The notes under the pieces are model-generated. The model was not told where the DNA came from and did no database searches. It saw only the letters and a list, made by a program, of their open reading frames with translations. A DNA stretch of 64,000 nt from Hyphomicrobium sp. (GTDB lineage: Bacteria > Pseudomonadota > Alphaproteobacteria > Rhizobiales > Hyphomicrobiaceae). The position numbers and the translations under genes are program-made. Of this stretch, positions 1 through 64,000 are shown piece after piece. The stretch is from assembly GCA_019751875.1 (NCBI GenBank), contig JAIEMV010000002.1, positions 545,799 through 609,798 on the forward strand, in the 5' to 3' direction. The first letter of the stretch is position 1; every line of letters starts with the position of its first letter.

Positions 1-129
1 GGTTTGGACGAGGTAGTTTGTGTTTTCCACGCCCTCGGCAATGCCTTTGTAGGCCACCAGGGTTCCCACGTCGTATCGCGCGAGAAAGGCCGACAGGTCA
101 TCGTCGGTGACTTCGGTGTAAACGGCCAT
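1..129 (-). CDS. thrB: Homoserine kinase, N-terminal fragment (cut by window edge)
   Basis: The reverse strand from 129 reads [20 protein letters not shown] and goes on to [13 protein letters not shown], the N-terminus of the aminoglycoside-phosphotransferase-like homoserine kinase common in alphaproteobacteria. This enzyme phosphorylates homoserine with ATP on the way to threonine. Only 43 residues lie in the window, so the catalytic loop cannot be checked. It starts 10 bp after the ispH stop on the same strand, and ispH-thrB is a common pair in Hyphomicrobiales, so they probably share a transcript. The ORF track misses it because it runs off the edge. Confidence 0.85.
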
Positions 130-139
130 GCGCGTGTTC

Positions 140-1177
140 TCACATGGATCCGGCAGGCTTCTCGGCCAGCGACGAGGTCGAGCCCGGCGCGCGAACGTCG
201 CGCAATTCGCGAGGAACATTGAAGGCGATGTTCTCCGTCGCGGTCGAGACGATTTCGACGGCAACATCGAACCGCGACTTCAGTGCATCGATTACTTCGT
301 TGACAAGCTCCTCGGGCGCGGAGGCGCCGGCGGTGATGCCGATGGTGCGTGCGCCATCCAGCCGATGCCAGGGCATGTCGCGTGCCCGTTGGATGAGGAC
401 GGAGTTGCTACAGCCGGCGCGTTCGGCGACTTCGACCAGACGAACGGAATTCGACGAGTTCGGTGCGCCGATCACGAGAAGGCAGTCCAGCTTTGGTGCG
501 ATGGCCTTCACGGCCGCTTGCCGATTTGTGGTCGCGTAGCAGATATCTTCCTTCATCGGACCGGCAATGCCGGGGAAGCGTGCGTTGAGGATGGAGACGA
601 TCTCGGCCGTGTCGTCGACCGAGAGCGTGGTTTGGGTGACGAACGCGAGTTTTTCGGGATCAATGGGTGTGAACGCGCGAGCATCGGCAGCAGTCTCGAT
701 GAGACGCACGGCGCCGTCGGGCAGTTGTCCCATCGTCCCTTCGACTTCCGGGTGGCCCTTATGACCAACGAGAATGATCTCGCGGCCTTCGAGAAAATGG
801 CGCTGAGCTTCGATGTGAACCTTGTAGACGAGCGGGCAGGTTGCATCGAGAGCGAACATATTGCGGTGCTTGGCGTCCTGGACGACCGCCTTGGCGACGC
901 CGTGTGCCGAAAAGATCACGGGCTGAGACGTTGGTGGGATCTGGTCCAACTCGTCCACAAAAACGGCACCTTTTGCCTTGAGAGCATCGACCACAAAGCG
1001 GTTATGTACGATCTCGTGCCGCACATAGACGGGAGCGCCATACTTGGCCAAGGCCAGTTCGACGATTTGGATGGCGCGATCGACCCCGGCGCAGAAACCG
1101 CGCGGGGCAGCCAGCAGCACATTAAGTTGCGGGCGTGTGGTTAATTCGTCGTGTGGCGTATCCGGCATCAACTTCAA
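140..1177 (-). CDS. ispH: 4-hydroxy-3-methylbut-2-enyl diphosphate reductase
   Basis: IspH is the last enzyme of the MEP isoprenoid pathway and reduces HMBPP to IPP and DMAPP with a [4Fe-4S] cluster in the cytosol. The 345-residue protein has the N-terminal [12 protein letters not shown] motif with the first cluster cysteine, then [10 protein letters not shown] with the second, and CYATTNRQ with the third. [15 protein letters not shown] and the [11 protein letters not shown] substrate loop are also typical. Length is normal for the long bacterial form. It lies directly upstream of thrB. Confidence 0.97.
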
Positions 1178-1345
1178 AATCCTGGTTCGTCATTGGCGGA
1201 TGGTCGCCGTAACGGAATTGTCCGCGCTGTTGGCGGGGTGGTACAGTTCGAATCACAACACGGGGGGACATGCGACGGCGGGAGCTTTCAGCTCGTTCAA
1301 CCGGCGCGACTCCTCGCGTGGCAGCATTATGCGGATGGGCACGCA

Positions 1346-1999
1346 ATGACGCAATCGATCCCTATGGCCACGCATCGAGCTTTGAAGCTCGCGGTGTCGC
1401 TATGGGCTGCCAGCCTGCTCAGCGGATGTGGCCTGTCCTCGATCACATCCGGGCTGGGCTCCGGCATCATGGGCGGGGGGACCGCGAAAACCGAAACCGG
1501 CGCCGTCAGCGAAGAACAACTTCTCTCTGCTGCGCAGAGCGGCGATGCGGGGCCACCGGTCGGCGGTATCGAGGTTGCTGCCGGCTGTCCAAAGTTTACC
1601 ACTTGGCCGCGAGACAACTTCGTGACGATCTACGAACAGGGCCGTGTGGGCGACGGTATGGCTGTCATGCATCGCGGCGAAATCACCAAGACGGCGCGGG
1701 AATGCACGATCGAACCTGGCCGGGTCACGGTGAAGTACGGTTTCTCCGGGCGCATCCTACTTGGTCCTAAGGGACGTCCTGGCCCGATCACGCTCCCTGT
1801 GTCGGTGTTCGTCACGGATGAGAAGCGGGCCCGGCTCACGAATGACAAGCTGACGGTGGACGTGAACGTCAGTGTGGAGAATCCAATCGGTTACTTCTCC
1901 GCGGTGCGCACTGTCACATTCGATATTCCGGAAGGTTCGCGACCGGGCGACTATCAGGTGTTCGTTGCGTTCGACCGCACGGTTCCGGGCGCGGGCTGA
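1346..1999 (+). CDS. Conserved hypothetical lipoprotein
   Basis: The open frame begins at 1151, but the ATG at 1346 puts a signal sequence at the N-terminus: a hydrophobic stretch followed by the lipobox LLSGC at about residues 24-28, so I chose it. The mature protein is predicted to be membrane-anchored. After a Gly-rich linker there is one compact domain of about 140 residues with no catalytic motif I recognise, ending in a beta-rich part (TVDVNVSVENPIGYFSAVRTVTFDIPEG reads like alternating strands). Function is unknown. A strong terminator follows directly. Confidence 0.8.
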   Translation: MTQSIPMATHRALKLAVSLWAASLLSGCGLSSITSGLGSGIMGGGTAKTETGAVSEEQLLSAAQSGDAGPPVGGIEVAAGCPKFTTWPRDNFVTIYEQGRVGDGMAVMHRGEITKTARECTIEPGRVTVKYGFSGRILLGPKGRPGPITLPVSVFVTDEKRARLTNDKLTVDVNVSVENPIGYFSAVRTVTFDIPEGSRPGDYQVFVAFDRTVPGAG

Positions 2000-2027
2000 G
2001 GCCATCGATTTCCCACACGCGCGCAAA

Positions 2028-2061
2028 ACAAGAAAGGCCGGGCGAACCCGGCCTTTCTTGT
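2028..2061. terminator. Bidirectional intrinsic terminator
   Basis: A long perfect hairpin with arms ACAAGAAAGGCCGGG and CCCGGCCTTTCTTGT and a short loop, with A-rich and T-rich edges. It lies between the lipoprotein gene (plus strand) and the end of atpF (minus strand), and can serve both converging transcripts. Confidence 0.88.
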
Positions 2062-2084
2062 TGTCGCAAAGCGGCGAGAGGCAC

Positions 2085-2603
2085 TCAATTCAGGCGGCCC
2101 TTGAGATCGCGGATGCTGCTGTCGATGAGGGCGTCGGCCTCGGCGCCGGTGACCTTCGCACGCAGGATCTTTTCAGCAGTTGCGAGGGCCACATCGACGG
2201 CCGCAGCGCGGACTTCAGTCACGGCTTGAGCTTCGGCGCGCGAGATCTTTTCCTCGGCGGCTTTCGTGCGGCGTTCCAGAGTTTCGGCAAGGGTCTTGCG
2301 CGTTTCGCTGGCAAGTGCTTCGGCCTCACGCTTGGCGGCGGCGACAATTTCCTTCGCCTCCTCCTCAGCCTCCTTACTGCGGCGCTGGTAATCGGCAAGC
2401 AGTTGCTGGGCTTCTTCACGCATGCGGCGGGCATCGTCCAGTTCCCTGCGGATGACGTCCGCGCGGGCATCGAGAGACTTGCCGACGGTGTCCGGAACCT
2501 TGAAGTAGACCAGAATGGCAAAGAAGCCGATGAGGGCGAGTGCCGTCCAGAAGTAGGTGTCGTTCGGGTCGAGAAGGTTGGCCATTACGATATAGGTGGT
2601 CAT
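2085..2603 (-). CDS. atpF: F0F1 ATP synthase subunit b
   Basis: This is the 172-residue peripheral-stalk subunit: one N-terminal membrane helix (about residues 16-34, FWTALALIGFFAILVYF) followed by a long charged coiled coil rich in Glu, Lys and Ala. It links the a subunit to the F1 head. It is the last gene of the atpI-B-E-F'-F cluster and follows atpF' by 7 bp. As usual in alphaproteobacteria the F1 genes are not adjacent. Confidence 0.95.
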   Translation of the reverse strand: MTTYIVMANLLDPNDTYFWTALALIGFFAILVYFKVPDTVGKSLDARADVIRRELDDARRMREEAQQLLADYQRRSKEAEEEAKEIVAAAKREAEALASETRKTLAETLERRTKAAEEKISRAEAQAVTEVRAAAVDVALATAEKILRAKVTGAEADALIDSSIRDLKGRLN

Positions 2604-2610
2604 GGCTTCG

Positions 2611-3156
2611 TTACTCCCCGGCGCCAGCAGTGAGGGCGCGCTTCACTTCGTCGGCGCTGACATCCTTGCCGGTCAATTGCTTCACGACAGGGCCGGCAAT
2701 TTCGGATGCGATATCTCCGACGCTCGACAGTGCCTTGCGTTTGGTCTCGGCGATCCGGGCTTCGGCGTCGGCCAGTTTCTTGGCGGTCGCGGCTTCGACC
2801 TCGGCGCGCTCGCGATCGACCTCAGCGGAAAGCTTTTCCTGTGTCGTGCGCGCAATCGCCGTGGCGTTGCCGCGCGCGTCGGCGAGCGATTTTTCGTATG
2901 TCCTCATCGCGCCGTCGATTTCGTCCTTCAGGCGCTCGGCAGCGTCAATGTCGCGCTGGATGCGGTTCTGACGCTCTTCGATCACGCCGCCAATGCGCGG
3001 AATGGCGATCTTCTTCAACAGGAAATAGAGCGCTACGAACGTGATCGCGAGCCAGACGAGCTGGGGCGAAACGGTCGACGGATCAAGCGGCGGGAACACC
3101 TTGTCGGCGGTGCCGCCGTGCGGGACTTCTGTTCCCGTGGTGACGGGCTCGGTCAT
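2611..3156 (-). CDS. atpF': F0F1 ATP synthase subunit b' (second b-type subunit)
   Basis: This 181-residue protein has a Pro-rich N-terminal tail, one membrane helix (about residues 34-50, LAITFVALYFLLKKIAI) and a long coiled coil. It resembles the b' subunit that pairs with b as a heterodimer stalk in photosynthetic and many other alphaproteobacteria. It sits between atpE and atpF. The gap to atpE (178 bp) is the only long one in the operon and contains a stable hairpin. Confidence 0.93.
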   Translation of the reverse strand: MTEPVTTGTEVPHGGTADKVFPPLDPSTVSPQLVWLAITFVALYFLLKKIAIPRIGGVIEERQNRIQRDIDAAERLKDEIDGAMRTYEKSLADARGNATAIARTTQEKLSAEVDRERAEVEAATAKKLADAEARIAETKRKALSSVGDIASEIAGPVVKQLTGKDVSADEVKRALTAGAGE

Positions 3157-3222
3157 TGGATGGGCCTTGATGTCACCGGCCCGACAAGCGGGCCAATTCG
3201 ATTTGAATTCTCTGAGGGGCCA

Positions 3223-3250
3223 AACGGACCGGCTTCACAGCCGGTCCGTT
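3223..3250. other. Stable hairpin between atpE and atpF'
   Basis: A perfect inverted repeat AACGGACCGGC / GCCGGTCCGTT with a 6-nt loop. On the atp transcript it lies about 85 nt after the atpE stop and about 65 nt before the atpF' start. No U-run follows it in that direction, so it is not a clean terminator. It fits an mRNA-stability or attenuation element that would favour the c subunit, which is needed in many copies per complex; that role is inferred. Confidence 0.7.
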
Positions 3251-3334
3251 GCCAACCCGATGGGAAGAGAAGCCAGAAAGCTTTCAATCTTGCGTTCGAA
3301 AGTTTCCAGCGCCTCGATGGCTCGCGACGAAAGA

Positions 3335-3559
3335 TCAGGTGAACAGCAGCAGGAACGCGACGACGAGGGCGAAGATGCCCAGAGCTTCCGTCACGGCGAA
3401 GCCGAAGATGAGGCGGCCGAACTGGCCATCAGCAGCTGAGGGGTTGCGGAGCGCACCCTGAAGGAACTGACCGAACAGGTTGCCAACGCCGATGGCAGCA
3501 ATGCCAATGCCGAGCGCTGCGATGCCCGCACCGATAAACTTAGCCGACTGAGGATCCAT
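3335..3559 (-). CDS. atpE: F0F1 ATP synthase subunit c
   Basis: A 74-residue proteolipid made of two membrane helices joined by a polar loop. The first helix carries a Gly-rich GIAALGIGIAAIGVG stretch. The second contains the FGFAVTEALGIFALVVAF motif, whose Glu is the proton-carrying carboxylate of the rotor ring. Length and layout are normal. It lies 54 bp downstream of atpB. Confidence 0.97.
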   Translation of the reverse strand: MDPQSAKFIGAGIAALGIGIAAIGVGNLFGQFLQGALRNPSAADGQFGRLIFGFAVTEALGIFALVVAFLLLFT

Positions 3560-3613
3560 TATTCTCTCCCTGTGGTTGATCGTGTGTTGGTGTGATGCGC
3601 TGCCGCCGGGGCT

Positions 3614-4396
3614 TTAGTGGCCCGGATGCAGAGCGTCGTTGAGGTACATGCAGGTCAACATCGTGAAGACGTAGGCCTGCAGGAATGCGACGAGAAACTC
3701 GAGCGCGGTAATGCCCAGAACCGCCAGCAGCGGCAAGGGGGCGATCGCAGATGCCGCGCCACCGGCGCCGAGCAGCATGATGATGAAGCCGGCGAACACT
3801 TTCAGCGTAATGTGGCCGGCCAGCATATTCGCGAACAGTCGCAGCGAGTGGCTGAGAGGACGCGAGAAGAATGAGATGACTTCGATGAGCGAAACCAGCG
3901 GGAGCACGTAGATCGGCACGCCGTCTGGCACGAAGAGTTTGAGGAAGCCGAGACCGTTCTTGGCGAATCCGACGACGATGACGGTGAGGAACACCAGGAT
4001 CGCAAGAGCGGCGGTGACCCAGATCTGGCTCGTAACGGTGAAGAACCCAGGGATCATGCCTAGCATGTTCAGCGTGAGAATGAACATGAAGAACGTGAAG
4101 ATGAGCGGGAAAAACTTCATGCCCTGCTCGCCCATGCTGTCGCGGACCATGCCAGCGACGAATTCGTAGACGCTCTCGGCGACCGACTGCATTCGGCTCG
4201 GGACGAGTGAGCGTCCGCGCGAGGCGTACATCAGAAGGCCGAAAGAAAGGAGCACGCCGGCGACCATGAACAGGGCCGAGTTCGTGAAGGTGGCATCGAC
4301 GCCGAAGATCTCGAGGGGGAAGAGGCGCTTGACCTCAAACTGATGGATGGGGTCCGGCATTCCGCCGCCACCCTGTGCCCCGTGTTCTGCTGCCAC
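3614..4396 (-). CDS. atpB: F0F1 ATP synthase subunit a
   Basis: The 260-residue membrane subunit forms the proton half-channels. The conserved fourth-helix motif [15 protein letters not shown] contains the essential Arg that faces the c ring. Five or more hydrophobic helices are visible, and the C-terminal [22 protein letters not shown] is typical. It lies 14 bp after atpI and starts the structural part of the F0 operon. Confidence 0.97.
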
Positions 4397-4410
4397 GTCC
4401 CTACCCCGGT

Positions 4411-4824
4411 CTATTGATCGTCGTTATCCGGCACGGACTGACCGAGCTTGAAGTCCTTCTGGGACTCGATCTCTGCCTGCATCCGCTTAAAGGCCCTCAG
4501 AATATTGAGGATACCTGCGCTGAAACCCAACATGATGAACACGAGAAACAGCCACGGCCTGGTTCCAAGCCATGCGTCGAGCACGTAGCCCATGAACCCG
4601 CCGACCAGGATGGCCGCGACAAGTTCGGACGACATTCTCAACCCGTAGGCCATGCCGCGTGAGCGGTTGGCCCGGTCTTGCTGATCCTCGATTTCGGCCT
4701 GTTTCTCGGCCTGGACACTGCCTATGCGCGTGCCCAGTTCAGAGGCCCGGCGTTTGAACTCAGCGATATCCTCAGGGCTCAAGTGTCCTTTTACAGGGTG
4801 TGCCCCATGGTCTGAGTCCGCCAT
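4411..4824 (-). CDS. atpI: ATP synthase protein I (AtpI family)
   Basis: This 137-residue protein has a charged cytoplasmic N-terminal half and two membrane helices (about residues 66-85 and 91-112) joined by a short loop containing [10 protein letters not shown], the AtpI/AtpZ layout. In other bacteria AtpI helps assemble the c ring or carries Mg2+. It is the first gene of the F0 operon. An AGGA-type ribosome binding site (TGGAGGAATCCG-ATG) and a consensus-like promoter precede it. Confidence 0.9.
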
Positions 4825-4877
4825 CGGATTCCTCCACGGAAAACGGCCGGAAACACGAAGGTTTTCGAACGCGCCGC

Positions 4878-4906
4878 ACCATATGAGCGCCCCTATGGGG
4901 TGTCAA
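4878..4906 (-). promoter_or_regulatory. Sigma-70-type promoter of the atp F0 operon
   Basis: On the minus strand a perfect -35 box TTGACA is followed after 17 nt by TATGGT as the -10 box, about 55 bp upstream of the atpI start codon. It is one of the clearest housekeeping promoters in the window. Confidence 0.8.
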
Positions 4907-4973
4907 GAAAGGGCGGCTGCGGCCTCTCCGACCTAGGGTATGGCGAAACCGCGCAGGGAGATTTTAGTTGCCG

Positions 4974-5061
4974 GTTCCGACTCCCCGTGCGGGGAGCCGG
5001 CCGGAACTTGGTTTTGTTTGTCGCTTCCGACTCCCTTGCCGGGGAGCCGGCCGGAAGCGAC
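4974..5061. repeat. Two adjacent GACTCC/GGAGCCGGCC structured repeats (family A) with different arms
   Basis: Copy 1 (4974-5007) has the core GA-CTCCCCG-TG-CGGGGAG-CCGGCC with only 5-bp outer arms (GTTCC/GGAAC). Copy 2 (5020-5061) has the same design with 9-bp perfect arms GTCGCTTCC/GGAAGCGAC. The two arms differ, so this is not a simple tandem duplication. They lie between the 3' end of smc and the atp promoter. Each left half carries GACTC, a CcrM (GANTC) site. Confidence 0.85.
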
Positions 5062-5071
5062 GGAAGGGGGG

Positions 5072-8000
5072 TCAGCCGGCTTCGCGGAAGGCGCGGGCGG
5101 TTTCGAGGTCGACGGAGACCAGCTGAGAAATGCCGCGTTCGGCCATGGTGACGCCGAAGAGGCGGTTCATGCGCGCCATGGTCATTGGATGATGGGTGAT
5201 GACGAGGAAGCGGGTCGCGGTCTCGGTAGCCATTTTTTCCATGAGCGTGCAGAACCGATCGACGTTGGCGTCGTCGAGCGGGGCGTCGACTTCGTCGAGC
5301 ACGCAGATGGGCGAGGGGTTGGTCAAAAAGACCGCGAATATCAACGACAAAGCCGTCAGCGTCTGTTCGCCGCCGGAGAGGAGCGAGAGCGTCGCGGGCT
5401 TTTTGCCCGGGGGCTTCGCGATGATTTCCAGGCCGCCTTCGAGAGGATCCTCCTCCGATTCTACCATTTCGAGGCGCGCTTCGCCGCCACCGAAAAGCGT
5501 GGTGAACAGGCGCTGGAAGTGGCCGTTGACGGTAATGAAAGCCTCTTCGAGGCGCTTTTTGCCTTCGCGGTTCAGTTGTCCGATTGCGGCGCGGAGCTTT
5601 GCGACCGCCTGCTGGACATCGGCCTTCTCGGTTTCCATCGAGCTGATTTGCTCAAGGAGGACAGTCAACTCATCGTCAGCCTGGAGATTGACGCCGCCAA
5701 GGCGTTCCCGGTCGGCTTTGAGGCGCTGCAACTGACGGTCGATGTCGAGAAGCGGGGGCAGGGTGGCGCCGCGTTCGATCCCCGCCAGTGCGAGGCAGTC
5801 GTCTGGAGCAACCTCGAACGTCTCGCGGATGCGGCGTGATTCCTCCTGACGGCGGGCGCGGGCATTTTCGAGCCGCGCTTCGATGCGGGCACGGCCCTCG
5901 CGCGCTTCGGAAACTTGGGCTTGAGCGGCGCGCAGCGCTTGGATCGCTTCGCGCAGCGCGGTGTCGGCGAGGGCGAGCTTGTCGGCAGCGGCCTGGCGGT
6001 CGCTTTCGGCGGCGCTGATAGCGGAAAGGATCGCGCTACGGCGCTCGGCGATCTGTTCGGGAAGGTCGGCCAGCGTGTCGAGTTCGGCGCGGGTCTCAGT
6101 AAGGCGCTCTTCCAAGCTCTTGATCTGCTGTTCGGCGCCATGCTGGCGGGCCGTCCAGCGGTCGCGGTCGGCGCGCGCGGACGTCTGGCGCTCGGCGTTG
6201 AGTTGGCGTTCGCGGCGTAGGGCTTGCAGCTTTCCGCGTGCCTCGCCGGCGGCACGGCGAGCGGCTTGTGCCGTCTCGTGCGCGGCGTTGGCGACGGGTT
6301 CAAGGTTTTCAGATTTGGCTTCGTCGTCGCGCGCGGCCTCTGTTTCCGCCAGGCGGGCCCGGGCCTCGCTGAAGTCAGCTGCAAGTCGTTCCTTGGCTTC
6401 GGCGACGGCTGCGAGCTTGGCCTCGGTTTCTCGGGCCATCTTCTCGATGACGGAGAGGCGATTGCGGGTTTCGCCGAGTTCGGACTGCGTCTTGCGCCAC
6501 TCCGCTCGCAGCGTGCGCTCCACGGTCTGCGCTGCGGCGTGCGCTTCAATAGCAGCTGCCTCGGCATTCAGAAGCGTGCTGGCATCGGCGCGGGCTGCAT
6601 GTTCGCGCTCCTCGATCTCAGCCATGCGGTTGCGTTCGGCGAGGCGCTGGGCGGCAAGCGTGGCGCCACCACTGGCGGCAACGTAGCCGTCCCATCGCCA
6701 CAAGTCGCCATCGACGCTGACGAGACGCTGGCCCGCGGCAAGGTTCTGCTGGAGGACCGGACCGCGTTCGTGCGGCACAACACCGATTTGAGACAAGCGG
6801 CGCTGAAGCTCGGGCGGGGCATCGACATAGCGGCTCAGAGGCTCGACGCCGTGCGGCAAGGCGGGGTCGATCGCAGTTTCAATGTGGAGCAGACGCCAGT
6901 GGACCGGCGCATCGTCCGCGACAGGCGCAGTGAGGTCTTCGCCAAGGGCCGCCCCCAGTGCCGCTTCATAGCCGGGCGTGACGCTGATTTGATCGACAAT
7001 GGGCGGCAGGTCGTCGTCTCGAACCGGGATCAAGAGCTTGGCGAGGGTCTCGCGCTCGGTTTTGAGATTGGAGAGCAGGAGACGCGCCGAGGCGGCTTCA
7101 TCGCGATGCCGATTGGCGGCCTCGGCAGCGGCGGTGACCTGTTGTTCGGCCTCGTGGATCTCGCGTTCGAGTTGCGCGGAGCGCTCGGTGAGAAGGTGGC
7201 CTTTTTCCGTCGTCTCCTGAAGTTCGACCACATCGGGCGCGCGGCCCTGGATGTCACGCATTTGCGCTTCGAGAGAGGCGGCTTGCCGTTCGAGGCGGGC
7301 AACGGCGTCGCGGCGTTCGGCGACTGCGGTCTCGAGAGAGCGGCGGCGGGCACGCTGTTCGGCGGCACGGTGGGTGATGTCGGCGAGCGATTTTTCGGCG
7401 GCGTCGAGCTTCTGTTCGAGTTCGGTGAGTTCGGCGGCTGCTTTATCTTCGGCGGCAACGGCACCGTTTTCGGCCTCGATGAGGGTTGCCAGATCGTTGT
7501 CCAGTCGGGCCAGAACATCACGGGCTTCGGAGATGGCGTGAGCTTCGCGGGCGATGTCGCGTTCGAGCTGCGTCCGGCGGTTCACGAGTTCGTTCGTGCG
7601 CTGGCGGGCGCGTTCGGCCTCCTTTTCGAACGTCTCCTGTTCGATCTTGAGGCGGCCGAGCGCGGCGCCCTTTGCGGCTTCGGCGTCGCGCAAGGGCGGG
7701 AGGTGTTCGGCGAGCTCAGCCTCCGCTCGCAGCGCGCGTGACTCGGTTTCAGTGGCGAGACCCAATCGCGCTGTCGCGTCGGTGAGGTTTTTTTCTTCCT
7801 GGTCGACGAGAGCTTGCGCTTCCGCCCAGGAGAGGTGGAAAACGAGCGCTTCGGTGCGGCGGATATCGCCGGAAAGTTCCTTATAGCGGCGGGCCTGGCG
7901 CGCTTGGCGTTTCAGGCTTTCGATTTGGGACGAGAGGCCGCCCATGATGTCGCCAAGGCGGGCGAGATTGTTCTCGGCGGCCTTGAGGCGAAGTTCGGCT

Positions 8001-8536
8001 TCGTGGCGACGGCTATGGAGACCGGCGATGCCGGCGGCGTCTTCAAGAACGCGGCGGCGCTGTTCCGGCTTGGCGTTGACGATCTCGGAGATCTGGCCCT
8101 GACGAACCAGCGCGGGCGAGCGCGCGCCCGTCGCTGCGTCTTCGAACAGGATCTTGACATCGCGTGCGCGAGCTTCCTTGCCGTTGATGCGGTAGGCGGA
8201 GCCTGCTTCGCGCTCAATGCGGCGGGTGATTTCGATGATGTCGTGATCGTTGAATTCGGCAGGCGCCTTGCGTTCGGCGTTGTCGAGGAAGAGCGTGACT
8301 TCGGCAGAATTGCGGGCCGGGCGGGTGTTGGTGCCGGAGAAGATCACGTCGTCCATGGCGGCGGCGCGCATCGACTTATGCGAGGTCTCGCCCATCACCC
8401 AGCGAAGCGCTTCGAGCAGATTGGATTTGCCGCAACCGTTGGGGCCGACGACGCCCGTCAGCCCGGCCTCGACGATGAGGTCGGTCGGTTCGACGAACGA
8501 TTTGAAGCCCAAGAGCCTCAGGCGGTTGATCTTCAT
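5072..8536 (-). CDS. smc: Chromosome segregation ATPase SMC
   Basis: SMC condenses and aligns sister chromosomes with ScpA and ScpB. The 1154-residue protein has an N-terminal ATPase half with Walker A GPNGCGKSNLLEALRW, a long coiled coil, a central hinge (about residues 500-640), a second coiled coil, and a C-terminal half with the signature LSLLSGGEQTLTALSL and Walker B PICVLDEVDAPLDDANV. Length is normal for the family. The dsbA-like genes lie upstream on the same strand, 90 bp away, a known alphaproteobacterial arrangement. Confidence 0.97.
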   Translation of the reverse strand: MKINRLRLLGFKSFVEPTDLIVEAGLTGVVGPNGCGKSNLLEALRWVMGETSHKSMRAAAMDDVIFSGTNTRPARNSAEVTLFLDNAERKAPAEFNDHDIIEITRRIEREAGSAYRINGKEARARDVKILFEDAATGARSPALVRQGQISEIVNAKPEQRRRVLEDAAGIAGLHSRRHEAELRLKAAENNLARLGDIMGGLSSQIESLKRQARQARRYKELSGDIRRTEALVFHLSWAEAQALVDQEEKNLTDATARLGLATETESRALRAEAELAEHLPPLRDAEAAKGAALGRLKIEQETFEKEAERARQRTNELVNRRTQLERDIAREAHAISEARDVLARLDNDLATLIEAENGAVAAEDKAAAELTELEQKLDAAEKSLADITHRAAEQRARRRSLETAVAERRDAVARLERQAASLEAQMRDIQGRAPDVVELQETTEKGHLLTERSAQLEREIHEAEQQVTAAAEAANRHRDEAASARLLLSNLKTERETLAKLLIPVRDDDLPPIVDQISVTPGYEAALGAALGEDLTAPVADDAPVHWRLLHIETAIDPALPHGVEPLSRYVDAPPELQRRLSQIGVVPHERGPVLQQNLAAGQRLVSVDGDLWRWDGYVAASGGATLAAQRLAERNRMAEIEEREHAARADASTLLNAEAAAIEAHAAAQTVERTLRAEWRKTQSELGETRNRLSVIEKMARETEAKLAAVAEAKERLAADFSEARARLAETEAARDDEAKSENLEPVANAAHETAQAARRAAGEARGKLQALRRERQLNAERQTSARADRDRWTARQHGAEQQIKSLEERLTETRAELDTLADLPEQIAERRSAILSAISAAESDRQAAADKLALADTALREAIQALRAAQAQVSEAREGRARIEARLENARARRQEESRRIRETFEVAPDDCLALAGIERGATLPPLLDIDRQLQRLKADRERLGGVNLQADDELTVLLEQISSMETEKADVQQAVAKLRAAIGQLNREGKKRLEEAFITVNGHFQRLFTTLFGGGEARLEMVESEEDPLEGGLEIIAKPPGKKPATLSLLSGGEQTLTALSLIFAVFLTNPSPICVLDEVDAPLDDANVDRFCTLMEKMATETATRFLVITHHPMTMARMNRLFGVTMAERGISQLVSVDLETARAFREAG

Positions 8537-8626
8537 TCGATTATAGTCTCGGACGCAACGTGGGCGCTTCGGAATACCAACAGATGCATTATGCGGATGC
8601 AGTGCACCCGATCGAGGCGGCTCTGT

Positions 8627-9427
8627 CTAGCGCGCGGGGGCCGCGTTCGCAGTGGCGGCGGGACGCCCGCTCAAGAGCGGATCGACCTTGCTGCGGATCT
8701 CGGCCATCGTCAGCGTGCTCTTCACCCGTTGGTTCTGGATGAAGAAATTCGGCGTTCCGATGATGCCGAGCGTGCGGCCCCGGTCTTTCACGCGCTTCAA
8801 CGCGTCAATCATGGCCTGATTCTGCAAGCAGCGATCGAATTCGGGGCGCGTTACCCCCACCTGATTCGCCACGGCGAAAATGGGATCAAGGCGGACTTCT
8901 TGAGATACCCATGAAGCCTGCTGTTCCAGGAACTTGCCGTAGAGCGTGAAATACTGGTCGGGCGCGGCGCAGCGAAGCGCGATCGTGGCCGTGCCGGATG
9001 TTTTCCCAATCGGGAATTCGCGCAGCACGAAGCGGACTTTTCCCGTGTCGATGTATTCGCGCTTCAGTTGCGGGAATACGTCCCGGTGGAATGCGCGACA
9101 GTGCGGACACGTCAGCGACATGTATTTGATGATCGTAACCGGAGCGTCGTCGCGGCCAAGGACCATCTCCGGCAAATCGGGGCTCGGGGCGATGACATCG
9201 GCAAGCGTCGGGTTCTGGATGATCTGGCGTGCGCCCGCGGTGGGATCGGGTATCTCGTTCAGCCCACCGATGCCGCTTGACGGGGCATCAGCCGTGACCG
9301 CCGCCGTCCCGGCCGAACTGCCGCCAATCGTCGGCGCACCAGAGTTGGTGCAGGCCGCGAGCGCGAGGGCCGCAGCCAGCGGCACGAGGATAGTCAGTCG
9401 ATGGCCTCGTGCCGCGTTCAGGCTCAT
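8627..9427 (-). CDS. DsbA-like thioredoxin-fold lipoprotein
   Basis: The 266-residue protein begins with a signal peptide ending in a lipobox (LALAAC), so it is probably anchored facing the periplasm. The DsbA/DSBA-like fold (about residues 90-250) has the redox site TCPHC and the cis-proline loop GTPNF. It shares MSLTCPHC..FHRDVFPQLK..YIDTGKVRFVLREFP with the next gene, so the two are paralogues. Its start overlaps the stop of that upstream gene by 4 bp (ATGA), which implies translational coupling. It probably acts in disulfide formation or isomerisation; the direction of the reaction cannot be read from sequence. Confidence 0.88.
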   Translation of the reverse strand: MSLNAARGHRLTILVPLAAALALAACTNSGAPTIGGSSAGTAAVTADAPSSGIGGLNEIPDPTAGARQIIQNPTLADVIAPSPDLPEMVLGRDDAPVTIIKYMSLTCPHCRAFHRDVFPQLKREYIDTGKVRFVLREFPIGKTSGTATIALRCAAPDQYFTLYGKFLEQQASWVSQEVRLDPIFAVANQVGVTRPEFDRCLQNQAMIDALKRVKDRGRTLGIIGTPNFFIQNQRVKSTLTMAEIRSKVDPLLSGRPAATANAAPAR

Positions 9428-10101
9428 TTCAGCAGCGGTTCCAATGTCTTGTCGAAGCCTTCGATAGTCGGCGGCTCGGTCAGCTTCTTGCCGTTGATGT
9501 AGAACGAGGGTGTGGCGTTTACGCCAAAGGTTTCAGCGGCGCGCGTCCGAATGGCGGTCAGCTTGTCGAGCAGCGCCTGGTCGGTCAGGCACTTGTCGAA
9601 GCTTTCCTGGGTGAAGCCGGCCTGTTTGGCAATCTCGAACAGCTTCGGTGTGGGGTTTTCTTTCACGTAGGCCCAGTCTGCCTGGGTTTCGAACAGGGCG
9701 CTGATCATCGGCAGCGTCTTTTCGCCACCGGCGCAGCGGGCGAGCATGGACGCTGCGAACGCGCGGGGATCGAGCGGGAACTCGCGGAAAACGAGCCGGA
9801 CCTTGCCGGTGTCGATGTATTTCGTCTTCAATTCCGGCAGCACCTTGGTGTGGAACTGCTTGCAGTGGCCGCAAGTCATTGAGGCATATTCGACGATCGT
9901 CACCTTGGCGTCGGGGTTGCCCATGACGAGGTCAGGCAATTCCGGCTGGTTCATCAAGGCTTCGACGGCAACTTCAGTGGGGCCGTCACCGGGCCGGGCG
10001 AGCAGGGGTTGCGTGGCAGCGGCGAGGGCGATTGCGCCGACCCCGCCGAGCGCGAGGGCCGCACGACGGTCGATTCTGAAAAGATTGAGGAAAGTCTTCA
10101 C
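9424..10101 (-). CDS. DsbA-like periplasmic thiol oxidoreductase
   Basis: The 225-residue protein has an N-terminal hydrophobic signal segment with a twin-arginine-like start (DRRAALALGG), then a DsbA-type domain with redox site TCGHC, a helical insertion, and cis-Pro loop NATPSF followed by YINGKK. Family members keep a CxxC in thioredoxin-fold proteins that oxidise or shuffle cysteines in the periplasm. It is the first gene of the pair that precedes smc and probably shares a transcript with its lipoprotein paralogue. Confidence 0.88.
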   Translation of the reverse strand: MKTFLNLFRIDRRAALALGGVGAIALAAATQPLLARPGDGPTEVAVEALMNQPELPDLVMGNPDAKVTIVEYASMTCGHCKQFHTKVLPELKTKYIDTGKVRLVFREFPLDPRAFAASMLARCAGGEKTLPMISALFETQADWAYVKENPTPKLFEIAKQAGFTQESFDKCLTDQALLDKLTAIRTRAAETFGVNATPSFYINGKKLTEPPTIEGFDKTLEPLLK

Positions 10102-10219
10102 GGGCGGCTCCTGATCGATCCACTCTTGGCGCGCTCGGCGCCTGATCGATGATGTTCAGGCCCGTAACACGCGGTCACCGCCGCATTAAGGCAAAAAGCA
10201 TCTAAATGCCAACTGAATA

Positions 10220-10238
10220 GCCCGTAATGCGGACGGGC
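10220..10238 (-). terminator. Weak hairpin after the DUF721 gene
   Basis: GCCCGT/ACGGGC arms with a 7-nt loop lie just past the DUF721 stop on the minus strand. The following sequence is only mildly T-rich, so termination would be weak. Confidence 0.35.
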
Positions 10239-10242
10239 ATGG

Positions 10243-10821
10243 TCAGGTGCGGCAGGTCGCGCCCCTTACGCCGGCTTCCATGCGAGCCAGAGCGCGCGCC
10301 AGCGGATCATCGGGCAACGTCGCGTGCTGCGGCTGGGCTTGCGGCTTCGTTACTGACCTTGAAGCGGCAATCGCATGGGCGGGCAATGGAGCCTGAAGGA
10401 TGCGCAGTTCGGCAATGGCGCGGTAGCCGAAATAGGCGTTGATGCGCTCGATAATCTGGCGGGCCCCGTATTCCACATCGAGCGCGCGGGCAGGATCGAC
10501 GCGGAGGACGAGCGTGGCACTTGGGCGGGAGCCACTTTCCTGAGCAAGTTCAGCCGTCTCGAAACCTTGCGGCCATTTCAGCCGCTCAGGCGTGGTCCAT
10601 TGCGCAAGGTCGGCGCCGGCGATGCGGGGCCAATCCATGATCAGGGAGGCTGTGGAAAAGCCAAACTTTTCGAAAGCTTTACGGGTCAGCCCCGGAACGA
10701 ACGCTCCAACGGACTTGCTTGCAGGTCCACGGCCGCGCGACAGCGACGGGGCGAGCCGCGCGCGGACGATGGTGCCGCTCCAGGCGGGCGAAGGCGGGGT
10801 ATTGCGGTTCGGCCTCGCCAT
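10243..10821 (-). CDS. DUF721 domain protein (DciA-like)
   Basis: The central region (about residues 40-135), with FGFSTASLIMDWPRIAGADLAQWTTPERLKWP, is the DUF721 domain found in DciA, the bacterial loader of the replicative helicase DnaB. A low-complexity C-terminal tail follows. The ORF track starts at 10848, but that ATG lies inside a palindromic repeat. The ATG at 10821 has an AAAGAGG ribosome binding site 8 nt upstream and gives MARPNRNTPP, so I prefer it (192 residues). It is divergent from mutY. The helicase-loader role is by family only. Confidence 0.8.
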   Translation of the reverse strand: MARPNRNTPPSPAWSGTIVRARLAPSLSRGRGPASKSVGAFVPGLTRKAFEKFGFSTASLIMDWPRIAGADLAQWTTPERLKWPQGFETAELAQESGSRPSATLVLRVDPARALDVEYGARQIIERINAYFGYRAIAELRILQAPLPAHAIAASRSVTKPQAQPQHATLPDDPLARALARMEAGVRGATCRT

Positions 10822-10842
10822 GTGTGGTGCCTCTTTTTCGTG

Positions 10843-10912
10843 GCGCAAGGCGACTCCGCTTGCGCGGAGCCGGCCGCCTTGCGCGAATTATGCGGAGCCG
10901 GCCGCCTTGCGC
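10843..10912. repeat. Family A structured repeat, one full and one half copy
   Basis: The full copy (10843-10884) has 9-bp arms GCGCAAGGC/GCCTTGCGC around GA-CTCCGC-TTGC-GCGGAG-CCGGCC. After 7 nt a right half only (GCGGAG-CCGGCC-GCCTTGCGC, 10892-10912) repeats with the same arm, so the second copy has lost its left side. It lies between the divergent starts of the DUF721 gene and mutY, where it cannot be a shared terminator. Carries one GACTC site. Confidence 0.85.
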
Positions 10913-10962
10913 GGGAGTGATTTGCGAAGTCGGTTTGCGCGGGACCGCGCGGTCATTACCCT

Positions 10963-12108
10963 ATGAAAGCTGATTCGCGTTTGCAGCGAAGGGGGAGCGA
11001 CGTGACGTTCGTGGCCCGAAAGCAACTGCCGCTCCGGCCGGCCGGTCCGGACACCGTCGAAGCTTTGCTCGCGTGGTACGACGCAGAGCGGCGCGATCTA
11101 CCGTGGCGCGCGAAGGGTCGGAAGAAGCAAGACCCCTATCGTGTCTGGCTGAGCGAGATCATGCTTCAGCAGACGACGGTGAAAGCTGTCATTCCCTACT
11201 ACGAGAAATTCGTGGAGCGCTGGCCCACGGTCGGCAATCTCGCGGCAGCACCACTCGACGACGTTCTCGCGATGTGGGCGGGGCTTGGGTATTACTCGCG
11301 TGCGCGCAATCTGCATCAGTGTGCCGTTGCCGTGGCGGCGCGGGAAGACGGTCAGTTCCCACGGAGCGAGGCTGAACTGCTTGAACTGCCTGGCGTCGGG
11401 CCCTACACGGCGGCGGCAATCGCAGCCATCGCATACGGCGCGCCAGCGACACCGGTGGATGGAAACATCGAGCGCGTGGTGGCGCGGCTGTTTGCGGTGA
11501 CGCATCCGCTGCCGGGAGCCAAGCGCGAGATCAAGCGGCTGGCGGCGACGCTCACTCCGGCGAAGCGCGCCGGGGATCACGCGCAGGCGATGATGGATCT
11601 GGGCGCGACGGTGTGCACGCCGCGGCGGCCGTCATGTCTCATGTGCCCGCTTCAGCAGGATTGTCATGCGCATGCGCGCGGCATCGCCGAGACGCTGCCG
11701 AAGAAAGCGGTGAAGGCAGAGCGGCCGGTGCGGTATGGCACGGCTTTCCTCGTGTTGCGCGAGGATGGTGCGGTGCTCTTGAGGAAGCGCCCTGCATCAG
11801 GGCTACTCGGCGGCATGCTGGAAGTGCCGTCGACGGACTGGTCGGATACGATGATCGCAGCCGATATGGCGATGGCCGGTGCGCCCGTACGGGCCGATTG
11901 GTGGCCGATGCCCGGCGGTGTGGTTCACGTTTTCACACACTTTAGATTGGAATTGCAGGTTGTGCGCGCGATCGTGCCACCGGAAACGCCGCTAACGTTC
12001 TGGGCCGAGCCGGATCGGTGCCTTTGGGTGCCGCGTCGGGATCTGCACAAAGCAGCGCTGCCGTCCGTCATGCGCAAGATCATCGCGCATGCATTGAAAG
12101 AACAGTGA
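10963..12108 (+). CDS. mutY: A/G-specific adenine DNA glycosylase
   Basis: MutY removes adenine mispaired with 8-oxoguanine or G. The protein shows the LSEIMLQQTTV segment with the catalytic Glu, the helix-hairpin-helix LPGVGPYTAAAI followed by the VDGN loop with the catalytic Asp, and the cluster ligands C-X6-C-X2-C-X5-C (CTPRRPSCLMCPLQQDC) at about residues 215-231. A NUDIX-like C-terminal domain for 8-oxoG recognition follows. The 381-residue length is normal. Its TGA stop abuts the TCA (reverse stop) of the convergent response regulator gene, forming TGATCA. Confidence 0.96.
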   Translation: MKADSRLQRRGSDVTFVARKQLPLRPAGPDTVEALLAWYDAERRDLPWRAKGRKKQDPYRVWLSEIMLQQTTVKAVIPYYEKFVERWPTVGNLAAAPLDDVLAMWAGLGYYSRARNLHQCAVAVAAREDGQFPRSEAELLELPGVGPYTAAAIAAIAYGAPATPVDGNIERVVARLFAVTHPLPGAKREIKRLAATLTPAKRAGDHAQAMMDLGATVCTPRRPSCLMCPLQQDCHAHARGIAETLPKKAVKAERPVRYGTAFLVLREDGAVLLRKRPASGLLGGMLEVPSTDWSDTMIAADMAMAGAPVRADWWPMPGGVVHVFTHFRLELQVVRAIVPPETPLTFWAEPDRCLWVPRRDLHKAALPSVMRKIIAHALKEQ

Positions 12109-12735
12109 TCACCCTGGTGCGCGTGGCGACATCCGTTCCAGCGAGATGCGGATGAGATCTGCCGTGCGCTCAACGCCCAGCTTTTCTTTGAGACGGGTGC
12201 AGGTGTTGGCGACAGTCTTGTACGCTATGCCGAACGTGATCGCGATTTCATTGAGGCTCTTGCCTTCGCCGAGAAGTCGCAAAATTTCCGTCTCGCGATT
12301 GCTGAGCGAACTCAGCGGGTCGCCCTCGACAGGATTGAGAACCATGTCGCTGGCAAGGCGCTTGTCGATGTAGCGGCGGCCGGCCGATGCTGCCTTCACG
12401 GCTTCGATGAGTTCATCGGCGCTGGCACTTTTGCCGACGAAGCCCAAGGCGCCGGAACGCAGAGCGCGATTGGCGTAAGCCGGATCGGCATGCATGGAAA
12501 ACATGACGACGCGAGCCTCTTGATCGGCACTGCGCAGACGGGTGAGAAGTTCGAGACCGCTGCCGCCGCCCAAATTGATGTCGAGCACGACCACAGCCGG
12601 CTTCTCGCGCATGTAAACGTCAAAGCCCTCTTCGGCCGTGCCCGCTTCGGCGACGACGCTGTCGGGGAGAAGCGAGAGGAGGCGGCGGACGCCTTGGCGA
12701 ACGATATCGTGGTCGTCGATAATCAGTAGCTTCAT
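12109..12735 (-). CDS. NarL/FixJ-family response regulator
   Basis: The 208-residue protein starting at 12735 (MKLLIIDDHD) has a receiver domain with the acidic pair DDHD, phospho-acceptor Asp in VVVLDINLGGGSG (about residue 52) and the conserved Lys in GFVGKSAS. A LuxR-type helix-turn-helix follows (LSNRETEILRLLGEGKSLNEIA). The track ORF starts further upstream at 13008, inside the kinase gene, and is rejected because the family begins at the receiver. It follows the kinase by 13 bp and is its likely partner. Input and target genes are unknown. Confidence 0.93.
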   Translation of the reverse strand: MKLLIIDDHDIVRQGVRRLLSLLPDSVVAEAGTAEEGFDVYMREKPAVVVLDINLGGGSGLELLTRLRSADQEARVVMFSMHADPAYANRALRSGALGFVGKSASADELIEAVKAASAGRRYIDKRLASDMVLNPVEGDPLSSLSNRETEILRLLGEGKSLNEIAITFGIAYKTVANTCTRLKEKLGVERTADLIRISLERMSPRAPG

Positions 12736-12748
12736 TGTCAGTTCAAGC

Positions 12749-14122
12749 TCATTGCAGTGTTTGAGTGGAAGGTGCGACGGGCGCTGCGCCGCCGCCGGGG
12801 CCTTTGAGCGGGATGGAAACGCGGACCTCGACGCCTGTTTTTTCGCGGTTATCGACGATCGATAGATGACCGCCGAGAAGCTTTGTACGCTCCTGCATGC
12901 TGATGACGCCGAGGCTGCCAGCGTTGAGTGCGGTTGTGCGCGCGCCGCCGTCGTTGGAGACGACCGCTTCGATCGTTTCGCCGGTAAGCGGTCCAATGCG
13001 AATGGCAATGTGCTTGGGCTTTCCGTGCTTCAGAGCGTTCAAGACGGCCTCGCGCACGATCGCCAGAAGGGCGATGTCGATTTGCGGCTGCGAGGTTTTT
13101 CTCGGGGCGTCGAGGGTAAACTGGACATGCGGGTGCCGGGCCTTGAGGGGGGCCAGCATGTTTTCCAGCGCGTTGGCGAGACCGAGATCCAAAACGAGGC
13201 CGGGGCGCAATTGCCAGAGGATGGATCGGACTTGTTCCTTGACCTGCGAGACGGCGTCTTGGATCGAGAGTGCGCGTTCGGTGAACTTCGGCTCACTCTT
13301 CTTTTCAGCGAGATCACGGATCGTCGTCGCATCCACGTCGATGGAGAACAGGAGCGGGCCGACTTCATCGTGCAGGTCGCGGGCGAGGCTGGCGCGTTCC
13401 TCTTCCTGTACGGCTTCGAGCTGAGCGTCGAGCTTGCGGTTTTTTTCCTGCGTGTCGGCGAGCAAAGCGGACATGCGGTTGAAGCCTGTGGCGAGGCTTT
13501 GCAATTCCAGTGGGCCGGAGACGGGCAGTTGTTCACCGACCGCGCCATGGCCGGTGCGCTCGAACGCTTCAAGAAAGCGCGCAAAGGGGCTCAACGCGTA
13601 GCCGAGCAGCGCGGAGAGGATGGCAAGCGTCAGCAGGCAGAAGAGCAGGATCGTCGTCAGGTGGAGGCGAACGTCGCTCCAGACCTCACCGGCTTCGTTG
13701 CGCGGATCGGCGGTGACCAGGATATGCTGTTGGAGTCGCGTTCCCGATGGCCAGTCAACGCGGGCGGTGAGTTCCCGAGGGGCGAGCGCGCGGTAGAACC
13801 ATGACGGCATTCCGCTCTGTACGGGGGCGGGTGTGGACGACTGGAGCGTCGTGCCGTCTGATGCTTTCAGTTCGACGCGGACATGGCGGCTTGCATCGAA
13901 GGTGCGGACGAGGCGTCCGACCTGGCGCGATTCAGAAGGTGAGCCTTCGATGTCCTGCAGGGCGACGCGGATAGTCCGCTGAGCCGCAGACAGCGTGCTC
14001 TGCAGTTCGACTTCGACCTTGTGCATCGCGTGCCAGTAGGTCAGCACCGCGCTGACTGAGAGCGTGCTCAAAAGAATGGCGGCAATGGCAAGGATGAGGC
14101 CGAGCCTCAAGGATATGCGCAA
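12749..14122 (-). CDS. Membrane sensor histidine kinase, HisKA_3 (NarX/UhpB) type
   Basis: The 457-residue protein has a membrane helix at about residues 8-30, a periplasmic sensor of about 120 residues, a second helix (about 155-177), a HAMP-like linker, then the dimerisation helix with phospho-acceptor ARDLHDEVGPLLF and a C-terminal HATPase domain with GSLGVISMQERTKLLGG. This layout pairs with NarL-type regulators, as here. The start codon is TTG, supported by a GGAG ribosome binding site 8 nt upstream. An inverted repeat overlaps that site. Confidence 0.92.
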   Translation of the reverse strand: MRISLRLGLILAIAAILLSTLSVSAVLTYWHAMHKVEVELQSTLSAAQRTIRVALQDIEGSPSESRQVGRLVRTFDASRHVRVELKASDGTTLQSSTPAPVQSGMPSWFYRALAPRELTARVDWPSGTRLQQHILVTADPRNEAGEVWSDVRLHLTTILLFCLLTLAILSALLGYALSPFARFLEAFERTGHGAVGEQLPVSGPLELQSLATGFNRMSALLADTQEKNRKLDAQLEAVQEEERASLARDLHDEVGPLLFSIDVDATTIRDLAEKKSEPKFTERALSIQDAVSQVKEQVRSILWQLRPGLVLDLGLANALENMLAPLKARHPHVQFTLDAPRKTSQPQIDIALLAIVREAVLNALKHGKPKHIAIRIGPLTGETIEAVVSNDGGARTTALNAGSLGVISMQERTKLLGGHLSIVDNREKTGVEVRVSIPLKGPGGGAAPVAPSTQTLQ

Positions 14123-14131
14123 GGGTTGGTC

Positions 14132-14164
14132 TCCGGAAAGTGTTACTTTGTTGCATTTTCCGGA
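14132..14164 (-). promoter_or_regulatory. Inverted repeat overlapping the kinase ribosome binding site
   Basis: TCCGGAAA and TTTCCGGA form a perfect 8-bp inverted repeat with a 17-nt spacer just upstream of the TTG start. The proximal arm overlaps the GGAG ribosome binding site. It could be an operator or an mRNA hairpin that modulates translation. Confidence 0.5.
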
Positions 14165-14211
14165 TGCGCCGCGCCACAGGGAAGTTTTCCCGATTTCTCA
14201 ACTTTTCGTGG

Positions 14212-15372
<1,161 letters not shown>

Positions 15373-15467
15373 TCAAACAAAATGCTGACGCCACACACTG
15401 GCCTGTTCCCCGTGCAGATGCGCAGGGTGGAGCCCAACTACGGTAAACGAAATCTGACCAGACAGGG

Positions 15468-15482
15468 TTAATTGAACGTTAC
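15468..15482. promoter_or_regulatory. Candidate CtrA box upstream of ccrM
   Basis: TTAA-N7-TTAC differs by one base from the CtrA consensus TTAA-N7-TTAA and lies about 108 bp upstream of the ccrM start codon. In Caulobacter ccrM is a CtrA target. A GACTC (GANTC) site lies close by at about 15490. No clear -10 box was identified. Confidence 0.5.
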
Positions 15483-15578
15483 CACAGCGATCGAAGACTC
15501 GTTGCGGTTTTTGTTGAAGGAAGGGCGAGTGCGCGTTGCGGAGGCAAGGCCGGAGGCCAAGCGACTGAGCGGACTCGC

Positions 15579-15621
15579 AAAAATAAAAATAAAAACGGGG
15601 CCGCTGATACCAGCGACCCCG
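15579..15621 (-). terminator. Intrinsic terminator of the PepSY gene
   Basis: On the minus strand the stem CGGGG-CGCTG / CAGCG-CCCCG is followed by a T-tract interrupted only by two A's (TTTTTATTTTTATTTTT), about 30 nt after the PepSY stop. It also insulates ccrM from the upstream gene. Confidence 0.9.
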
Positions 15622-15650
15622 CGCTTGTGCGGACTCGTGTTCCGCGCGGC

Positions 15651-15935
15651 CTACTTTTTCTTTTCGACTTCTTCTTCGACGACAGCGCCAGAGACGGGGT
15701 TGAAATACACTTCAACCTGATTGCCGTCCTTGTTGTAGCCGTAGATCTCGTAGCAGTTGCCCTCGACCTTGAAGACTTCAGCCTTGTAGCCGAGTTCCGT
15801 CACCTTCGCCTTCATCGCCTCCTCAGACAGCCACTTGTCCTTGGGCTCCGTTGTACATTCGGGGCTTGCCAGGGCGGGAGCGGCAGACAGCAGCGTGCCC
15901 GTGAGAAGTGCAAAAAGCGGCAGGGTCGATTTCAT
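15651..15935 (-). CDS. Secreted PepSY-domain protein
   Basis: A 94-residue protein with a signal peptide cleaved near ALA-SPEC. The rest is one PepSY-like domain (WLSEEAMKAKVTELGYKAEVFKVEGNCYEIYG..GNQVEVYFNPVSGAVV), which in related proteins forms a small sandwich that binds or inhibits other proteins in the periplasm. The final residues are a charged EEEVEKKK tail. It has its own strong terminator and is probably a single-gene unit. Confidence 0.85.
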   Translation of the reverse strand: MKSTLPLFALLTGTLLSAAPALASPECTTEPKDKWLSEEAMKAKVTELGYKAEVFKVEGNCYEIYGYNKDGNQVEVYFNPVSGAVVEEEVEKKK

Positions 15936-16015
15936 GGATGGATCCTTTCTTGGAAGGTTGCCCGGGTGAAACGCGCTTCAGCTAATTGCGTTCAATGGCG
16001 CCTTCAAGACAAGGT

Positions 16016-17905
16016 TCATTCTGTCCGATAGGTCAGTTGGACGGGCGGGTGATCGAGGGGGCCGCCGTCAACCGGGCCGGAAAGGGGCGCCGACTGGTCT
16101 GAAGATCTGGCGCGCTCCGATTCCTCGTTCAGGACCATGAGAATCGGGGTCAGGCCATCGACATCAATGACGCGGAAGACTTCGACGTCCCGGCGTGCTT
16201 CGGCGCTCCATCCGGCGATCGTCAGGGCGCGCTCGGCTTTGGAGAAGAGGCCGTGATTGCGCAGCGGATCGGCCGTCATGAATTCCTGATCTTTTTCGGA
16301 GAGCGCGACGTTACCGCGTCTTTCGATTTCCTTGATCCAGTTCTTGCGGATCTCGGTCAAGTCAGTGTCGCTCGCCTGGCTTTCTTCCTCCTTCAAGACG
16401 TCGAGTTCGGTCTTGCGCTTCCAGAATTTCCAGCGGCGCTGCCACAGGCTCAACTTCTGCGGCCATCTTACAAGGTCGAGGTCACTGAATACGCCGGCAA
16501 GCTGATTGATGGCGAGTGCGCGCTGGGACTCGTCTTTATCTTCGGCATTCGCGCTGTAGAGGTTGGGGATGACGAAATAGGATGCCTTATTGTGGTGGAT
16601 GAAGTGGCGGCGCAGCCATTCGATGTCAGCTTTCTCGTCAGTGCGTGAGAGAACCGTGCTGATGGCCTCGCGGATCTGATGGATGACTTCGCCCGATGGG
16701 CGCAGCGTTGCTGCGGGCGGTGGGTTGAGGATGGCCAGTGCGAGGAGGCCGAGATCGACGCCAATGGCGGCGAGAAGGGCTATGAGATCGCGGCCAGTGA
16801 TCGGATCGCCCTCGGTGGTGTGGGAGAACGGGCGCTGGAAGCCGGAGCCGATGTAGGCGACGAGGCTCGATGAATAGGCACCGATGTTTTTCCAGAGGTT
16901 CTTGACTGCGTTGGCGACGCCGGCGGGGCCTTCGCTGAAAGCGGCCTCGCGCAATTTGATTTCCGCGGGCTGGTCGGCCTGGTCGGCGGCTTGATTGAGG
17001 CGCTCGGCCAGCGTGGGATCGAAGCAGGAGAAGCCCGGGCGCGAGGGTGGGATGAGCACGGACTTGGCCAGTGCACGCATTTCAGCGGCTGTCGATTTGC
17101 CGAGTTCATTCGAGCGGGCCGCGATATTGCGCGCTTTCCCGCGGATATCCGAGGCCCTGGCTTCAAAGGCGCGCTGGCGCTCTTCGATCGTTCCGCCTTC
17201 TAAAGTGGCAGCGGTGGCTCGCAATTCCTCGATATCGACACGGACGGGTTCGAGCCAGGCGCGGGTCATGCCGTCGCGCAGGGTCGCGACACTGTCGCGG
17301 ACGCTGACGCGGGCGTTGTAGAGCGGCCCGCGGCCGGCGCCCGAGGATTTGCCGCAACTGCCGCCGCTGGTTTCCTCGCGGGTCATCTGGCCGTCCGACC
17401 AGGCTACGACGTTGTCGAGCTGGGCTTTCACGGCATCGAGCCGGGCGGCAATGGCGGACGAAGCGTCGCGCGCATCTTCCTGCAGGCCGGCGAGACCGGT
17501 GCGGGTGGCTTCCTCGCCCGAAATTAGGCTCCACCAGAAGCCGTAGCCAAAGCCGATCGACCATATGGCGAGAAAGGCATACATGACGAACATGACGAGA
17601 CGGTCGGTGAGTTTGCGCTTGGCTCCAAACATTTCGCGCAGAGCGAGCCACATCAGGAACGTGAGCGCCACGACGACGCCGATGATGAGAACGTCGCTGG
17701 AGACCGCCTTGCCTTCGCTAGGTGTGGCGGGCGTTTGTGAGACGCCGATGATGAAATCGCGCATGCCGTGCCAGGTGGCGTAACCCGACAAGATCAGAAG
17801 CATCAGTGAGGCAATGCCGATGAGCGTATTGCGGCCGAGCACGTAGTAGAAGGCGCTTCTAATGGACGTGATCACGCCACCTTCGCCGCTGCCGATCGAC
17901 GCCAT
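16016..17905 (-). CDS. Large membrane protein of unknown function
   Basis: From the ATG at 17905, preceded by a GGGGGGA ribosome binding site 6 nt upstream, the protein has 629 residues; the track start at 18028 overlaps the neighbouring gene. Four hydrophobic helices are visible: three in the first 140 residues and one near residue 370 (IALLAAIGVDLGLLALAIL). Between helices 3 and 4 lies a helical, Ala- and Glu-rich region of about 200 residues. The C-terminal 200 residues are soluble and charged. I recognise no catalytic motif. It could be a scaffold or transport accessory. Confidence 0.75.
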   Translation of the reverse strand: MASIGSGEGGVITSIRSAFYYVLGRNTLIGIASLMLLILSGYATWHGMRDFIIGVSQTPATPSEGKAVSSDVLIIGVVVALTFLMWLALREMFGAKRKLTDRLVMFVMYAFLAIWSIGFGYGFWWSLISGEEATRTGLAGLQEDARDASSAIAARLDAVKAQLDNVVAWSDGQMTREETSGGSCGKSSGAGRGPLYNARVSVRDSVATLRDGMTRAWLEPVRVDIEELRATAATLEGGTIEERQRAFEARASDIRGKARNIAARSNELGKSTAAEMRALAKSVLIPPSRPGFSCFDPTLAERLNQAADQADQPAEIKLREAAFSEGPAGVANAVKNLWKNIGAYSSSLVAYIGSGFQRPFSHTTEGDPITGRDLIALLAAIGVDLGLLALAILNPPPAATLRPSGEVIHQIREAISTVLSRTDEKADIEWLRRHFIHHNKASYFVIPNLYSANAEDKDESQRALAINQLAGVFSDLDLVRWPQKLSLWQRRWKFWKRKTELDVLKEEESQASDTDLTEIRKNWIKEIERRGNVALSEKDQEFMTADPLRNHGLFSKAERALTIAGWSAEARRDVEVFRVIDVDGLTPILMVLNEESERARSSDQSAPLSGPVDGGPLDHPPVQLTYRTE

Positions 17906-17993
17906 GACAATCCCCCCGGTACGCACGTCATGGAGCCGAATTACAACACTTTCAGGATGTTGTCCGGGTCTACCAGGCCACAGTGTGTGTGAT

Positions 17994-18458
17994 TCATGGT
18001 GCGTCAGAACGGCGTCGCAGGAGAGCAACTGTGATGGCCGTCATTGCTATGAGTTGGAGAACCGCCCCAGCGAGGTGAGAGAATTCCCATAGGGTTCGGA
18101 GTTGGGCCCAATTGTCCGGTTTCTGGGTCCAGTTGGCTGTGGCCGTATTGGCAGGAAAAGTCCAAATCCAGAAGACCACCTGGGCCGCGACGACGGATGC
18201 GAGTGCCAATGCGGCGGCGTTGCGAACCGGCGTGTGGTGCCGGTGAATCGCGACGATGGCCGCAATTGCCCCTATTTCGACGAGCAGAACGAAAGCGATG
18301 CGGTTCCAGCCGGAGTAAATCTGCTGGACGATGAAGTACTCATCCCGGGAAAGCGCGATCTTGTTTGGGAATTCGAAGGCGTGGGCGAGTGCGGGCCCGA
18401 GCGCAAGCGAAGTTGCCAGTATTGCGACGAGAAAGATCGTATCAGAGCGCGTCAGCAT
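17994..18458 (-). CDS. Four-helix membrane protein (DUF1772-like)
   Basis: The 154-residue protein has four predicted membrane helices and the early motif ALAHAFEFPNKIALSRDEYF that recalls the DUF1772/anthrone-oxygenase-like family. The assignment is tentative. It lies 42 bp after rnhB and 88 bp before the large membrane protein on the same strand, so co-transcription is possible. No active-site residues can be named. Confidence 0.72.
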   Translation of the reverse strand: MLTRSDTIFLVAILATSLALGPALAHAFEFPNKIALSRDEYFIVQQIYSGWNRIAFVLLVEIGAIAAIVAIHRHHTPVRNAAALALASVVAAQVVFWIWTFPANTATANWTQKPDNWAQLRTLWEFSHLAGAVLQLIAMTAITVALLRRRSDAP

Positions 18459-18500
18459 GACCGGTAACGGCCGGGAAACGCCGCCAGTTCCGCACGTGGC

Positions 18501-19148
18501 TCACGCGGGTTCTTCGATGAGGCCTAGCGCGAGTTGGATCGGACGGAAGGAGCGGCGGTGCAGCGGACAAACGCCGAGGCGGGCAAGGGCCTCCTTGTGC
18601 TCTGGTGTTCCGTAGCCTTTATGGCGCCCAAAGCCGTACCCGGGATATTCCCGTTCGAGCGCGATCATCATCCGGTCGCGGGTGACTTTGGCGACAATCG
18701 ACGCGGCGGCGATCGACAGGCACTTCGCATCGCCTTTGATGATCGTGCGGGTTTCGCAAGCAAGACGCGGCGCGCGGTTGCCGTCGACGATCGCGAGTTT
18801 CGGTTTCATGGTGAGGCTGCGGATGGCCTCGGACATGGCCCACAGGGTGGCGTTTAGGATATTGTCGCGATCGATGCGGCCGACGTCGGCGATGCCTGTG
18901 GCGATGATGGCGCCGCTTTCGACAATGCGGCGGAAGACGATCTCGCGGCCGTCCTCGTCGAGGACCTTGCTGTCGTCGATACCGGTCGGGATGTTGTCAG
19001 GGTCGAGGATAACAGCGGCGGCTACAACGGGTCCAGCCCAGGGACCACGTCCGGCTTCGTCGATCCCTGCAATCGGGTGGCGCCCAAGGGCCAACTCGGT
19101 GGCTTCCAGCTCGAAGGTCGGCTTGATCCGCGAATCATGGATTTTCAT
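18501..19148 (-). CDS. rnhB: Ribonuclease HII
   Basis: RNase HII cuts RNA in RNA-DNA hybrids and removes single ribonucleotides from DNA. Motifs are HPIAGIDEAGRGPWAGPV with the catalytic Asp-Glu pair, AIVDGNRAP with the third acidic residue, and IAAASIVAKVTRDRMM, then HKGYGTPEH. I chose the ATG at 19148 (MKIHDSRIKP, 215 residues) because family members begin shortly before the DEAGRG motif; the track start at 19205 adds 19 residues. In relatives it is adjacent to ccrM. Confidence 0.94.
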   Translation of the reverse strand: MKIHDSRIKPTFELEATELALGRHPIAGIDEAGRGPWAGPVVAAAVILDPDNIPTGIDDSKVLDEDGREIVFRRIVESGAIIATGIADVGRIDRDNILNATLWAMSEAIRSLTMKPKLAIVDGNRAPRLACETRTIIKGDAKCLSIAAASIVAKVTRDRMMIALEREYPGYGFGRHKGYGTPEHKEALARLGVCPLHRRSFRPIQLALGLIEEPA

Positions 19149-19293
19149 GTGAAAATCGTCGGGCGGACCCTTGATGCTGTCAAAGCAGCAGGCGGCGATG
19201 TCCACAGTGGCGTCGGCCGCGGCTTTGAATGCCGCAGCGGTAGCGGCTGACCCGTGGTGACAGGCGGACCCTTAGCCTTTAAGCGGTGTGGCC

Positions 19294-21204
19294 ATGCTGC
19301 ATATTAACGACCTGACCTTTCACATCGAAGGAAAGCGCATCTTCGATGCGGCGACCGCGGGCATACCGACGGGGCACAAGGTCGGCCTCGTGGGACGCAA
19401 TGGGGCCGGCAAGTCGACCCTGCTGAAGCTCATCACGGGCGATCTCAATCCCGACGACGGCAGCATCACGATGACGCGGGGCGCGCGCGTCGGTTATGTG
19501 GCGCAGGAGGCGCCGGGTGGAGACAAGAGCCTCATCGATTGGGTGCTCGATGCCGATACCGAGCGAGCGGCGCTGCTGGCCGAAGCCGAGACGGCGACGG
19601 ATGCACATCGCATCGCCGACATTCAGGTCCGTCTGACGGACATCGACGCACATTCGGCGCCGGCGCGGGCGGCCACCATTCTGTCGGGGTTGGGCTTCGA
19701 CCATGCTGGCCAGCAGCGGGCGTGCCGGGAATATTCCGGCGGATGGCGGATGCGCGTGGCGCTCGCCGCGGTTCTGTTTCTCGAGCCGGAAATTCTGCTG
19801 CTCGACGAGCCGACCAACTATCTCGATCTCGAAGGCACGCTGTGGCTTGAAAGCTATTTGAAGAGCTACCCGCATACGGTTTTGATCGTCAGCCACGACC
19901 GCGATCTTTTGAACTCGGTGCCGGGCGCCATCCTGCATCTGGAGCGCGGTAAGCTCACGCTCTATTCGGGCGGGTACGACGATTTTGAGGAAACGCGGCG
20001 CGAAAAGCAGCGGCTCGAACTCAAGCTGAAAAAGAAGCAGGACGAGGACCGGCGGCGCATCCAGGCATTCATCGACCGGTTCAAGGCGAAGGCGACGAAG
20101 GCCAAGCAGGCGCAGAGCCGCGTGAAGGCGCTGGCCAAGATGCAGCCGATCGCGGCGCAAATGGAAGACCGGGTCGTGCCGTTCTTGCTGCCGAACCCGG
20201 AGAAGATGCTGGCGAGCCCGCTGCTCAGGATGGAGAACGCGTCCGCGGGGTATGAACCGGGTAAGCCGATCCTGTCGGGTCTGAACCTGCGGCTTGATCA
20301 GGATGACCGGATCGCGCTGCTCGGGCAGAACGGGAATGGCAAGTCAACTTTTGCCAAGCTCCTGGCGGGGCGGCTTGCGCCGCTCACCGGGCACGTGTAC
20401 GGCGCGAACCGTGTGACAGTCGGATACTTCGCGCAGCATCAGCTCGACGATCTCAATCCGCAATCGACGCCCTACGACTACATGGTGAAACTGATGCCGG
20501 AGGCGACGGAGGCGCAGAAGCGCACCAAGCTCGGCACGTTCGGATTCAGCGCGGACAAGGCGGATACAAAATGCTCCCACCTTTCAGGTGGTGAAAAAGC
20601 GCGACTGCTGCTGGCGCTGACCGCATTCCATGCGCCGCATCTTCTCATTCTCGATGAGCCGACGAACCATCTCGATATCGACAGCCGCGAGGCGCTGATT
20701 CACGCACTGGCGGAGTATGAGGGCGCCGTCATCTTGATCAGTCATGATCGGCATCTGGTGGAGGCAACGGCGGACCGGCTGTGGATCGTCAAGGGTGGCA
20801 CCGTGTCGGTTTATGACGGCGACATGGACAGCTATCGTGCCGAGCTGTTGTCGGAACGCGGCGCGGGCCCACGAGGAGCGTCGCAGAGCAGCGATGCGGG
20901 CGATGGGCGCGCCGATCGCAGTGCGCAGCGCCGGGCGTCGGCGCAGAAGCGGCAACAATTGGCTCCGCTGAAGAAGACAATGCAGGACGCGGAAAAGCGC
21001 GTTGAAAAGCTGACCGCTGAACTGGCAAAGCTCGATGCGTCGCTCGGAGATCCCGCACTGTATGCTGATCCTCAGAAGGCGCAAAAGATCACGCTGGAAC
21101 GCGGCCTCGTGGCGAAGGCGTTGATCGCGGCGGAAGAAAATTGGATGACCGCAACCGCCGCGTTCGAAGAGGCGGAAAAAACGCAGGATGATGCCGTCGC
21201 GTGA
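19294..21204 (+). CDS. ABC-F family ATPase (Uup/EttA type)
   Basis: A soluble protein with two ABC ATPase domains and no membrane segment, the ABC-F pattern for factors that act on ribosomes or DNA. Walker A motifs are GRNGAGKSTLLKL and GQNGNGKSTFAKL; signatures are YSGGWRMRVALA and LSGGEKARLLLA; Walker B motifs are LLLDEPTNYLDL and LILDEPTNHLDI. A charged linker of about 80 residues joins the halves and a coiled-coil C-terminus follows, as in Uup. The frame opens at GTG 19288; ATG 19294 (MLHINDLTF) matches the family start. About 636 residues. Confidence 0.94.
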   Translation: MLHINDLTFHIEGKRIFDAATAGIPTGHKVGLVGRNGAGKSTLLKLITGDLNPDDGSITMTRGARVGYVAQEAPGGDKSLIDWVLDADTERAALLAEAETATDAHRIADIQVRLTDIDAHSAPARAATILSGLGFDHAGQQRACREYSGGWRMRVALAAVLFLEPEILLLDEPTNYLDLEGTLWLESYLKSYPHTVLIVSHDRDLLNSVPGAILHLERGKLTLYSGGYDDFEETRREKQRLELKLKKKQDEDRRRIQAFIDRFKAKATKAKQAQSRVKALAKMQPIAAQMEDRVVPFLLPNPEKMLASPLLRMENASAGYEPGKPILSGLNLRLDQDDRIALLGQNGNGKSTFAKLLAGRLAPLTGHVYGANRVTVGYFAQHQLDDLNPQSTPYDYMVKLMPEATEAQKRTKLGTFGFSADKADTKCSHLSGGEKARLLLALTAFHAPHLLILDEPTNHLDIDSREALIHALAEYEGAVILISHDRHLVEATADRLWIVKGGTVSVYDGDMDSYRAELLSERGAGPRGASQSSDAGDGRADRSAQRRASAQKRQQLAPLKKTMQDAEKRVEKLTAELAKLDASLGDPALYADPQKAQKITLERGLVAKALIAAEENWMTATAAFEEAEKTQDDAVA

Positions 21205-21506
21205 GGCGCGAATGACTGTGTCACGCCCTGTAGACAACTTTGATCAAGCGCAAAATTATGACAGAGCGCCGTGATCGGTCAGCGCATTGAAAACGCCGCA
21301 GCTTGTCCATCAACGCATGTGGAAGAGCGCGTGCCTTACACATTTTTTGATGGGTCAAACGCCGCGTCTTGAGGTATCACATCGCCGTGGTGAGCTGGCC
21401 GGTCCGGTCGTGCGGGGCGCACCGACTGTTCTGAATTGGAGAGGGCTCGGAACAGTTCGATCGGCCAGCTTCCACCGCACTCAAACACAGCGCTGACATC
21501 AAATGA
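21205..21506. other. Intergenic stretch without a supported gene
   Basis: About 300 bp between the ABC-F gene and a terminator. Short ORFs here have no ribosome binding site or recognisable product. I see no promoter-like pair that fits a gene. Confidence 0.5.
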
Positions 21507-21540
21507 AAAGAGCGGAATCTTTATCAAGATGCCGCTCTTT
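21507..21540. terminator. Bidirectional terminator hairpin
   Basis: AAAGAGCGG / CCGCTCTTT arms with an inner ATCTT/AAGAT stem around a TATC loop. It lies between the converging ABC-F gene and the winged-helix regulator gene, with A and T runs on the outer edges for both directions. Confidence 0.8.
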
Positions 21541-21571
21541 AGACGTTCCTGGTCTTGCGTTGTCGTCTGGC

Positions 21572-22060
21572 TCAGGCGTTACCCGACTGTCCTTCCGTTT
21601 CGGGCAGCAGGCTGACCTCGAGGCGAACGCGATCGCATGCGACCTTCGGGATCTTGCCGCGGCCCTTCGACTTGACGAGCACGACGATGCCGAGGTCGGA
21701 GAGGCGCGCGAGCGTGCGCGTCAGGCTAGCCTTCGGGCGGCCGGAGAGGCGGGAGAGTTCGGCCAAGGTCTTCGGCTCAGCCGTGCGGATCATCTTGAGC
21801 AGCTTCAGGTTGCGGTCCGAGAGGAGCCGCATCAGTTTTTCAGGCTTCTGGCGCTTGGGAGCTGCGCCGTGGGTCCCGTTGGTGCCATTCGTACCGATAT
21901 GAGCCGCGGCCACAGGGGCCTTGGCGGTCTCGGCGAACTCAAAGTGGAGCGTCTTCCCGTCGTCCATCTTGTCCATCGCTCTGGCGGGCGCCGGTCCAAG
22001 CCGGCGGATCATTCCGAGAGTGCGGTCTCGTGCAGCGCCCATTTGGGTTTGCGTCTGCAT
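21572..22060 (-). CDS. Winged-helix DNA-binding protein (HVO_A0114/COG4190-like)
   Basis: The 162-residue protein has a low-complexity first half containing a GTNGTNGTHG tract and a C-terminal winged helix (about residues 78-150: LLSDRNLKLLKMIRTAEPKTLAELSRLSGRPKASLTRTLARLSDLGIVVL). This matches the COG4190 type often found as an antitoxin-like partner of a small toxin. No partner gene lies next to it here. It probably regulates transcription, but the target is unknown. Confidence 0.72.
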   Translation of the reverse strand: MQTQTQMGAARDRTLGMIRRLGPAPARAMDKMDDGKTLHFEFAETAKAPVAAAHIGTNGTNGTHGAAPKRQKPEKLMRLLSDRNLKLLKMIRTAEPKTLAELSRLSGRPKASLTRTLARLSDLGIVVLVKSKGRGKIPKVACDRVRLEVSLLPETEGQSGNA

Positions 22061-22166
22061 TGGAAACGGGAGCAGTGACCGCTAGGATCACCTGACGTCG
22101 GTCAAATTTTCTTATCGCAGGTTGGGCTGAGTTGACACTTGGGGTCGCTATGTGGCGGCAGTCGCC

Positions 22167-24308
22167 TCAGCTGGAAATGCGTGAAAAATCAGCGACATTG
22201 AGGGTTGCGGCGCGGATTTCGGAGAGCAGTTTGAGCCGATTGGCGCGCAGGTCTTGATCAGCAACATTGACAGTGACCTTCTCGAAAAAGGCGTCGACGG
22301 GGGCGCGCAACTCGGCGAGCGCGTTCATGGCGCCGGTGAAGCTCTCGACGTTGATGGCGGCGGCGGTGTCGAACTTGGCCTTGGCGATGCTGGCTGCGAG
22401 CGCGCGTTCGGCCGGTTCGGCGAGGAGGTCGCCGTCGGGGTCGCCGGAGTAGGTGGTCTTGTCCTTCTTTTCTTCGATGGCGAGGATGTTGGAGGCGCGT
22501 TTGACGCCGGCGAGCAGGTTGGCGCCGTCGTCGGTTGCGAGGAACGCGCCCAGGGCTTCAACGCGCTTGACGATGAGGGCGAGATCGTCCTGGCCGGGTA
22601 GCGCGAAGACGGCGTCGATCAGGTCGTGGCGCGCGCCCTTTTCCTTCAGGTGAACCTTGAGGCGGTCGGCGAAAAAGGCGAGGAGGTCCGATGTTATATG
22701 GCTTTTATTGTGCTCTACCATGGAACCCAGTTCGCCGGGTTTTCGAGGAAGTTCCCAAGTGTCTTGCTTTGCTTGAGATTCGAACAGTCCATGTGAAAGC
22801 GCGCATTTTGTATGCAATGAAATGCGGACGTCGTTTTCGAGGATGAGGCGGATTACGCCTAGCGCAGCGCGCCGCAACTGATAGGGATCACCACTTCCTG
22901 TCGGCTTTTCTTGTATGCGCCAGAAGCCGACGAGCGTGTCGAGTTTGTCAGCGAGCGCGACGGCGATGGCGACGCTGTCGCCGTCTTCTTCCTTGGGCAC
23001 GACGTCGGTGGGGCCCTTGGGCTTGTAGTGGAGCTCGATGGCGCGCGCGATTTCGGGCTTGGTGCCGGCCTTTTCGGCGTAGTAGCGGCCCATCAGGCCC
23101 TGCAATTCCGGGAACTCTCCGACCATGCCGGAGACGAGATCGGCTTTGGCAAGCTGGGCGGCGCGGCGGGCGTCCTGCGGATCGGCATCGACGGCGCCCG
23201 CGATTTGCGCGGCCAGTTCAGCGATCCGTTCCACGCGGTCTTTTTGCGTGCCGAGTTTCTCGTGGAAGGTGATGCCAGCGAGGTCGTTCGCCATTTCATC
23301 GAGCGGCTTCTTGAGATCCTGATCCCAGAAAAACTTCGCATCAGACAGGCGCGCGCGGATGACCTTCTCGTTTCCGGAAATGATCTGCGCGCCGCCATCG
23401 GTGGCGGTGAGATTGGAGACGAGAATAAATTTATTGGCGAGCTTCTTCGATTTCGGGTCGCGCAGGGAGAAGCACTTCTGGTGCTGCTTCATGGAGGTCG
23501 TCAGAACTTCGCCGGGCACATCGAGGAAGTCCCGATCGAATTCGCCCATGAGGACGACGGGCCATTCGGTGAGGCCGGCGTTTTCCGCGACGAGCGCGTC
23601 ATCTTCGACCAGTTGGAGTTTGGCGGCCTTGGCGGCGGCGTGGGCTGCTTCGCTGATGGTGGCCATGCGGACGGCCGGGTCGAGCATCACCTTGTGGGCG
23701 AGGAGCTGGGCTTCGTAATCCGCGAACGACTTGACCTTGAATGCGGTGTTGCCATGAAAGCGGTGGCCGCGCGTGGACTGGCCGGCCGTGATGCCCGCGA
23801 TCGAAAACGGGACGACCTTGCCGTCGAGCAGGCAGATGATGGAGTGCAGCGGGCGGATCCACTGGAACGTGCCAGACCCCCACCGCATGGATTTCGGCCA
23901 GGGGAATTTGGCCAGCACATTCGGGACGACCTCGGCCACGATGTCGGCGGCTTTACGGCCCGGCTTTTCGATGCGCGCGAGGTAATAGTCGCCTTTCTTC
24001 TCATCGTGAACGATTTCGGCTTCGTCGATCGAGGCGAGGCCGGCGGCCTTCAGAAATCCAGCGAGGGCTTGTTCGGGGGCGCCGACACGGGGGCCTTTGC
24101 GCTCGTCGCATATGGCGGGCGAAATGTGCGGCAGGCCTTCGACGACCAGGGCGAGGCGGCGCGGGGTGGAGTAGGCGCGGGCGCTGGAGAAGGTCAGCCC
24201 GGCGGCGGTGAGCCCGTCTCCGACGAGGCGCTTCAGGTCCTCGCTCGCGCGCACCTGCATGCGCGCGGGGATTTCCTCGGAGAAGAGTTCAATCAGCAGT
24301 TCGGACAT
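22167..24308 (-). CDS. glyS: Glycyl-tRNA synthetase beta subunit
   Basis: GlyS is the tRNA-binding subunit of the heterotetrameric glycyl-tRNA synthetase. The 713-residue protein begins [18 protein letters not shown], the family signature, and ends in an alpha-helical anticodon-binding domain (about residues 590-690). The HD-like middle region with [28 protein letters not shown] is typical. The catalytic alpha subunit gene glyQ is not adjacent; a small membrane protein gene lies upstream instead. Confidence 0.96.
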
Positions 24309-24399
24309 GAGTTCTCAGCAGCTCTGGCGTGTGACCCCGTCTCATTAGGCGAGGACCACAGACGCGGCAAGCTCTGGCTGTGCGGGGCAGTGCCTCAAG

Positions 24400-24639
24400 T
24401 TAAGGTGTGGGAGCGGCCGGGGCGGGTTCGGCAGCCTTTTCGTTGGTTGCCTGGTTGACCAGGTCAAGCACCTGCTTGCCGATGTCGTCGACGGCCCCAG
24501 TTGTGAAAAGATAACCGATGCCGACGGCGCAGAGCACGACGTAGAACAGGAACACGATGCCGTTGCGACGCAGAAAGAGCAATCCGAGCAGCAGGAGCGG
24601 AAGGGCGAGCGCGAGCACGCCGGCAATCGTCGGTGTCAT
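24400..24639 (-). CDS. Small two-helix membrane protein
   Basis: A 79-residue protein with two hydrophobic helices (about residues 5-24 and 28-48) and a Pro/Ala-rich acidic tail (EKAAEPAPAAPTP). It lies 91 bp upstream of glyS on the same strand. I do not recognise the family. Coding is supported by the clean membrane-protein composition and its place in the operon. Confidence 0.65.
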   Translation of the reverse strand: MTPTIAGVLALALPLLLLGLLFLRRNGIVFLFYVVLCAVGIGYLFTTGAVDDIGKQVLDLVNQATNEKAAEPAPAAPTP

Positions 24640-24741
24640 GTGATGGTCTCCCCAAGATGGACCGCGCTTATCGCGCGCGTGTCACATCGCCGTTCTAGCG
24701 GCTTTGGCAGAGGGCGCATAGAGCGGGGATGGAGATAACGG

Positions 24742-25188
24742 TCAGCGGGCTTTGCGGCGTACCGGGCTCGCGCGCCCCGGAATGGGTTCAGCATAAAGTT
24801 CGAGGCGGTGACCCGTCAGGCGGTAGCCGAGGCGGCGGGCGATCTCGGTCTGCAAACGCTCGATCGCGTCCGAGCGGAACTCAATCACCTTGCCGGTGGT
24901 GATGTCGATCAGGTGGTCGTGGTGCTCGCCGGTCGCCTGCTCAACGCGTGCGCGGCCGCCTTCGAATGTATGCGTCTCGATAAGGCCGATATCGGCGAAC
25001 ATGCGCAGGGTGCGATAGACGGTCGAGAGCGCGATGCCGGGATCAATGGCCGCGGCGCGACGGTGGATCTCGATGACGTCCGGATGATCATGGGCGGCGG
25101 AGACGACGTCGGCGATGATGCGGCGCTGGCCGGTGAGACGGCGGCCGTGCTTGCGGCACAGGTCTGCGAGGTTTGCGGTTTCGGGCAT
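24742..25188 (-). CDS. Fur-family metalloregulator, probably Mur-like (manganese)
   Basis: The 148-residue protein has the Fur winged helix (LTGQRRIIADVV..HPDVIEIHRRA..GIALSTVYRTLRMF) and a C-terminal dimerisation domain with metal-binding HHDHLIDITTGKVIEF. I prefer the start at 25188 (MPETANLADLC), which matches family N-termini; the frame is open to ATG 25257, where the start would sit almost on a possible transcription start. It is divergent from mntH with a 15-bp palindrome between them, which argues for manganese control as in rhizobial Mur rather than iron. Metal specificity is inferred from context. Confidence 0.85.
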   Translation of the reverse strand: MPETANLADLCRKHGRRLTGQRRIIADVVSAAHDHPDVIEIHRRAAAIDPGIALSTVYRTLRMFADIGLIETHTFEGGRARVEQATGEHHDHLIDITTGKVIEFRSDAIERLQTEIARRLGYRLTGHRLELYAEPIPGRASPVRRKAR

Positions 25189-25278
25189 GAGATGGTCCGG
25201 CAGATGCAGCTCGCAAATAGACGCAAAATGGGCATGCGGGTTGACGTTTTCGCCCATGCAGTCCAGTCTTATCGCTTC

Positions 25279-25293
25279 TGCAAATCATTTGCA
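25279..25293. promoter_or_regulatory. Fur/Mur-type palindromic operator
   Basis: TGCAAAT-C-ATTTGCA is a perfect 15-bp palindrome in the gap between the fur-like gene and mntH. It resembles the Fur/Mur boxes of rhizobia. On the minus strand it overlaps a TTGCAA -35-like hexamer with ATAAGA 16 nt downstream, so binding could repress the regulator gene and mntH together. Confidence 0.72.
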
Positions 25294-25321
25294 ATAAGGA
25301 TGATGCCGGAATGGACGATCG

Positions 25322-26686
25322 ATGACTTTGGTGCCCGGTTCAGAACGTCCGATATCGGCCGAGCGCGACAGCGGCTGGCAGCGTGGGGGTGGAGAGCCGT
25401 CGCTGATTGAGGTGTTTCGTTCGATCGCAGTGGCGCCGGGGGCGTCGCCGTGGCGGAAGTTTCTGGCGTTTCTCGGCCCCGGCTACCTCGTGGCCGTCGG
25501 CTACATGGATCCCGGCAACTGGGCAACGTCGCTCGCGGGTGGGGCGCAGTTCGGCTACACGCTGCTCGCCGTTGCGCTGATTTCGAATGTGATGGCGATC
25601 ATCCTCCAGTCGTTGTGCGCGCGGCTGGCTGTGGGATCGGGGCGGGATCTGGCGCAGGCGTGCCGCGACGGATTTCCGCGTTGGGTTTCTTGGCCGCTGT
25701 GGCTGCTTGCCGAACTGGCGATCTGTGCGACGGATCTGGCCGAAGTGATCGGCACGGCGATCGGGCTACAACTGCTGTTCGGCATTCCGCTCGAGGTCGG
25801 CGTACTGATTACGGCGCTTGATGTGTTCCTGATCCTGTGGCTGCAAAGCCGAGGGTTTCGAAAGATCGAAGCGTTCGTCATCACGCTGCTTGGCGTGATC
25901 GCGGTGTGTTTCGCTATCCAGATCGCGCTGGCAGATCCGGATTGGGGGCAGGTCGTCGGCGGGTTTCTGCCGACGAAGGAGATCGTCTCGAATCCCAACA
26001 TGCTGTACTTGGCGCTCGGCATCATCGGCGCGACGGTGATGCCCCACAACCTCTATCTGCATTCCGGCATCGTGCAGACACGGGCGTATGGCAACTCGCT
26101 GGCGGAGCGGCGAGAGGCCCTCAAGTACGCGACGCTCGATTCGACGGTCGCGCTCATGTTTGCGCTGACGATCAACGCGTCGATCCTGATCCTGGCGGCG
26201 GCGACGTTTCATGTCGCGGGGGAGACGCAGATTGCGGAACTTGGCCGGGCGCACGAACTGCTGCAGCCGCTGTTGGGCGCGTCCATTGCGCCGTCGTTGT
26301 TTGCGATCGCACTTCTGTGCTGCGGGCTCAATTCGACTGTGACAGCGACCATGGCCGGTCAGATCGTGATGGAAGGCTTCATCGATATCAAGCTGGCTGC
26401 GTGGCTGCGGCGGCTGGTGACGCGGCTCGTGGCCATTATTCCAGCGGTGATCGTGATCCTGCTCTATGGAGAGAGCCACGCGGGCAAGCTGCTGATCCTT
26501 TCGCAGGTCGTGCTGAGCTTTCAACTGCCGTTCGCAGTCATCCCGCTCGTCATGTTTACCGCATCAAGGGCAAAGATGGGCGAGCTCGTCGCGCCGTACT
26601 GGCTGACGGCGGTGGCGGCGGTGATCGCCGTGGTGATCGTGGCGCTGAACGTGAAACTTCTGGTGGATGTGTTCAGCGGCGGATGA
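25322..26686 (+). CDS. mntH: NRAMP-family Mn2+ (divalent metal) transporter
   Basis: MntH imports Mn2+ (and Fe2+) with protons. The 454-residue protein has about 11 membrane helices, the helix-1 metal-site motif DPGNWATS and the helix-6 motif [11 protein letters not shown], both typical of NRAMP. Its position beside a Fur-family regulator with a shared palindrome indicates manganese-responsive repression. The first 40 residues are hydrophilic, and other ATG codons lie nearby (about 25302 and 25311), so the exact start is uncertain by a few residues. It ends 6 bp before the convergent YdjM-like gene. Confidence 0.94.
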
Positions 26687-26692
26687 TCCGTA

Positions 26693-27514
26693 TCATGGAG
26701 CCGGCGTTGTGGCGGCCGGCGGCGTGGCCGGAATTGAGCCAGTGGTCACGCCGCTCGTATCAGGCGAGGTTCCAACCTTGGCGAGGCCGCTGTTGCGGTC
26801 GAGAATGCCGAACCACTTGTCTTCCGGAAGAAGGCGCTGGTTGAGGCCCGCCCAGAGGTTGCGCGAAGCCATTCCGTCCCTGAATGTCTTTGTCGAGGGC
26901 GTGATGCTCATGACGCCAATTGCGGCGGCGAGCATGCCGAGCGACGCATAGGGATAGCGGCGGTCAAACAGCTTGAGAGCGGTGCCGAATGATGCCTTCA
27001 CTCGCGTGTCCATGACATCGACGGAGTACAGCTCGTCGAGGATCAGGTGGGTGAGATAGCCGAGGAACAGGAACGCCGCGCCGAGCCAGGCAACACCTTC
27101 GTGACGGCCCAGCACATAGTAGAACACCACCGCCGTCGCGCCAGCGGAGAAGATCGCGGCAAGGATCGAATGCCAAATGCCGCGATGAATGGAAAGATGA
27201 TGGAAGGCCGAGTGCAGCCCGTAGCGGAACAAGACGAGCGTGCCGAGCCAAAGGATCCAGAGTTCGGCGATCGAGAATTTCGTGGCGAAGGAGAACAGGA
27301 CCGCGAACGAGAAGAAGATGCCGAGACCAGAGAACATCGCCTTGCTCGGGCGTGAGTCCTTCAGGTCGATGTCGGGGAGGATAGAGCCCAGGACGCCGGC
27401 CATTGTGACCGCGATGAGGTTTTCGGGAGCGACCACGTCGGCAGCGAGCGTGAGCGTGGCAAGCGCACCGGACACGACGGTGCCGACGGCGATGTGGGTC
27501 GTGAAATTGGCCAT
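26693..27514 (-). CDS. YdjM-like inner-membrane protein (metal-dependent hydrolase family)
   Basis: The 273-residue protein begins MANFTTHIAVGTVVSG and has about five membrane helices with conserved polar motifs: ILPDID, SAFHHLSIHRGIWHSI and YLTHLILDELY. These His/Asp positions define the YdjM family, often called membrane-bound metal-dependent hydrolase; in E. coli the gene is LexA-regulated. Substrate is unknown. The C-terminal 80 residues are polar. It converges with mntH. Confidence 0.85.
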   Translation of the reverse strand: MANFTTHIAVGTVVSGALATLTLAADVVAPENLIAVTMAGVLGSILPDIDLKDSRPSKAMFSGLGIFFSFAVLFSFATKFSIAELWILWLGTLVLFRYGLHSAFHHLSIHRGIWHSILAAIFSAGATAVVFYYVLGRHEGVAWLGAAFLFLGYLTHLILDELYSVDVMDTRVKASFGTALKLFDRRYPYASLGMLAAAIGVMSITPSTKTFRDGMASRNLWAGLNQRLLPEDKWFGILDRNSGLAKVGTSPDTSGVTTGSIPATPPAATTPAP

Positions 27515-27679
27515 GCTTGCCCTCCTGACGTGCCGATCGTTCTTCCGATCAGATTCTCAGGGCTCAGGCGATAGCTGCGCCCGGCGCCGATGTGGAAAAA
27601 CCACTTCGTTACAATGGGCTTGGCGGCGGCGGCAGGGCGTGCCACAGGGATGCCGATCAATATGGCAGGCAGAGTTCCA

Positions 27680-28603
27680 ATGAGCGGCATTCACGATCAT
27701 GCCCACGGCAACGGTCTGGTTGGCCGGACCGCGATAGCAACTATTGCCGTGGCTTTTATCGTCATGGGCTTGAAGTACGTGGCCTACTGGAAGACCGGCA
27801 GCGTTGCGCTCTACTCCGACGCGCTCGAAAGCATCGTGAACGTCGTGACGGCGGTGGCGGCGCTGATCGCGGTGCGCGTGAGCGCCATGCCGCCGGACCG
27901 GAAGCATCCATTTGGGCATCACAAGGCGGAGTTCTTTTCCGCCGTGCTCGAAGGCGCGCTGATCGTTTTGGCGGCATTCCTGATTTTCCAAGAAGCTTAC
28001 GAAGCATGGCGCAATCCGCGAACCTTGACCGAGCCTGCGGTGGGACTGGCCATCAACGGTGCGGCGGCAGCGGTCAATGCCGGCTGGGCGGGATACCTGA
28101 TCTCGCGCGGGCGGGCGTGGAAGTCGCCTGCGCTGAGTGCCGGCGGATGGCACATTCTTACGGATGTCATGACGTCAGTCGGCGTGCTGATCGGGCTGCT
28201 GCTGTCGCTTTGGACGGGGATCACGCAACTCGATCCGCTGTTGGCTGCGTTTGTCGGCGTCAACATTCTGTGGGCGGGGTATCACATCATCTCGACATCG
28301 ATTTCGTCACTGATGGACGAGGCGGCGAGCCCCGAGGATCAGGCAGAGATCCGGGCGGCCATCCAGGATTGCGGCGAGGGCGCTATCCAGGCGCACGATA
28401 TCCGGACTCGGCACGCAGGGCGCGTGATGTTCATCGAATTTCATCTCGTGGTGCCGGGCACCATGACAGTTCTGCAGTCGCACGATATCTGCGATCGCAT
28501 CGAGGCGGCGCTGAAGTCGCGCATTCCGGGGTCGCAGGTTGTTATTCATGTGGAGCCGGACCACAAAGCGAAAGCCAAGGATGTGGTGCCGGTCAGCTGT
28601 TAA
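27680..28603 (+). CDS. Cation diffusion facilitator (CDF) metal exporter
   Basis: A CDF/FieF-type exporter: six membrane helices, the metal-site motif SDALESIVN on helix 2 and HILTDVMTSVG on helix 5, and a C-terminal metallochaperone-like domain with IQAHDIRTRHAGRVMFIEFHLVVPG. The open frame begins at 27590; ATG 27680 (MSGIHDHAHG) matches normal N-termini and gives 307 residues with a His-rich start. Such proteins export Zn2+, Fe2+, Mn2+ or Co2+. Metal choice cannot be read with certainty. Confidence 0.9.
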   Translation: MSGIHDHAHGNGLVGRTAIATIAVAFIVMGLKYVAYWKTGSVALYSDALESIVNVVTAVAALIAVRVSAMPPDRKHPFGHHKAEFFSAVLEGALIVLAAFLIFQEAYEAWRNPRTLTEPAVGLAINGAAAAVNAGWAGYLISRGRAWKSPALSAGGWHILTDVMTSVGVLIGLLLSLWTGITQLDPLLAAFVGVNILWAGYHIISTSISSLMDEAASPEDQAEIRAAIQDCGEGAIQAHDIRTRHAGRVMFIEFHLVVPGTMTVLQSHDICDRIEAALKSRIPGSQVVIHVEPDHKAKAKDVVPVSC

Positions 28604-28705
28604 CGCTACCGATCTATTCAACGACGCCTGTTCCCCCCGGTACAATCTTGTTTTATGTTTCAAGCTATCGTTGCTCTCAAAGCTGTTTTTGCTAGGGAGT
28701 GCGTC

Positions 28706-29728
28706 ATGCGCCGCCTGACTGCTGCTGCCATCGTTTTTTCGATCTGCCCGGGGCTTGTGGCTGGACCTGCTCTGGCTGCTGGAGGCGATCCGATCGGAGC
28801 GACGCTGTCCGTCGTCGACATCGTGACGGCGGCTTATAATCGCGACACGCGGACGCTCGCAGCCGGAGATGATGTGCGCCAGAACGAACTCATCGATGTG
28901 AGCAAAGATGGTTCGACGGAATTGAAGCTCAACGACGAGACAAAGCTGGCTCTCGGTCCCGGCGCGAAGCTGATGCTCGATAAGTTTGTTTACGATCCGG
29001 ACAAAGCGACAGGCGACATCGGTGTCGATCTCGTCGAGGGCGCGTTCCGATTCATGACCGGTGTGGCCAAGAAGCCGAGCTATGTGGTGAAGGTGCCGCG
29101 CGCGTCAATCACGGTGCGGGGAACGATCTTCGACGTCTATGTGCAAGAGGACGATGCGAGTTGGCTCCTGCTGCACGAAGGTGCGGTGACCGTATGCGAC
29201 GAGCGCGGGCGGTGCCGCGATCTGGACGAACCGGGCAAGCTCATTCAGATCACGAGTGCAGGTGACGTGCGGCCGCCGGCAAATTGGGCGAAGATCGACA
29301 AGGCGGTTCTGCCGTCGCTTGATAGCGCGTTTCCGTTCGTGAAGACGCCGCCGTCCATTGATCCTAATCCCGTTTTCACGCCGGAAACGCTGATCAAGCT
29401 CGGCGCGCTCGATCCGGATGTGCGGCCGCCGCGCCGGGTGCAGGATGACCCGCCGCCGCGTCGCACGAAGAAGCCGAAAACCGAAAAGGCCGAGGACAAG
29501 CCGGCCAAGAAGAAGCCGGCGAAGGTTGCCTCACCGTCGAAAGAAAAGCCGAAGAAGACGCGGCGCGCGAACAATGACGATGCTGCCGCGAAGGCGGCCC
29601 TGGGTCTGGCAATCGGTGTCGGTATTGGCATCGGTGTCGGTAAGATGGGCGGCGGTGGCGGACGGCGTGGCGGTGACAAGGGTGGCGGGAGTGGGCGGAT
29701 GCCATCTGAAAAGTACACACCGCGGTAA
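28706..29728 (+). CDS. Secreted FecR-domain protein
   Basis: The 340-residue protein starts at 28706, where an AGGGAG site lies 6 nt upstream and a signal peptide ends near PALAAGG. A FecR domain follows (about residues 70-165) with TELKLNDETKLALGPGAKLML and PRASITVRGTIFDVYVQED. Then comes a Pro/Lys-rich tail that ends in a Gly-rich stretch (GLAIGVGIGIGVGKMGGGGG). FecR domains in other contexts bind the periplasmic part of a signalling partner. Converges with the CHASE2 cyclase, 7 bp apart. Confidence 0.87.
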   Translation: MRRLTAAAIVFSICPGLVAGPALAAGGDPIGATLSVVDIVTAAYNRDTRTLAAGDDVRQNELIDVSKDGSTELKLNDETKLALGPGAKLMLDKFVYDPDKATGDIGVDLVEGAFRFMTGVAKKPSYVVKVPRASITVRGTIFDVYVQEDDASWLLLHEGAVTVCDERGRCRDLDEPGKLIQITSAGDVRPPANWAKIDKAVLPSLDSAFPFVKTPPSIDPNPVFTPETLIKLGALDPDVRPPRRVQDDPPPRRTKKPKTEKAEDKPAKKKPAKVASPSKEKPKKTRRANNDDAAAKAALGLAIGVGIGIGVGKMGGGGGRRGGDKGGGSGRMPSEKYTPR

Positions 29729-29735
29729 GTCTGAG

Positions 29736-31919
29736 CTAGGCGGGAAGGCGCTGCTCGGCGGCGTGCAGGACAACATCGGCTTCGATGACGCCACATGCCC
29801 GAGCGGCGACGATGTGGCGGCGGGCGGCAGGCATGTCTTTCGTCGCCATGGCTTGCGCGAATTCCAGGACGTGCCGTTTCAGGTCCTCCCAACGCGGATG
29901 ACGGGCGGCGGTCTCGTCGCCGATGACTGCAAACAGTTTTTCGCCGCGGTTCTTGCCGCGCAGGGTCGTGGTGGTGATTTCGACGATGGCGAAGTCGGCG
30001 GCGGCCGCTGCGGTCTGCTCGCCGATGATGATCGGCGTGCCGTAGGTCTTGGTCGTCTCTTCGATGCGTGAGGCGGTGTTCACGACATCGCCGAGGACGG
30101 AATAGTCGAACCGCTGCGGTGAACCGACGTTGCCGACGACACAGGAGCCGGTGTTGAGACCAATGCCGATCCGGATGGGCTCGGTGTTCTCGCCGCGCCT
30201 TGCGTTCATCGCGACGATTGCCGCTTGCATCGCAAGTGCTGTGCGGCAGGCCTGGCGTGCGTGGTCGGGATCGGTCAACGGCGCATTCCAGAAGGCCATG
30301 ACGGCGTCGCCCATGAATTTGTCGATGGTGCCGCGATGGGCGAGGATCTCGTCCGCGAGCGGGGTGAAAAGGGTGTTGATGAAGCTGACAAGTTCTTCGG
30401 CTGTCATGCCTTCGGAGAGGCGCGAGAAACCGCGGACGTCGGCGAAAAGGAGCGTGACGTCGCGAAGGTCGCCGCCCAGCTTGAGGCGATCAGGCGTGCG
30501 GGCGAGTTCTTCCACGACGGTGGGCGAAACGTAGTAGCCGAAGGCAGAGCGAATTCGGGCGCGGTCGGCTTCGGAGCGGACGTAGTTCGTCAGGGAGCCG
30601 ACGAGGTAGACCGCGAGCAGGGCGAGGGACGGGTAAACCGGATCTATGAGCAAGCCGTCGCGGTAGGCGAACCAAGACAAGCCGATGACACCTGCTATGG
30701 CAGCGAGCGTGAGGATGGCCGCGGCGACCGCGCCGGAGGTTGCGATGTAGCGGGCAACGGATTGCGAGCACGCTATCAGCAAAGCCGACAAGAGACCGGC
30801 GACCACGAGAAAGACGAGTTCGGCGCCTGTGGCCCAGGAGGGGCGGACGAGATGATCGCCAATGAGCATCTGCTCTAGTGCCTGGGCGTGAATCTCGACG
30901 CCGGCCAGCGCCGGCACCAGAGGCGTGGTGCGCAGGTCCATGAGCCCCGTGGCGCTGGTGCCGATAAAAATGAAGCGGCCTTCAATTTCGGATTTGTCGA
31001 CCCGGCCTGCGAGAAGATCGCGCGCGGAAATGCTGCGGCGCGGATCGGGCGGGGCAAATTTGAGCCAGAGTTCGCCTTGTGCGTCGGTCGGCAGGATCAC
31101 TTCACCGGCGCGAATGCTGTCGATGCCGGTCTGCTCGCCGAAGGAGAGAATGCCGCTGGCGCCCGATGAGCGGACGAGGATCGTTGTGCCGGCGCCTTGC
31201 GCGATGCGGATCGTTTCAAGGGACAGCGACGGATAGAGCTTGCCGCCGGCCGTGATGAGGAGGGGAACGCGGCGGACGACCTGATCGCTCTCGGGTATCC
31301 AGTTGACGGCACCGATGCCGGTTGCGGCCTCCGAGAGGACAGGCAGCGAACCGACCCCGCCAGCGAAGGACGGGACGAACAACATCGGGTCATCGCCGGC
31401 AATGGCGAAGGGCGCGCGCGGTTCGACGAGTTGACGGCTGACATCTCGTTCCCCGGCAAAACCCAGCACGACGGGAGCCTTGGAAATGGCGGCGGCGAGG
31501 ACGTCATCGTTGGAGGGCAAGCTCGCGGCCTTCTCACCGAGCGGTTCGAGGCCGGGGACTCGCGCGAGCTCTTTGGCGATATTCGACGCGTTCCATCGGT
31601 CGGGTTCGGCCAAGATGAGATCGACCGTGATGGTGCGGGCTCCGGCCTCGTTAAGACGCGTGATGATGTCGGCGAGGCGCGTGCGCGGCCAGGGCCATTG
31701 GCCAAATTCGGCCAGGGAGGCCTCGTCGATGTCGAGGATGCGAACCGGGAATGTTTCGTCAACGGGACGCGGCGCACTCGTCAGTAGGCTGTCGAAGATG
31801 GCAAGGCGCAGGCGCGCAACGGGGGTGGGGTCGAAGATGCGCAGCAGGACGGCGGCAGCCAGCACCACCCCCATCAGCACGACATACAACGGCTGGCGTT
31901 GCGCCACGATCATCCCCAC
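29736..31919 (-). CDS. CHASE2-domain adenylate cyclase (class III)
   Basis: The 727-residue protein has an N-terminal helix, an extracytoplasmic CHASE2 sensor domain (about residues 35-345), three membrane helices (about 365-455) and a C-terminal class III cyclase domain. The catalytic domain has both metal-binding segments (LLFADVRGFSRLSEG, IDKFMGDAVMAFW) and the VLGDVVNTASRIEET segment with the transition-state Asn and Arg. The Lys in DKFMGD favours ATP over GTP. It should make cAMP in response to an external cue. CHASE2 and FecR proteins are often encoded together; here they are convergent. Confidence 0.93.
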   Translation of the reverse strand: MGMIVAQRQPLYVVLMGVVLAAAVLLRIFDPTPVARLRLAIFDSLLTSAPRPVDETFPVRILDIDEASLAEFGQWPWPRTRLADIITRLNEAGARTITVDLILAEPDRWNASNIAKELARVPGLEPLGEKAASLPSNDDVLAAAISKAPVVLGFAGERDVSRQLVEPRAPFAIAGDDPMLFVPSFAGGVGSLPVLSEAATGIGAVNWIPESDQVVRRVPLLITAGGKLYPSLSLETIRIAQGAGTTILVRSSGASGILSFGEQTGIDSIRAGEVILPTDAQGELWLKFAPPDPRRSISARDLLAGRVDKSEIEGRFIFIGTSATGLMDLRTTPLVPALAGVEIHAQALEQMLIGDHLVRPSWATGAELVFLVVAGLLSALLIACSQSVARYIATSGAVAAAILTLAAIAGVIGLSWFAYRDGLLIDPVYPSLALLAVYLVGSLTNYVRSEADRARIRSAFGYYVSPTVVEELARTPDRLKLGGDLRDVTLLFADVRGFSRLSEGMTAEELVSFINTLFTPLADEILAHRGTIDKFMGDAVMAFWNAPLTDPDHARQACRTALAMQAAIVAMNARRGENTEPIRIGIGLNTGSCVVGNVGSPQRFDYSVLGDVVNTASRIEETTKTYGTPIIIGEQTAAAAADFAIVEITTTTLRGKNRGEKLFAVIGDETAARHPRWEDLKRHVLEFAQAMATKDMPAARRHIVAARACGVIEADVVLHAAEQRLPA

Positions 31920-31992
31920 TGCCCGGCAAACATCGTAGCGCTTTCCTAGGTGACTCCGCCAGTTGCGAGGTTATCCACAGCGCGCGTTAGAC

Positions 31993-32178
31993 TCACATGG
32001 AATGTAACGCAGGGGTGTCACGTTCTCCTGGCATCTGCGAACGGCGGATGGCCTGAGCGAGTAGTTTGCGTAGCGTGTGCGTGTTGGAGTATCGGCCTTC
32101 CACGAGCAGCAGAATGCCCCGTCCCGGAAGTAATGCGTAGCCCTCGACGGGGCCAAATGGCCGGGAGGACCTTCCCAT
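31993..32178 (-). CDS. Possible small protein with its ribosome binding site and ATG in a hairpin
   Basis: The minus strand encodes a 61-residue peptide, MGRSSRPFGPVEGYALLPGR to the stop at 31993. A strong site GGGAGG lies 6 nt before the ATG, but both are part of a 13-bp palindrome: the site is in the stem and the ATG in the loop. In the same place the plus strand reads as a textbook terminator. I do not recognise the peptide. Third-position GC looks lower than in the neighbouring genes. The ORF track shows it only as the end of a longer frame (31993..32664). Confidence 0.4.
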   Translation of the reverse strand: MGRSSRPFGPVEGYALLPGRGILLLVEGRYSNTHTLRKLLAQAIRRSQMPGERDTPALHSM

Positions 32179-32202
32179 GAGGTCCTCCCGGCTTTGTTTT
32201 TT
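32160..32202 (+). terminator. Strong hairpin with T-run, no gene upstream on this strand
   Basis: GCCGGGAGGACCT / AGGTCCTCCCGGC (13 bp) with a 7-nt loop, followed by TTTGTTTTTT on the plus strand. No plus-strand gene precedes it, so it either ends an unannotated small RNA (another stem, GCCCCGTC/GACGGGGC, lies about 20 nt before it) or is the leader hairpin of the minus-strand small ORF. It lies about 160 bp before prfC. Confidence 0.7.
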
Positions 32203-32359
32203 ATCCGAGTGCGGCTGCAACGCATTACGTGACCGCGCCGTCCGAAGCATGTATAGGGGGCCGGCGCTGCCGGACCTTTTGCCCGCCAATCGTCTGGGCC
32301 TCAGCCGCCGCGCGACTTCAACCCCAGCGACGAGGCGGGACGTGTCCGACGACGCACGC

Positions 32360-33994
32360 ATGACCGATATTTCAGCGCCTGCTCCGACGCCCGGTGGTGC
32401 GCCGGGGAGCGTGCTGCAGCGGGAGATCGCGCGGCGGCGGACGTTCGCCATCATCTCGCATCCCGACGCCGGCAAGACGACGCTGACAGAAAAGCTCCTG
32501 CTGTTCGGAGGCGCCATACAGCTCGCAGGCCAAGTGAAGGCGAAGAAGGACAAGCAGAACACACGCTCCGACTGGATGGCCATCGAGCGGGCGCGCGGCA
32601 TCTCCGTCGTGACGTCCGTGATGACGTTCGAATACGGCGATGCGGTTCTCAACCTGCTCGACACGCCGGGCCACGAGGATTTCTCCGACCAGACCTATCG
32701 CACGCTGACGGCCGTCGACAGCGCTATCATGGTCATCGACGCAGCGAAGGGCATCGAGAGCCGGACGCGCAAGCTCTTCGAGATTTGCCGCCTGCGCGAT
32801 ATCCCGATCGTGACGTTCATCAACAAGCTCGACCGCGAGACGCGGGAGCCGATCGAACTGCTCGATGAGATTGCGAATATCCTGGCCCTCGACACGGCGC
32901 CGATGAACTGGCCGATCGGGCGTGGCCGGGAATTCCGCGGGACGTACGATCTCTACAAGCCGAGGATCACGCGACTGGACGACGAGGGCGTCGATGTGCC
33001 GGTTTCGGGGCCGGACGACCCGGTTTTCGAGACGCTGCTGACGGAAGACGGTGCTGTGGAGCGCTGGCGCGATGAGGTCAGCCTCGTCGAGGAAGCTTGC
33101 AACAAGTTCGATCTGGAGGCCTTCCGGCATGGCACGCTGACGCCGGTTTACTTCGGTTCGGCTTTGAAAAACTTCGGCGTGCGGCATCTGCTGGATGCGC
33201 TCGTGGCTTTTGCGCCGCCGCCGCGCAGCTTGCGTGCCGCGACACGTACGGTGGAAGCGGATGAGCCGCGGATGAGCGGCATCATCTTCAAGATCCAGGC
33301 GAACATGGATCCGAACCATCGTGACCGCATGGCGTTCATGCGCGTCGTATCCGGCAAGCTCAATCGCGGCATGCGGGTGAAGATCGTGCGTACGGACAAG
33401 ACGCTGGCGCTGGCGGCACCGCAGTTCTTCTTCGCGCAGGATCGCTCGCTGGCTGAGGTTGCTTACGCGGGCGATGTGGTCGGCGTTCCGAACCGCGGGA
33501 TGCTGCGCATCGGCGATGCTTTGACCGAAGGCGAGGATATCACTTTTCTCGGCATTCCCAGTTTTGCGCCGGAAATTCTACGCCGCGTGCGCCTGGAAGA
33601 TGCCATCCGCGCCAAAAAGCTGCGCGAAGCGCTGATGGAGATGGCGGAAGAGGGCGTCGTGCAGGTGTTCAACCCGGTCGATGGCTCGCAGCCGATCGTG
33701 GGTGTCATCGGTGCGCTGCAACTCGACGTGCTCGAGGACCGGCTGAAGAACGAATATAATCTACCGGTCGTCTTCGAGAGCTGCCCTTATGAAGTGGTTC
33801 GGTGGTTCACGTCGGACGACAAGGCGGCGCTGGAAGCGTTCGCGGCCAAGAACAAGTCGGCGATCGCAACCGACCTCGACGGCGATCGGGTTTATCTGGC
33901 GCAGAGCCAGTTCAGCCTCGGCTGGGCTACGGATAAAAATCCGGCGATCAGGTTCCAGGACATCAAGACCAACGACGGGCAGAGCACGGCGTAG
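32360..33994 (+). CDS. prfC: Peptide chain release factor 3
   Basis: RF3 is a GTPase that recycles RF1/RF2 from the ribosome. I chose ATG 32360 (MTDISAPAPT); the open frame upstream is unlike the family. G1 is AIISHPDAGKTTLTEK, followed by switch I RGISVVTSV, G3 LLDTPGHEDFS and G4 FINKLDRE, then beta-barrel domains II and III. EF-G-like overall but lacking domains IV and V, about 544 residues, as expected for RF3. Confidence 0.95.
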   Translation: MTDISAPAPTPGGAPGSVLQREIARRRTFAIISHPDAGKTTLTEKLLLFGGAIQLAGQVKAKKDKQNTRSDWMAIERARGISVVTSVMTFEYGDAVLNLLDTPGHEDFSDQTYRTLTAVDSAIMVIDAAKGIESRTRKLFEICRLRDIPIVTFINKLDRETREPIELLDEIANILALDTAPMNWPIGRGREFRGTYDLYKPRITRLDDEGVDVPVSGPDDPVFETLLTEDGAVERWRDEVSLVEEACNKFDLEAFRHGTLTPVYFGSALKNFGVRHLLDALVAFAPPPRSLRAATRTVEADEPRMSGIIFKIQANMDPNHRDRMAFMRVVSGKLNRGMRVKIVRTDKTLALAAPQFFFAQDRSLAEVAYAGDVVGVPNRGMLRIGDALTEGEDITFLGIPSFAPEILRRVRLEDAIRAKKLREALMEMAEEGVVQVFNPVDGSQPIVGVIGALQLDVLEDRLKNEYNLPVVFESCPYEVVRWFTSDDKAALEAFAAKNKSAIATDLDGDRVYLAQSQFSLGWATDKNPAIRFQDIKTNDGQSTA

Positions 33995-33996
33995 CA

Positions 33997-35130
33997 TCAG
34001 GGAAGCGCGGCTGTACGGTAGAGCTTGATGCGCAGGCCGCCGTGCAGGACGGGTTCGGCCGTCAGCGAGAACGGCAGGCCCGTGGCGTTGGCGAGGTTGT
34101 CGTCACTGGTGACGAGGCCGACGCGCCAACCGGGGAAGCGGGTCATCAGAGTGTGGCCGAGCGCGCGATAGAGCGGGCGGAGTTTGTTGGTCTCGCCAAG
34201 CCGATCGCCATAGGGCGGGTTGACGATCACGAGGCCGGACGGTCCGTCGGGCGCTGTCAGTTCCTGGACGGATGTTTCAGCGAATTCGGTGAAGGCGGAG
34301 ACGCCAGCGCGTTCGGCATTGGCGCGGCTCATGCGGATGGCGCCAGAATCGCGGTCACGGCCGTAGAAGCGATGTGTGGGTGTCTGGGTGGTGCCTGCGG
34401 TGCGCATTGCATCCCAAGTGGCCGCATCGAAGGTTGCCAATTTTTCGAAGGCGAAGGTGCGCGAGCGACCGGGCTTCAGACCAGCGGCAATCTCGGCGGC
34501 CTCGATGACGAACGTCCCGGAGCCGCACATGGGATCGAGGACCGGTTCGCTGCCCGTGTAGCCGCACTGGCGCAGAAAAAGTGCGGCCATGGTTTCGCGC
34601 ATGGGAGCTTTGGCCACGGCTTCCTTGTGGCCGCGCTTGTGGAGCGGTTCGCCGGACGTATCGACTGCAATCGTGCAGATATCATTCTCGATGCGGGCCT
34701 TGATGGCAACGTCGGCATCGTTGGAGATGGGGGCGCCCAATTCTTCCTGGATTGCGCGGGCGATGCGTTGGGCGGCGGCGCCCGAGTGATAGATGCGCGA
34801 TGACTTGCAGGAGGCTTCAATGCGGACGGGCACGTCGCGGCGCAGGATGGTGCTCCATGGAACCTGCCGCGCACGCGTATCGAGTTTCGCCAAGTGGACG
34901 ACGCGAAACTGGTCGATGCGGGCGAGGATGCGGCTGGGGCCGCGCAGTTCGAGATTGGCGCGCCAAACTTCGGGCCAGCCGCCCTTGATCGTGACGCCAC
35001 CAGAGACAGTCTTGGCTGTGAAGCCGTGCGCGCGCGCTTCGGCGCACAGAGGGCCTCCTAAACCGGGAACGGCGACGAGAAAGATTTCGAATTCGCTCGT
35101 CCTCGGAGCAGCGATCTGTCCGTCACTCAC
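33997..35130 (-). CDS. THUMP-domain RNA methyltransferase (RlmL/YpsC family)
   Basis: The track ORF begins inside bamB; the real start is the GTG at 35130, which overlaps the bamB stop (GTGA) and gives VSDGQIAAPRTSEFEIF. The N-terminal part is a THUMP-containing RNA-binding region with KSSRIYHSGAAAQRIARAI. The methyltransferase core has the SAM motif DPMCGSGTFVIEAAEI and the N6-adenine/guanine catalytic motif IVNPPYGDRLGE. This architecture modifies 23S rRNA (m2G or similar) in E. coli RlmL and YpsC. Translational coupling to bamB is clear. About 377 residues. Confidence 0.88.
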   Translation of the reverse strand: MSDGQIAAPRTSEFEIFLVAVPGLGGPLCAEARAHGFTAKTVSGGVTIKGGWPEVWRANLELRGPSRILARIDQFRVVHLAKLDTRARQVPWSTILRRDVPVRIEASCKSSRIYHSGAAAQRIARAIQEELGAPISNDADVAIKARIENDICTIAVDTSGEPLHKRGHKEAVAKAPMRETMAALFLRQCGYTGSEPVLDPMCGSGTFVIEAAEIAAGLKPGRSRTFAFEKLATFDAATWDAMRTAGTTQTPTHRFYGRDRDSGAIRMSRANAERAGVSAFTEFAETSVQELTAPDGPSGLVIVNPPYGDRLGETNKLRPLYRALGHTLMTRFPGWRVGLVTSDDNLANATGLPFSLTAEPVLHGGLRIKLYRTAALP

Positions 35131-36533
35131 TGCAGGGCGATGAGTTTGGCGTCGTCGGTGAGAAGATACATGCGGCCACCGGCGACGATGGGGGCGATGT
35201 AGGAGCCGGAGCCGATGTTTTGCTGTCCAAGAACACGGCCGGCGGTCGGATCGATAGTGGCTAGGAGGCCCTTCGACGAAACGGCCCAGAGCTGGTTGCC
35301 GGCGAGCACGGGACCGGACCATGCGCCGCTGGTGGGCAGCTTCGTGGTCCATTGGATTTTGCCGTCGCGCTTCGAGACGGCCATGATCTGCGCTCGCGTA
35401 TCGACAATGAACACGCTTTCGCCTGCGACCCAAGGTGTCTGGGTGCCTGGAGCGTTGAGCGACCAAATCCGTTCGCCGGTCTTGGCGTTGGTCGCCGTCA
35501 TTCGGCCTGCGTGACCTATGGCGTACACGACGCCGTTCTCGATTGCCGGGCGGGCCGCGTCCGTCATCGAGGCGAACTGGCTCTCGGTACGGGTGCGGGT
35601 CAGACTTTCCGACCAGACCGGGCTGCCGTCGAGTATCTTGAGGCCGAGAACGTCGCCAGTGGGATAGGGAACGGCGACGATCTCCCCTTCAACGGCGGGG
35701 CTGGCATTGAGGGACAGCGAGGCTTGGCTGGGAAGCCCGCGCGCAGACCAGAGTTCGGCACCGTCGATACCCGAAAGGCAGTAGAAACGTCCTTCGGTGG
35801 TCAGCACGAAGACCCGGTCGCCGACAGCGGTGGGTGAAGAGCGGATGGGCGCGCCGAGGTTCTTCTCCCACAGGCGCTTGCCGGTTGCAGGGTCGAGCGC
35901 GATGACGGCCCCAAAACCGGTGGCGCCAAAGATGCGGCCGTTGTCGGACGCGAGGCCACCGCCGTACCCGCCGCCGTCACCTCCGCCGAGGGAGAACAGG
36001 CTTCCCGCCGAGAAACTCGAGAAGCCGCCGGCCTGGGCGGTTTGGGGCGGTGTCGGCGCCAAACTTTGTCGCCAGATCTGAGAGCCGCCAGAAATGGAGA
36101 AAGCGGTGGCGGTGCCCTCGGCATCTAGCGTGAACACGCGACCACCGGCCACGATAGGGCTGGCTATGACGCGGCCCTTGCCGCTCGAGCCTGAGCCGGC
36201 GCTCGAACGCCAGACTTCGCGCGGCGCTGTGGAAAGTGCGAGATTGCCTAGCACGTTTGAAGGCGCGCCGCCGGGCTGCGTCCAATCTTCGTTGGCGATG
36301 GGCGCGGGAACGACGATCGGCGCGGATGCATCCGCAAGCTCGCCTGGAACTTTCTCGTTTGCCGGCAGAACAGGAATGCGGCGACCCGGTAGCGGAGCCT
36401 GCGTTTCCTTGAACGGGTTCAGTTTGCCAACATCGGGCAGGCTCGGGAGGCTGTCAGAGGAGCAGCCTGCCAGCGCGCAGGCGCTCAGCCCTACGAGGGC
36501 AAGCGCGCGATGCACGGGGCGGGGCCGAACCAT
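35127..36533 (-). CDS. bamB: BamB-like PQQ-repeat lipoprotein (outer membrane assembly)
   Basis: The 468-residue protein has a lipobox (ACALAGC) at about residues 17-23. The rest is a beta-propeller of repeated blades, seen as RVFTLDAEGTATAF, ATGFGAVIALDPATGKRLWEKNL, GRFYCLSGIDGAELW and MTATNAKTGERIWSL. BamB binds BamA in the machine that inserts outer membrane beta-barrels. The order YfgM-like gene then bamB is conserved in alphaproteobacteria, but the usual next gene, der, is absent here and lies at 51 kb. The YfgM-like gene ends 11 bp upstream. Confidence 0.9.
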   Translation of the reverse strand: MVRPRPVHRALALVGLSACALAGCSSDSLPSLPDVGKLNPFKETQAPLPGRRIPVLPANEKVPGELADASAPIVVPAPIANEDWTQPGGAPSNVLGNLALSTAPREVWRSSAGSGSSGKGRVIASPIVAGGRVFTLDAEGTATAFSISGGSQIWRQSLAPTPPQTAQAGGFSSFSAGSLFSLGGGDGGGYGGGLASDNGRIFGATGFGAVIALDPATGKRLWEKNLGAPIRSSPTAVGDRVFVLTTEGRFYCLSGIDGAELWSARGLPSQASLSLNASPAVEGEIVAVPYPTGDVLGLKILDGSPVWSESLTRTRTESQFASMTDAARPAIENGVVYAIGHAGRMTATNAKTGERIWSLNAPGTQTPWVAGESVFIVDTRAQIMAVSKRDGKIQWTTKLPTSGAWSGPVLAGNQLWAVSSKGLLATIDPTAGRVLGQQNIGSGSYIAPIVAGGRMYLLTDDAKLIALQ

Positions 36534-36544
36534 CCTAATCTCCT

Positions 36545-37309
36545 CTACTTGCCTCCTTGTGCCGGTGTTTCGGCGGGAGGCGTCGATGTCTGCTCCTTGG
36601 CAGGCGTTTGCGGCACCGTCGCGGCAGGGGCTGCTGCTGTTTTTCCGGCGTCGGCCGAGGCCATCGCCGCCAAAATCAGCTGGATGCGATCGAGAGCCGC
36701 GCGGGGCGTTTCCGGATCGGCCAGCAGCGGCGTCAACTGCGCACGCGCGTCATCGAACTTGCCAGCCTTGAAGGCGGCTGTGCCAAGTAGCTCACGGGCC
36801 TGAAAACGCCAGGCCGTCGAACCCTCTGCCACTGGCTTGAGCCGATTCTGAAGCTCGGTAAAGTCGGCCTGCCCAAGGCGCAACGCAGCAGCCTGAAGGA
36901 GGGCGAAGGTCTTGATGTCGGCATCGGCGGAGGGGCTGGTCGCAAGTGCTTCGAACACCGCCAGAGCGTCCTGGGGGCGATTTGCCTTGAGATGGATGCC
37001 GGCCAGCTGCAACTGGGCCAAAGACGCGTAACCCGCGTGCCCGCTTGCCAAAACTTCTGAGAGCGCCTTTTGAGCTTCGTCCGTTTTGCTCTGCTCGATG
37101 AGCGTCACGGCGGCATCGTAACGGGCGCCATTTTCGGCAGCGAAGCTCTTTTTTCGCTGCTCGTAGACCTGGTACCCGCCGACCGCCAAAACGAGCGCGG
37201 CGGCTGCGCCCAGCACATACGTGCCATACTGTTCCCACAGCTTTTCTAGTTTTTCGCGCCGCAGTTCCTCGTCGATCTCACGGGACAGCGCGTCGTTCTT
37301 GTCGACCAT
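36545..37309 (-). CDS. YfgM-like membrane-anchored tetratricopeptide protein
   Basis: The 254-residue protein has an acidic, helical N-terminus (LSREIDEELRREKLEKLWEQYGTYVLG), one membrane helix at about residues 31-47 and a TPR-like helical repeat region to about 220. The C-terminus is Pro/Thr-rich. This matches YfgM/DUF2133, an inner-membrane protein that assists proteins leaving the Sec translocon in E. coli. It is upstream of bamB in the same operon. Confidence 0.85.
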   Translation of the reverse strand: MVDKNDALSREIDEELRREKLEKLWEQYGTYVLGAAAALVLAVGGYQVYEQRKKSFAAENGARYDAAVTLIEQSKTDEAQKALSEVLASGHAGYASLAQLQLAGIHLKANRPQDALAVFEALATSPSADADIKTFALLQAAALRLGQADFTELQNRLKPVAEGSTAWRFQARELLGTAAFKAGKFDDARAQLTPLLADPETPRAALDRIQLILAAMASADAGKTAAAPAATVPQTPAKEQTSTPPAETPAQGGK

Positions 37310-37460
37310 CGGGGCTTTCGTCCTTCGGTGTGGCTCGGTTTGGGCGCATTGATAGTGTCAACCTACGGCGGTGCAACCATTTTCGCGGCGCAGTTCGGCG
37401 CGGATGAGGTTGGGTGGCATCTCGCCCCGCTCAAGCCTCGCGCGGGAAAGGGTTTTTTGT

Positions 37461-38324
37461 CTATTTGACAGGCTTCGGCGCTGTTGATGCCGGTTCGGCG
37501 TTCGGTTCGTCCTTCATGGCGTAGGTGTGGGCGGGCTCGGGAAAACGGCGGGCCCGGACCTCCTCGGAGTACGACTTGATCGCGCCCTCGATGGCCGCAC
37601 CGATGCGGCCGAATTCCTTCACGAACTTCGGTACGCGAGGACTGAGGCCGAGCATATCTTCCATTACTAGGATCTGGCCGTCGCAGGCGGCGGAGGCACC
37701 GATGCCGATCGTCGGGATGGGCACTGACGCGGTGATCCGCTCGGCCAGCGGCTCGGCTATCGCTTCGAGGACCACGGCGAAAGCGCCGGCTTCAGCGACC
37801 AACCTGGCGTCCTCTTCCAGGGCGGCCCATTGGTCGCGCGTGCGCCCTTGGGTTTTCCAGCCGCCGAGCACATTGATCGCTTGCGGGGTCAGACCGATGT
37901 GGGCCATGACCGGGATCCCTCGCTCGACGAGGTAGCGGATCGTCTCGGCGGTGCGGCGGCCGCCTTCAAGTTTGACCGCACCACAGTCGGTTTCCTTCAT
38001 CACCCGGGCAGCGTTGCGGAAAGCGACCGACGGGCTTTCTTCGTAGGTGCCGAACGGCATGTCGATGACGACGAGTGCTTGGCGCGCGCCGCGCACAACG
38101 GCTTTGCCGTGCATGATCATCAGGTCAAGCGGCACGGGAACGGTGGTCTCGTAGCCGTGCATGACCATGCCGAGGCTGTCGCCGACGAGCAGGAAATCAC
38201 AATATTTGTCGGCGATGGCGGCGGTGTGCGCGTGATAAGCTGTCAGCGCGACGACCGGGCGCTCGCCTTTCAGCGCGGCGATATCCGGCGCCATCAGTCT
38301 GGGGGAGGGTTTCTGGATGGACAT
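37461..38324 (-). CDS. panB: 3-methyl-2-oxobutanoate hydroxymethyltransferase
   Basis: PanB adds a hydroxymethyl group from methylene-THF to alpha-ketoisovalerate, the first committed step of pantothenate synthesis. The 287-residue protein shows [20 protein letters not shown] with the Mg-binding Asp, [20 protein letters not shown] and [13 protein letters not shown], then [21 protein letters not shown]. Length is normal apart from a Pro/Ala-rich tail. No pantothenate gene lies beside it. Confidence 0.97.
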
Positions 38325-38640
38325 CTACGGGCCGGGTTGGCGCTAACGGGGCTACAGCACGCAAGCCGGAGGGGTGATCATCTGCCGGCGCAGCGACAAC
38401 CTAAGCGTATCAACCGAGCAGTTCCAGACCGATTGTCGGCTTAGGTGAAGCCCGAATTTGCCATCTTCGAGCTCGGTATTAGTTCTTATACGTGGGGGCT
38501 CTGCCACAGGTGTCATGCCTTCGACATTCTCAAGGCGTGACTTGCGTTGCATCCAATATGACGCCTCTGCTAACCAAGTTATTACGCTTCGATCGTAGTT
38601 TGTGGCGTCGGGTGGGTTGTTGCAGGGTTTGGATGGGGCC
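38325..38640. other. Divergent intergenic region between panB and an L,D-transpeptidase gene
   Basis: About 316 bp that must hold both promoters. It contains AT-richer stretches (TATTAGTTCTTATACG; CCAATATGACG) but I cannot assign clear -10/-35 pairs. A minus-strand ORF through it has no ribosome binding site or recognisable product. Confidence 0.4.
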
Positions 38641-40368
38641 ATGGTGTATCGCGTTCCCCTTTTGAATAATCATATTTCGCTGGCTGCCGCTGGATTAATG
38701 GCAGGTCTGTTTTGCGCGCCGCTGCCGGCCCAAGCGCAATTTTTCTTCGACTACGGCTACGGCACCTACAACCGCCCCTACGTCGTCAAGAAGCGGAAGG
38801 TGAAGCGCTCGGCTCCTGTCGATGCCATGTCCAAGGAGAAGGTGGCCGATCGCGCTCCGGAGGGGCCTCTCGTCATTACCGTTTCATTGCGCCGGCAGCG
38901 GGTGACCGTCTGGGACCAGCATGGCGTCATGATGGAAGCGCCCATTTCATCGGGCAAACTCGGAACTCCGACGCCGACGGGTGTGTTCTCCATTCTAGAG
39001 AAGAACCGCGTCCACTTTTCGAATCTCTATGACAACGCCCCGATGCCGAATATGCAGCGCATTACCTGGTCTGGGGTCGCGCTGCATGCGGGGGCGCTGC
39101 CTGGGTATCCGGCCTCACACGGCTGCATTCGCCTGCCGCACGGGTTCTCCAAACGGCTGTTCGAGGTCACAAAGCTCGGTGCGCGCGTGATCGTTTCGTA
39201 CGATCCGGTGCAGCCGGTGGCATTTGATCACCCGCAGCTCTTCGCAGCCTATCCGGAAGACATGTCCAGCATGCACGCAATGCTGCCGGGCGAAACCCGC
39301 GTGGCGGATGCTTCCGATGTGCGTTCGGGCCCGCCGTCGGAAGTCGGCAGCGTGATTGCGGTTTCGACGGCGCTGGCAAGCGAAGCCCCGCAGTCTTCCG
39401 AAGCCATCCTCAACCTGCGTGCGGGACGCAAGGAGGAGATGGAGCGCCTCGCTGCTGCGGTTGCCGCGGCGCGAGACGAAAAGGCCGAGGCGATCGCCAA
39501 AGCGGCTGAAATCGTCAAGACGTCGAACGGGCATAAACTTGCCGTGCGCGATGCCCGCGTCGAGGCGGAACGATTGGCGGCCGTAGCTCGCAAAGCGGAT
39601 CAGGCGGCCCGGATCGCCAACGAAAAGCTCGGCAAGTTCTCGAAGTCTCTCGTGCAGAAGACGGCGTTCACGCCGGAGGACGTCACCCGTGCAGGCGAAG
39701 ATGAGGACCGGCTGGAGACCGCTGCACTCGATCTCGCAGATGCCGCTGATGCAGCGAGGGCCGCTGCTGCCAAAGCCGCTGATGCTCTGGCTGCTGCAGA
39801 AGCGGCGCTTACAGATGCCAACGCCGCCCGTGTGAAGGCGGTGAATGATGCGCGTTCTGCCGACCAGAAACTCGCCGATGCGACCGAGGCGGAGGCCGCA
39901 GCCAAGCGGCGCGAAGCCAAGCGTAAGGAGCCAATCCACGTATTCATCAGCCGCAAAACGCAGAAAATCTATGCCCGCCAGGGCTATGAACCGATCTTGG
40001 AGGCTCCGGTGACGATCGAGCGTCCCGATGAGCCGCTGGGAACGCATGTGTTCACGGCACTGTCTGTGAAGCCGTCATCGAACGAGGTCACCTGGTCGGT
40101 GGCTTCCATCCCGTCACACACACCTCCCGCGAAGATGACCGGTTCGCAAAAGCAGCGGGCCGAGGCTTTCGAAGATGCAGAGCGGGCGGCGGCGGACCTG
40201 CGCAAGTCGCAGACCGCGGCGGCAGCATTGCAGCGCGTCAATCTTCCGCCCGACGTGCGCCTCAAGATCGAAGATGTGATGAAGCCTGGTTCGTCGCTGA
40301 TCATTTCAGACAACGGCCTCAGCAACGAGACGGGGAAGTTCACGGATTTCATCGTGCCGCTGCGCTAG
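38641..40368 (+). CDS. L,D-transpeptidase with a second, degenerate domain
   Basis: The protein has a signal peptide ending near PAQAQ, then a YkuD domain (about residues 75-200) with HAGALPGYPASHGCIRLP holding the catalytic His-Gly-Cys-Arg set. Such enzymes make 3-3 crosslinks or attach proteins to peptidoglycan. A long Ala/Lys/Glu-rich coiled coil (about residues 265-430) follows. The C-terminal 130 residues begin like another YkuD domain (HVFISRKTQKIYARQGYEPILEAPVTIE) but lack any SHGC motif. I use ATG 38641; the track start at 38602 adds 13 residues. About 575 residues. Confidence 0.87.
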   Translation: MVYRVPLLNNHISLAAAGLMAGLFCAPLPAQAQFFFDYGYGTYNRPYVVKKRKVKRSAPVDAMSKEKVADRAPEGPLVITVSLRRQRVTVWDQHGVMMEAPISSGKLGTPTPTGVFSILEKNRVHFSNLYDNAPMPNMQRITWSGVALHAGALPGYPASHGCIRLPHGFSKRLFEVTKLGARVIVSYDPVQPVAFDHPQLFAAYPEDMSSMHAMLPGETRVADASDVRSGPPSEVGSVIAVSTALASEAPQSSEAILNLRAGRKEEMERLAAAVAAARDEKAEAIAKAAEIVKTSNGHKLAVRDARVEAERLAAVARKADQAARIANEKLGKFSKSLVQKTAFTPEDVTRAGEDEDRLETAALDLADAADAARAAAAKAADALAAAEAALTDANAARVKAVNDARSADQKLADATEAEAAAKRREAKRKEPIHVFISRKTQKIYARQGYEPILEAPVTIERPDEPLGTHVFTALSVKPSSNEVTWSVASIPSHTPPAKMTGSQKQRAEAFEDAERAAADLRKSQTAAAALQRVNLPPDVRLKIEDVMKPGSSLIISDNGLSNETGKFTDFIVPLR

Positions 40369-40391
40369 TTTAGGACGTAGGGCTTAACCGC

Positions 40392-40421
40392 AAAAAGGCC
40401 GCCTCACCGGGCGGCCTTTTT
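40392..40421. terminator. Bidirectional intrinsic terminator
   Basis: AAAAAGGCCGCC / GGCGGCCTTTTT stem with a 6-nt loop; A- and T-runs are part of the symmetric arms. It serves the L,D-transpeptidase gene and the convergent nnrU-like gene. Confidence 0.9.
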
Positions 40422-40438
40422 AATCTCGGATCATCGCG

Positions 40439-41023
40439 CTAGGCCGGCAGCAGCGGCTTGCCGATCAGCCACGCGTGGCCGTAAAGGAGCATGAACGCGT
40501 AGAGGCCGATGCCGACCACCAGGACGACAATGTCGCCACCGATGCCGCCCTTCTTCGCGCCGAGTGGACCGAGCGCGCCGCGCTTCTTTACGGAAATGCG
40601 GTCATAGACGGCGTAGGCCAGAAACGAACCAAAGAGCAGGAACGAGCCCAGATCCCAGTTCACAAGCAGATGCGCGAGCGCCCAGATCTTGATCGCGACC
40701 AGCATGGGGTGCTTTAGCGCGGTGTGGATGTGAGACGGGACGTAAGCGGCTACCAGCGCAATCATGGCGGGCAGCATGAGAAGCCATGAGACGTGGTTCA
40801 GCCAGACCGGCGGTTCGCCGAAAAAGACGTTCTTGCCCGGGTTCATCTGGAGCTTGTGATAGCCGAGCACGATAACGGCAAGGCCAGCGAACGAGACAAC
40901 GGCAAAAGCGACTTTGTAGGCCGGTGCGCCGAAGCGGGCGACAAGGCCGTTGCGAAGTTCGGGCGAAGTGGGAACGAGGTGAATGCCCAAAAAGAGAATT
41001 ACCCCGACGGCGAGTAGAAGCAT
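40439..41023 (-). CDS. NnrU-family membrane protein
   Basis: The 194-residue protein begins MLLLAVGVILFLGIHLVPTSPELR, the NnrU start, and has about six membrane helices. WLNHVSWLLMLPAMIALVAA and SHIHTALKHPMLVAIKIWALAHLLVNWDLG contain the conserved histidines. NnrU was first found in nitrite/NO-related clusters, but homologues occur outside denitrifiers, and no nitrogen-oxide gene is nearby. The track ORF runs far upstream (41677) in an unlikely frame; ATG 41023 is used. Confidence 0.88.
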   Translation of the reverse strand: MLLLAVGVILFLGIHLVPTSPELRNGLVARFGAPAYKVAFAVVSFAGLAVIVLGYHKLQMNPGKNVFFGEPPVWLNHVSWLLMLPAMIALVAAYVPSHIHTALKHPMLVAIKIWALAHLLVNWDLGSFLLFGSFLAYAVYDRISVKKRGALGPLGAKKGGIGGDIVVLVVGIGLYAFMLLYGHAWLIGKPLLPA

Positions 41024-41410
41024 ATGCGTGTGTCCCCGGTCTTGCTGATGGCCATCGAGAGATGGAGCGGATCGATACGATCGGATCGATGTGGACTGGA
41101 TCTCGCGGAAAATCCAGTCGGAGCGCAACAGGCAGTTTTGCTCAGCCTTGCACGAGAGACCTGGGCTAGAAACTCCGGCTTGTCGCGTGGCCAATCTGTC
41201 ACTAACCTGGGGCTGTACGCGGGATGAGGGTGCCGCGTGCGCGTCGGCCAGCCGTAGGTCGGAGTCGCGTGGGATCATGAGCCAGTGGGACATTGCTCCC
41301 GCGGCTTTGGGGGGAGAGATCAGCGCCGCGGTCGGGCCGCGGGCGCGCTCGTTACCAGCCTCGATTTTCGTGCGACGTCCATCGCCTTGGCGCTTCGATT
41401 GGGAACGCCC
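41024..41410. other. Intergenic region with no supported gene
   Basis: About 390 bp between the nnrU start and an uncertain plus-strand gene. The opposite frame is open but Arg-rich and looks like a shadow. No clear promoter or RNA was found. Confidence 0.4.
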
Positions 41411-41875
41411 ATGTTTTCGCCCTCGCCCCGACGATCGCCTGACACCGGCAGCCGTCCGGCCGCGGCGCCGTCGACCCGTTTTCATTTCGATCACGTGGCC
41501 GATGACATGCGGCGCTTGACGGTTGAAATTGATCACGTGTTGGCGGGGCGGTCGCCACCGGCACATTCGCAGCAGCCGCCTTCGTCCGCCGGCGTGGCCT
41601 TCGCGCGCGACGATATCGACCTCTCGATTGCTTGCGTTGAGCCGTTTGCAAGGCAGGCCACAGGACATCGCGGTCAAGGCGTCGCCGAGCAGGCGGCAGG
41701 ATGGCTCGGACGGGCGCGGCGAGAGCGCAGGGTCGAGCGGGCTCGATCGGCGATCGCATGGACGATCGTGGTGCTGTTCGTCGCTCTGATCGCGGGTGCA
41801 TCGGCTTACATGGTGCGCGGCGGACTGCCGGAGCCCGCCGCCATCGAGCGTGCCATGCGCTCGATCGGGCTATGA
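41411..41875 (+). CDS. Hypothetical protein with a C-terminal membrane helix
   Basis: From ATG 41411 (preceded by GGGAA) this is a 154-residue protein with a polar, Pro/Arg-rich N-terminal half, an amphipathic RARRERRVERARSA stretch and a single hydrophobic helix near the end (IAWTIVVLFVALIAGASAYMV). It could be tail-anchored. The frame is open from 41285. No family recognised; the reality of the gene is supported only by the membrane helix and the lack of a better frame. Confidence 0.5.
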   Translation: MFSPSPRRSPDTGSRPAAAPSTRFHFDHVADDMRRLTVEIDHVLAGRSPPAHSQQPPSSAGVAFARDDIDLSIACVEPFARQATGHRGQGVAEQAAGWLGRARRERRVERARSAIAWTIVVLFVALIAGASAYMVRGGLPEPAAIERAMRSIGL

Positions 41876-42127
41876 CCTGCAGCTTTGGGCGAATCGCGCT
41901 GCCGCTACGTTCAGGTTGCCGCTTGGACGCACCGGTCGTCGGAACCAAACAGCTTCTCTGCCGTTCGTGCCACTGCATGGTTTGTGCGAGGCCGAAGGAT
42001 AGCCTGTCCATTTACCGTGCTTCGACTTGTAGATGGCGAGGCTTGCAATAGGACTTATAAAGCGCGAGTGGTGACAGGGTTAATTGGCTGTCATTCTCCG
42101 CTTTTCAACATAAGTGTTTGCGTAGAC

Positions 42128-42664
42128 ATGTTTTTGAGTGTGCATCAGCGGTTTGGGGCAGCGGCGCGCTATTTCGCCTTCAATGGCTTTTTGGCTCTTT
42201 GCGCAGTGTCCGCAGTGAAAGAGATTATGCGGGTCTCGGTGCCACTCGCTCCTGATTTGCACATCGATAAGGCTGACCCGTCGCGCGTCGAGGCGTTCAA
42301 GCAATTCGAAGCGGCGGCGGCACAGGCACCCAATGTTCCGGTGCCACGGGTGGTTGTCGCGCATATGGTGCCCGACATGCCAGTTCAGGTGCTGGCAGTC
42401 AGGCTGGACCAGGCCGAAAGCTTGAAGATTACGCCTCTCAAGCTCAAACGAAAGCCATCGGTGCGCACGGCAAAATCATCGATGCGTAAGAAGGCGCCCG
42501 TGATCGCGGGCGGGGCGCTCCCGCCGCTGGTCGTGGATATGGTGTCTAATGAGGCCGGTGTCGCCACAACCAAAAGACTGAAGAAGAAGGGTGCCGTGGT
42601 CGCAGAGAGTTCGCGCGACATCACGAACCGCAGCTTGGGCGTTCTGGTCGCACTGAAATACTAA
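42128..42664 (+). CDS. Hypothetical protein
   Basis: ATG 42128 gives 178 residues beginning MFLSVHQRFGAAARYFAFNGFLALCAVSAVKEIM, a possible signal anchor. The remainder is rich in Val, Lys and Pro with no motif I recognise. The longer track ORF (from 41885) adds an unlikely N-terminus. No strong ribosome binding site precedes the ATG; a TATAAA sequence lies about 75 bp upstream. The gene converges with the coiled-coil gene, 18 bp away. Confidence 0.55.
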   Translation: MFLSVHQRFGAAARYFAFNGFLALCAVSAVKEIMRVSVPLAPDLHIDKADPSRVEAFKQFEAAAAQAPNVPVPRVVVAHMVPDMPVQVLAVRLDQAESLKITPLKLKRKPSVRTAKSSMRKKAPVIAGGALPPLVVDMVSNEAGVATTKRLKKKGAVVAESSRDITNRSLGVLVALKY

Positions 42665-42682
42665 CGCCCTCACAGCCGTGGA

Positions 42683-44044
42683 TCACGCCACCGGCTTTTC
42701 CAATCCAGTAATCCGTTGCAACAAGCTTGGCCGACGTTCGGAACCCTGCGCTTGATCGGATGCGTCCGCCGGTCCGGAGTCGCTCGCGTGGTTTTCATTG
42801 GACGGTCCTGAAGACGACCGGTTCGAAATCTGTACGGTGGCGATACGTGGCGCATTCATGCGCTCGGCCAGTGACATACGCTGGGCGCCGTGCGATGCCG
42901 CCGCTTCTGGCTCTTGCGGTGCCGCGACCGGCCGTGTTCCGGCGGCCAATTTCTGCATCTCAGCCAGATAGAACGCCGATTGCCGCGCGAGTTTCTCATT
43001 TGCGGCCGCGACTTCGGCACGCAGTTCGAGGATAGCGTCTGCCTGTTTGCCGGCTTCGCTGTCCAGCGCATCGCGCCTGGCTTTCACCGCGTTCAACTCA
43101 TCGTTCAGTTTCGTGTATTCTGCGGCGGCGACCATCTCGCCCGACGTACTGCGGGCGACGAGAGCGGCCTTGAGGCGTGCGATTTCGGCGGTTTGATCCT
43201 CAACGGTTGATCTCAATGCGCGCAATTCGGTGTCGCGGTCTGCGCCATTGGCCGGCGTTCCCGAACTTTGGGCGTTTTGTAACGCGCGTTCCGCCTCTGC
43301 GAGATTGGCCCGGAGGCGGGACATCTCGCTGGCCGTATCGGTCTGAGATGTTTCAGGCGAGGTGGACTGTAGCCGGGTGATGAGATCGCCTTGGTCGCGC
43401 ACGCGGGCGCGAAGCGCTTCAATTTCCGTCCGCAGCGCGATTTCAGTTTCGTGCTTTTGTTCTTCCGCTTTGTCACGGTGACGGGCGGCGCGGGTCGTCA
43501 GCGTGGCGTTCAGGCGATGGATGTCGTTGCGCTGTTGCGTATTGATCTGCGTTGCCTCTTCCAGTGCGATGGCCTGTCGCTGGGCAGTCTGCGTCAGTGC
43601 AGCAATTTCGCGGTCGCGCTCAAAAAGCAGCTTTTTGGCTGCGGCGAGTCGTTGCTCCACCTTGGGCAGGCGGTCGGTGATGGTGAGTTCAAGGACGCGG
43701 CGGGCGTTTTCATGTTCCTCGTTGATGGTGGCCAAGCGCGCGACGTCGCTCTCGAGTGCACTGATGCGGGCATCGCGCCGGTTTATCTCAATAAGCTGTC
43801 GGGACGTCTCGATAGAGAGGTCGTGGAGGTTGGTCTCCAGCTTGTGGACACGAATAGCGTAGTCGGCGCGGATGCGGTCTTTGTCGGCGGCGATTTCCGC
43901 TTCCGTGAGCGGCATGGTCCGCTTCAATTCGAGCGTTGCCAGGCGGGCGGCGCGGCGTCGGTAGGCGGGCGCGATTACGCAGGCCATCAGCCCCGCGATA
44001 CTAAAGCCGAGCACCACCAGCATGGCCGATTGGATGGTGATCAC
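42683..44044 (-). CDS. Membrane-anchored coiled-coil protein
   Basis: The 453-residue protein has one N-terminal membrane helix (about residues 8-27) and then almost continuous heptad-like coiled coil to about residue 375, with many LEAL/RLNA-type turns. The last 80 residues are polar with ERMNAPRIATVQISNRSSSGPSNE. This looks like a structural or scaffold protein of the inner membrane. Its partners are unknown and I cannot name a family with confidence. Confidence 0.8.
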   Translation of the reverse strand: MITIQSAMLVVLGFSIAGLMACVIAPAYRRRAARLATLELKRTMPLTEAEIAADKDRIRADYAIRVHKLETNLHDLSIETSRQLIEINRRDARISALESDVARLATINEEHENARRVLELTITDRLPKVEQRLAAAKKLLFERDREIAALTQTAQRQAIALEEATQINTQQRNDIHRLNATLTTRAARHRDKAEEQKHETEIALRTEIEALRARVRDQGDLITRLQSTSPETSQTDTASEMSRLRANLAEAERALQNAQSSGTPANGADRDTELRALRSTVEDQTAEIARLKAALVARSTSGEMVAAAEYTKLNDELNAVKARRDALDSEAGKQADAILELRAEVAAANEKLARQSAFYLAEMQKLAAGTRPVAAPQEPEAAASHGAQRMSLAERMNAPRIATVQISNRSSSGPSNENHASDSGPADASDQAQGSERRPSLLQRITGLEKPVA

Positions 44045-44222
44045 TCCGTGCGTCCTCGTTCGTGCCGTTTCGCCGGTAACCGGACCCCATGCCCGTCCCG
44101 GAGTACGGCGGCCCGAGGGCCACCACGGATTTCGACGGCCTTGCGAGGGCTAGGCGAGAACGCCCGCTTTTCGCGTTTGACGTCTATCCAAGCGATGAAC
44201 CGCGGCCGCCAGCGGGCTCCGC

Positions 44223-45059
44223 TTATAGCGGATTCCACGTCGGTGAACGGGTATACTTCATGTAGCCGACATTGGCACCCAGCCTGAGGCCCACACCCGA
44301 TCGGATTACTGCCAGTGTGACATTGCCGTGCTTTTGCACTTGAACACCGACCCCGCCGACGAGATACGCCGCGCCCTGAACGCCACCGAAACGTTCATAG
44401 ATTTCGGAGGGATCGCTCATATTATAAATTAGAACCATTGTCTTAGAGCCTTCGGCTCCCGCGTCGTACCCGACGGATGGCCCCTGCCAGAAGACTTTTT
44501 GACTGCCGTACAACTTCGAGTGGAGCGTGCCCTCGCCGTACCGCAGACCCACGACAAAAGCGCCGCCGGCATCTTCGCCAACAATGTAGCCGTTGGGCCG
44601 GCCCTGGCTTTGGAACGCCCATTCCACGGCGTCTGCGAGACCTTTGCTGACGCCGCCGAACAGTTGATGGCCCGCGCTGATGATTTCGTTCTTGTCGTAC
44701 CCCGAAGATGCAGCGGAATCGACTTCACCCGGTCCCTTGGGGTCGGGCAGACCGTCGTTGGCTGACGGGGGCGTGTACGGCTCTCCGTAGCCGGCAGCGG
44801 GCGGTACGCTGGATCCATACTCCGGGCTGTAGGTGTTGCCCGGCTCGTAGCTATCGTTGGATGGGTATTGTCCCGGTGCCGGGGCAGGGCGGTAGATCTC
44901 CTGCGGCGCAGACCCGTATGATTCGTCCGGTGGGCGGTAGGCGTCGTTTACGCTCAGAGCTGGTGTTGCGAAGATTGGTGCGAACACGAGCGCAGCGATG
45001 ACATAACCTGCGCCTTGCGCAAAGGTGCGGGAATGCTTGCGAGACGACATGGTGCGCAC
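44223..45059 (-). CDS. eipA: EipA-family envelope protein (DUF1134)
   Basis: The 278-residue protein has a signal peptide (to about ALSV), a Pro/Tyr-rich linker with repeated Y-x-P units (PPDESYGSAPQEIYRPAP), and a C-terminal DUF1134 domain (about residues 130-278) with GEDAGGAFVVGLRYGEGTLHSKL and GSKTMVLIYNMSDPSEIYERFGGVQGAAYLVGGVGV. In Brucella EipA is a periplasmic protein needed for envelope integrity, and the domain is a small beta-barrel. A second start (MSSRKHSR) lies three codons downstream. Confidence 0.9.
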   Translation of the reverse strand: MRTMSSRKHSRTFAQGAGYVIAALVFAPIFATPALSVNDAYRPPDESYGSAPQEIYRPAPAPGQYPSNDSYEPGNTYSPEYGSSVPPAAGYGEPYTPPSANDGLPDPKGPGEVDSAASSGYDKNEIISAGHQLFGGVSKGLADAVEWAFQSQGRPNGYIVGEDAGGAFVVGLRYGEGTLHSKLYGSQKVFWQGPSVGYDAGAEGSKTMVLIYNMSDPSEIYERFGGVQGAAYLVGGVGVQVQKHGNVTLAVIRSGVGLRLGANVGYMKYTRSPTWNPL

Positions 45060-45172
45060 ACCCTGTGTGTTCGATGCCGCGCATGGGCGGCAGGTTTAAG
45101 TCTCCATCAACCATCGCGGGAAAGTGTTACTAAAGTATGGCTATCCGGCCGCGGAACCAAGGCTCTCCGGCG

Positions 45173-45991
45173 TCAATCCGCATTGCGGCCGCGCGCAACG
45201 AAGGGGCCATTGAGGAATTTTGCGGCAGATTTTCCATAAATCATCGGCGAACCATCCAAAGCCGTAACGGTGCCGCCCGCGGCTTCTACAATGGCCTGAC
45301 CGGCGGCGGTGTCCCATTCGCACGTGGGCCCAAAGCGCGGATATACATCGGCGTCGCCGCGGACCAAGCGACCAAACTTGATCGCGGAACTCATTGGTGT
45401 GCGGGAAATCACACCAAGCTTTTGGAGTCGATCATCGAATTCGGGGCCTGCTTCCCGGCGGCTGACGAGCGCGCTCAGGCGTCCAGTTTGGCCCGTTCGC
45501 ACGTGCACGATCTGCGAATCAAGGTCTGAGAGCGCGCGAGGTGAGGTGCAATCGAACGATGCGGCCACAGCCTCCCCTGGCGCGGACGTGAGGTAGAGTT
45601 CCCGCGGCGCGGGTGCGTAGATCAGGCCGAAGACCGGGCGGCCCTCATCAACAAGCCCGACATTGATCGTGAAGTCATCGCGGCCGGCGCAGTAATCTCG
45701 GGTGCCGTCGAGTGGATCAAGGAGAAAGAATGTCGTCCCGATCGGGGGCGCTGAACCGGCGGCAGACGATTCTTCGGCGACGATGGGGAGACCGGGAAGA
45801 ATGTCGTTGATGGCCCTGGTCAGGATTGCTTCGGCACGGTGGTCTGCTTCCGTGACGGGGGAATTGTCCGACTTGCGATCGACGACGAGGCCCTGCTCCC
45901 GCGTAGAAAGAATAACACGTGCGGCCTCGGCGAGAGAAGGCAGGAGCGCGCCGGCTAATCGTGCGTGGGACGTGAATGGCATCGCGTGCAC
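45173..45991 (-). CDS. cysQ: 3'(2'),5'-bisphosphate nucleotidase (CysQ)
   Basis: CysQ hydrolyses PAP, the by-product of sulfate activation. The 272-residue protein is an inositol-phosphatase-fold enzyme: SDNSPVTEADHRAE, IVAEES, FLLDPLDGTRDYCAGRDDFTINVGL (metal-binding motif DPLDGT) and the C-terminal CEWDTAAGQAIVEAAGG with another metal ligand. Other family members (IMPase, HisN) share these motifs; length and the DGTRDY context favour CysQ. Confidence 0.9.
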   Translation of the reverse strand: MHAMPFTSHARLAGALLPSLAEAARVILSTREQGLVVDRKSDNSPVTEADHRAEAILTRAINDILPGLPIVAEESSAAGSAPPIGTTFFLLDPLDGTRDYCAGRDDFTINVGLVDEGRPVFGLIYAPAPRELYLTSAPGEAVAASFDCTSPRALSDLDSQIVHVRTGQTGRLSALVSRREAGPEFDDRLQKLGVISRTPMSSAIKFGRLVRGDADVYPRFGPTCEWDTAAGQAIVEAAGGTVTALDGSPMIYGKSAAKFLNGPFVARGRNAD

Positions 45992-46242
45992 CTTGTGGTT
46001 CAGGATGAAGACGGCGCGTTGATGGGTCCCGGTGATTCGGGACTCAGCGGTCCTCCATCGCGGAGTGCACCGACCTGTGTCGAGAAAGTGCCGCTGAAGC
46101 AGAGCTTTTCAAGCGCTGCTGCTCGGACCTTTCAACCGTACACCGGGCCGTGTATCAGAGCACATGTGCGCCGGGCAAGCGGATGGGCTCTTGACCCCCT
46201 CCAGCACTGCATGGTGCGGCCAACCCCAAGGACTGATTTCTC

Positions 46243-46896
46243 ATGACCGATTTCGCCCAGCTGTCCGATCTCGAGATCGCCGCGCTGATTTCCAGCAAAA
46301 TCTGTCACGATGTGATCGGACCCGTCGGCGCAATCAGCATCGGTCTGCAATTGCATGACGAGGAGAAAGACGAAGAAGCTCGTCGCTATGCGTTCGAGAT
46401 GATTCGAAACGTCACAGCCCAAGCCTCGGTCTGCCTGGAATTTGCGCGATTCGCGTTCGGTGCCAGCGGATCGGCAGGCGCGCTGATTGATCTGGGCATG
46501 GCCGAAAAGATTTCGCGCGGCTATGTGGTCAACGGCAAAGGCAAGGCCAAGCACCGGCTCAATTGGAGTGGCCCTCCCGGCTACATGAGCAAGGACAAAG
46601 TCAAACTGCTGCTCAACATTATCGCGGCGGCCATAACGGCACTGCCCAAAGGCGGCGACATCGATGTTGCGATCGAGGGACCCGTGGAGCGGCCGGAATT
46701 CGTGGTGACGTGCCGTGGAACGGGCGCGCGCTTTCCGCAGCACCTCAATGAATTCGTAACGGGACGCGATATGCCGGCTCTCGATGCGATGACCATTCAG
46801 GCCTATTATACGTCCCGCTTGGCTCAGACGGCAGAGATGCCGATTTCGGTCACCAAGGATGGGGCAGACATCCGCATCGTTGCAGCTGCGGGCTGA
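46243..46896 (+). CDS. chpT: Histidine phosphotransferase ChpT
   Basis: The 217-residue protein carries the phospho-acceptor His in SSKICHDVIGPVGAISIGLQL and the following DHp-like helices, then a degenerate ATPase-like domain, as in Caulobacter ChpT. There it passes phosphate from CckA to CtrA and CpdR and so controls replication and cell-cycle genes. It is followed 101 bp later by a single-domain response regulator. The same window holds ccrM, a downstream output of this circuit in relatives. Confidence 0.92.
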   Translation: MTDFAQLSDLEIAALISSKICHDVIGPVGAISIGLQLHDEEKDEEARRYAFEMIRNVTAQASVCLEFARFAFGASGSAGALIDLGMAEKISRGYVVNGKGKAKHRLNWSGPPGYMSKDKVKLLLNIIAAAITALPKGGDIDVAIEGPVERPEFVVTCRGTGARFPQHLNEFVTGRDMPALDAMTIQAYYTSRLAQTAEMPISVTKDGADIRIVAAAG

Positions 46897-46997
46897 GACG
46901 ATCTCAAGACTTTTTTAACCACGGTCGCGGCACAGTTCGAATGGATGAACCATCTGCATGGCGCCATGCTTTGTAAGGTGTTCGCGGGGTCTGTACC

Positions 46998-47366
46998 ATG
47001 AAACGCTGCCTGATCGTCGACGACAGTGATGTCGTGCGAAAGGTCGCTTCTGTAATTCTGTCGGCCATCGGCTATGAGATCCTCGAGGCCAGCAGTGGTC
47101 GCGACGGACTTGAGCTGGCCAAATTGACAACGCCAGATGCTATTTTGCTGGATTGGCAGGTACCTGACATTGGCGCTCATGACTTCATCACCAAGCTCAG
47201 AGCCCACACGACGGGCCCCCGGCCCTACCTCGTCTATCTGACGACGGAGTATGATCATTACGACATCAGACGGGCGTTGGCGGCCGGAGCCGATGCGTCG
47301 CTGATGAAGCCGTTTGATCGCGCGTCTCTGGAAGACAAGTTCCGCATTTCGCGCATTGCGGCATAA
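46998..47366 (+). CDS. Single-domain response regulator (CheY/CpdR/DivK-like)
   Basis: A 122-residue receiver with no output domain: acidic DDSDVVRKV, phospho-acceptor Asp in AILLDWQVPD (about residue 53) and Lys in ASLMKPFDR. It could be a ChpT target or modulator because the genes are neighbours, but CpdR, DivK and CheY-like proteins cannot be told apart by sequence alone. The ABC ATPase gene starts 73 bp after its stop. Confidence 0.9.
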   Translation: MKRCLIVDDSDVVRKVASVILSAIGYEILEASSGRDGLELAKLTTPDAILLDWQVPDIGAHDFITKLRAHTTGPRPYLVYLTTEYDHYDIRRALAAGADASLMKPFDRASLEDKFRISRIAA

Positions 47367-47439
47367 GCCGCTCTGGTCGCTTGAGCGCGGGCTTGGTAGT
47401 CACCAGTGGACTGCACATCTTCCAAGGGATGACCGGCTC

Positions 47440-48063
47440 GTGTTGCGCGTCGATACACTCAGACTTGCGCCATTGCCGTCGCTCACATTTCAAGTTGCCG
47501 ACGGCGAATGCCTGACGGTGGAAGGGGCTTCGGGATCGGGCAAGACGCGGCTCCTTCGCGCCATCGCTGACCTCGATCCCGTCGAAGGTCTCATCTTTCT
47601 GGACGGGGCTGAGCGACATGAGATCACCGGGCCCCAGTGGCGCGCACGGGTGCGCTATGTGGCGGCAGAGTCCGGCTGGTGGAGTGACACGCCTCGAGGA
47701 ACATTTCCGCGCGACGCAGTCGATGCCGAGCGTCTCGAACGGCAGCTTGCAAACGTCGGTCTTACACCCGAGCATCTTGATCGCGACATCGGCCATTTGT
47801 CGACCGGTGAAAGGGCGCGTCTCGCCTTTGTGCGCGCGCTGCAAGGCGAGCCCAAGGTGCTGCTCCTGGACGAGCCGACCGCGGCGCTGGATCCGGCGAG
47901 TGCGGCGCTGGTCGAGGAGCAGATCAGGTTTCAGCTCTATGCGGGGCGTATCGTCGTTCTTGCCACCCACGACGTTGGGCTTTCACAGCGCGTGTCACAC
48001 ACGCGCCTGATGCTCCCCAAGCCGCGCGCGGCAACGCTTCAGCCCACGGGAGGACCGGCATGA
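47440..48063 (+). CDS. fetA: ABC transporter ATPase (FetA/YbbL-like)
   Basis: The track ORF begins inside the response regulator; the GTG at 47440 (VLRVDTLRL) is preceded by AAGGGATG and gives 207 residues. Walker A is EGASGSGKTRLL, the signature is LSTGERARLAF and Walker B is VLLLDEPTAALD. Short single-domain ATPases of this size with a UPF0014 permease form the FetAB-like exporter linked to iron homeostasis and oxidative stress in E. coli. The ATGA overlap with the permease confirms a two-gene unit. Confidence 0.85.
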   Translation: MLRVDTLRLAPLPSLTFQVADGECLTVEGASGSGKTRLLRAIADLDPVEGLIFLDGAERHEITGPQWRARVRYVAAESGWWSDTPRGTFPRDAVDAERLERQLANVGLTPEHLDRDIGHLSTGERARLAFVRALQGEPKVLLLDEPTAALDPASAALVEEQIRFQLYAGRIVVLATHDVGLSQRVSHTRLMLPKPRAATLQPTGGPA

Positions 48064-48872
48064 CGTATGTCTCTCTTACTCCCTTCGATCTGGCGCTCGC
48101 CGCATTGCTGCTGATTCTGACGTCCGGGCTGTCGTTGGCGTTTCGGCTCGGGCTGGAACGCTCCATTGCGACTTCGGCCTTGCGGATGTGCGTGCAGCTC
48201 GGGGTCGTCGGGTTCCTGCTGAAGCTCGTCTTCGAGAGCGGATCGCCGCTGGCCACCGCGGGTTTTGCGCTGATGATGCTTGGGGCGACCGCGTACGAGG
48301 TCGCGTCCCGACAGGAACGTCGATTTCAGGGATTGGCGTCGTATCTCATTGGTGGCGCGGCGCCGTTTCTGGCTGGGCTTATCGCAACCGTGTTTGCTGT
48401 GACCGCGATCATCGGCTCGGAGCCGTGGTGGTCGCCGCGCTTTCTACTCCCCATTCTCGGCATGATGATCGGCAACGCGCTTGCGGGTGTGACGCTCGTT
48501 CTCGATACGATCACGAGTGCCGCGACACGGGAAAAGAGTGCGATAGAGGGGCGACTTGCACTGGGAGCAACGCGTTGGGATGCGCTACAGGATGTGTTGC
48601 GCCGCGGGTTGAGGACGGGCTTGACGCCCATCCTCAGCGCCATGGCTGTCGCGGGCGTCGTGTCGTTGCCGGGCATGATGACGGGCCAGATTCTCGCCGG
48701 CGCTGATCCGGTCGAGGCGATGAAGTATCAAATCATGATCATGTTTTTGATCGCGGGTGCGACTGGTGTCGCGGTGGTGCTGGCCGGACTAATATCGGTG
48801 GTCTTACTGACCGATGAGCGCCATCGACTGCGACTCGACCGGCTGGTGCCGGTGAACAAGCCGGACGCCTGA
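48060..48872 (+). CDS. fetB: UPF0014 permease (FetB/YbbM-like)
   Basis: The 270-residue protein has about seven membrane helices and the family motif LPILGMMIGNALAGVTLVLDTI, then GALEGRLALGATR-like IEGRLALGATRWDALQDVLRRGLRTGLTPILSAMAVAGVVSLPGMMTGQILAG, which is diagnostic for UPF0014. It is the membrane partner of the preceding ATPase, which its start overlaps by 4 bp. In E. coli FetAB reduces iron toxicity; substrate here is inferred. Confidence 0.9.
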   Translation: MTYVSLTPFDLALAALLLILTSGLSLAFRLGLERSIATSALRMCVQLGVVGFLLKLVFESGSPLATAGFALMMLGATAYEVASRQERRFQGLASYLIGGAAPFLAGLIATVFAVTAIIGSEPWWSPRFLLPILGMMIGNALAGVTLVLDTITSAATREKSAIEGRLALGATRWDALQDVLRRGLRTGLTPILSAMAVAGVVSLPGMMTGQILAGADPVEAMKYQIMIMFLIAGATGVAVVLAGLISVVLLTDERHRLRLDRLVPVNKPDA

Positions 48873-48880
48873 GGCAAACA

Positions 48881-48908
48881 AAAAGCGCGCCTGTTAGGGC
48901 GCGCTTTT
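48881..48908. terminator. Bidirectional intrinsic terminator
   Basis: AAAAGCGCGCC / GGCGCGCTTTT stem with a 6-nt loop, with A/T runs in the arms. It separates fetB from the convergent secreted-protein gene. Confidence 0.88.
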
Positions 48909-48936
48909 GGTCGACGTCGACGTTCGACGACAGATC

Positions 48937-49647
48937 TTATGACTTCGGATCGACGGGGGTGATCGGTGCAATTTCTGCCGGCTTACCTGCGCCAAAAGCC
49001 GGCATCTCCAACTGTGACGGTGGAGCGGTCTTGGCTGCCGCAGCGGCTCGCTCAGCGGCAGCCGCAGCGCGTTCCGCAGCTTCGGCTGCGCGCTCGGCAG
49101 CAGCGGCGGCGCGCGTAGCTGCATCATCATCAGAGGCGGCCGGGGTCGCGGGAGTGGCAGGTGCATCGGCCGCAATCGTGCCGGTTTCGATGGCAGCTGC
49201 GGGCGCAGCGTCAGGGGTTTCGGCCGACTGCTTGACAGCCTCGGCAGCCGTTTTCTCGCTCGATTTCTTCTCGGTTTGAGCTGCCTTGGACTGTTCCGGA
49301 GCGTTCTTGACCTTCGCGGCTTTGGCCGGCTTCTCCTTGCCAGGTTCATCCCAGCAGACGTTGGCCGAGGCGGTGCAGGTATGCTCATCGAACAGGATGA
49401 CGTCGATGAAAAGCTCGCACTTCACGTCCTTCTTGCCGATCGTATAGTCCTTGATGCCGTTCTGAGCAGCCCACTCGGCGACGTGCTTGTCCAGAAGATC
49501 CTGGGCGTCCTTGGCAGGACCATCCTTGCCGTAGTCGTTGACGAGGAAGCCCATTCTCTTGCACGCGGCTTCGGCCGTGCCGGCTGCCAAGAGCATAGCC
49601 GCGGCGGCGGCGAACGAGGTCAACGACGTTGCGGTGAGCGCGCGCAT
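48937..49647 (-). CDS. Secreted Ala/Glu-rich protein of unknown function
   Basis: Starting at ATG 49647 with a GGAG site 9 nt upstream, the 236-residue protein has a signal peptide (cleavage near AEAACK). A Cys-containing domain of about 80 residues follows, with GFLVNDYGKDGPAKDAQDLLDKHVAEW and FDEHTCTASANVCWDE. A low-complexity tail has Ala/Glu/Arg heptad-like repeats (ERAAEAAERAAAAAERAAAA). The domain is probably a small disulfide-linked module. No function assigned. Confidence 0.75.
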   Translation of the reverse strand: MRALTATSLTSFAAAAAMLLAAGTAEAACKRMGFLVNDYGKDGPAKDAQDLLDKHVAEWAAQNGIKDYTIGKKDVKCELFIDVILFDEHTCTASANVCWDEPGKEKPAKAAKVKNAPEQSKAAQTEKKSSEKTAAEAVKQSAETPDAAPAAAIETGTIAADAPATPATPAASDDDAATRAAAAAERAAEAAERAAAAAERAAAAAKTAPPSQLEMPAFGAGKPAEIAPITPVDPKS

Positions 49648-49921
49648 CAAGACGTTCTCCAATATGCGGCCAGCATGCGGCCTGCATCCATCCTGCATCA
49701 CCTATAGCCACTGTTGGACGATGCGACCAGTGGCGACGACGCTGCAAAGGCCCATGCTTTTCAACAATCTGTTGATCTTGTGGCAAAATCGTGCGGCGCG
49801 ATCAAAACGCTTTCTGAATGTGGTTTTTGCACCTCTCTTCGAATGCGATCCGGCCGTGGCCTACGCTAGCATCGCCTTTTGAAGCCTTGCCTGTTTTGGA
49901 CCTGCCAATGTCTAGCCTTGT

Positions 49922-50137
49922 CTACTCTGGCCGGAGTTGAACGGCTTTCGGCCCTTTGCCCCGCTTGTCGGGTTCGGTTTCGAACGAGATGCGCATGCCC
50001 TCTGCCAGGTTCTGCAAGCCTGACTGCTGGAGCGCGGTGATATGGACAAAGATATCGTTGCCGCCACCGTCCGGCTTGATGAAGCCGAAGCCCTTTTGTT
50101 CGTTGAAAAATTTAACAGTCCCAGTCTGACGCATCAT
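49922..50137 (-). CDS. cspA: Cold-shock domain protein
   Basis: A 71-residue cold-shock protein: GTVKFFNEQKGFGFI and DIFVHITALQ contain RNP-1 and RNP-2, the RNA-binding surfaces. Single five-stranded barrel, no extra domain. The frame opens at GTG 50143; the ATG pair at 50137/50134 (MMRQTG) is more typical. Acts as an RNA chaperone in the cytoplasm. Confidence 0.92.
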   Translation of the reverse strand: MMRQTGTVKFFNEQKGFGFIKPDGGGNDIFVHITALQQSGLQNLAEGMRISFETEPDKRGKGPKAVQLRPE

Positions 50138-50304
50138 TGTCACCGCTCTCGCTGCTTTATCTATGCTGCTTTTCGAAATGCCCTTGGCGCTGGGTTACCC
50201 GCGACAATCCACCCGCTGCGGCGCCATGTCCTATGCGATCAAAGTTTTTTACCTTGCGCAAGGCGCAAATGACACGATGGCGAGGAAATTAAGCAGTCAC
50301 AGGC

Positions 50305-51195
50305 TTAACGTGGTGAATGAAGAGGCGGGAACTCCTCGGCGGAGCGTCTGGGCGGACAGCGCGTATCGACAACATGGAAGGCTCCGTCAGCGACCGCCAT
50401 CCGGCGCGTAAGTTCCGGCAAAACAGCGGATAGCCGTTCGGCGAGTGTGAAGGGCGGGTTGAAGATGACGAGGCCGCATCCATTCAGGCTGTTGGGGTCG
50501 ATCGGCGCGCGGGTGAAAAGCTCGGTGACGAGCACTTTTTCCAGGGCAAGGGTCGACAGAGCCGAATAGAACCTATCAATGGGCCCAAGCCCCTTGATCG
50601 GGTACCAGAGCAGCATTGTTCCGGTCGCAAAGCGGCGCTGGGCATCTTTCAGTCCTGCGACCAGACGGTCGAGTTCGCCAGCCTCTTCGAAGGGCGGGTC
50701 CACGAGGACGACTGCACGCCGCTCTTTCGGTGGCAGCAGCGATTTCAAGGCGGTCCAGCCGTCGAGGTGGAGGACCTTCGTCTGGCGATCGCGGGCAAAA
50801 AGCTGTGCCAGTTCCGCATGATCTGCGGGGTGCAGTTCATTGGCGACAAGCACGTCTCCGGGTCTCAGAAGCTGGCGGGCTATGCGGGGGCTGCCTGGAT
50901 AGCTGGTGAGGCCCCCGTGAGGGTTTTCGGACGCCACAGTTGCGAGGTAGGGAGCAAGGATGCTGGCAACGTTGTCTGGCAGAGGCTCTGCGAGGAGCTT
51001 GGCTATGCCGCCCTGCCATTCGCTTGTTTTTTCCGCCTCGATGCCCGTCAGATCGTACAGCCCCACGCCCGCATGGGTGTCGATGACGCGGAACGGCGCC
51101 GGCTTCTGCTTCAGATGCTCAATGACCAGCGTTAACACCAGATGCTTCAGGACATCCGCGAAGTTTCCGGCGTGATAGGCGTGACGGTAATTCAT
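50305..51195 (-). CDS. rlmJ: 23S rRNA (adenine-2030-N6) methyltransferase
   Basis: The 296-residue protein begins MNYRHAYHAGNFADVLKH, the RlmJ signature, then has FRVIDTHAGVGLYDL for SAM, HLDGWTALKSLLPP, and the catalytic VLVDPPFEE motif. E. coli RlmJ methylates A2030 in 23S rRNA. The downstream 180 residues match the Rossmann fold ending with NPPFTLAERL. Its start lies divergent to the der region. Confidence 0.94.
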   Translation of the reverse strand: MNYRHAYHAGNFADVLKHLVLTLVIEHLKQKPAPFRVIDTHAGVGLYDLTGIEAEKTSEWQGGIAKLLAEPLPDNVASILAPYLATVASENPHGGLTSYPGSPRIARQLLRPGDVLVANELHPADHAELAQLFARDRQTKVLHLDGWTALKSLLPPKERRAVVLVDPPFEEAGELDRLVAGLKDAQRRFATGTMLLWYPIKGLGPIDRFYSALSTLALEKVLVTELFTRAPIDPNSLNGCGLVIFNPPFTLAERLSAVLPELTRRMAVADGAFHVVDTRCPPRRSAEEFPPLHSPR

Positions 51196-51342
51196 GGTGC
51201 TGAATGTAAGGTCGCCGGATGCGCGAGCACGGGTTTTGCCGATCCTGCGGTTTCATGCGCTCAAGCCGCGCCTCTGTCACGCACTTGCGTGAGACTAAGA
51301 ATGAGGCATAAGCGGCGGAGCAACCCCCCGACGGCAAGTCTC

Positions 51343-52827
51343 ATGTCCCCTCGTAAGGCGTCTCCCAAGCTGGCGTCCCCATCGCCCGCATCATCATCTG
51401 AGCCAGTGGCTGCTCCTGGCGTTCGCTTGCCGGTGGTTGCGATCGTGGGGCGGCCGAACGTTGGCAAGTCGACGCTTTTCAACCGGCTGACGCACACACG
51501 TGCGGCGCTCGTTTCCGATCTGCCGGGGCTGACGCGCGACCGGCGCGACGGGGAAGCGAATTTCGAAGGACATCTGCTGCGTATCACGGATACTGCTGGT
51601 CTGGAGGAGGCTACGCGGGGATCGATCGCCGACCGGATGCGGCAGCAGACGATCGCCGCCATCGAGTCGGCAGACCTCGTGCTCTTTGTCATCGACGCGC
51701 GCGATGGTGTGACCCCGGCGGATGAAGCGTTCGGGCGCATCGTGCGTCAGTCAGGCAAGCCCGTCGTACTGGTCGCCAACAAAAGTGAGGCTCGATCCTC
51801 GGCTGCCGGCTTCTATGAGGCTTTTAAACTCGGGCTTGGCGATCCGGTGGCAATTTCTGCCGAGCACGGCGAAGGTCTGGGCGAGTTGATGATCGACGTG
51901 CTCAATGCGTTGGGTCTGAAGCCGATCATCCGGCAGAAGGATCCCCATGCGGTACTCGAGGACGAGGAGCCGCCTGAGGACGAGGACACGTTCCGCGCCA
52001 ACCGTCCCCTGCGCGTCGCCATCGTCGGGCGGCCGAATGCGGGCAAGTCGACGCTGGTCAATGCGCTCCTGGGCGAAGATCGGATGATCACTGGCCCTGA
52101 ACCTGGGCTGACGCGGGATTCCGTCTCGACTGATTTCGATTGGAAGGGGCGGACCGTCCGGCTGTTCGATACGGCAGGGCTGCGGCGGAAGGCGAAGATC
52201 ACGGAGCTGGCTGAGAAGCTCTCCGCATCAGATGCGGTGCGGGCGATCCGGTTTGCGGAAGTCGTGGTGCTCCTCGTGGACGCGCAGCGTCCGCTCGAAC
52301 ATCAAGATTTGACGATCGGCGACTTGGCGACGAGCGAGGGCCGCGCCTTCGTCATCGCGGTCAACAAATGGGACCTCGTCGAAAACAAGCAGAAGCGGCT
52401 TAAGGAGATCCGCGAGATCGTAGACAATTCGTTGACGCAGGTGTCCGGCGTCGCGGTGGTTCCGGTGTCGGCTCTGGGTGAAAGCGGCATGGACAAACTC
52501 ATGACCGCGATCTTCAAAGCGGCGGAGATCTGGAACAAGAGGATTTCGACGTCCGATCTCAACCGCTGGCTTGCGGAAGCGCTGGCTCGGCACGCCCCTC
52601 CGGCCTCCGCCGGACGGCGGATCAAGATCAGGTACGTGACACAGCCTTCGACGCGGCCACCCACGTTCGTTGCGTTCTGCCAGAAGGCGGACGAGATGCC
52701 AAAATCTTACCTCAAATACCTCACCAATAGCCTGCGTGAGACGTTCGGATTGCCGGGGGTGCCGATCCGCTTCAACCTCAGGAAAAGTGAGAATCCCTAC
52801 GAAAAGACGAGTCGCCGCATCAAGTGA
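51343..52827 (+). CDS. der: Ribosome-assembly GTPase Der (EngA)
   Basis: Der has two tandem GTPase domains: first P-loop GRPNVGKSTLFNR with DTAGLEE and NKSE, second P-loop GRPNAGKSTLVNALLG with DTAGLRRKAKI and NKWDLVE, then the KH-like C-terminal domain. It assembles the 50S subunit. I prefer ATG 51343 (MSPRKASPK), 494 residues; ATG 51301 adds 14 residues. The usual upstream partner bamB is 15 kb away in this genome. Confidence 0.95.
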   Translation: MSPRKASPKLASPSPASSSEPVAAPGVRLPVVAIVGRPNVGKSTLFNRLTHTRAALVSDLPGLTRDRRDGEANFEGHLLRITDTAGLEEATRGSIADRMRQQTIAAIESADLVLFVIDARDGVTPADEAFGRIVRQSGKPVVLVANKSEARSSAAGFYEAFKLGLGDPVAISAEHGEGLGELMIDVLNALGLKPIIRQKDPHAVLEDEEPPEDEDTFRANRPLRVAIVGRPNAGKSTLVNALLGEDRMITGPEPGLTRDSVSTDFDWKGRTVRLFDTAGLRRKAKITELAEKLSASDAVRAIRFAEVVVLLVDAQRPLEHQDLTIGDLATSEGRAFVIAVNKWDLVENKQKRLKEIREIVDNSLTQVSGVAVVPVSALGESGMDKLMTAIFKAAEIWNKRISTSDLNRWLAEALARHAPPASAGRRIKIRYVTQPSTRPPTFVAFCQKADEMPKSYLKYLTNSLRETFGLPGVPIRFNLRKSENPYEKTSRRIK

Positions 52828-52967
52828 GAAAGCGGTTTCAGTACTCAAAAGCCTGCGTCGAGCCGGTGCTGGTGCGGGCGGGAGGACGTCGCTATTCTTG
52901 CGTCATGCCGGAACGAAACGACAGAGATGGACGTCCAAAGGACGTAGAGGAACGAAAGGGTGCTGAG

Positions 52968-53216
52968 ATGATCAAGGTGAAAAGCTTTGCGTTCTTGCTG
53001 GCAGCAGGATGCGCAATGATTGCGACCGTGCCGGCGCACGCCGTATCGGGGAAAGTACGCGAGGCATGTGGCGCCGACTACAAGCGGTTCTGCCCGAGCT
53101 ATCCTCCGGAGTCGGCCAAGGCGCGGCAGTGCATGCGGCAGGTCGGCAAGCGTCTGTCCGTCGGGTGCATTGATGCGCTCGCTGATGCGGGTGAAATCCG
53201 GCGCCCACGTCGCTGA
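52968..53216 (+). CDS. Small secreted Cys-containing protein
   Basis: ATG 52968 has an AAAGGG site 8 nt upstream. The 82-residue product has a signal peptide ending near PAHA and four cysteines in the mature part (ACGADYKRFCPSYPP..QCMRQ..SVGCID). Pairs of Cys in short periplasmic proteins of this kind usually form disulfides. A terminator follows 31 bp later. No function known. Confidence 0.8.
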   Translation: MIKVKSFAFLLAAGCAMIATVPAHAVSGKVREACGADYKRFCPSYPPESAKARQCMRQVGKRLSVGCIDALADAGEIRRPRR

Positions 53217-53246
53217 TGCATTCGTGGGCCAGCTTCAGAAATGAAT

Positions 53247-53272
53247 ACGCCTCCGGTTTGCCGGGGCGTTTT
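53247..53272 (+). terminator. Intrinsic terminator after the small secreted protein
   Basis: ACGCC-CCGG / CCGG-GGCGT stem (one bulge) followed by TTTTCCTT on the plus strand. Confidence 0.7.
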
Positions 53273-53518
53273 CCTTGGCTGATTGTGGGCGAGAATCACA
53301 GTGGGCGGGAGACATGCAGCGAACCCTAGAGAGGCTGCCGTCTCACCGCCCACACAGGCGTCACCACTGAAGGCGCCGCACCGGACCGCTACAATTAGTG
53401 TCGGTTGCCATGCAGTTCAAGACCTTCCGCTCAAGTGCATACGCGTTTCTGTTGCGATTTCCGAGCGCGTGCTAGACCGTTCGTGAACACGGTGTGGTGC
53501 TGGCGGATGTGATGCGCG

Positions 53519-53977
53519 ATGGCTGAGAAATCGGAAGTCATGTTTTACCACCTCGAGCGGCAACCGCTCGATCGCGTGCTGCCGGGGCTTCTCGAAAAAA
53601 CGCTGCAACGCGGCTGGCGTGCGGTGGTACAGGCGGGGACAGCTGAACGCCTGGACGCGCTGGATGCCACGCTGTGGACCTACAGCGACGAGAGCTTTCT
53701 CGCGCACGGTACCGCGAAGGATGGATATGCCGACGAGCAGCCGATCTTTTTGACATCGGAGCCTGTGACGCCGAATGGCGCCGGTGTGCGATTTCTGGTC
53801 GACGGGGCGGACGCTCCGGATTTCGAAACGCATGCGCGCCTCGTGTTCCTGTTCGATGGCAACGACGAGGACGCTCGGGCGCACGCACGGAAACAGTGGG
53901 GCGCGGCGAAGGCGGCCGGCTGCAAGGTAAGCTACTGGAAGCAGTCGCCTGAGGGGCGGTGGGAGAACAAGGCCTGA
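53519..53977 (+). CDS. holC: DNA polymerase III chi subunit
   Basis: The 152-residue protein has the chi start EVMFYHLERQPLDRVLPGLLEKTLQRGWRAVV and the LDATLWTYSDESFLAHGT motif. Chi contacts single-strand-binding protein and links the clamp loader to the fork. It stands alone; the pepA neighbour seen in some bacteria is absent. It ends 10 bp before the convergent MFS gene. Confidence 0.93.
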   Translation: MAEKSEVMFYHLERQPLDRVLPGLLEKTLQRGWRAVVQAGTAERLDALDATLWTYSDESFLAHGTAKDGYADEQPIFLTSEPVTPNGAGVRFLVDGADAPDFETHARLVFLFDGNDEDARAHARKQWGAAKAAGCKVSYWKQSPEGRWENKA

Positions 53978-53987
53978 CGTGCCCCGG

Positions 53988-55163
53988 CTAGCCCTTGCCG
54001 CGGCCGTTCCTCGCAAAGAACAGCGTGATTGCGCAGGCCGCGACAAAGACCGCCGGCATGGCAAACGGCGGTGCAACAACCAAGGCGATGCCGCCGATGA
54101 TGGGACCGAGGAGATCGCCCAAGGTGTAGACGATGGCGATCGTGGCGAGAATCGAAAGCATGCTGACCTCATGCGAGGCAGTGTTCGAGGCCTCCATGAC
54201 CGATAGCGTGTAGAGCGCGCCGGCGGCAGCGCCGAAGCAGACGATCACCGCGTAAGATGCGATCGGCACCGACATCACCGTATGAAGAAGGGCAAGCGCC
54301 ACCATGGACAGGATCAGTGCAGCGCGGATGGCAGGGCGGGCCCCATTTACATCGGCATAAGCCCCGAAGGGCAGCTGGCCAAGGATGTTGCCGAAGCCGG
54401 ATAGCGCCGCAAGTAACGCTCCGGTAGCTGCTCCGACACCGAGTGCCACGGCATAGAGCGGCACTGCTGCGGCCGCCACGCCCTCCAGGACGCCACCGAG
54501 GAAAGCAACCGCAAAGGCGAACGGTGCCAGCCGCAGCCCAGTGGCCAGATCAGAAAGACGGGCGCGGCCGGTTTTCACCTGCGGCAGATGCATGCCCACC
54601 GTGAGCACGGCACCAACGACAGTGGCGACAATACCGATGATGAAACCAGTGGCCGGATTTTCAGTCGTAAAGGATGCAATGAGAGGTCCGAGGCCGAGCG
54701 CGCAGGAGCGGATCGATTCATGGAAGGCAAGAAGCCGCCCGCGCTGGTCGCTAACGGCGATGTGATTGACGAAACCGTCGGACAAGACCCATCGCATGGA
54801 CGCTCCGAGCCCGACACCAAAAGAGCCCAGGCACCAGAGCCAAATGGCGCCGTCATTGGCGGCGGCGACGAGGAGCAAGAGTGACGCGACGAGCAGGCCG
54901 GCAGCGGAATAGAAAACAGGGACGACACCGAAGCGGCGCGCGATGCCCGGCAAGATTGTGGACATTGCGATCACGCCGGCGGCAGGAAGACTCGCGATCG
55001 TGCCAGCAACCGCCGTGGAATAGCCATCGGCGACGAGCGCGAGGCCTACGAGCGCCGTTGCCAGCCAGCCCGGCGTTTCGGAAAGCGCTGCAGAGATGGA
55101 GAGCGGGAAGATCGTTCGATACAGGGCAAAGCGAGCGCCGCCGCTCTCATCTTCGGGCGGCAT
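53988..55163 (-). CDS. MFS-family transporter
   Basis: From ATG 55163 (MPPEDESGGARF), with GGAG 7 nt upstream, the protein has 391 residues and about 12 membrane helices. The track start at 55277 runs through the repeat array and gives a repetitive MAAGSTEWSRHVPSQFPSH N-terminus, which I reject. No substrate motif is visible. It follows the 34-residue ORF and the repeat array and is probably the main target of the divergent TetR regulator, which would make it an exporter. Confidence 0.85.
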   Translation of the reverse strand: MPPEDESGGARFALYRTIFPLSISAALSETPGWLATALVGLALVADGYSTAVAGTIASLPAAGVIAMSTILPGIARRFGVVPVFYSAAGLLVASLLLLVAAANDGAIWLWCLGSFGVGLGASMRWVLSDGFVNHIAVSDQRGRLLAFHESIRSCALGLGPLIASFTTENPATGFIIGIVATVVGAVLTVGMHLPQVKTGRARLSDLATGLRLAPFAFAVAFLGGVLEGVAAAAVPLYAVALGVGAATGALLAALSGFGNILGQLPFGAYADVNGARPAIRAALILSMVALALLHTVMSVPIASYAVIVCFGAAAGALYTLSVMEASNTASHEVSMLSILATIAIVYTLGDLLGPIIGGIALVVAPPFAMPAVFVAACAITLFFARNGRGKG

Positions 55164-55183
55164 GCGCTCGCTCCACTGTGATG

Positions 55184-55440
55184 GCACATGGCGACTCCAC
55201 TGCGTGGAGCCGGCCGCCATGTGCGATGGGAACTGTGATGGCACATGGCGACTCCACTCCGTGGAGCCGGCCGCCATGTGCGATGGGAACTGTGATGGCC
55301 CATGGCGACTCTAACTCCGTGGAGCCGGCCGCCATGTGCGAGGGAACTGAAATGGCACATGGCGACTCCACTCCGTGGAGCCGGCCGCCATGTGCGAGGG
55401 AACTGAAATGGCACATGGCGACTCCATGGGGTCACCATGC
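55184..55440. repeat. Array of five family A structured repeats
   Basis: Copies start at 55184, 55241, 55298, 55355 and 55411. Copies 1, 2 and 4 have perfect 9-bp arms GCACATGGC/GCCATGTGC around GA-CTCCAC..GTGGAG-CCGGCC. Copy 3 carries substitutions and an extra base (CTCTAACTCC), and copy 5 keeps only the left half. Spacers are 16 nt (GATGGGAACTGTGATG) between copies 1-3 and 15 nt (GAGGGAACTGAAATG) between copies 3-5. All five left halves keep GACTC. The array lies in the leader of the MFS gene. Confidence 0.92.
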
Positions 55441-55449
55441 GCGATGGGA

Positions 55450-55554
55450 TTAACGACCGTTGATGACGCCGCCGATCTGACGGACGAAGCTGTCAAAGAA
55501 GCCGCCGAAGTTGAGGGGCTGGGTCGAGGTGGCGTTATGGCTCTTGGTGCTCAT
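55450..55554 (-). CDS. Candidate 34-residue small protein
   Basis: MSTKSHNATSTQPLNFGGFF to ..VRQIGGVINGR, stop TAA at 55450. An AAGGA site lies 8 nt before the ATG, and the operator-controlled promoter is about 90 bp upstream. No membrane helix; the middle (LNFGGFFDSFVRQIGG) is amphipathic. It would be the first gene of a transcript that continues through the repeat array into the MFS gene. Below the ORF-track size limit. Family unknown. Confidence 0.55.
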   Translation of the reverse strand: MSTKSHNATSTQPLNFGGFFDSFVRQIGGVINGR

Positions 55555-55646
55555 GATACGTGTCCTTGGCTGAGGCTCTGGTTTTTTCGAGCCGTTCTTT
55601 GAGACTTGCGCCGAATGAACGATCGGCGTTAAGCTCTACACCGACG

Positions 55647-55674
55647 AATATATATTCTGCGACGCAGAAGTCAA
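55647..55674 (-). promoter_or_regulatory. Promoter for the small ORF and MFS gene
   Basis: On the minus strand TTGACT and TATATT are separated by 16 nt, and the palindromic operator fills the spacer. A weaker plus-strand pair (TTAAGC, 16 nt, TATATT) overlaps it and could serve the TetR gene. Confidence 0.65.
55655..55669. promoter_or_regulatory. TetR-type palindromic operator
   Basis: TTCTGCG-A-CGCAGAA is a perfect 15-bp palindrome. A second, almost concentric pair of arms, CTACACCG and CGGTGTAG, lies at 55636-55643 and 55680-55687. It sits between the divergent genes, inside the -10/-35 spacer. Confidence 0.75.
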
Positions 55675-55693
55675 GGCTACGGTGTAGAAAATA

Positions 55694-56380
55694 TTGGCTA
55701 CGGTGAAGGAATTATCGTTGCAGGACGAACACGAGAAAGGTCGCAGGGGCCGGCGGGGTATCCGCAGCCAGGATCTGGTCGAGGCGGCTCTTGAGATGCT
55801 GGCGGCGGAGGGGGAGCAGAATTTCTCCGTGCGCAAGCTTGCGACCGCGGTCGGCGTCGATGGCATGACGATCCTGCATCACTTCAAATCGCGCGAGGGG
55901 CTGATGCGAGCCGTGGCGGATGCGATGGTCGCCACTCTCGATATCGAGCGGCCAAAGGGACCATGGCGCGAGATCCTTTTGGAAGTGGCGCAGCGCTATC
56001 GGCGGCTGGCGGTGAAATATCCAAAGGCCTTCAACATCGTCTCGCGCTACCAGACCAGTGGGCCAGCTGATTTTGAACTGGGCGAGATCGTCTATGCCGC
56101 GCTGCTGGACGCCGGTTTCAATGAAGAAGACGCGGCTGATTACGGGATGGCGCTGTTCACGCTGGCGATCGGGTTCGGCGTGGTGGAAGTCGGCGGCATG
56201 CTGAACCCGTGTACGGCGGAAGAGATGGCGGAGATCGAGGCGCTGGACCCGCGCCTCTTTCCTGTCACGCGCAAATTGGGACCGGTGTTTGCCAACGACG
56301 AGCGGGATCGGGTGTTCGAGATTTTGCTGGGCTCGTTCCTCGACGGGATCGAGCGCGCGCTAGAGGCGCAGAAAGCTTGA
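55694..56380 (+). CDS. TetR/AcrR-family transcriptional regulator
   Basis: The 228-residue protein has an N-terminal TetR helix-turn-helix (IRSQDLVEAALEMLAAEGEQNFSVRKLATAVGVDGMTILHHFKSREGLMRAVADAM) and an all-helical C-terminal ligand domain. The first codon is TTG (55694) or GTG (55703); neither has a good ribosome binding site. It is divergent from the small ORF/MFS unit across a palindromic operator, the usual repressor-exporter layout. The ligand cannot be read from sequence. Confidence 0.9.
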   Translation: MATVKELSLQDEHEKGRRGRRGIRSQDLVEAALEMLAAEGEQNFSVRKLATAVGVDGMTILHHFKSREGLMRAVADAMVATLDIERPKGPWREILLEVAQRYRRLAVKYPKAFNIVSRYQTSGPADFELGEIVYAALLDAGFNEEDAADYGMALFTLAIGFGVVEVGGMLNPCTAEEMAEIEALDPRLFPVTRKLGPVFANDERDRVFEILLGSFLDGIERALEAQKA

Positions 56381-56382
56381 GT

Positions 56383-57324
56383 TTAAGAGATCCAGCCTTT
56401 GTCCAAGTCCATGGCCTGGCGGCTTAAGGATTTGCCGGTGGCGTCGCTATGGACGGCGGTCCAGGCGAGGTGGGTACCAGTTTCTTCCGACGACCGCGAG
56501 CGCAGTGAGAGCAGGATCCGTTCGCCGGCTTTCGCGGGGATCGGTTCGTTCAATGGGAAGTAGAGCTGCTCCCAGTGGGTGCGGGGGGCATCGGGCGCGG
56601 TTGAGATTTCGAGCTCGCCGCCGAGGCCAGCGGTCCACCAATAAGCAAAACCATAGATCCACGTGTCGCGCTCGAGCGTCCACGTCATCTCTCCCTTCCG
56701 CGTGCCCTTCTGCGGCTTCGTAAGGTCGATGTCGTCCCACATCTTCGCTGCGCGGCCTTCGTCGAGAAGTTCGGCGGGTTCGATCGAACGGACATAGACG
56801 TTGTTGATGCTCAGGGTGCGAGCGGGCTCGAGATCGAGGCCGTGGCCGACATCGCGCCAGGCGTCCATTTCGCGGGCGAGACGCTGCGATGTCACGGGGC
56901 AGGCGAACTGCCGGATGCGCGCGGGGATGACGGCGCCGCCGGGTTGCAACATGCGTTCGAGCGCGTCGGCCAGCGTTTCGAGGATGTTTTCCTCGAGCGC
57001 ATAGTTGCCGAGTGTTTCGGAGATGATGACGTCTACCTTTGGCGTGTCGATCATCTCGGTGGAGCGGCAGGGATAGAGATGGCAGTTGCGGGCGCGGTTC
57101 TGCTTCAACACGGCGGCTGCGACGGCTGCGACTTCCTCGGACGCTTCGTAAAGATGGACTTCCTTGGCGCCAAGTTTGGACGCCATGAGGCCCAAGAGCC
57201 CCGAGCCTGCGCCGATGTCGGCGACAACAGTCTTGCCTTTGACGATGGCGCGTTCAAGGGCAGCGAAGAGAGCTTCGTTGCGGGCTTTGTCGGCGATGAG
57301 CGTGCGGTGGTACTCGATACGCAT
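56383..57324 (-). CDS. PRMT-like class I methyltransferase
   Basis: The 313-residue protein has the SAM motif VVADIGAGSGLLGLMASKLGAKEVHLYEAS and the acidic loop VDVIISETLGNYALEEN, which sits where protein arginine methyltransferases have their double-E loop (SE-x-MG-x-x-L-x-x-E). A beta-barrel-like C-terminal half with TWIYGFAYWWTAGL follows, again as in PRMTs. Distant from L11 and RNA methyltransferases. It ends next to the TetR gene and begins 22 bp after the lgt stop, so it probably follows lgt on the same transcript. Confidence 0.8.
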   Translation of the reverse strand: MRIEYHRTLIADKARNEALFAALERAIVKGKTVVADIGAGSGLLGLMASKLGAKEVHLYEASEEVAAVAAAVLKQNRARNCHLYPCRSTEMIDTPKVDVIISETLGNYALEENILETLADALERMLQPGGAVIPARIRQFACPVTSQRLAREMDAWRDVGHGLDLEPARTLSINNVYVRSIEPAELLDEGRAAKMWDDIDLTKPQKGTRKGEMTWTLERDTWIYGFAYWWTAGLGGELEISTAPDAPRTHWEQLYFPLNEPIPAKAGERILLSLRSRSSEETGTHLAWTAVHSDATGKSLSRQAMDLDKGWIS

Positions 57325-57345
57325 GGTCAGAGATCACGACTTGGA

Positions 57346-58167
57346 TCAGGCCGTGGCGCCGGAACGGGCGCGCCAGATAAAATAGACCCCGAGGAGAAGC
57401 ATCGGGAGCGAATAGAGTTGGCCGGCTGTGAATGGGCCGAGGTTGAGCGCATGCACGCTTTCCGGCTCGCGGAAGACCTCGCAGATGCTGCGCGCGATCG
57501 CGTACCAGACGAGCCATGTGCCGGCGACCAAGCCGGGCCGTTTCAGGCCATCGAACGTGTGGGTCAGCAGGCGCAGGATCACGAACATGACCAACCCTTC
57601 GAGCACGGCTTCATAGATTTGGCTCGGATGGCGTGGCAGGGGGCCGCCGTTGGGAAAAATAATACCAATGGCGGCATCCGTCGTGCGGCCCCAATGTTCC
57701 GAGTTGATGAAATTTGCAATGCGGCCCAGGAACAGGCCGAACGTGCTGGCGGCCGCGGCAAGATCCATGACAGACCATACCGAAACGGCGAACTTGCGCG
57801 CGAAGTAGATAAGCACGAGTGCGGAGCCGATGAGGGCTCCGTGGAACGACATACCGCCCTTCCATACCTTGAAGATCTCCAGTGGGTTGGCGAAGTAGAA
57901 GCCCGGGTCGTAGAGCAGGACCTGTCCGAGGCGGCCGCCGATGATAATGGCGAGTGCGGCGTAGATGAGCAGGTCGTCCGCGCGATCGACGCTCATGGGT
58001 GGGCGGTTTGCGGCCCAGAGGCGATCGGTCTTCAAAAGCAAGCGGACGTACTGCCATGCAAGCAGAAGGCCAGCCATGTACGACAGGCCATACCATTTGA
58101 TGCTGATCGGTCCGATCGAAATAGCGACCGGATCGATGTTGGGGAATGGAATGGCGAAAATGGTCAT
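57346..58167 (-). CDS. lgt: Prolipoprotein diacylglyceryl transferase
   Basis: Lgt attaches diacylglycerol to the lipobox cysteine. The 273-residue protein has seven membrane helices, WYGLSYMAG, the GGRLGQVLLYDP and MSFHGALIGS motifs with essential residues, and the signature GRIANFINSEHWGR. At least three lipoproteins are encoded in the same window. In other Hyphomicrobiales a different methyltransferase (COG1565) usually follows it. Confidence 0.96.
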   Translation of the reverse strand: MTIFAIPFPNIDPVAISIGPISIKWYGLSYMAGLLLAWQYVRLLLKTDRLWAANRPPMSVDRADDLLIYAALAIIIGGRLGQVLLYDPGFYFANPLEIFKVWKGGMSFHGALIGSALVLIYFARKFAVSVWSVMDLAAAASTFGLFLGRIANFINSEHWGRTTDAAIGIIFPNGGPLPRHPSQIYEAVLEGLVMFVILRLLTHTFDGLKRPGLVAGTWLVWYAIARSICEVFREPESVHALNLGPFTAGQLYSLPMLLLGVYFIWRARSGATA

Positions 58168-58324
58168 GCGTGTGAAGCAGCCTTACGGGTGAGACGTGCT
58201 GGATGATGGGTGGACGGCGGCGGACGTTAGGTTGGGCGATGGCGAAAGTCCAGGGCTGGCCCGCCTGGGTCGATGCGGTTGCACTCTTGGGCCTAAGCGC
58301 CCATAGTCGCGGCGTATTTCAACT

Positions 58325-58460
58325 TCGCGACAGCCGCGCGCAGAACTGGTTGGTCCACATTCGGCAAGCCGGTGTGGAGCTCTCTGGTCCACACTCGGCA
58401 AGCCGGTGTGGAGTCTCTCTGGTCCACACTCGGCAAGCCGGTGTGGAGCTGTCGCGACAG
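58325..58460. repeat. Array of three family B hairpins inside a long inverted repeat
   Basis: Three 25-nt hairpins start at 58354, 58388 and 58423: TCCACAC-T-CGGC-AA-GCCG-GTGTGGA (copy 1 has one base change). Spacing is 34-35 nt. The array is enclosed by TCGCGACAGC (58325-58334) and its reverse complement GCTGTCGCGA (58448-58457); the right arm is part of the palindrome CTGTCGCGACAG. It lies between divergent lgt and ubiK, just upstream of the ubiK ribosome binding site. Confidence 0.85.
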
Positions 58461-58474
58461 GAATGGAGCTTCCG

Positions 58475-58741
58475 ATGACCCAGACTTCGAACCGGTTTTT
58501 CGACGAACTCGGCAAGTTGATGACGGATGCCGCCGGCGCCGCGCAGGGCGCGCAGAAGGAAATGGAATCCTTCATGCGGGCGCAGGGCGAGAAGATGCTT
58601 GCGGGCATGGATCTCGTCCGGCGCGACGAGTTCGAGGCCGTCAAGGCGATGGCTGCCAAGGCGCGCGAGGACAGTGAGGCGTTGTTGGCGCGTGTCGCGG
58701 CATTAGAAAGCGAGATTTCGCGGCTCAAGGGTGAGGCCTGA
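58475..58741 (+). CDS. ubiK: Ubiquinone biosynthesis accessory factor UbiK (BMFP/YqiC family)
   Basis: ATG 58475 (MTQTSNRFFDELGKLMTDAAG), with GGAG 7 nt upstream, gives 88 residues. An amphipathic N-terminal helix is followed by the C-terminal coiled coil DLVRRDEFEAVKAMAAKAREDSEALLARVAALESEI. UbiK helps the later steps of ubiquinone synthesis in E. coli. The order lgt (divergent)-ubiK-ybjN-proC is common in alphaproteobacteria. Confidence 0.9.
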   Translation: MTQTSNRFFDELGKLMTDAAGAAQGAQKEMESFMRAQGEKMLAGMDLVRRDEFEAVKAMAAKAREDSEALLARVAALESEISRLKGEA

Positions 58742-59170
58742 CGCCGTCTTTTCGGATGCTGTCTGCCTGTTGTGCCGCAGATCCTCGGGTTTGGTTCGGG
58801 GGTGCGTGACAGGCCATAACAGGGCTTCAGACCGACAGATCGTCCGCATGCTTGCAGGTGCTTGCATCATTGACAGCGGTCGTTCCCTTAATCGGCAGCG
58901 TTGAGACTTCTTGGCTGTCCACAGCGGCGTGGGCCTTATCAACATAAGGCTGATTGAACGTGCCGTGAAAGCCGCAATTCGCGGGCAATTCGGGGCGCCG
59001 TTGGCGGCGTGGGCGGCATTGTCCGTGGACAAGCCTGTCGTCGTGTTGCGACTCGTGCCCGCCTGATGCTTTGTCGGCCCGTCGCGAAGGCGGCAAGCCG
59101 ACCGGCGATCGATCCGGCGGTTCGCCGGCCGCTGAAGCCCTGCCTCGCGCGGGAACAAAAAGGAAGACGC
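58742..59170. other. 430-bp gap between ubiK and ybjN
   Basis: Open frames exist on the minus strand but without a ribosome binding site or known product, and they run into the shadow of ybjN. No clear RNA gene or promoter pair found. Confidence 0.4.
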
Positions 59171-59668
59171 ATGGCATCCGCTGATCAGGGCTACGAGCGC
59201 GCAGTCAATCCGATCGATGTTGTCGAGCAATTGGCGGCGGCGCACGATTGGGCCGTGGACCGGACGGGCGACGACGAGTTGACGCTGATCGTCGGCGGCA
59301 ACTGGACCGACTATCATGTGTCGCTCAACTGGCGCGACGACCTGGAGGCGCTGCATCTGGCCTGCGCATTCGACTTCCGCGTCCCCGACAATCGGTTGAA
59401 TGAAATGTACCGGCTCGTGGCGCAGATCAACGAGCAACTCTGGCTCGGGCATTTCGATCTTTGGACCCAGGAGGGCCTCGTGATGTTCCGGCATGCGCTG
59501 TTGCTCAACGGCGCGGTGTGTGCGCCGCAGCAGTGCGAGGCGATGCTGAAGGCTGCGCTGGAAGCCTGCGAGCGGTACTATCAGGCCTTCCAGTTCGTGG
59601 TCTGGGCAGGTAAGGAAAGCCGCGAAGCGCTGGTTTCGACCATGTTCCAGACCGAGGGGCAGGCCTGA
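59171..59668 (+). CDS. YbjN-domain protein
   Basis: The start ATG 59171 has AAGGA 7 nt upstream; the open frame begins earlier at 59009. The 165-residue protein has a YbjN domain (NPIDVVEQLAAAHDWAVDRTGDDELTLIVGGNWTDYHVSLNWRDDLEALHLACAFDFRVPDNRLNEMYRLVAQINEQLWLGHF). The fold resembles secretion chaperones; E. coli YbjN affects motility and stress responses. It follows ubiK and precedes proC. Confidence 0.88.
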   Translation: MASADQGYERAVNPIDVVEQLAAAHDWAVDRTGDDELTLIVGGNWTDYHVSLNWRDDLEALHLACAFDFRVPDNRLNEMYRLVAQINEQLWLGHFDLWTQEGLVMFRHALLLNGAVCAPQQCEAMLKAALEACERYYQAFQFVVWAGKESREALVSTMFQTEGQA

Positions 59669-59714
59669 CTCGTCCGGCGCGGTTTGCTCTCGTGAAGCCG
59701 GATGGAACGCGCCT

Positions 59715-60539
59715 ATGTCTCTCAAGCTCGACGGTCCCTTGCTCATTGCCGGCGCCGGTAAGATGGGCGGAGCGCTGATCGAAGGTTTGCTCGCGCGCGG
59801 ATTGCCGGCTCATCAGATCATCATACAGGATCCGGCGCCACCGCCTGAGATCGCGCAGTTTCTACAGAAGCATGCCATTCGAACCGAGGCGACCATCACA
59901 TCGCTTGCTGCGCCGCCGTCACTCATTTTGATGGCGGTTAAGCCGCAGCTCATGGATCAGGTGTTCGCGCCATTGGCGAAGCTTGCTGGGCCGAAGACGG
60001 TGGTGCTATCGATTGCCGCCGGCAAGACGCTCGCAAGTTTCGAGCACCATCTGATGCCGGGTATCGCCGTCATCCGCGCTATGCCCAATACGCCGGCGCA
60101 GGTGGGTCGGGGGGTGACAGCGTGCGTCGCCAATTCCGCAGCATCAGCTGATCAAAAAGCGATGGCGAGCGCGTTGCTGTCAGCCGTCGGTGAGGTCGTG
60201 TGGCTCGAACGGGAAGACGACATGGATGCGGTTACGGCGGTTTCGGGATCGGGACCGGCGTATGTATTCCTCGTGGCGGAGTGTCTGGCTGAGGCAGGGC
60301 GGAAGGTAGGATTGTCACCCGAGCTCGCGCAGTCGCTTGCGCGGGCGACAGTTGCAGGGGCGGGGGAATTGCTGCACCGGTCTGACCTCGATGCGGCGAC
60401 ACTCCGGCAGAACGTGACTTCGCCCGGCGGGACCACTGCTGCGGCGCTGGCCGTTCTGATGGGTCAGCCGGGTCTTCAGGATCTGATGACGGACGCGGTG
60501 GCGGCTGCCGTGCGCCGCAGCGGCGAGCTATCGAAATGA
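59715..60539 (+). CDS. proC: Pyrroline-5-carboxylate reductase
   Basis: ProC reduces P5C to proline with NAD(P)H. The 274-residue protein has the Rossmann start LLIAGAGKMGGALIEGLLARG, the LILMAVKPQLMDQV motif, VIRAMPNTPAQVGRG, and the C-terminal ALMTDA-like VTSPGGTTAAALAVL signature. Length is normal. A stable stem-loop spans its stop codon. Confidence 0.96.
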   Translation: MSLKLDGPLLIAGAGKMGGALIEGLLARGLPAHQIIIQDPAPPPEIAQFLQKHAIRTEATITSLAAPPSLILMAVKPQLMDQVFAPLAKLAGPKTVVLSIAAGKTLASFEHHLMPGIAVIRAMPNTPAQVGRGVTACVANSAASADQKAMASALLSAVGEVVWLEREDDMDAVTAVSGSGPAYVFLVAECLAEAGRKVGLSPELAQSLARATVAGAGELLHRSDLDAATLRQNVTSPGGTTAAALAVLMGQPGLQDLMTDAVAAAVRRSGELSK

Positions 60540-60567
60540 TGTTGGAGGTCATCTCCCGATAGCTCGC
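60523..60567 (+). other. Nested hairpin at the proC stop codon
   Basis: GCGAGCTATCG / CGATAGCTCGC (11 bp, perfect) enclose an inner GATG/CATC stem. No T-run follows, so it may be a 3'-end stabiliser or Rho-linked structure and not a simple terminator. Confidence 0.6.
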
Positions 60568-61080
60568 GGCCGCTGATTGCGAACCTGGACCGGTTGCCCG
60601 CGGGAGACGGGGCCGGCATCTGGGCTGTCATCCGCATCACGGGGATCGCGAAACTGGAGGAAATCGTTTCGGCATCCCCGCTGGGCGGGCAGATCTCAGC
60701 AACGTCAAGCCTCTGATTCAATTGGAGATCGACCGGAGGATCACGTCGATGGCCGGTTGCCGCTATAAGAGATCGGGCTACCGTCCACCCGCTTTTTATG
60801 TAACATTATATCATTTCATGCAAGGCCTGTTCTCAGAGCTCACGAGTTTGTGAAAGGCGGCCGCCTTGCCTGACCGAGGAGTAGTGCGCGACGTCGGCCT
60901 GTCCGCTATGCTGCGCTGTAGCTTTCATACCATTGCGATCGCCCCCCGGGGATGGGCCGGCAGTTCATTGCAGCGGAGGCCTCTGGCGCAGTGCTGTCCA
61001 GGGCGCGTCAACTGATTGGCCGGCCAAGCAAACTGGCAATCTGGCGGCACGGTGCTTACGTTCATCGTGAAGGTACCGAG
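60568..61080. other. Gap of about 510 bp with a possible Zur-like box, no supported gene
   Basis: A minus-strand frame (60476-60721) starts at TTG without a ribosome binding site and overlaps proC. An AT-rich segment at about 60791-60820 stands out from the GC-rich surroundings. Confidence 0.4.
60798..60817 (-). promoter_or_regulatory. AT-rich Zur/Fur-like box
   Basis: Minus-strand GAAATGATATAATGTTACAT matches the left half of the Zur consensus GAAATGTTATA at 10 of 11 positions; the right half is weaker. It also contains TATAAT. No zinc gene is adjacent. Confidence 0.35.
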
Positions 61081-61776
61081 ATGGAGGCCGTCATGCTTGA
61101 TCAATCGACGAACAAGGGCCGGATCATCGCCGCCACCATGCGGCTCGCCGCGGAACGACCGTGGGACGACGTTCTGATGAAGGATATCGCCGAGGCTGCC
61201 GCTATCGACCTGGCCGCGCTGCGGCGCGAATTTCCGTCGAAGACGGCCATTCTTTCCGCGTTCTCCCGCGCAGTGGACGACGCGGTTCTCTCCAGTGCGC
61301 CGAAGTTCACAGGGTCGGAGAATGCCCGCGACCGCATCTTCGACGTCGTCATGGCGCGTTTGGACGTGCTGGTGCCCTATAAGGAGGCACTCAGGAACAT
61401 TGCAGCCGCGCGTCCCTTCGATATGGAACTGGTCCGCCGCACGATGGCGTCGCAGGCGTGGATGCTGCATGCGGCGGGTGTTCGGACAGATGGTGTGCTT
61501 GGCACATCGCGCGTCACCGGCCTGGCTTCGGTTTATGCGAGCGTGATGCAGACATGGCTCGACGACGCTGATCCTGGATCAGCGCGAACCATGGCGGCAC
61601 TCGATCGCCGTCTGAAGCGGGGCGAGCAGTCGATGCGGATGCTCACCGACATCGTCGAGGGGGCCGATCACATCGCCTCACGGTTTATGAATGCGCTGGG
61701 CTGTGGCTTGCGGACGCCATCAGCACCTGTGGCATCGTCGACGCCGGCCGAAACGCCGCCTACGCCCGCGATTTGA
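61081..61776 (+). CDS. TetR-like protein with COQ9-like C-terminus
   Basis: From ATG 61081 (AAGG 8 nt upstream) the protein has 231 residues: a TetR-like helical N-terminus (NKGRIIAATMRLAAERPWDDVLMKDIAEAAAIDLAALRREFPSKTAILSAF), then a domain with VYASVMQTWLDDADPGSARTMAALDRRLKRGEQSM, which resembles COQ9-like and related alphaproteobacterial proteins. It may bind a lipid rather than DNA. The nearby ubiK makes a quinone link possible but unproven. The Pro/Thr-rich tail ends 14 bp before the convergent gene. Confidence 0.78.
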   Translation: MEAVMLDQSTNKGRIIAATMRLAAERPWDDVLMKDIAEAAAIDLAALRREFPSKTAILSAFSRAVDDAVLSSAPKFTGSENARDRIFDVVMARLDVLVPYKEALRNIAAARPFDMELVRRTMASQAWMLHAAGVRTDGVLGTSRVTGLASVYASVMQTWLDDADPGSARTMAALDRRLKRGEQSMRMLTDIVEGADHIASRFMNALGCGLRTPSAPVASSTPAETPPTPAI

Positions 61777-61790
61777 GGTCAGTTGGCGGC

Positions 61791-63653
61791 TTAGAAACCG
61801 CCGCCGAACATGTTGTTGAAGAAATCGTTGAGCGACGAATTGTTCCTCTTGTAGCGGCGGTTCTGACTCGAGGGGCCATAGAAAAATCCCCAGTCGTCGG
61901 GACCACTGTATTGGACGCGCGAGAACTTAACGGGCGCAAGGTGATCGCGGCCTTTGGCGATCTGATCGAATTTGCCGGCCAGCGCCAGTTTCACGCGCTG
62001 CTCATGACCATAGACGTCCTTGACCACACGCTCGCTGCCGTCTTCACCGATGAGTTCGGTGAAGTAGGTGATGTGAACCGGGATCGCCGTATCGAGCTTG
62101 ACGGCGACTTCATCCGGGTCGGACTGCTGCGTCTCGTGCACCTGATCCGGCGACCAGCCCTTGTCCTTCTCCAGCAGCACTTCTGCCAGACGCATGGGAT
62201 TGCGCACGCGCATGCAGCCATGGCTGAAGGTTCGTGACTGTTCATTGAACAGGTTCTTCGTCGGCGTGTCGTGAAGATAGACGGCATGCTTGTTGGGGAA
62301 TGTGAATTTGACGATACCAAGGGCGTTCCCAGGTCCCGACGGCTGATAAACATCGTAGTTGCGAATGTCCGCGCGGGACCAGTCGATGCTGTAGGGATCG
62401 ACGTACCTGCCGTTGCGCATCATGCGCAGGCCCTGGCGCTCGAACGATCCACCACCGCGCGCGAGGCCCGGGTAGAGTTCGTTGACCTTGATGCTCTGCG
62501 GCACATTCCAGCGCGGGTTGAAATAGATGGTCTCCAGGACATCCGAGAAAATCGGCGTCTGGTTGTTCAACTCGCCGACGATGATGCGCTCTTCGTGAAC
62601 GATCTCGCCATTCTTGACCACGCGGACGAGGAACTCGGGGAGGTTTACCCAAACGTGGAAGTCGCCGAGATCATCCGGCATCCAACGCCACATTTCCATG
62701 TTGGCAAGGACGCGCTCGGGGCTCGGGACATCGATATCGTTCAGTGCTTTGCGCGTGCGCGGGCCGACGATCCCATCAGGTTTCTGACCCTTATCATTCT
62801 GGAATTTGGCGACGGCTTCGGCCAACGTGTCGTCGTAGTAGTTGTCGTCGGTTTCGCCCTCTTTGTTGGTTCCGGCGGGGACGCCAAGGCGTTGACGCAG
62901 GAGTGCCACGTCCGGGTGGCTCTGGCCGGGCACCAGTTTAGCGCCCTTGGCCGGTAAGCGGATAACGTCCTTGGCCTGGTCCGCGCTCCGCTTCAGCTCG
63001 AGGTACCTCTGACGCAGCTTTTCGAACTGGGCGTGCTTGGGATGCGTGCCGCGCAGCACTTCCGCCGGGTCGCTCGCGGCGGCGAGATCATCGAGCAGCT
63101 TCTTCGGGTCAACGTACTGCGGTGTCCGGTCGACGTAGGACGCAAGCTGCTTGGCGGGCTCGGGAATACGCCCGCCGCGGGCATGGCGCGCATATTTCAG
63201 CACGGTCAGCGCAAACGTCTGCTCACCCTCGACCTTTTGGTCGGGCGTCAGTTCGGCGCGATCCGAACTATCGGCGCCCATGTCAAGGACAACGTAATCG
63301 GAAGGGTCGAGGCCATAGTCGGCGCTTTTCTTCATCTCTTCGATAAGCGCTACGGCCTTCGGCGTGTAGCCCGCGCGGCCGACGAACAGGGGCTCGTCGG
63401 CGCGGGTCTCGTAGAATGCAATCAGGGCCTGCCAGTCGGCTGCTTCTTCGTCTTTGGCGGTCTTGGCGTCGGCCAGCAGGCGCTCGCGGATGACGGCGCC
63501 AACAGCCCGGGGCGACGTTGTGGCTGGCAGCGGCGCAGTGGCCTCGGCATTGGCAACCGCGGTGGCGGCAGGCTCGGCCAAGACTGGACTGCCGAAGCTC
63601 CACGCCGCAAGCGCGCCCGCCGAGACGACCGTACCCACCCAACGCAACAGCAT
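61791..63653 (-). CDS. L,D-transpeptidase, YcbB/LdtD type
   Basis: The 620-residue protein has a signal peptide (to about VLAEP), an N-terminal helical scaffold domain (about residues 80-240), a peptidoglycan-binding domain (LVPGQSHPDVALLRQRLGV, about 245-315) and a YkuD catalytic domain (about 330-500) with FSHGCMRVRNP. This is the YcbB type, which makes 3-3 crosslinks in place of beta-lactam-sensitive 4-3 ones. The C-terminus is Asn/Gly-rich (SSLNDFFNNMFGGGF). Second L,D-transpeptidase of the window. Confidence 0.94.
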   Translation of the reverse strand: MLLRWVGTVVSAGALAAWSFGSPVLAEPAATAVANAEATAPLPATTSPRAVGAVIRERLLADAKTAKDEEAADWQALIAFYETRADEPLFVGRAGYTPKAVALIEEMKKSADYGLDPSDYVVLDMGADSSDRAELTPDQKVEGEQTFALTVLKYARHARGGRIPEPAKQLASYVDRTPQYVDPKKLLDDLAAASDPAEVLRGTHPKHAQFEKLRQRYLELKRSADQAKDVIRLPAKGAKLVPGQSHPDVALLRQRLGVPAGTNKEGETDDNYYDDTLAEAVAKFQNDKGQKPDGIVGPRTRKALNDIDVPSPERVLANMEMWRWMPDDLGDFHVWVNLPEFLVRVVKNGEIVHEERIIVGELNNQTPIFSDVLETIYFNPRWNVPQSIKVNELYPGLARGGGSFERQGLRMMRNGRYVDPYSIDWSRADIRNYDVYQPSGPGNALGIVKFTFPNKHAVYLHDTPTKNLFNEQSRTFSHGCMRVRNPMRLAEVLLEKDKGWSPDQVHETQQSDPDEVAVKLDTAIPVHITYFTELIGEDGSERVVKDVYGHEQRVKLALAGKFDQIAKGRDHLAPVKFSRVQYSGPDDWGFFYGPSSQNRRYKRNNSSLNDFFNNMFGGGF

Positions 63654-63830
63654 GACCCCTACTCCGTCTTCTTGAGCCGAACGCTAGCCGACCGCGGGTG
63701 GCCTGCCTAGGGTGGGCTCGTCTACCATATGGTGCCGGAAGGATGCGGCAGAAGTGTTGCCGAATTGCAAACCGGTGTCCCGATACGGACGGGAAACGGT
63801 CGTAATGTCTCTTGGTTGCGTCTTGATCTT

Positions 63831-64000
63831 GGCGCGCTGCGACTCTGTTTCAGGTGGCGCGCTGCGACTCCGCTGTCGCGGAGCCGGCCGCAGCGCGCGG
63901 GGGTTCAGGTGGCGCGCTGCGATTCCGCTGTTGCGGAGCCGGCCGCAGCGCGCGGGGGTTCAGGTGGCGCGTTGCGACTCCGCTGTTGCGGAGCCGGCCG
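63831..64000. repeat. Family A repeat array, three copies plus a left half, runs off the window
   Basis: A left half (63832-63847), then copies at 63857-63898 and 63912-63953 with perfect arms GCGCGCTGC/GCAGCGCGC, and a third from 63967 (arm GCGCGTTGC) cut by the window end. Unit length is 55 bp with the 13-nt spacer GGGGGTTCAGGTG. Copy 2 has GATTCC in place of GACTCC, which still contains GANTC. It lies upstream of the L,D-transpeptidase gene. Confidence 0.9.

Follow-up and report, generated by a model that had tools for sequence, protein, structure and literature searches.

REP-like palindromes are among the commonest repeats of bacteria, and how those that lack a RAYT transposase spread is an open question. 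The GTAG REPs and REPINs are short hairpins with an internal loop, present in many dispersed copies that lie mostly downstream of genes (PMC3733652, PMC3116915, PMC6006769), and most of the genomes that carry them have few or no head-tail dimers (PMC3733652). CGTC REPs, which include RPE-4 and RPE-6 of Rickettsia conorii, are common in alphaproteobacteria, have stems of 8-9 bp and intragenic copies, and have no known dedicated transposase; REPs inside uvrA and other repair genes have been described as well (PMC3733652). Rickettsia palindromic elements (RPE), about 150 bp long, are inserted in frame in protein-coding genes (PMC10969869). The repetitive hairpin elements of mitochondria, for example the RHE of sponges, look like tiny mobile hairpins for which no enzyme is known, and have conserved stems and variable loops (PMC2800124).

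The element described here was found in a window of 64,000 nucleotides of Hyphomicrobium sp., the whole stretch of DNA that was analysed, and belongs to a family that resembles each of these systems in part. It has the internal loop, the many dispersed copies and the position downstream of genes of GTAG REPs, and the alphaproteobacterial host, stem length and intragenic copies of CGTC REPs. With RPE it shares the in-frame insertion, here in ileS and uvrA, but it is only some 53 nt long and lies mostly outside genes. It is as small and mobile-looking as the sponge RHE and likewise has no known enzyme, whereas in the Hyphomicrobium family it is the outer stems that vary, around a conserved core. 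Unlike GTAG REPs the family has no GTAG tag enriched at its foot and no Y1/RAYT gene in the window genome, and head-to-tail arrays are common in it. Compared with CGTC REPs it has no CGTC enrichment, a different core, variable arms and a T-rich leader. The stem differs by locus, whereas ordinary REP families have constant stems, a distinction that the sequence-only reading of the window had drawn and that is supported. Recognition of integron attC sites depends on the structure of a folded single strand and on its bulged bases, the stem sequence being variable and the strand choice fixed; these sites serve as a working analogy only, and no gene cassettes were seen with the Hyphomicrobium element.

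The family is thus REP-like in behaviour and lies outside both described tagged superfamilies, since GTAG and CGTC are not enriched, the window genome has no Y1_Tnp gene and Y1 genes show no link to copy number. What is distinctive is the combination of a paired stem that varies by locus around an invariant core, head-to-tail arrays and a strong replication-strand bias. No prior description of the family was found in the open-access papers that were searched. The earlier statement that no described element has such properties was too strong, as the placement, including an intragenic copy in uvrA, is shared with GTAG- and CGTC-tagged REPs (PMC3733652). The behaviour of the element has a precedent because CGTC REPs without a known transposase and REPs in uvrA have been described.

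In the window the core GACTCC-N-GGAGCCGGCC has 8 exact matches at four loci (4.98, 10.85, 55.2 and 63.9 kb), against 0.00 expected by chance (100 shuffles). The interval 55175-55426 is a real tandem array in which three hairpins are near-intact, one copy is degenerate and the fifth is truncated. It lies on the 5' side of a gene for an MFS transporter (- strand), which is divergent from a TetR gene (+). The features are as follows.

4970..5011, + strand: copy with poor arms (6/9 pairs), GCCGGTTCC/GGAACTTGG
5020..5061, + strand: copy with arms GTCGCTTCC/GGAAGCGAC, which are also found here in the sister species
10843..10884, + strand: copy with arms GCGCAAGGC/GCCTTGCGC; the sister species has GCGTGAGGC
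55175..55426, + strand: tandem array, period about 57 nt, 4.4 copies
55184..55224, + strand: array hairpin unit 1, arms GCACATGGC/GCCATGTGC, stem CTCCAC/GTGGAG
55241..55281, + strand: array hairpin unit 2, arms as in unit 1
55298..55339, + strand: array hairpin unit 3, degenerate core (GACTCTAACTCCG...), left arm GCCCATGGC
55355..55395, + strand: array hairpin unit 4, arms as in unit 1
55411..55442, + strand: array unit 5, truncated, with left arm, GACTCC and then a partial right arm
63857..63898, + strand: arms GCGCGCTGC/GCAGCGCGC; this copy opens an array that runs to the window end (contig end)
63967..64000, + strand: array member cut by the window and contig end; contig C3 begins inside a similar array

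A right-half remnant follows the copy at 10843..10884 at positions 10894-10912. The constant core with paired, locus-varying arms at four loci that had been read from the window is therefore real, and so is the co-variation of the inner stem. Exact complementarity of the arms at each locus holds for the best copies, which pair at 9/9 positions, but not for the copy at 4979 (6/9) or the degenerate third unit of the 55-kb array. Local tandem amplification, also proposed before, is supported. The assembly of the window genome breaks inside element arrays at the end of contig C1 (the window end) and at the starts of C3 and C19, for which reason C1 and C3 probably adjoin. At 58351-58450 lies a separate tandem repeat, with a 35-nt unit, 2.9 copies and a CCACAC/GTGTGG inverted repeat.

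The hairpin unit measures 41-42 nt. Its arms are 9 bp long and are followed inwards by the fixed GA/CCGGCC interior loop, the CTCCNN/NNGGAG stem and a loop of 3-4 nt; constancy of the core is partly by construction because copies were selected by it. Together with a T-rich leader of the pattern TTTT-NN-TT/TG the element amounts to about 53 nt and can be written as T-rich leader, then 5'-N9-GA-CTCCNN-(3-4 nt)-NNGGAG-CCGGCC-N9'. The design read earlier from the window contained the hairpin core and the arms but missed the leader. As single-stranded DNA both strands of the 55-kb unit fold, with z scores of -3.3 (+ strand) and -4.9 (- strand). The - strand gives the more stable fold (-17 vs -14 kcal/mol), and the strands are thus not equivalent. 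A known RNA family was rejected as the identity of the element: Rfam gave 0 matches in the window at the gathering threshold, and the array matched only microRNA models below threshold. The T tract is not part of an intrinsic terminator, as its frequency is about equal for either direction of the upstream gene (0.69 vs 0.66). This independence of direction, together with its absence at an alternative site that immediately follows a stop codon, indicates that the tract belongs to the element.

The window genome (3.72 Mb) contains 92 exact cores, and a reversed control pattern had 0 matches in it. A covariance-model search, which the sequence-only reading had proposed for the genome and close relatives, yielded 136 matches, and 133 in the sister genome (G001), where 82 exact cores are present. 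Exact copies occur in 52 of 103 Hyphomicrobiaceae genomes and 14 of 25 genera, at 0 to 92 per genome. Among 249 genomes drawn from the order, one genome of another family carries a single copy. In a scan of named genomes the matches listed fall almost only in Hyphomicrobium and Hyphomicrobiaceae, the species tally being a lower bound (at least the species counted); a match in Actinokineospora, with 2/9 arm pairs, is probably due to chance.

Pairing of the arms is maintained across loci. In 55 copies from many loci 98.4% of the arm cells are paired, compared with 32-55% in slid controls, double-sided changes occur at 8 of the 9 arm pairs, and the covariation score is 0.578 vs 0.120 for shuffled and 0.03-0.124 for slid arms. 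Co-variation of the arms thus extends to other genomic copies. The arms had been thought unrelated between loci, which is not borne out: the four arms on which that view was based fit a family consensus. In 121 copies, all picked for a minimum of 8 of 9 arm pairs, G occupies position 1 in 88% and C occupies position 9 in 99%, while positions 2-4 are nearly always G or C. The 142 perfect copies contain 63 distinct arm sequences, the commonest being GCGCCTTCC, where about 107 would be expected if positions were independent, and for 55 of these 63 a one-step neighbour is present.

A RAYT/Y1 transposase was rejected as the driver of the family. The window genome has 0 genes for Y1_Tnp (PF01797), and in the 14 of 102 family genomes where the domain is present it bears no relation to copy number, so that the RAYT-like enzyme tracking copy number that had been anticipated was not found. 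No element was seen in the fetched flanks of five Y1 genes (G001, G055, G095, G096). In 334 copies GTAG is not enriched at the 5' foot (0.6% vs 1.5% in the control), GTGG is found there in 11.1% vs 7.2%, and CGTC is not enriched at the feet (1.5%/3.3% vs 4.8-6.6%). Other palindromes, GTCATCCCGG...CCGGGATGAC, lie near elements at L242/L087 (G001 C13) and look like CGTC-type REPs.

In two genomes the orientation of the element follows replication. In the window genome 59 of 64 loci are on the locally G-rich, replication-leading strand (p=9e-13), as are 49 of 55 in the sister genome (p=2e-9), and on contig C1 of the window genome the element strand flips together with the skew (-0.094 to +0.089). 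In other species, for which 8-kb loci were used, the bias is weaker (102 vs 56). Neighbouring genes do not set the strand: for 27 of 54 copies the upstream gene is on the same strand, so that orientation is independent of the adjacent gene. In sequence the G-rich strand corresponds to the lagging-strand template. This template is the substrate of IS200/IS605 transposition (PMC6006769), and the strand asymmetry of the Hyphomicrobium family fits the lagging-strand-template processing known for IS200/IS605 relatives.

A different pattern was found in the genus g11 (G049 C1, G051 C3, G066 C1; L248-L287, L292-L311), where dif candidates were found and the skew is clear in one dif-antipode half and near zero in the other. 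In both halves the elements stay on one absolute strand (38 of 41 loci in G051, 19 of 20 in G066 and 18 of 21 in G049), and a model in which the strand switches at dif fits no better than chance. The present direction of replication does not explain the strand in g11, because one strand is kept where the skew is near zero. An old large inversion or a moved origin, with a skew that has since relaxed, would explain the pattern and is a candidate account; a parS search to locate the origins of g11 gave no matches. Absolute chromosome strand as a general rule, suggested by g11, was dropped, as in the window and sister genomes the strand follows the local skew.

In view of these results we consider, with a probability of about 0.6, that the elements form a REP-like family that is new and has no tag, that a putative enzyme spreads them as single-stranded hairpins, and that the arms diverge in place while their pairing is kept. 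In such a mechanism the element would spread as single-stranded DNA on the lagging-strand template, where it would fold into its hairpin, and a putative enzyme at replication forks would recognise the fixed asymmetric core of the folded strand. Tandem arrays could then grow by slippage. The arms would serve as stem only, so that any paired sequence would be tolerated and the arms would drift. Pairing may be restored either because stable stems are selected or because one arm is copied from the other.

This last possibility can be extended to a mechanism in which one arm primes or templates the other during copying, so that new copies are born with perfect arms and mutations become paired. It retains the fold-back idea of the sequence-only reading, with the donor arm instead of the target as template. 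Many singletons indeed have perfect arms (88 of 177 pair at 9/9 positions, with interior mismatches at 3-6% per position). G/T wobbles are rare and not commoner than other mismatches, and there is thus no visible stock of wobble intermediates; G-C to C-G flips outnumber the changes that are possible through G-T wobble. In addition, arm differences within arrays look mostly one-sided by eye, while those between sites are paired. However, much the same would be seen if stable stems were under selection, some of the flips are due to a one-base shift of a GCGC motif, and no new copy with a known donor was caught. Renewal by fold-back is an unlikely explanation. A fuller version, in which the element is a mobile hairpin with a core read by a single-strand-specific enzyme at forks and an outer stem rebuilt from one arm at each copying, appears rather unlikely.

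Extragenic copies lie near gene 3' ends and far from 5' ends. In the window genome the elements are mainly extragenic, with 7 of 67 clusters inside predicted genes; overall about a tenth to a quarter of the clusters are inside predicted genes, as called by a simple codon-score gene finder. Two in-frame cases were read in detail. In ileS of the window genome (L036:6624-6780) three units in frame add 48 residues exactly between the equivalents of residues 663 and 664 in an isoleucyl-tRNA synthetase of solved structure, an insert that is missing in another genus, and uvrA of the window genome (L216:3010-3051) contains one in-frame copy. The peptide encoded by the element in IleRS is AASDSAGAEPAGRGVKYDN-like and occurs three times; essential or repair proteins (IleRS, UvrA) thus carry in-frame element-encoded peptides. 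As a separate observation, an RcGTA-like gene transfer agent or prophage cluster at L278 (G051 C3:2103000-2122999), with genes for terminase, portal, S78 protease, capsid, connector, DUF2460 and Gp84, holds about 15 elements with different arms, and elements are found near the same RcGTA-like genes in other genomes (L044, L087/L242, L094, L104, L149, L153, L154, L169).

Placement near gene 3' ends, the sharing of sites across species and the finding that some copies, though only some, come directly after real intrinsic terminators would suit old, static hairpins that are under selection at gene ends and whose stems evolve by ordinary compensatory changes. Their role could be in DNA or mRNA, such as protection of 3' ends or binding of nucleoid proteins or gyrase. 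This explanation is doubtful in view of the copy number, which by the covariance model ranges from 0 to over 130 among relatives, and of the in-frame copies in ileS and uvrA. Moreover, the strand follows replication and not the adjacent gene, which a role in mRNA does not predict.

Comparison of the window and sister genomes, in which 23 site pairs were placed and flanks have roughly 72-90% identity, showed that 16 of the 23 sites are occupied on the same strand, a fraction that is biased upward because the sister stretches were fetched around its own elements. Identical arms are present at 5 of the 16 occupied shared sites (0.81 under permutation, P=0.0002). On average the arms differ at 1.94 of 9 positions, vs 3.33 after permutation. 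At the 5020 site of the window both genomes have GTCGCTTCC, at 10843 the sister has GCGTGAGGC vs GCGCAAGGC, and at the 55-kb site it has GCGCCCGGC and GCGCCATCC vs GCACATGGC. In a further case differing arms, GCCTCACCC vs GCAGTTTCC, come after nearly the same upstream flank, and at L050 the element is inverted in the sister genome, beside the apparent 3' end of a tRNA or tmRNA gene. Shared sites with the same or pair-changed arms indicate that the elements are inherited and that the arms change while paired.

A recent insertion with a clean empty site was not found, the nearest comparisons being about 75-93% identical, and no target-site duplication, which with terminal inverted repeats marks a MITE, was seen at these approximate alternative sites. 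No matching arm is present in the counterparts of copies that directly follow a stop codon (L109, L165; L278:13083), and the counterpart of L109/L165 lacks the T leader too. The matching arm is also missing at the alternative sites of L276 and of ileS, for which the counterpart comes from another genus. Only at L169, the counterpart of L278:6617, is there a stretch, TTTGATT-GGCGCTTC, that is close to the left-arm sequence; it may be the remnant of a deleted copy, as the locus has several elements. Native uvrA sequences (TTTGTTCGCGCC) are similar to the left end of the element. The original proposal, that arms are made by fold-back synthesis from target DNA at each insertion, would account for arms that vary by locus yet are paired, for the left-arm-like stretch at L169 and for the similarity in native uvrA, but is highly improbable given the family-wide consensus and one-step network of the arms, the arms at shared sites that are related more closely than chance, and the other alternative sites, which have no arm and at L109/L165 no T tract either.

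The Hyphomicrobium family cleanly separates an invariant asymmetric core from a stem that is held only by pairing. The strand of an element could record past replication direction, because it follows replication in two genomes and is kept in g11 where the skew has vanished. With its in-frame copies in ileS and uvrA the element also alters essential proteins.
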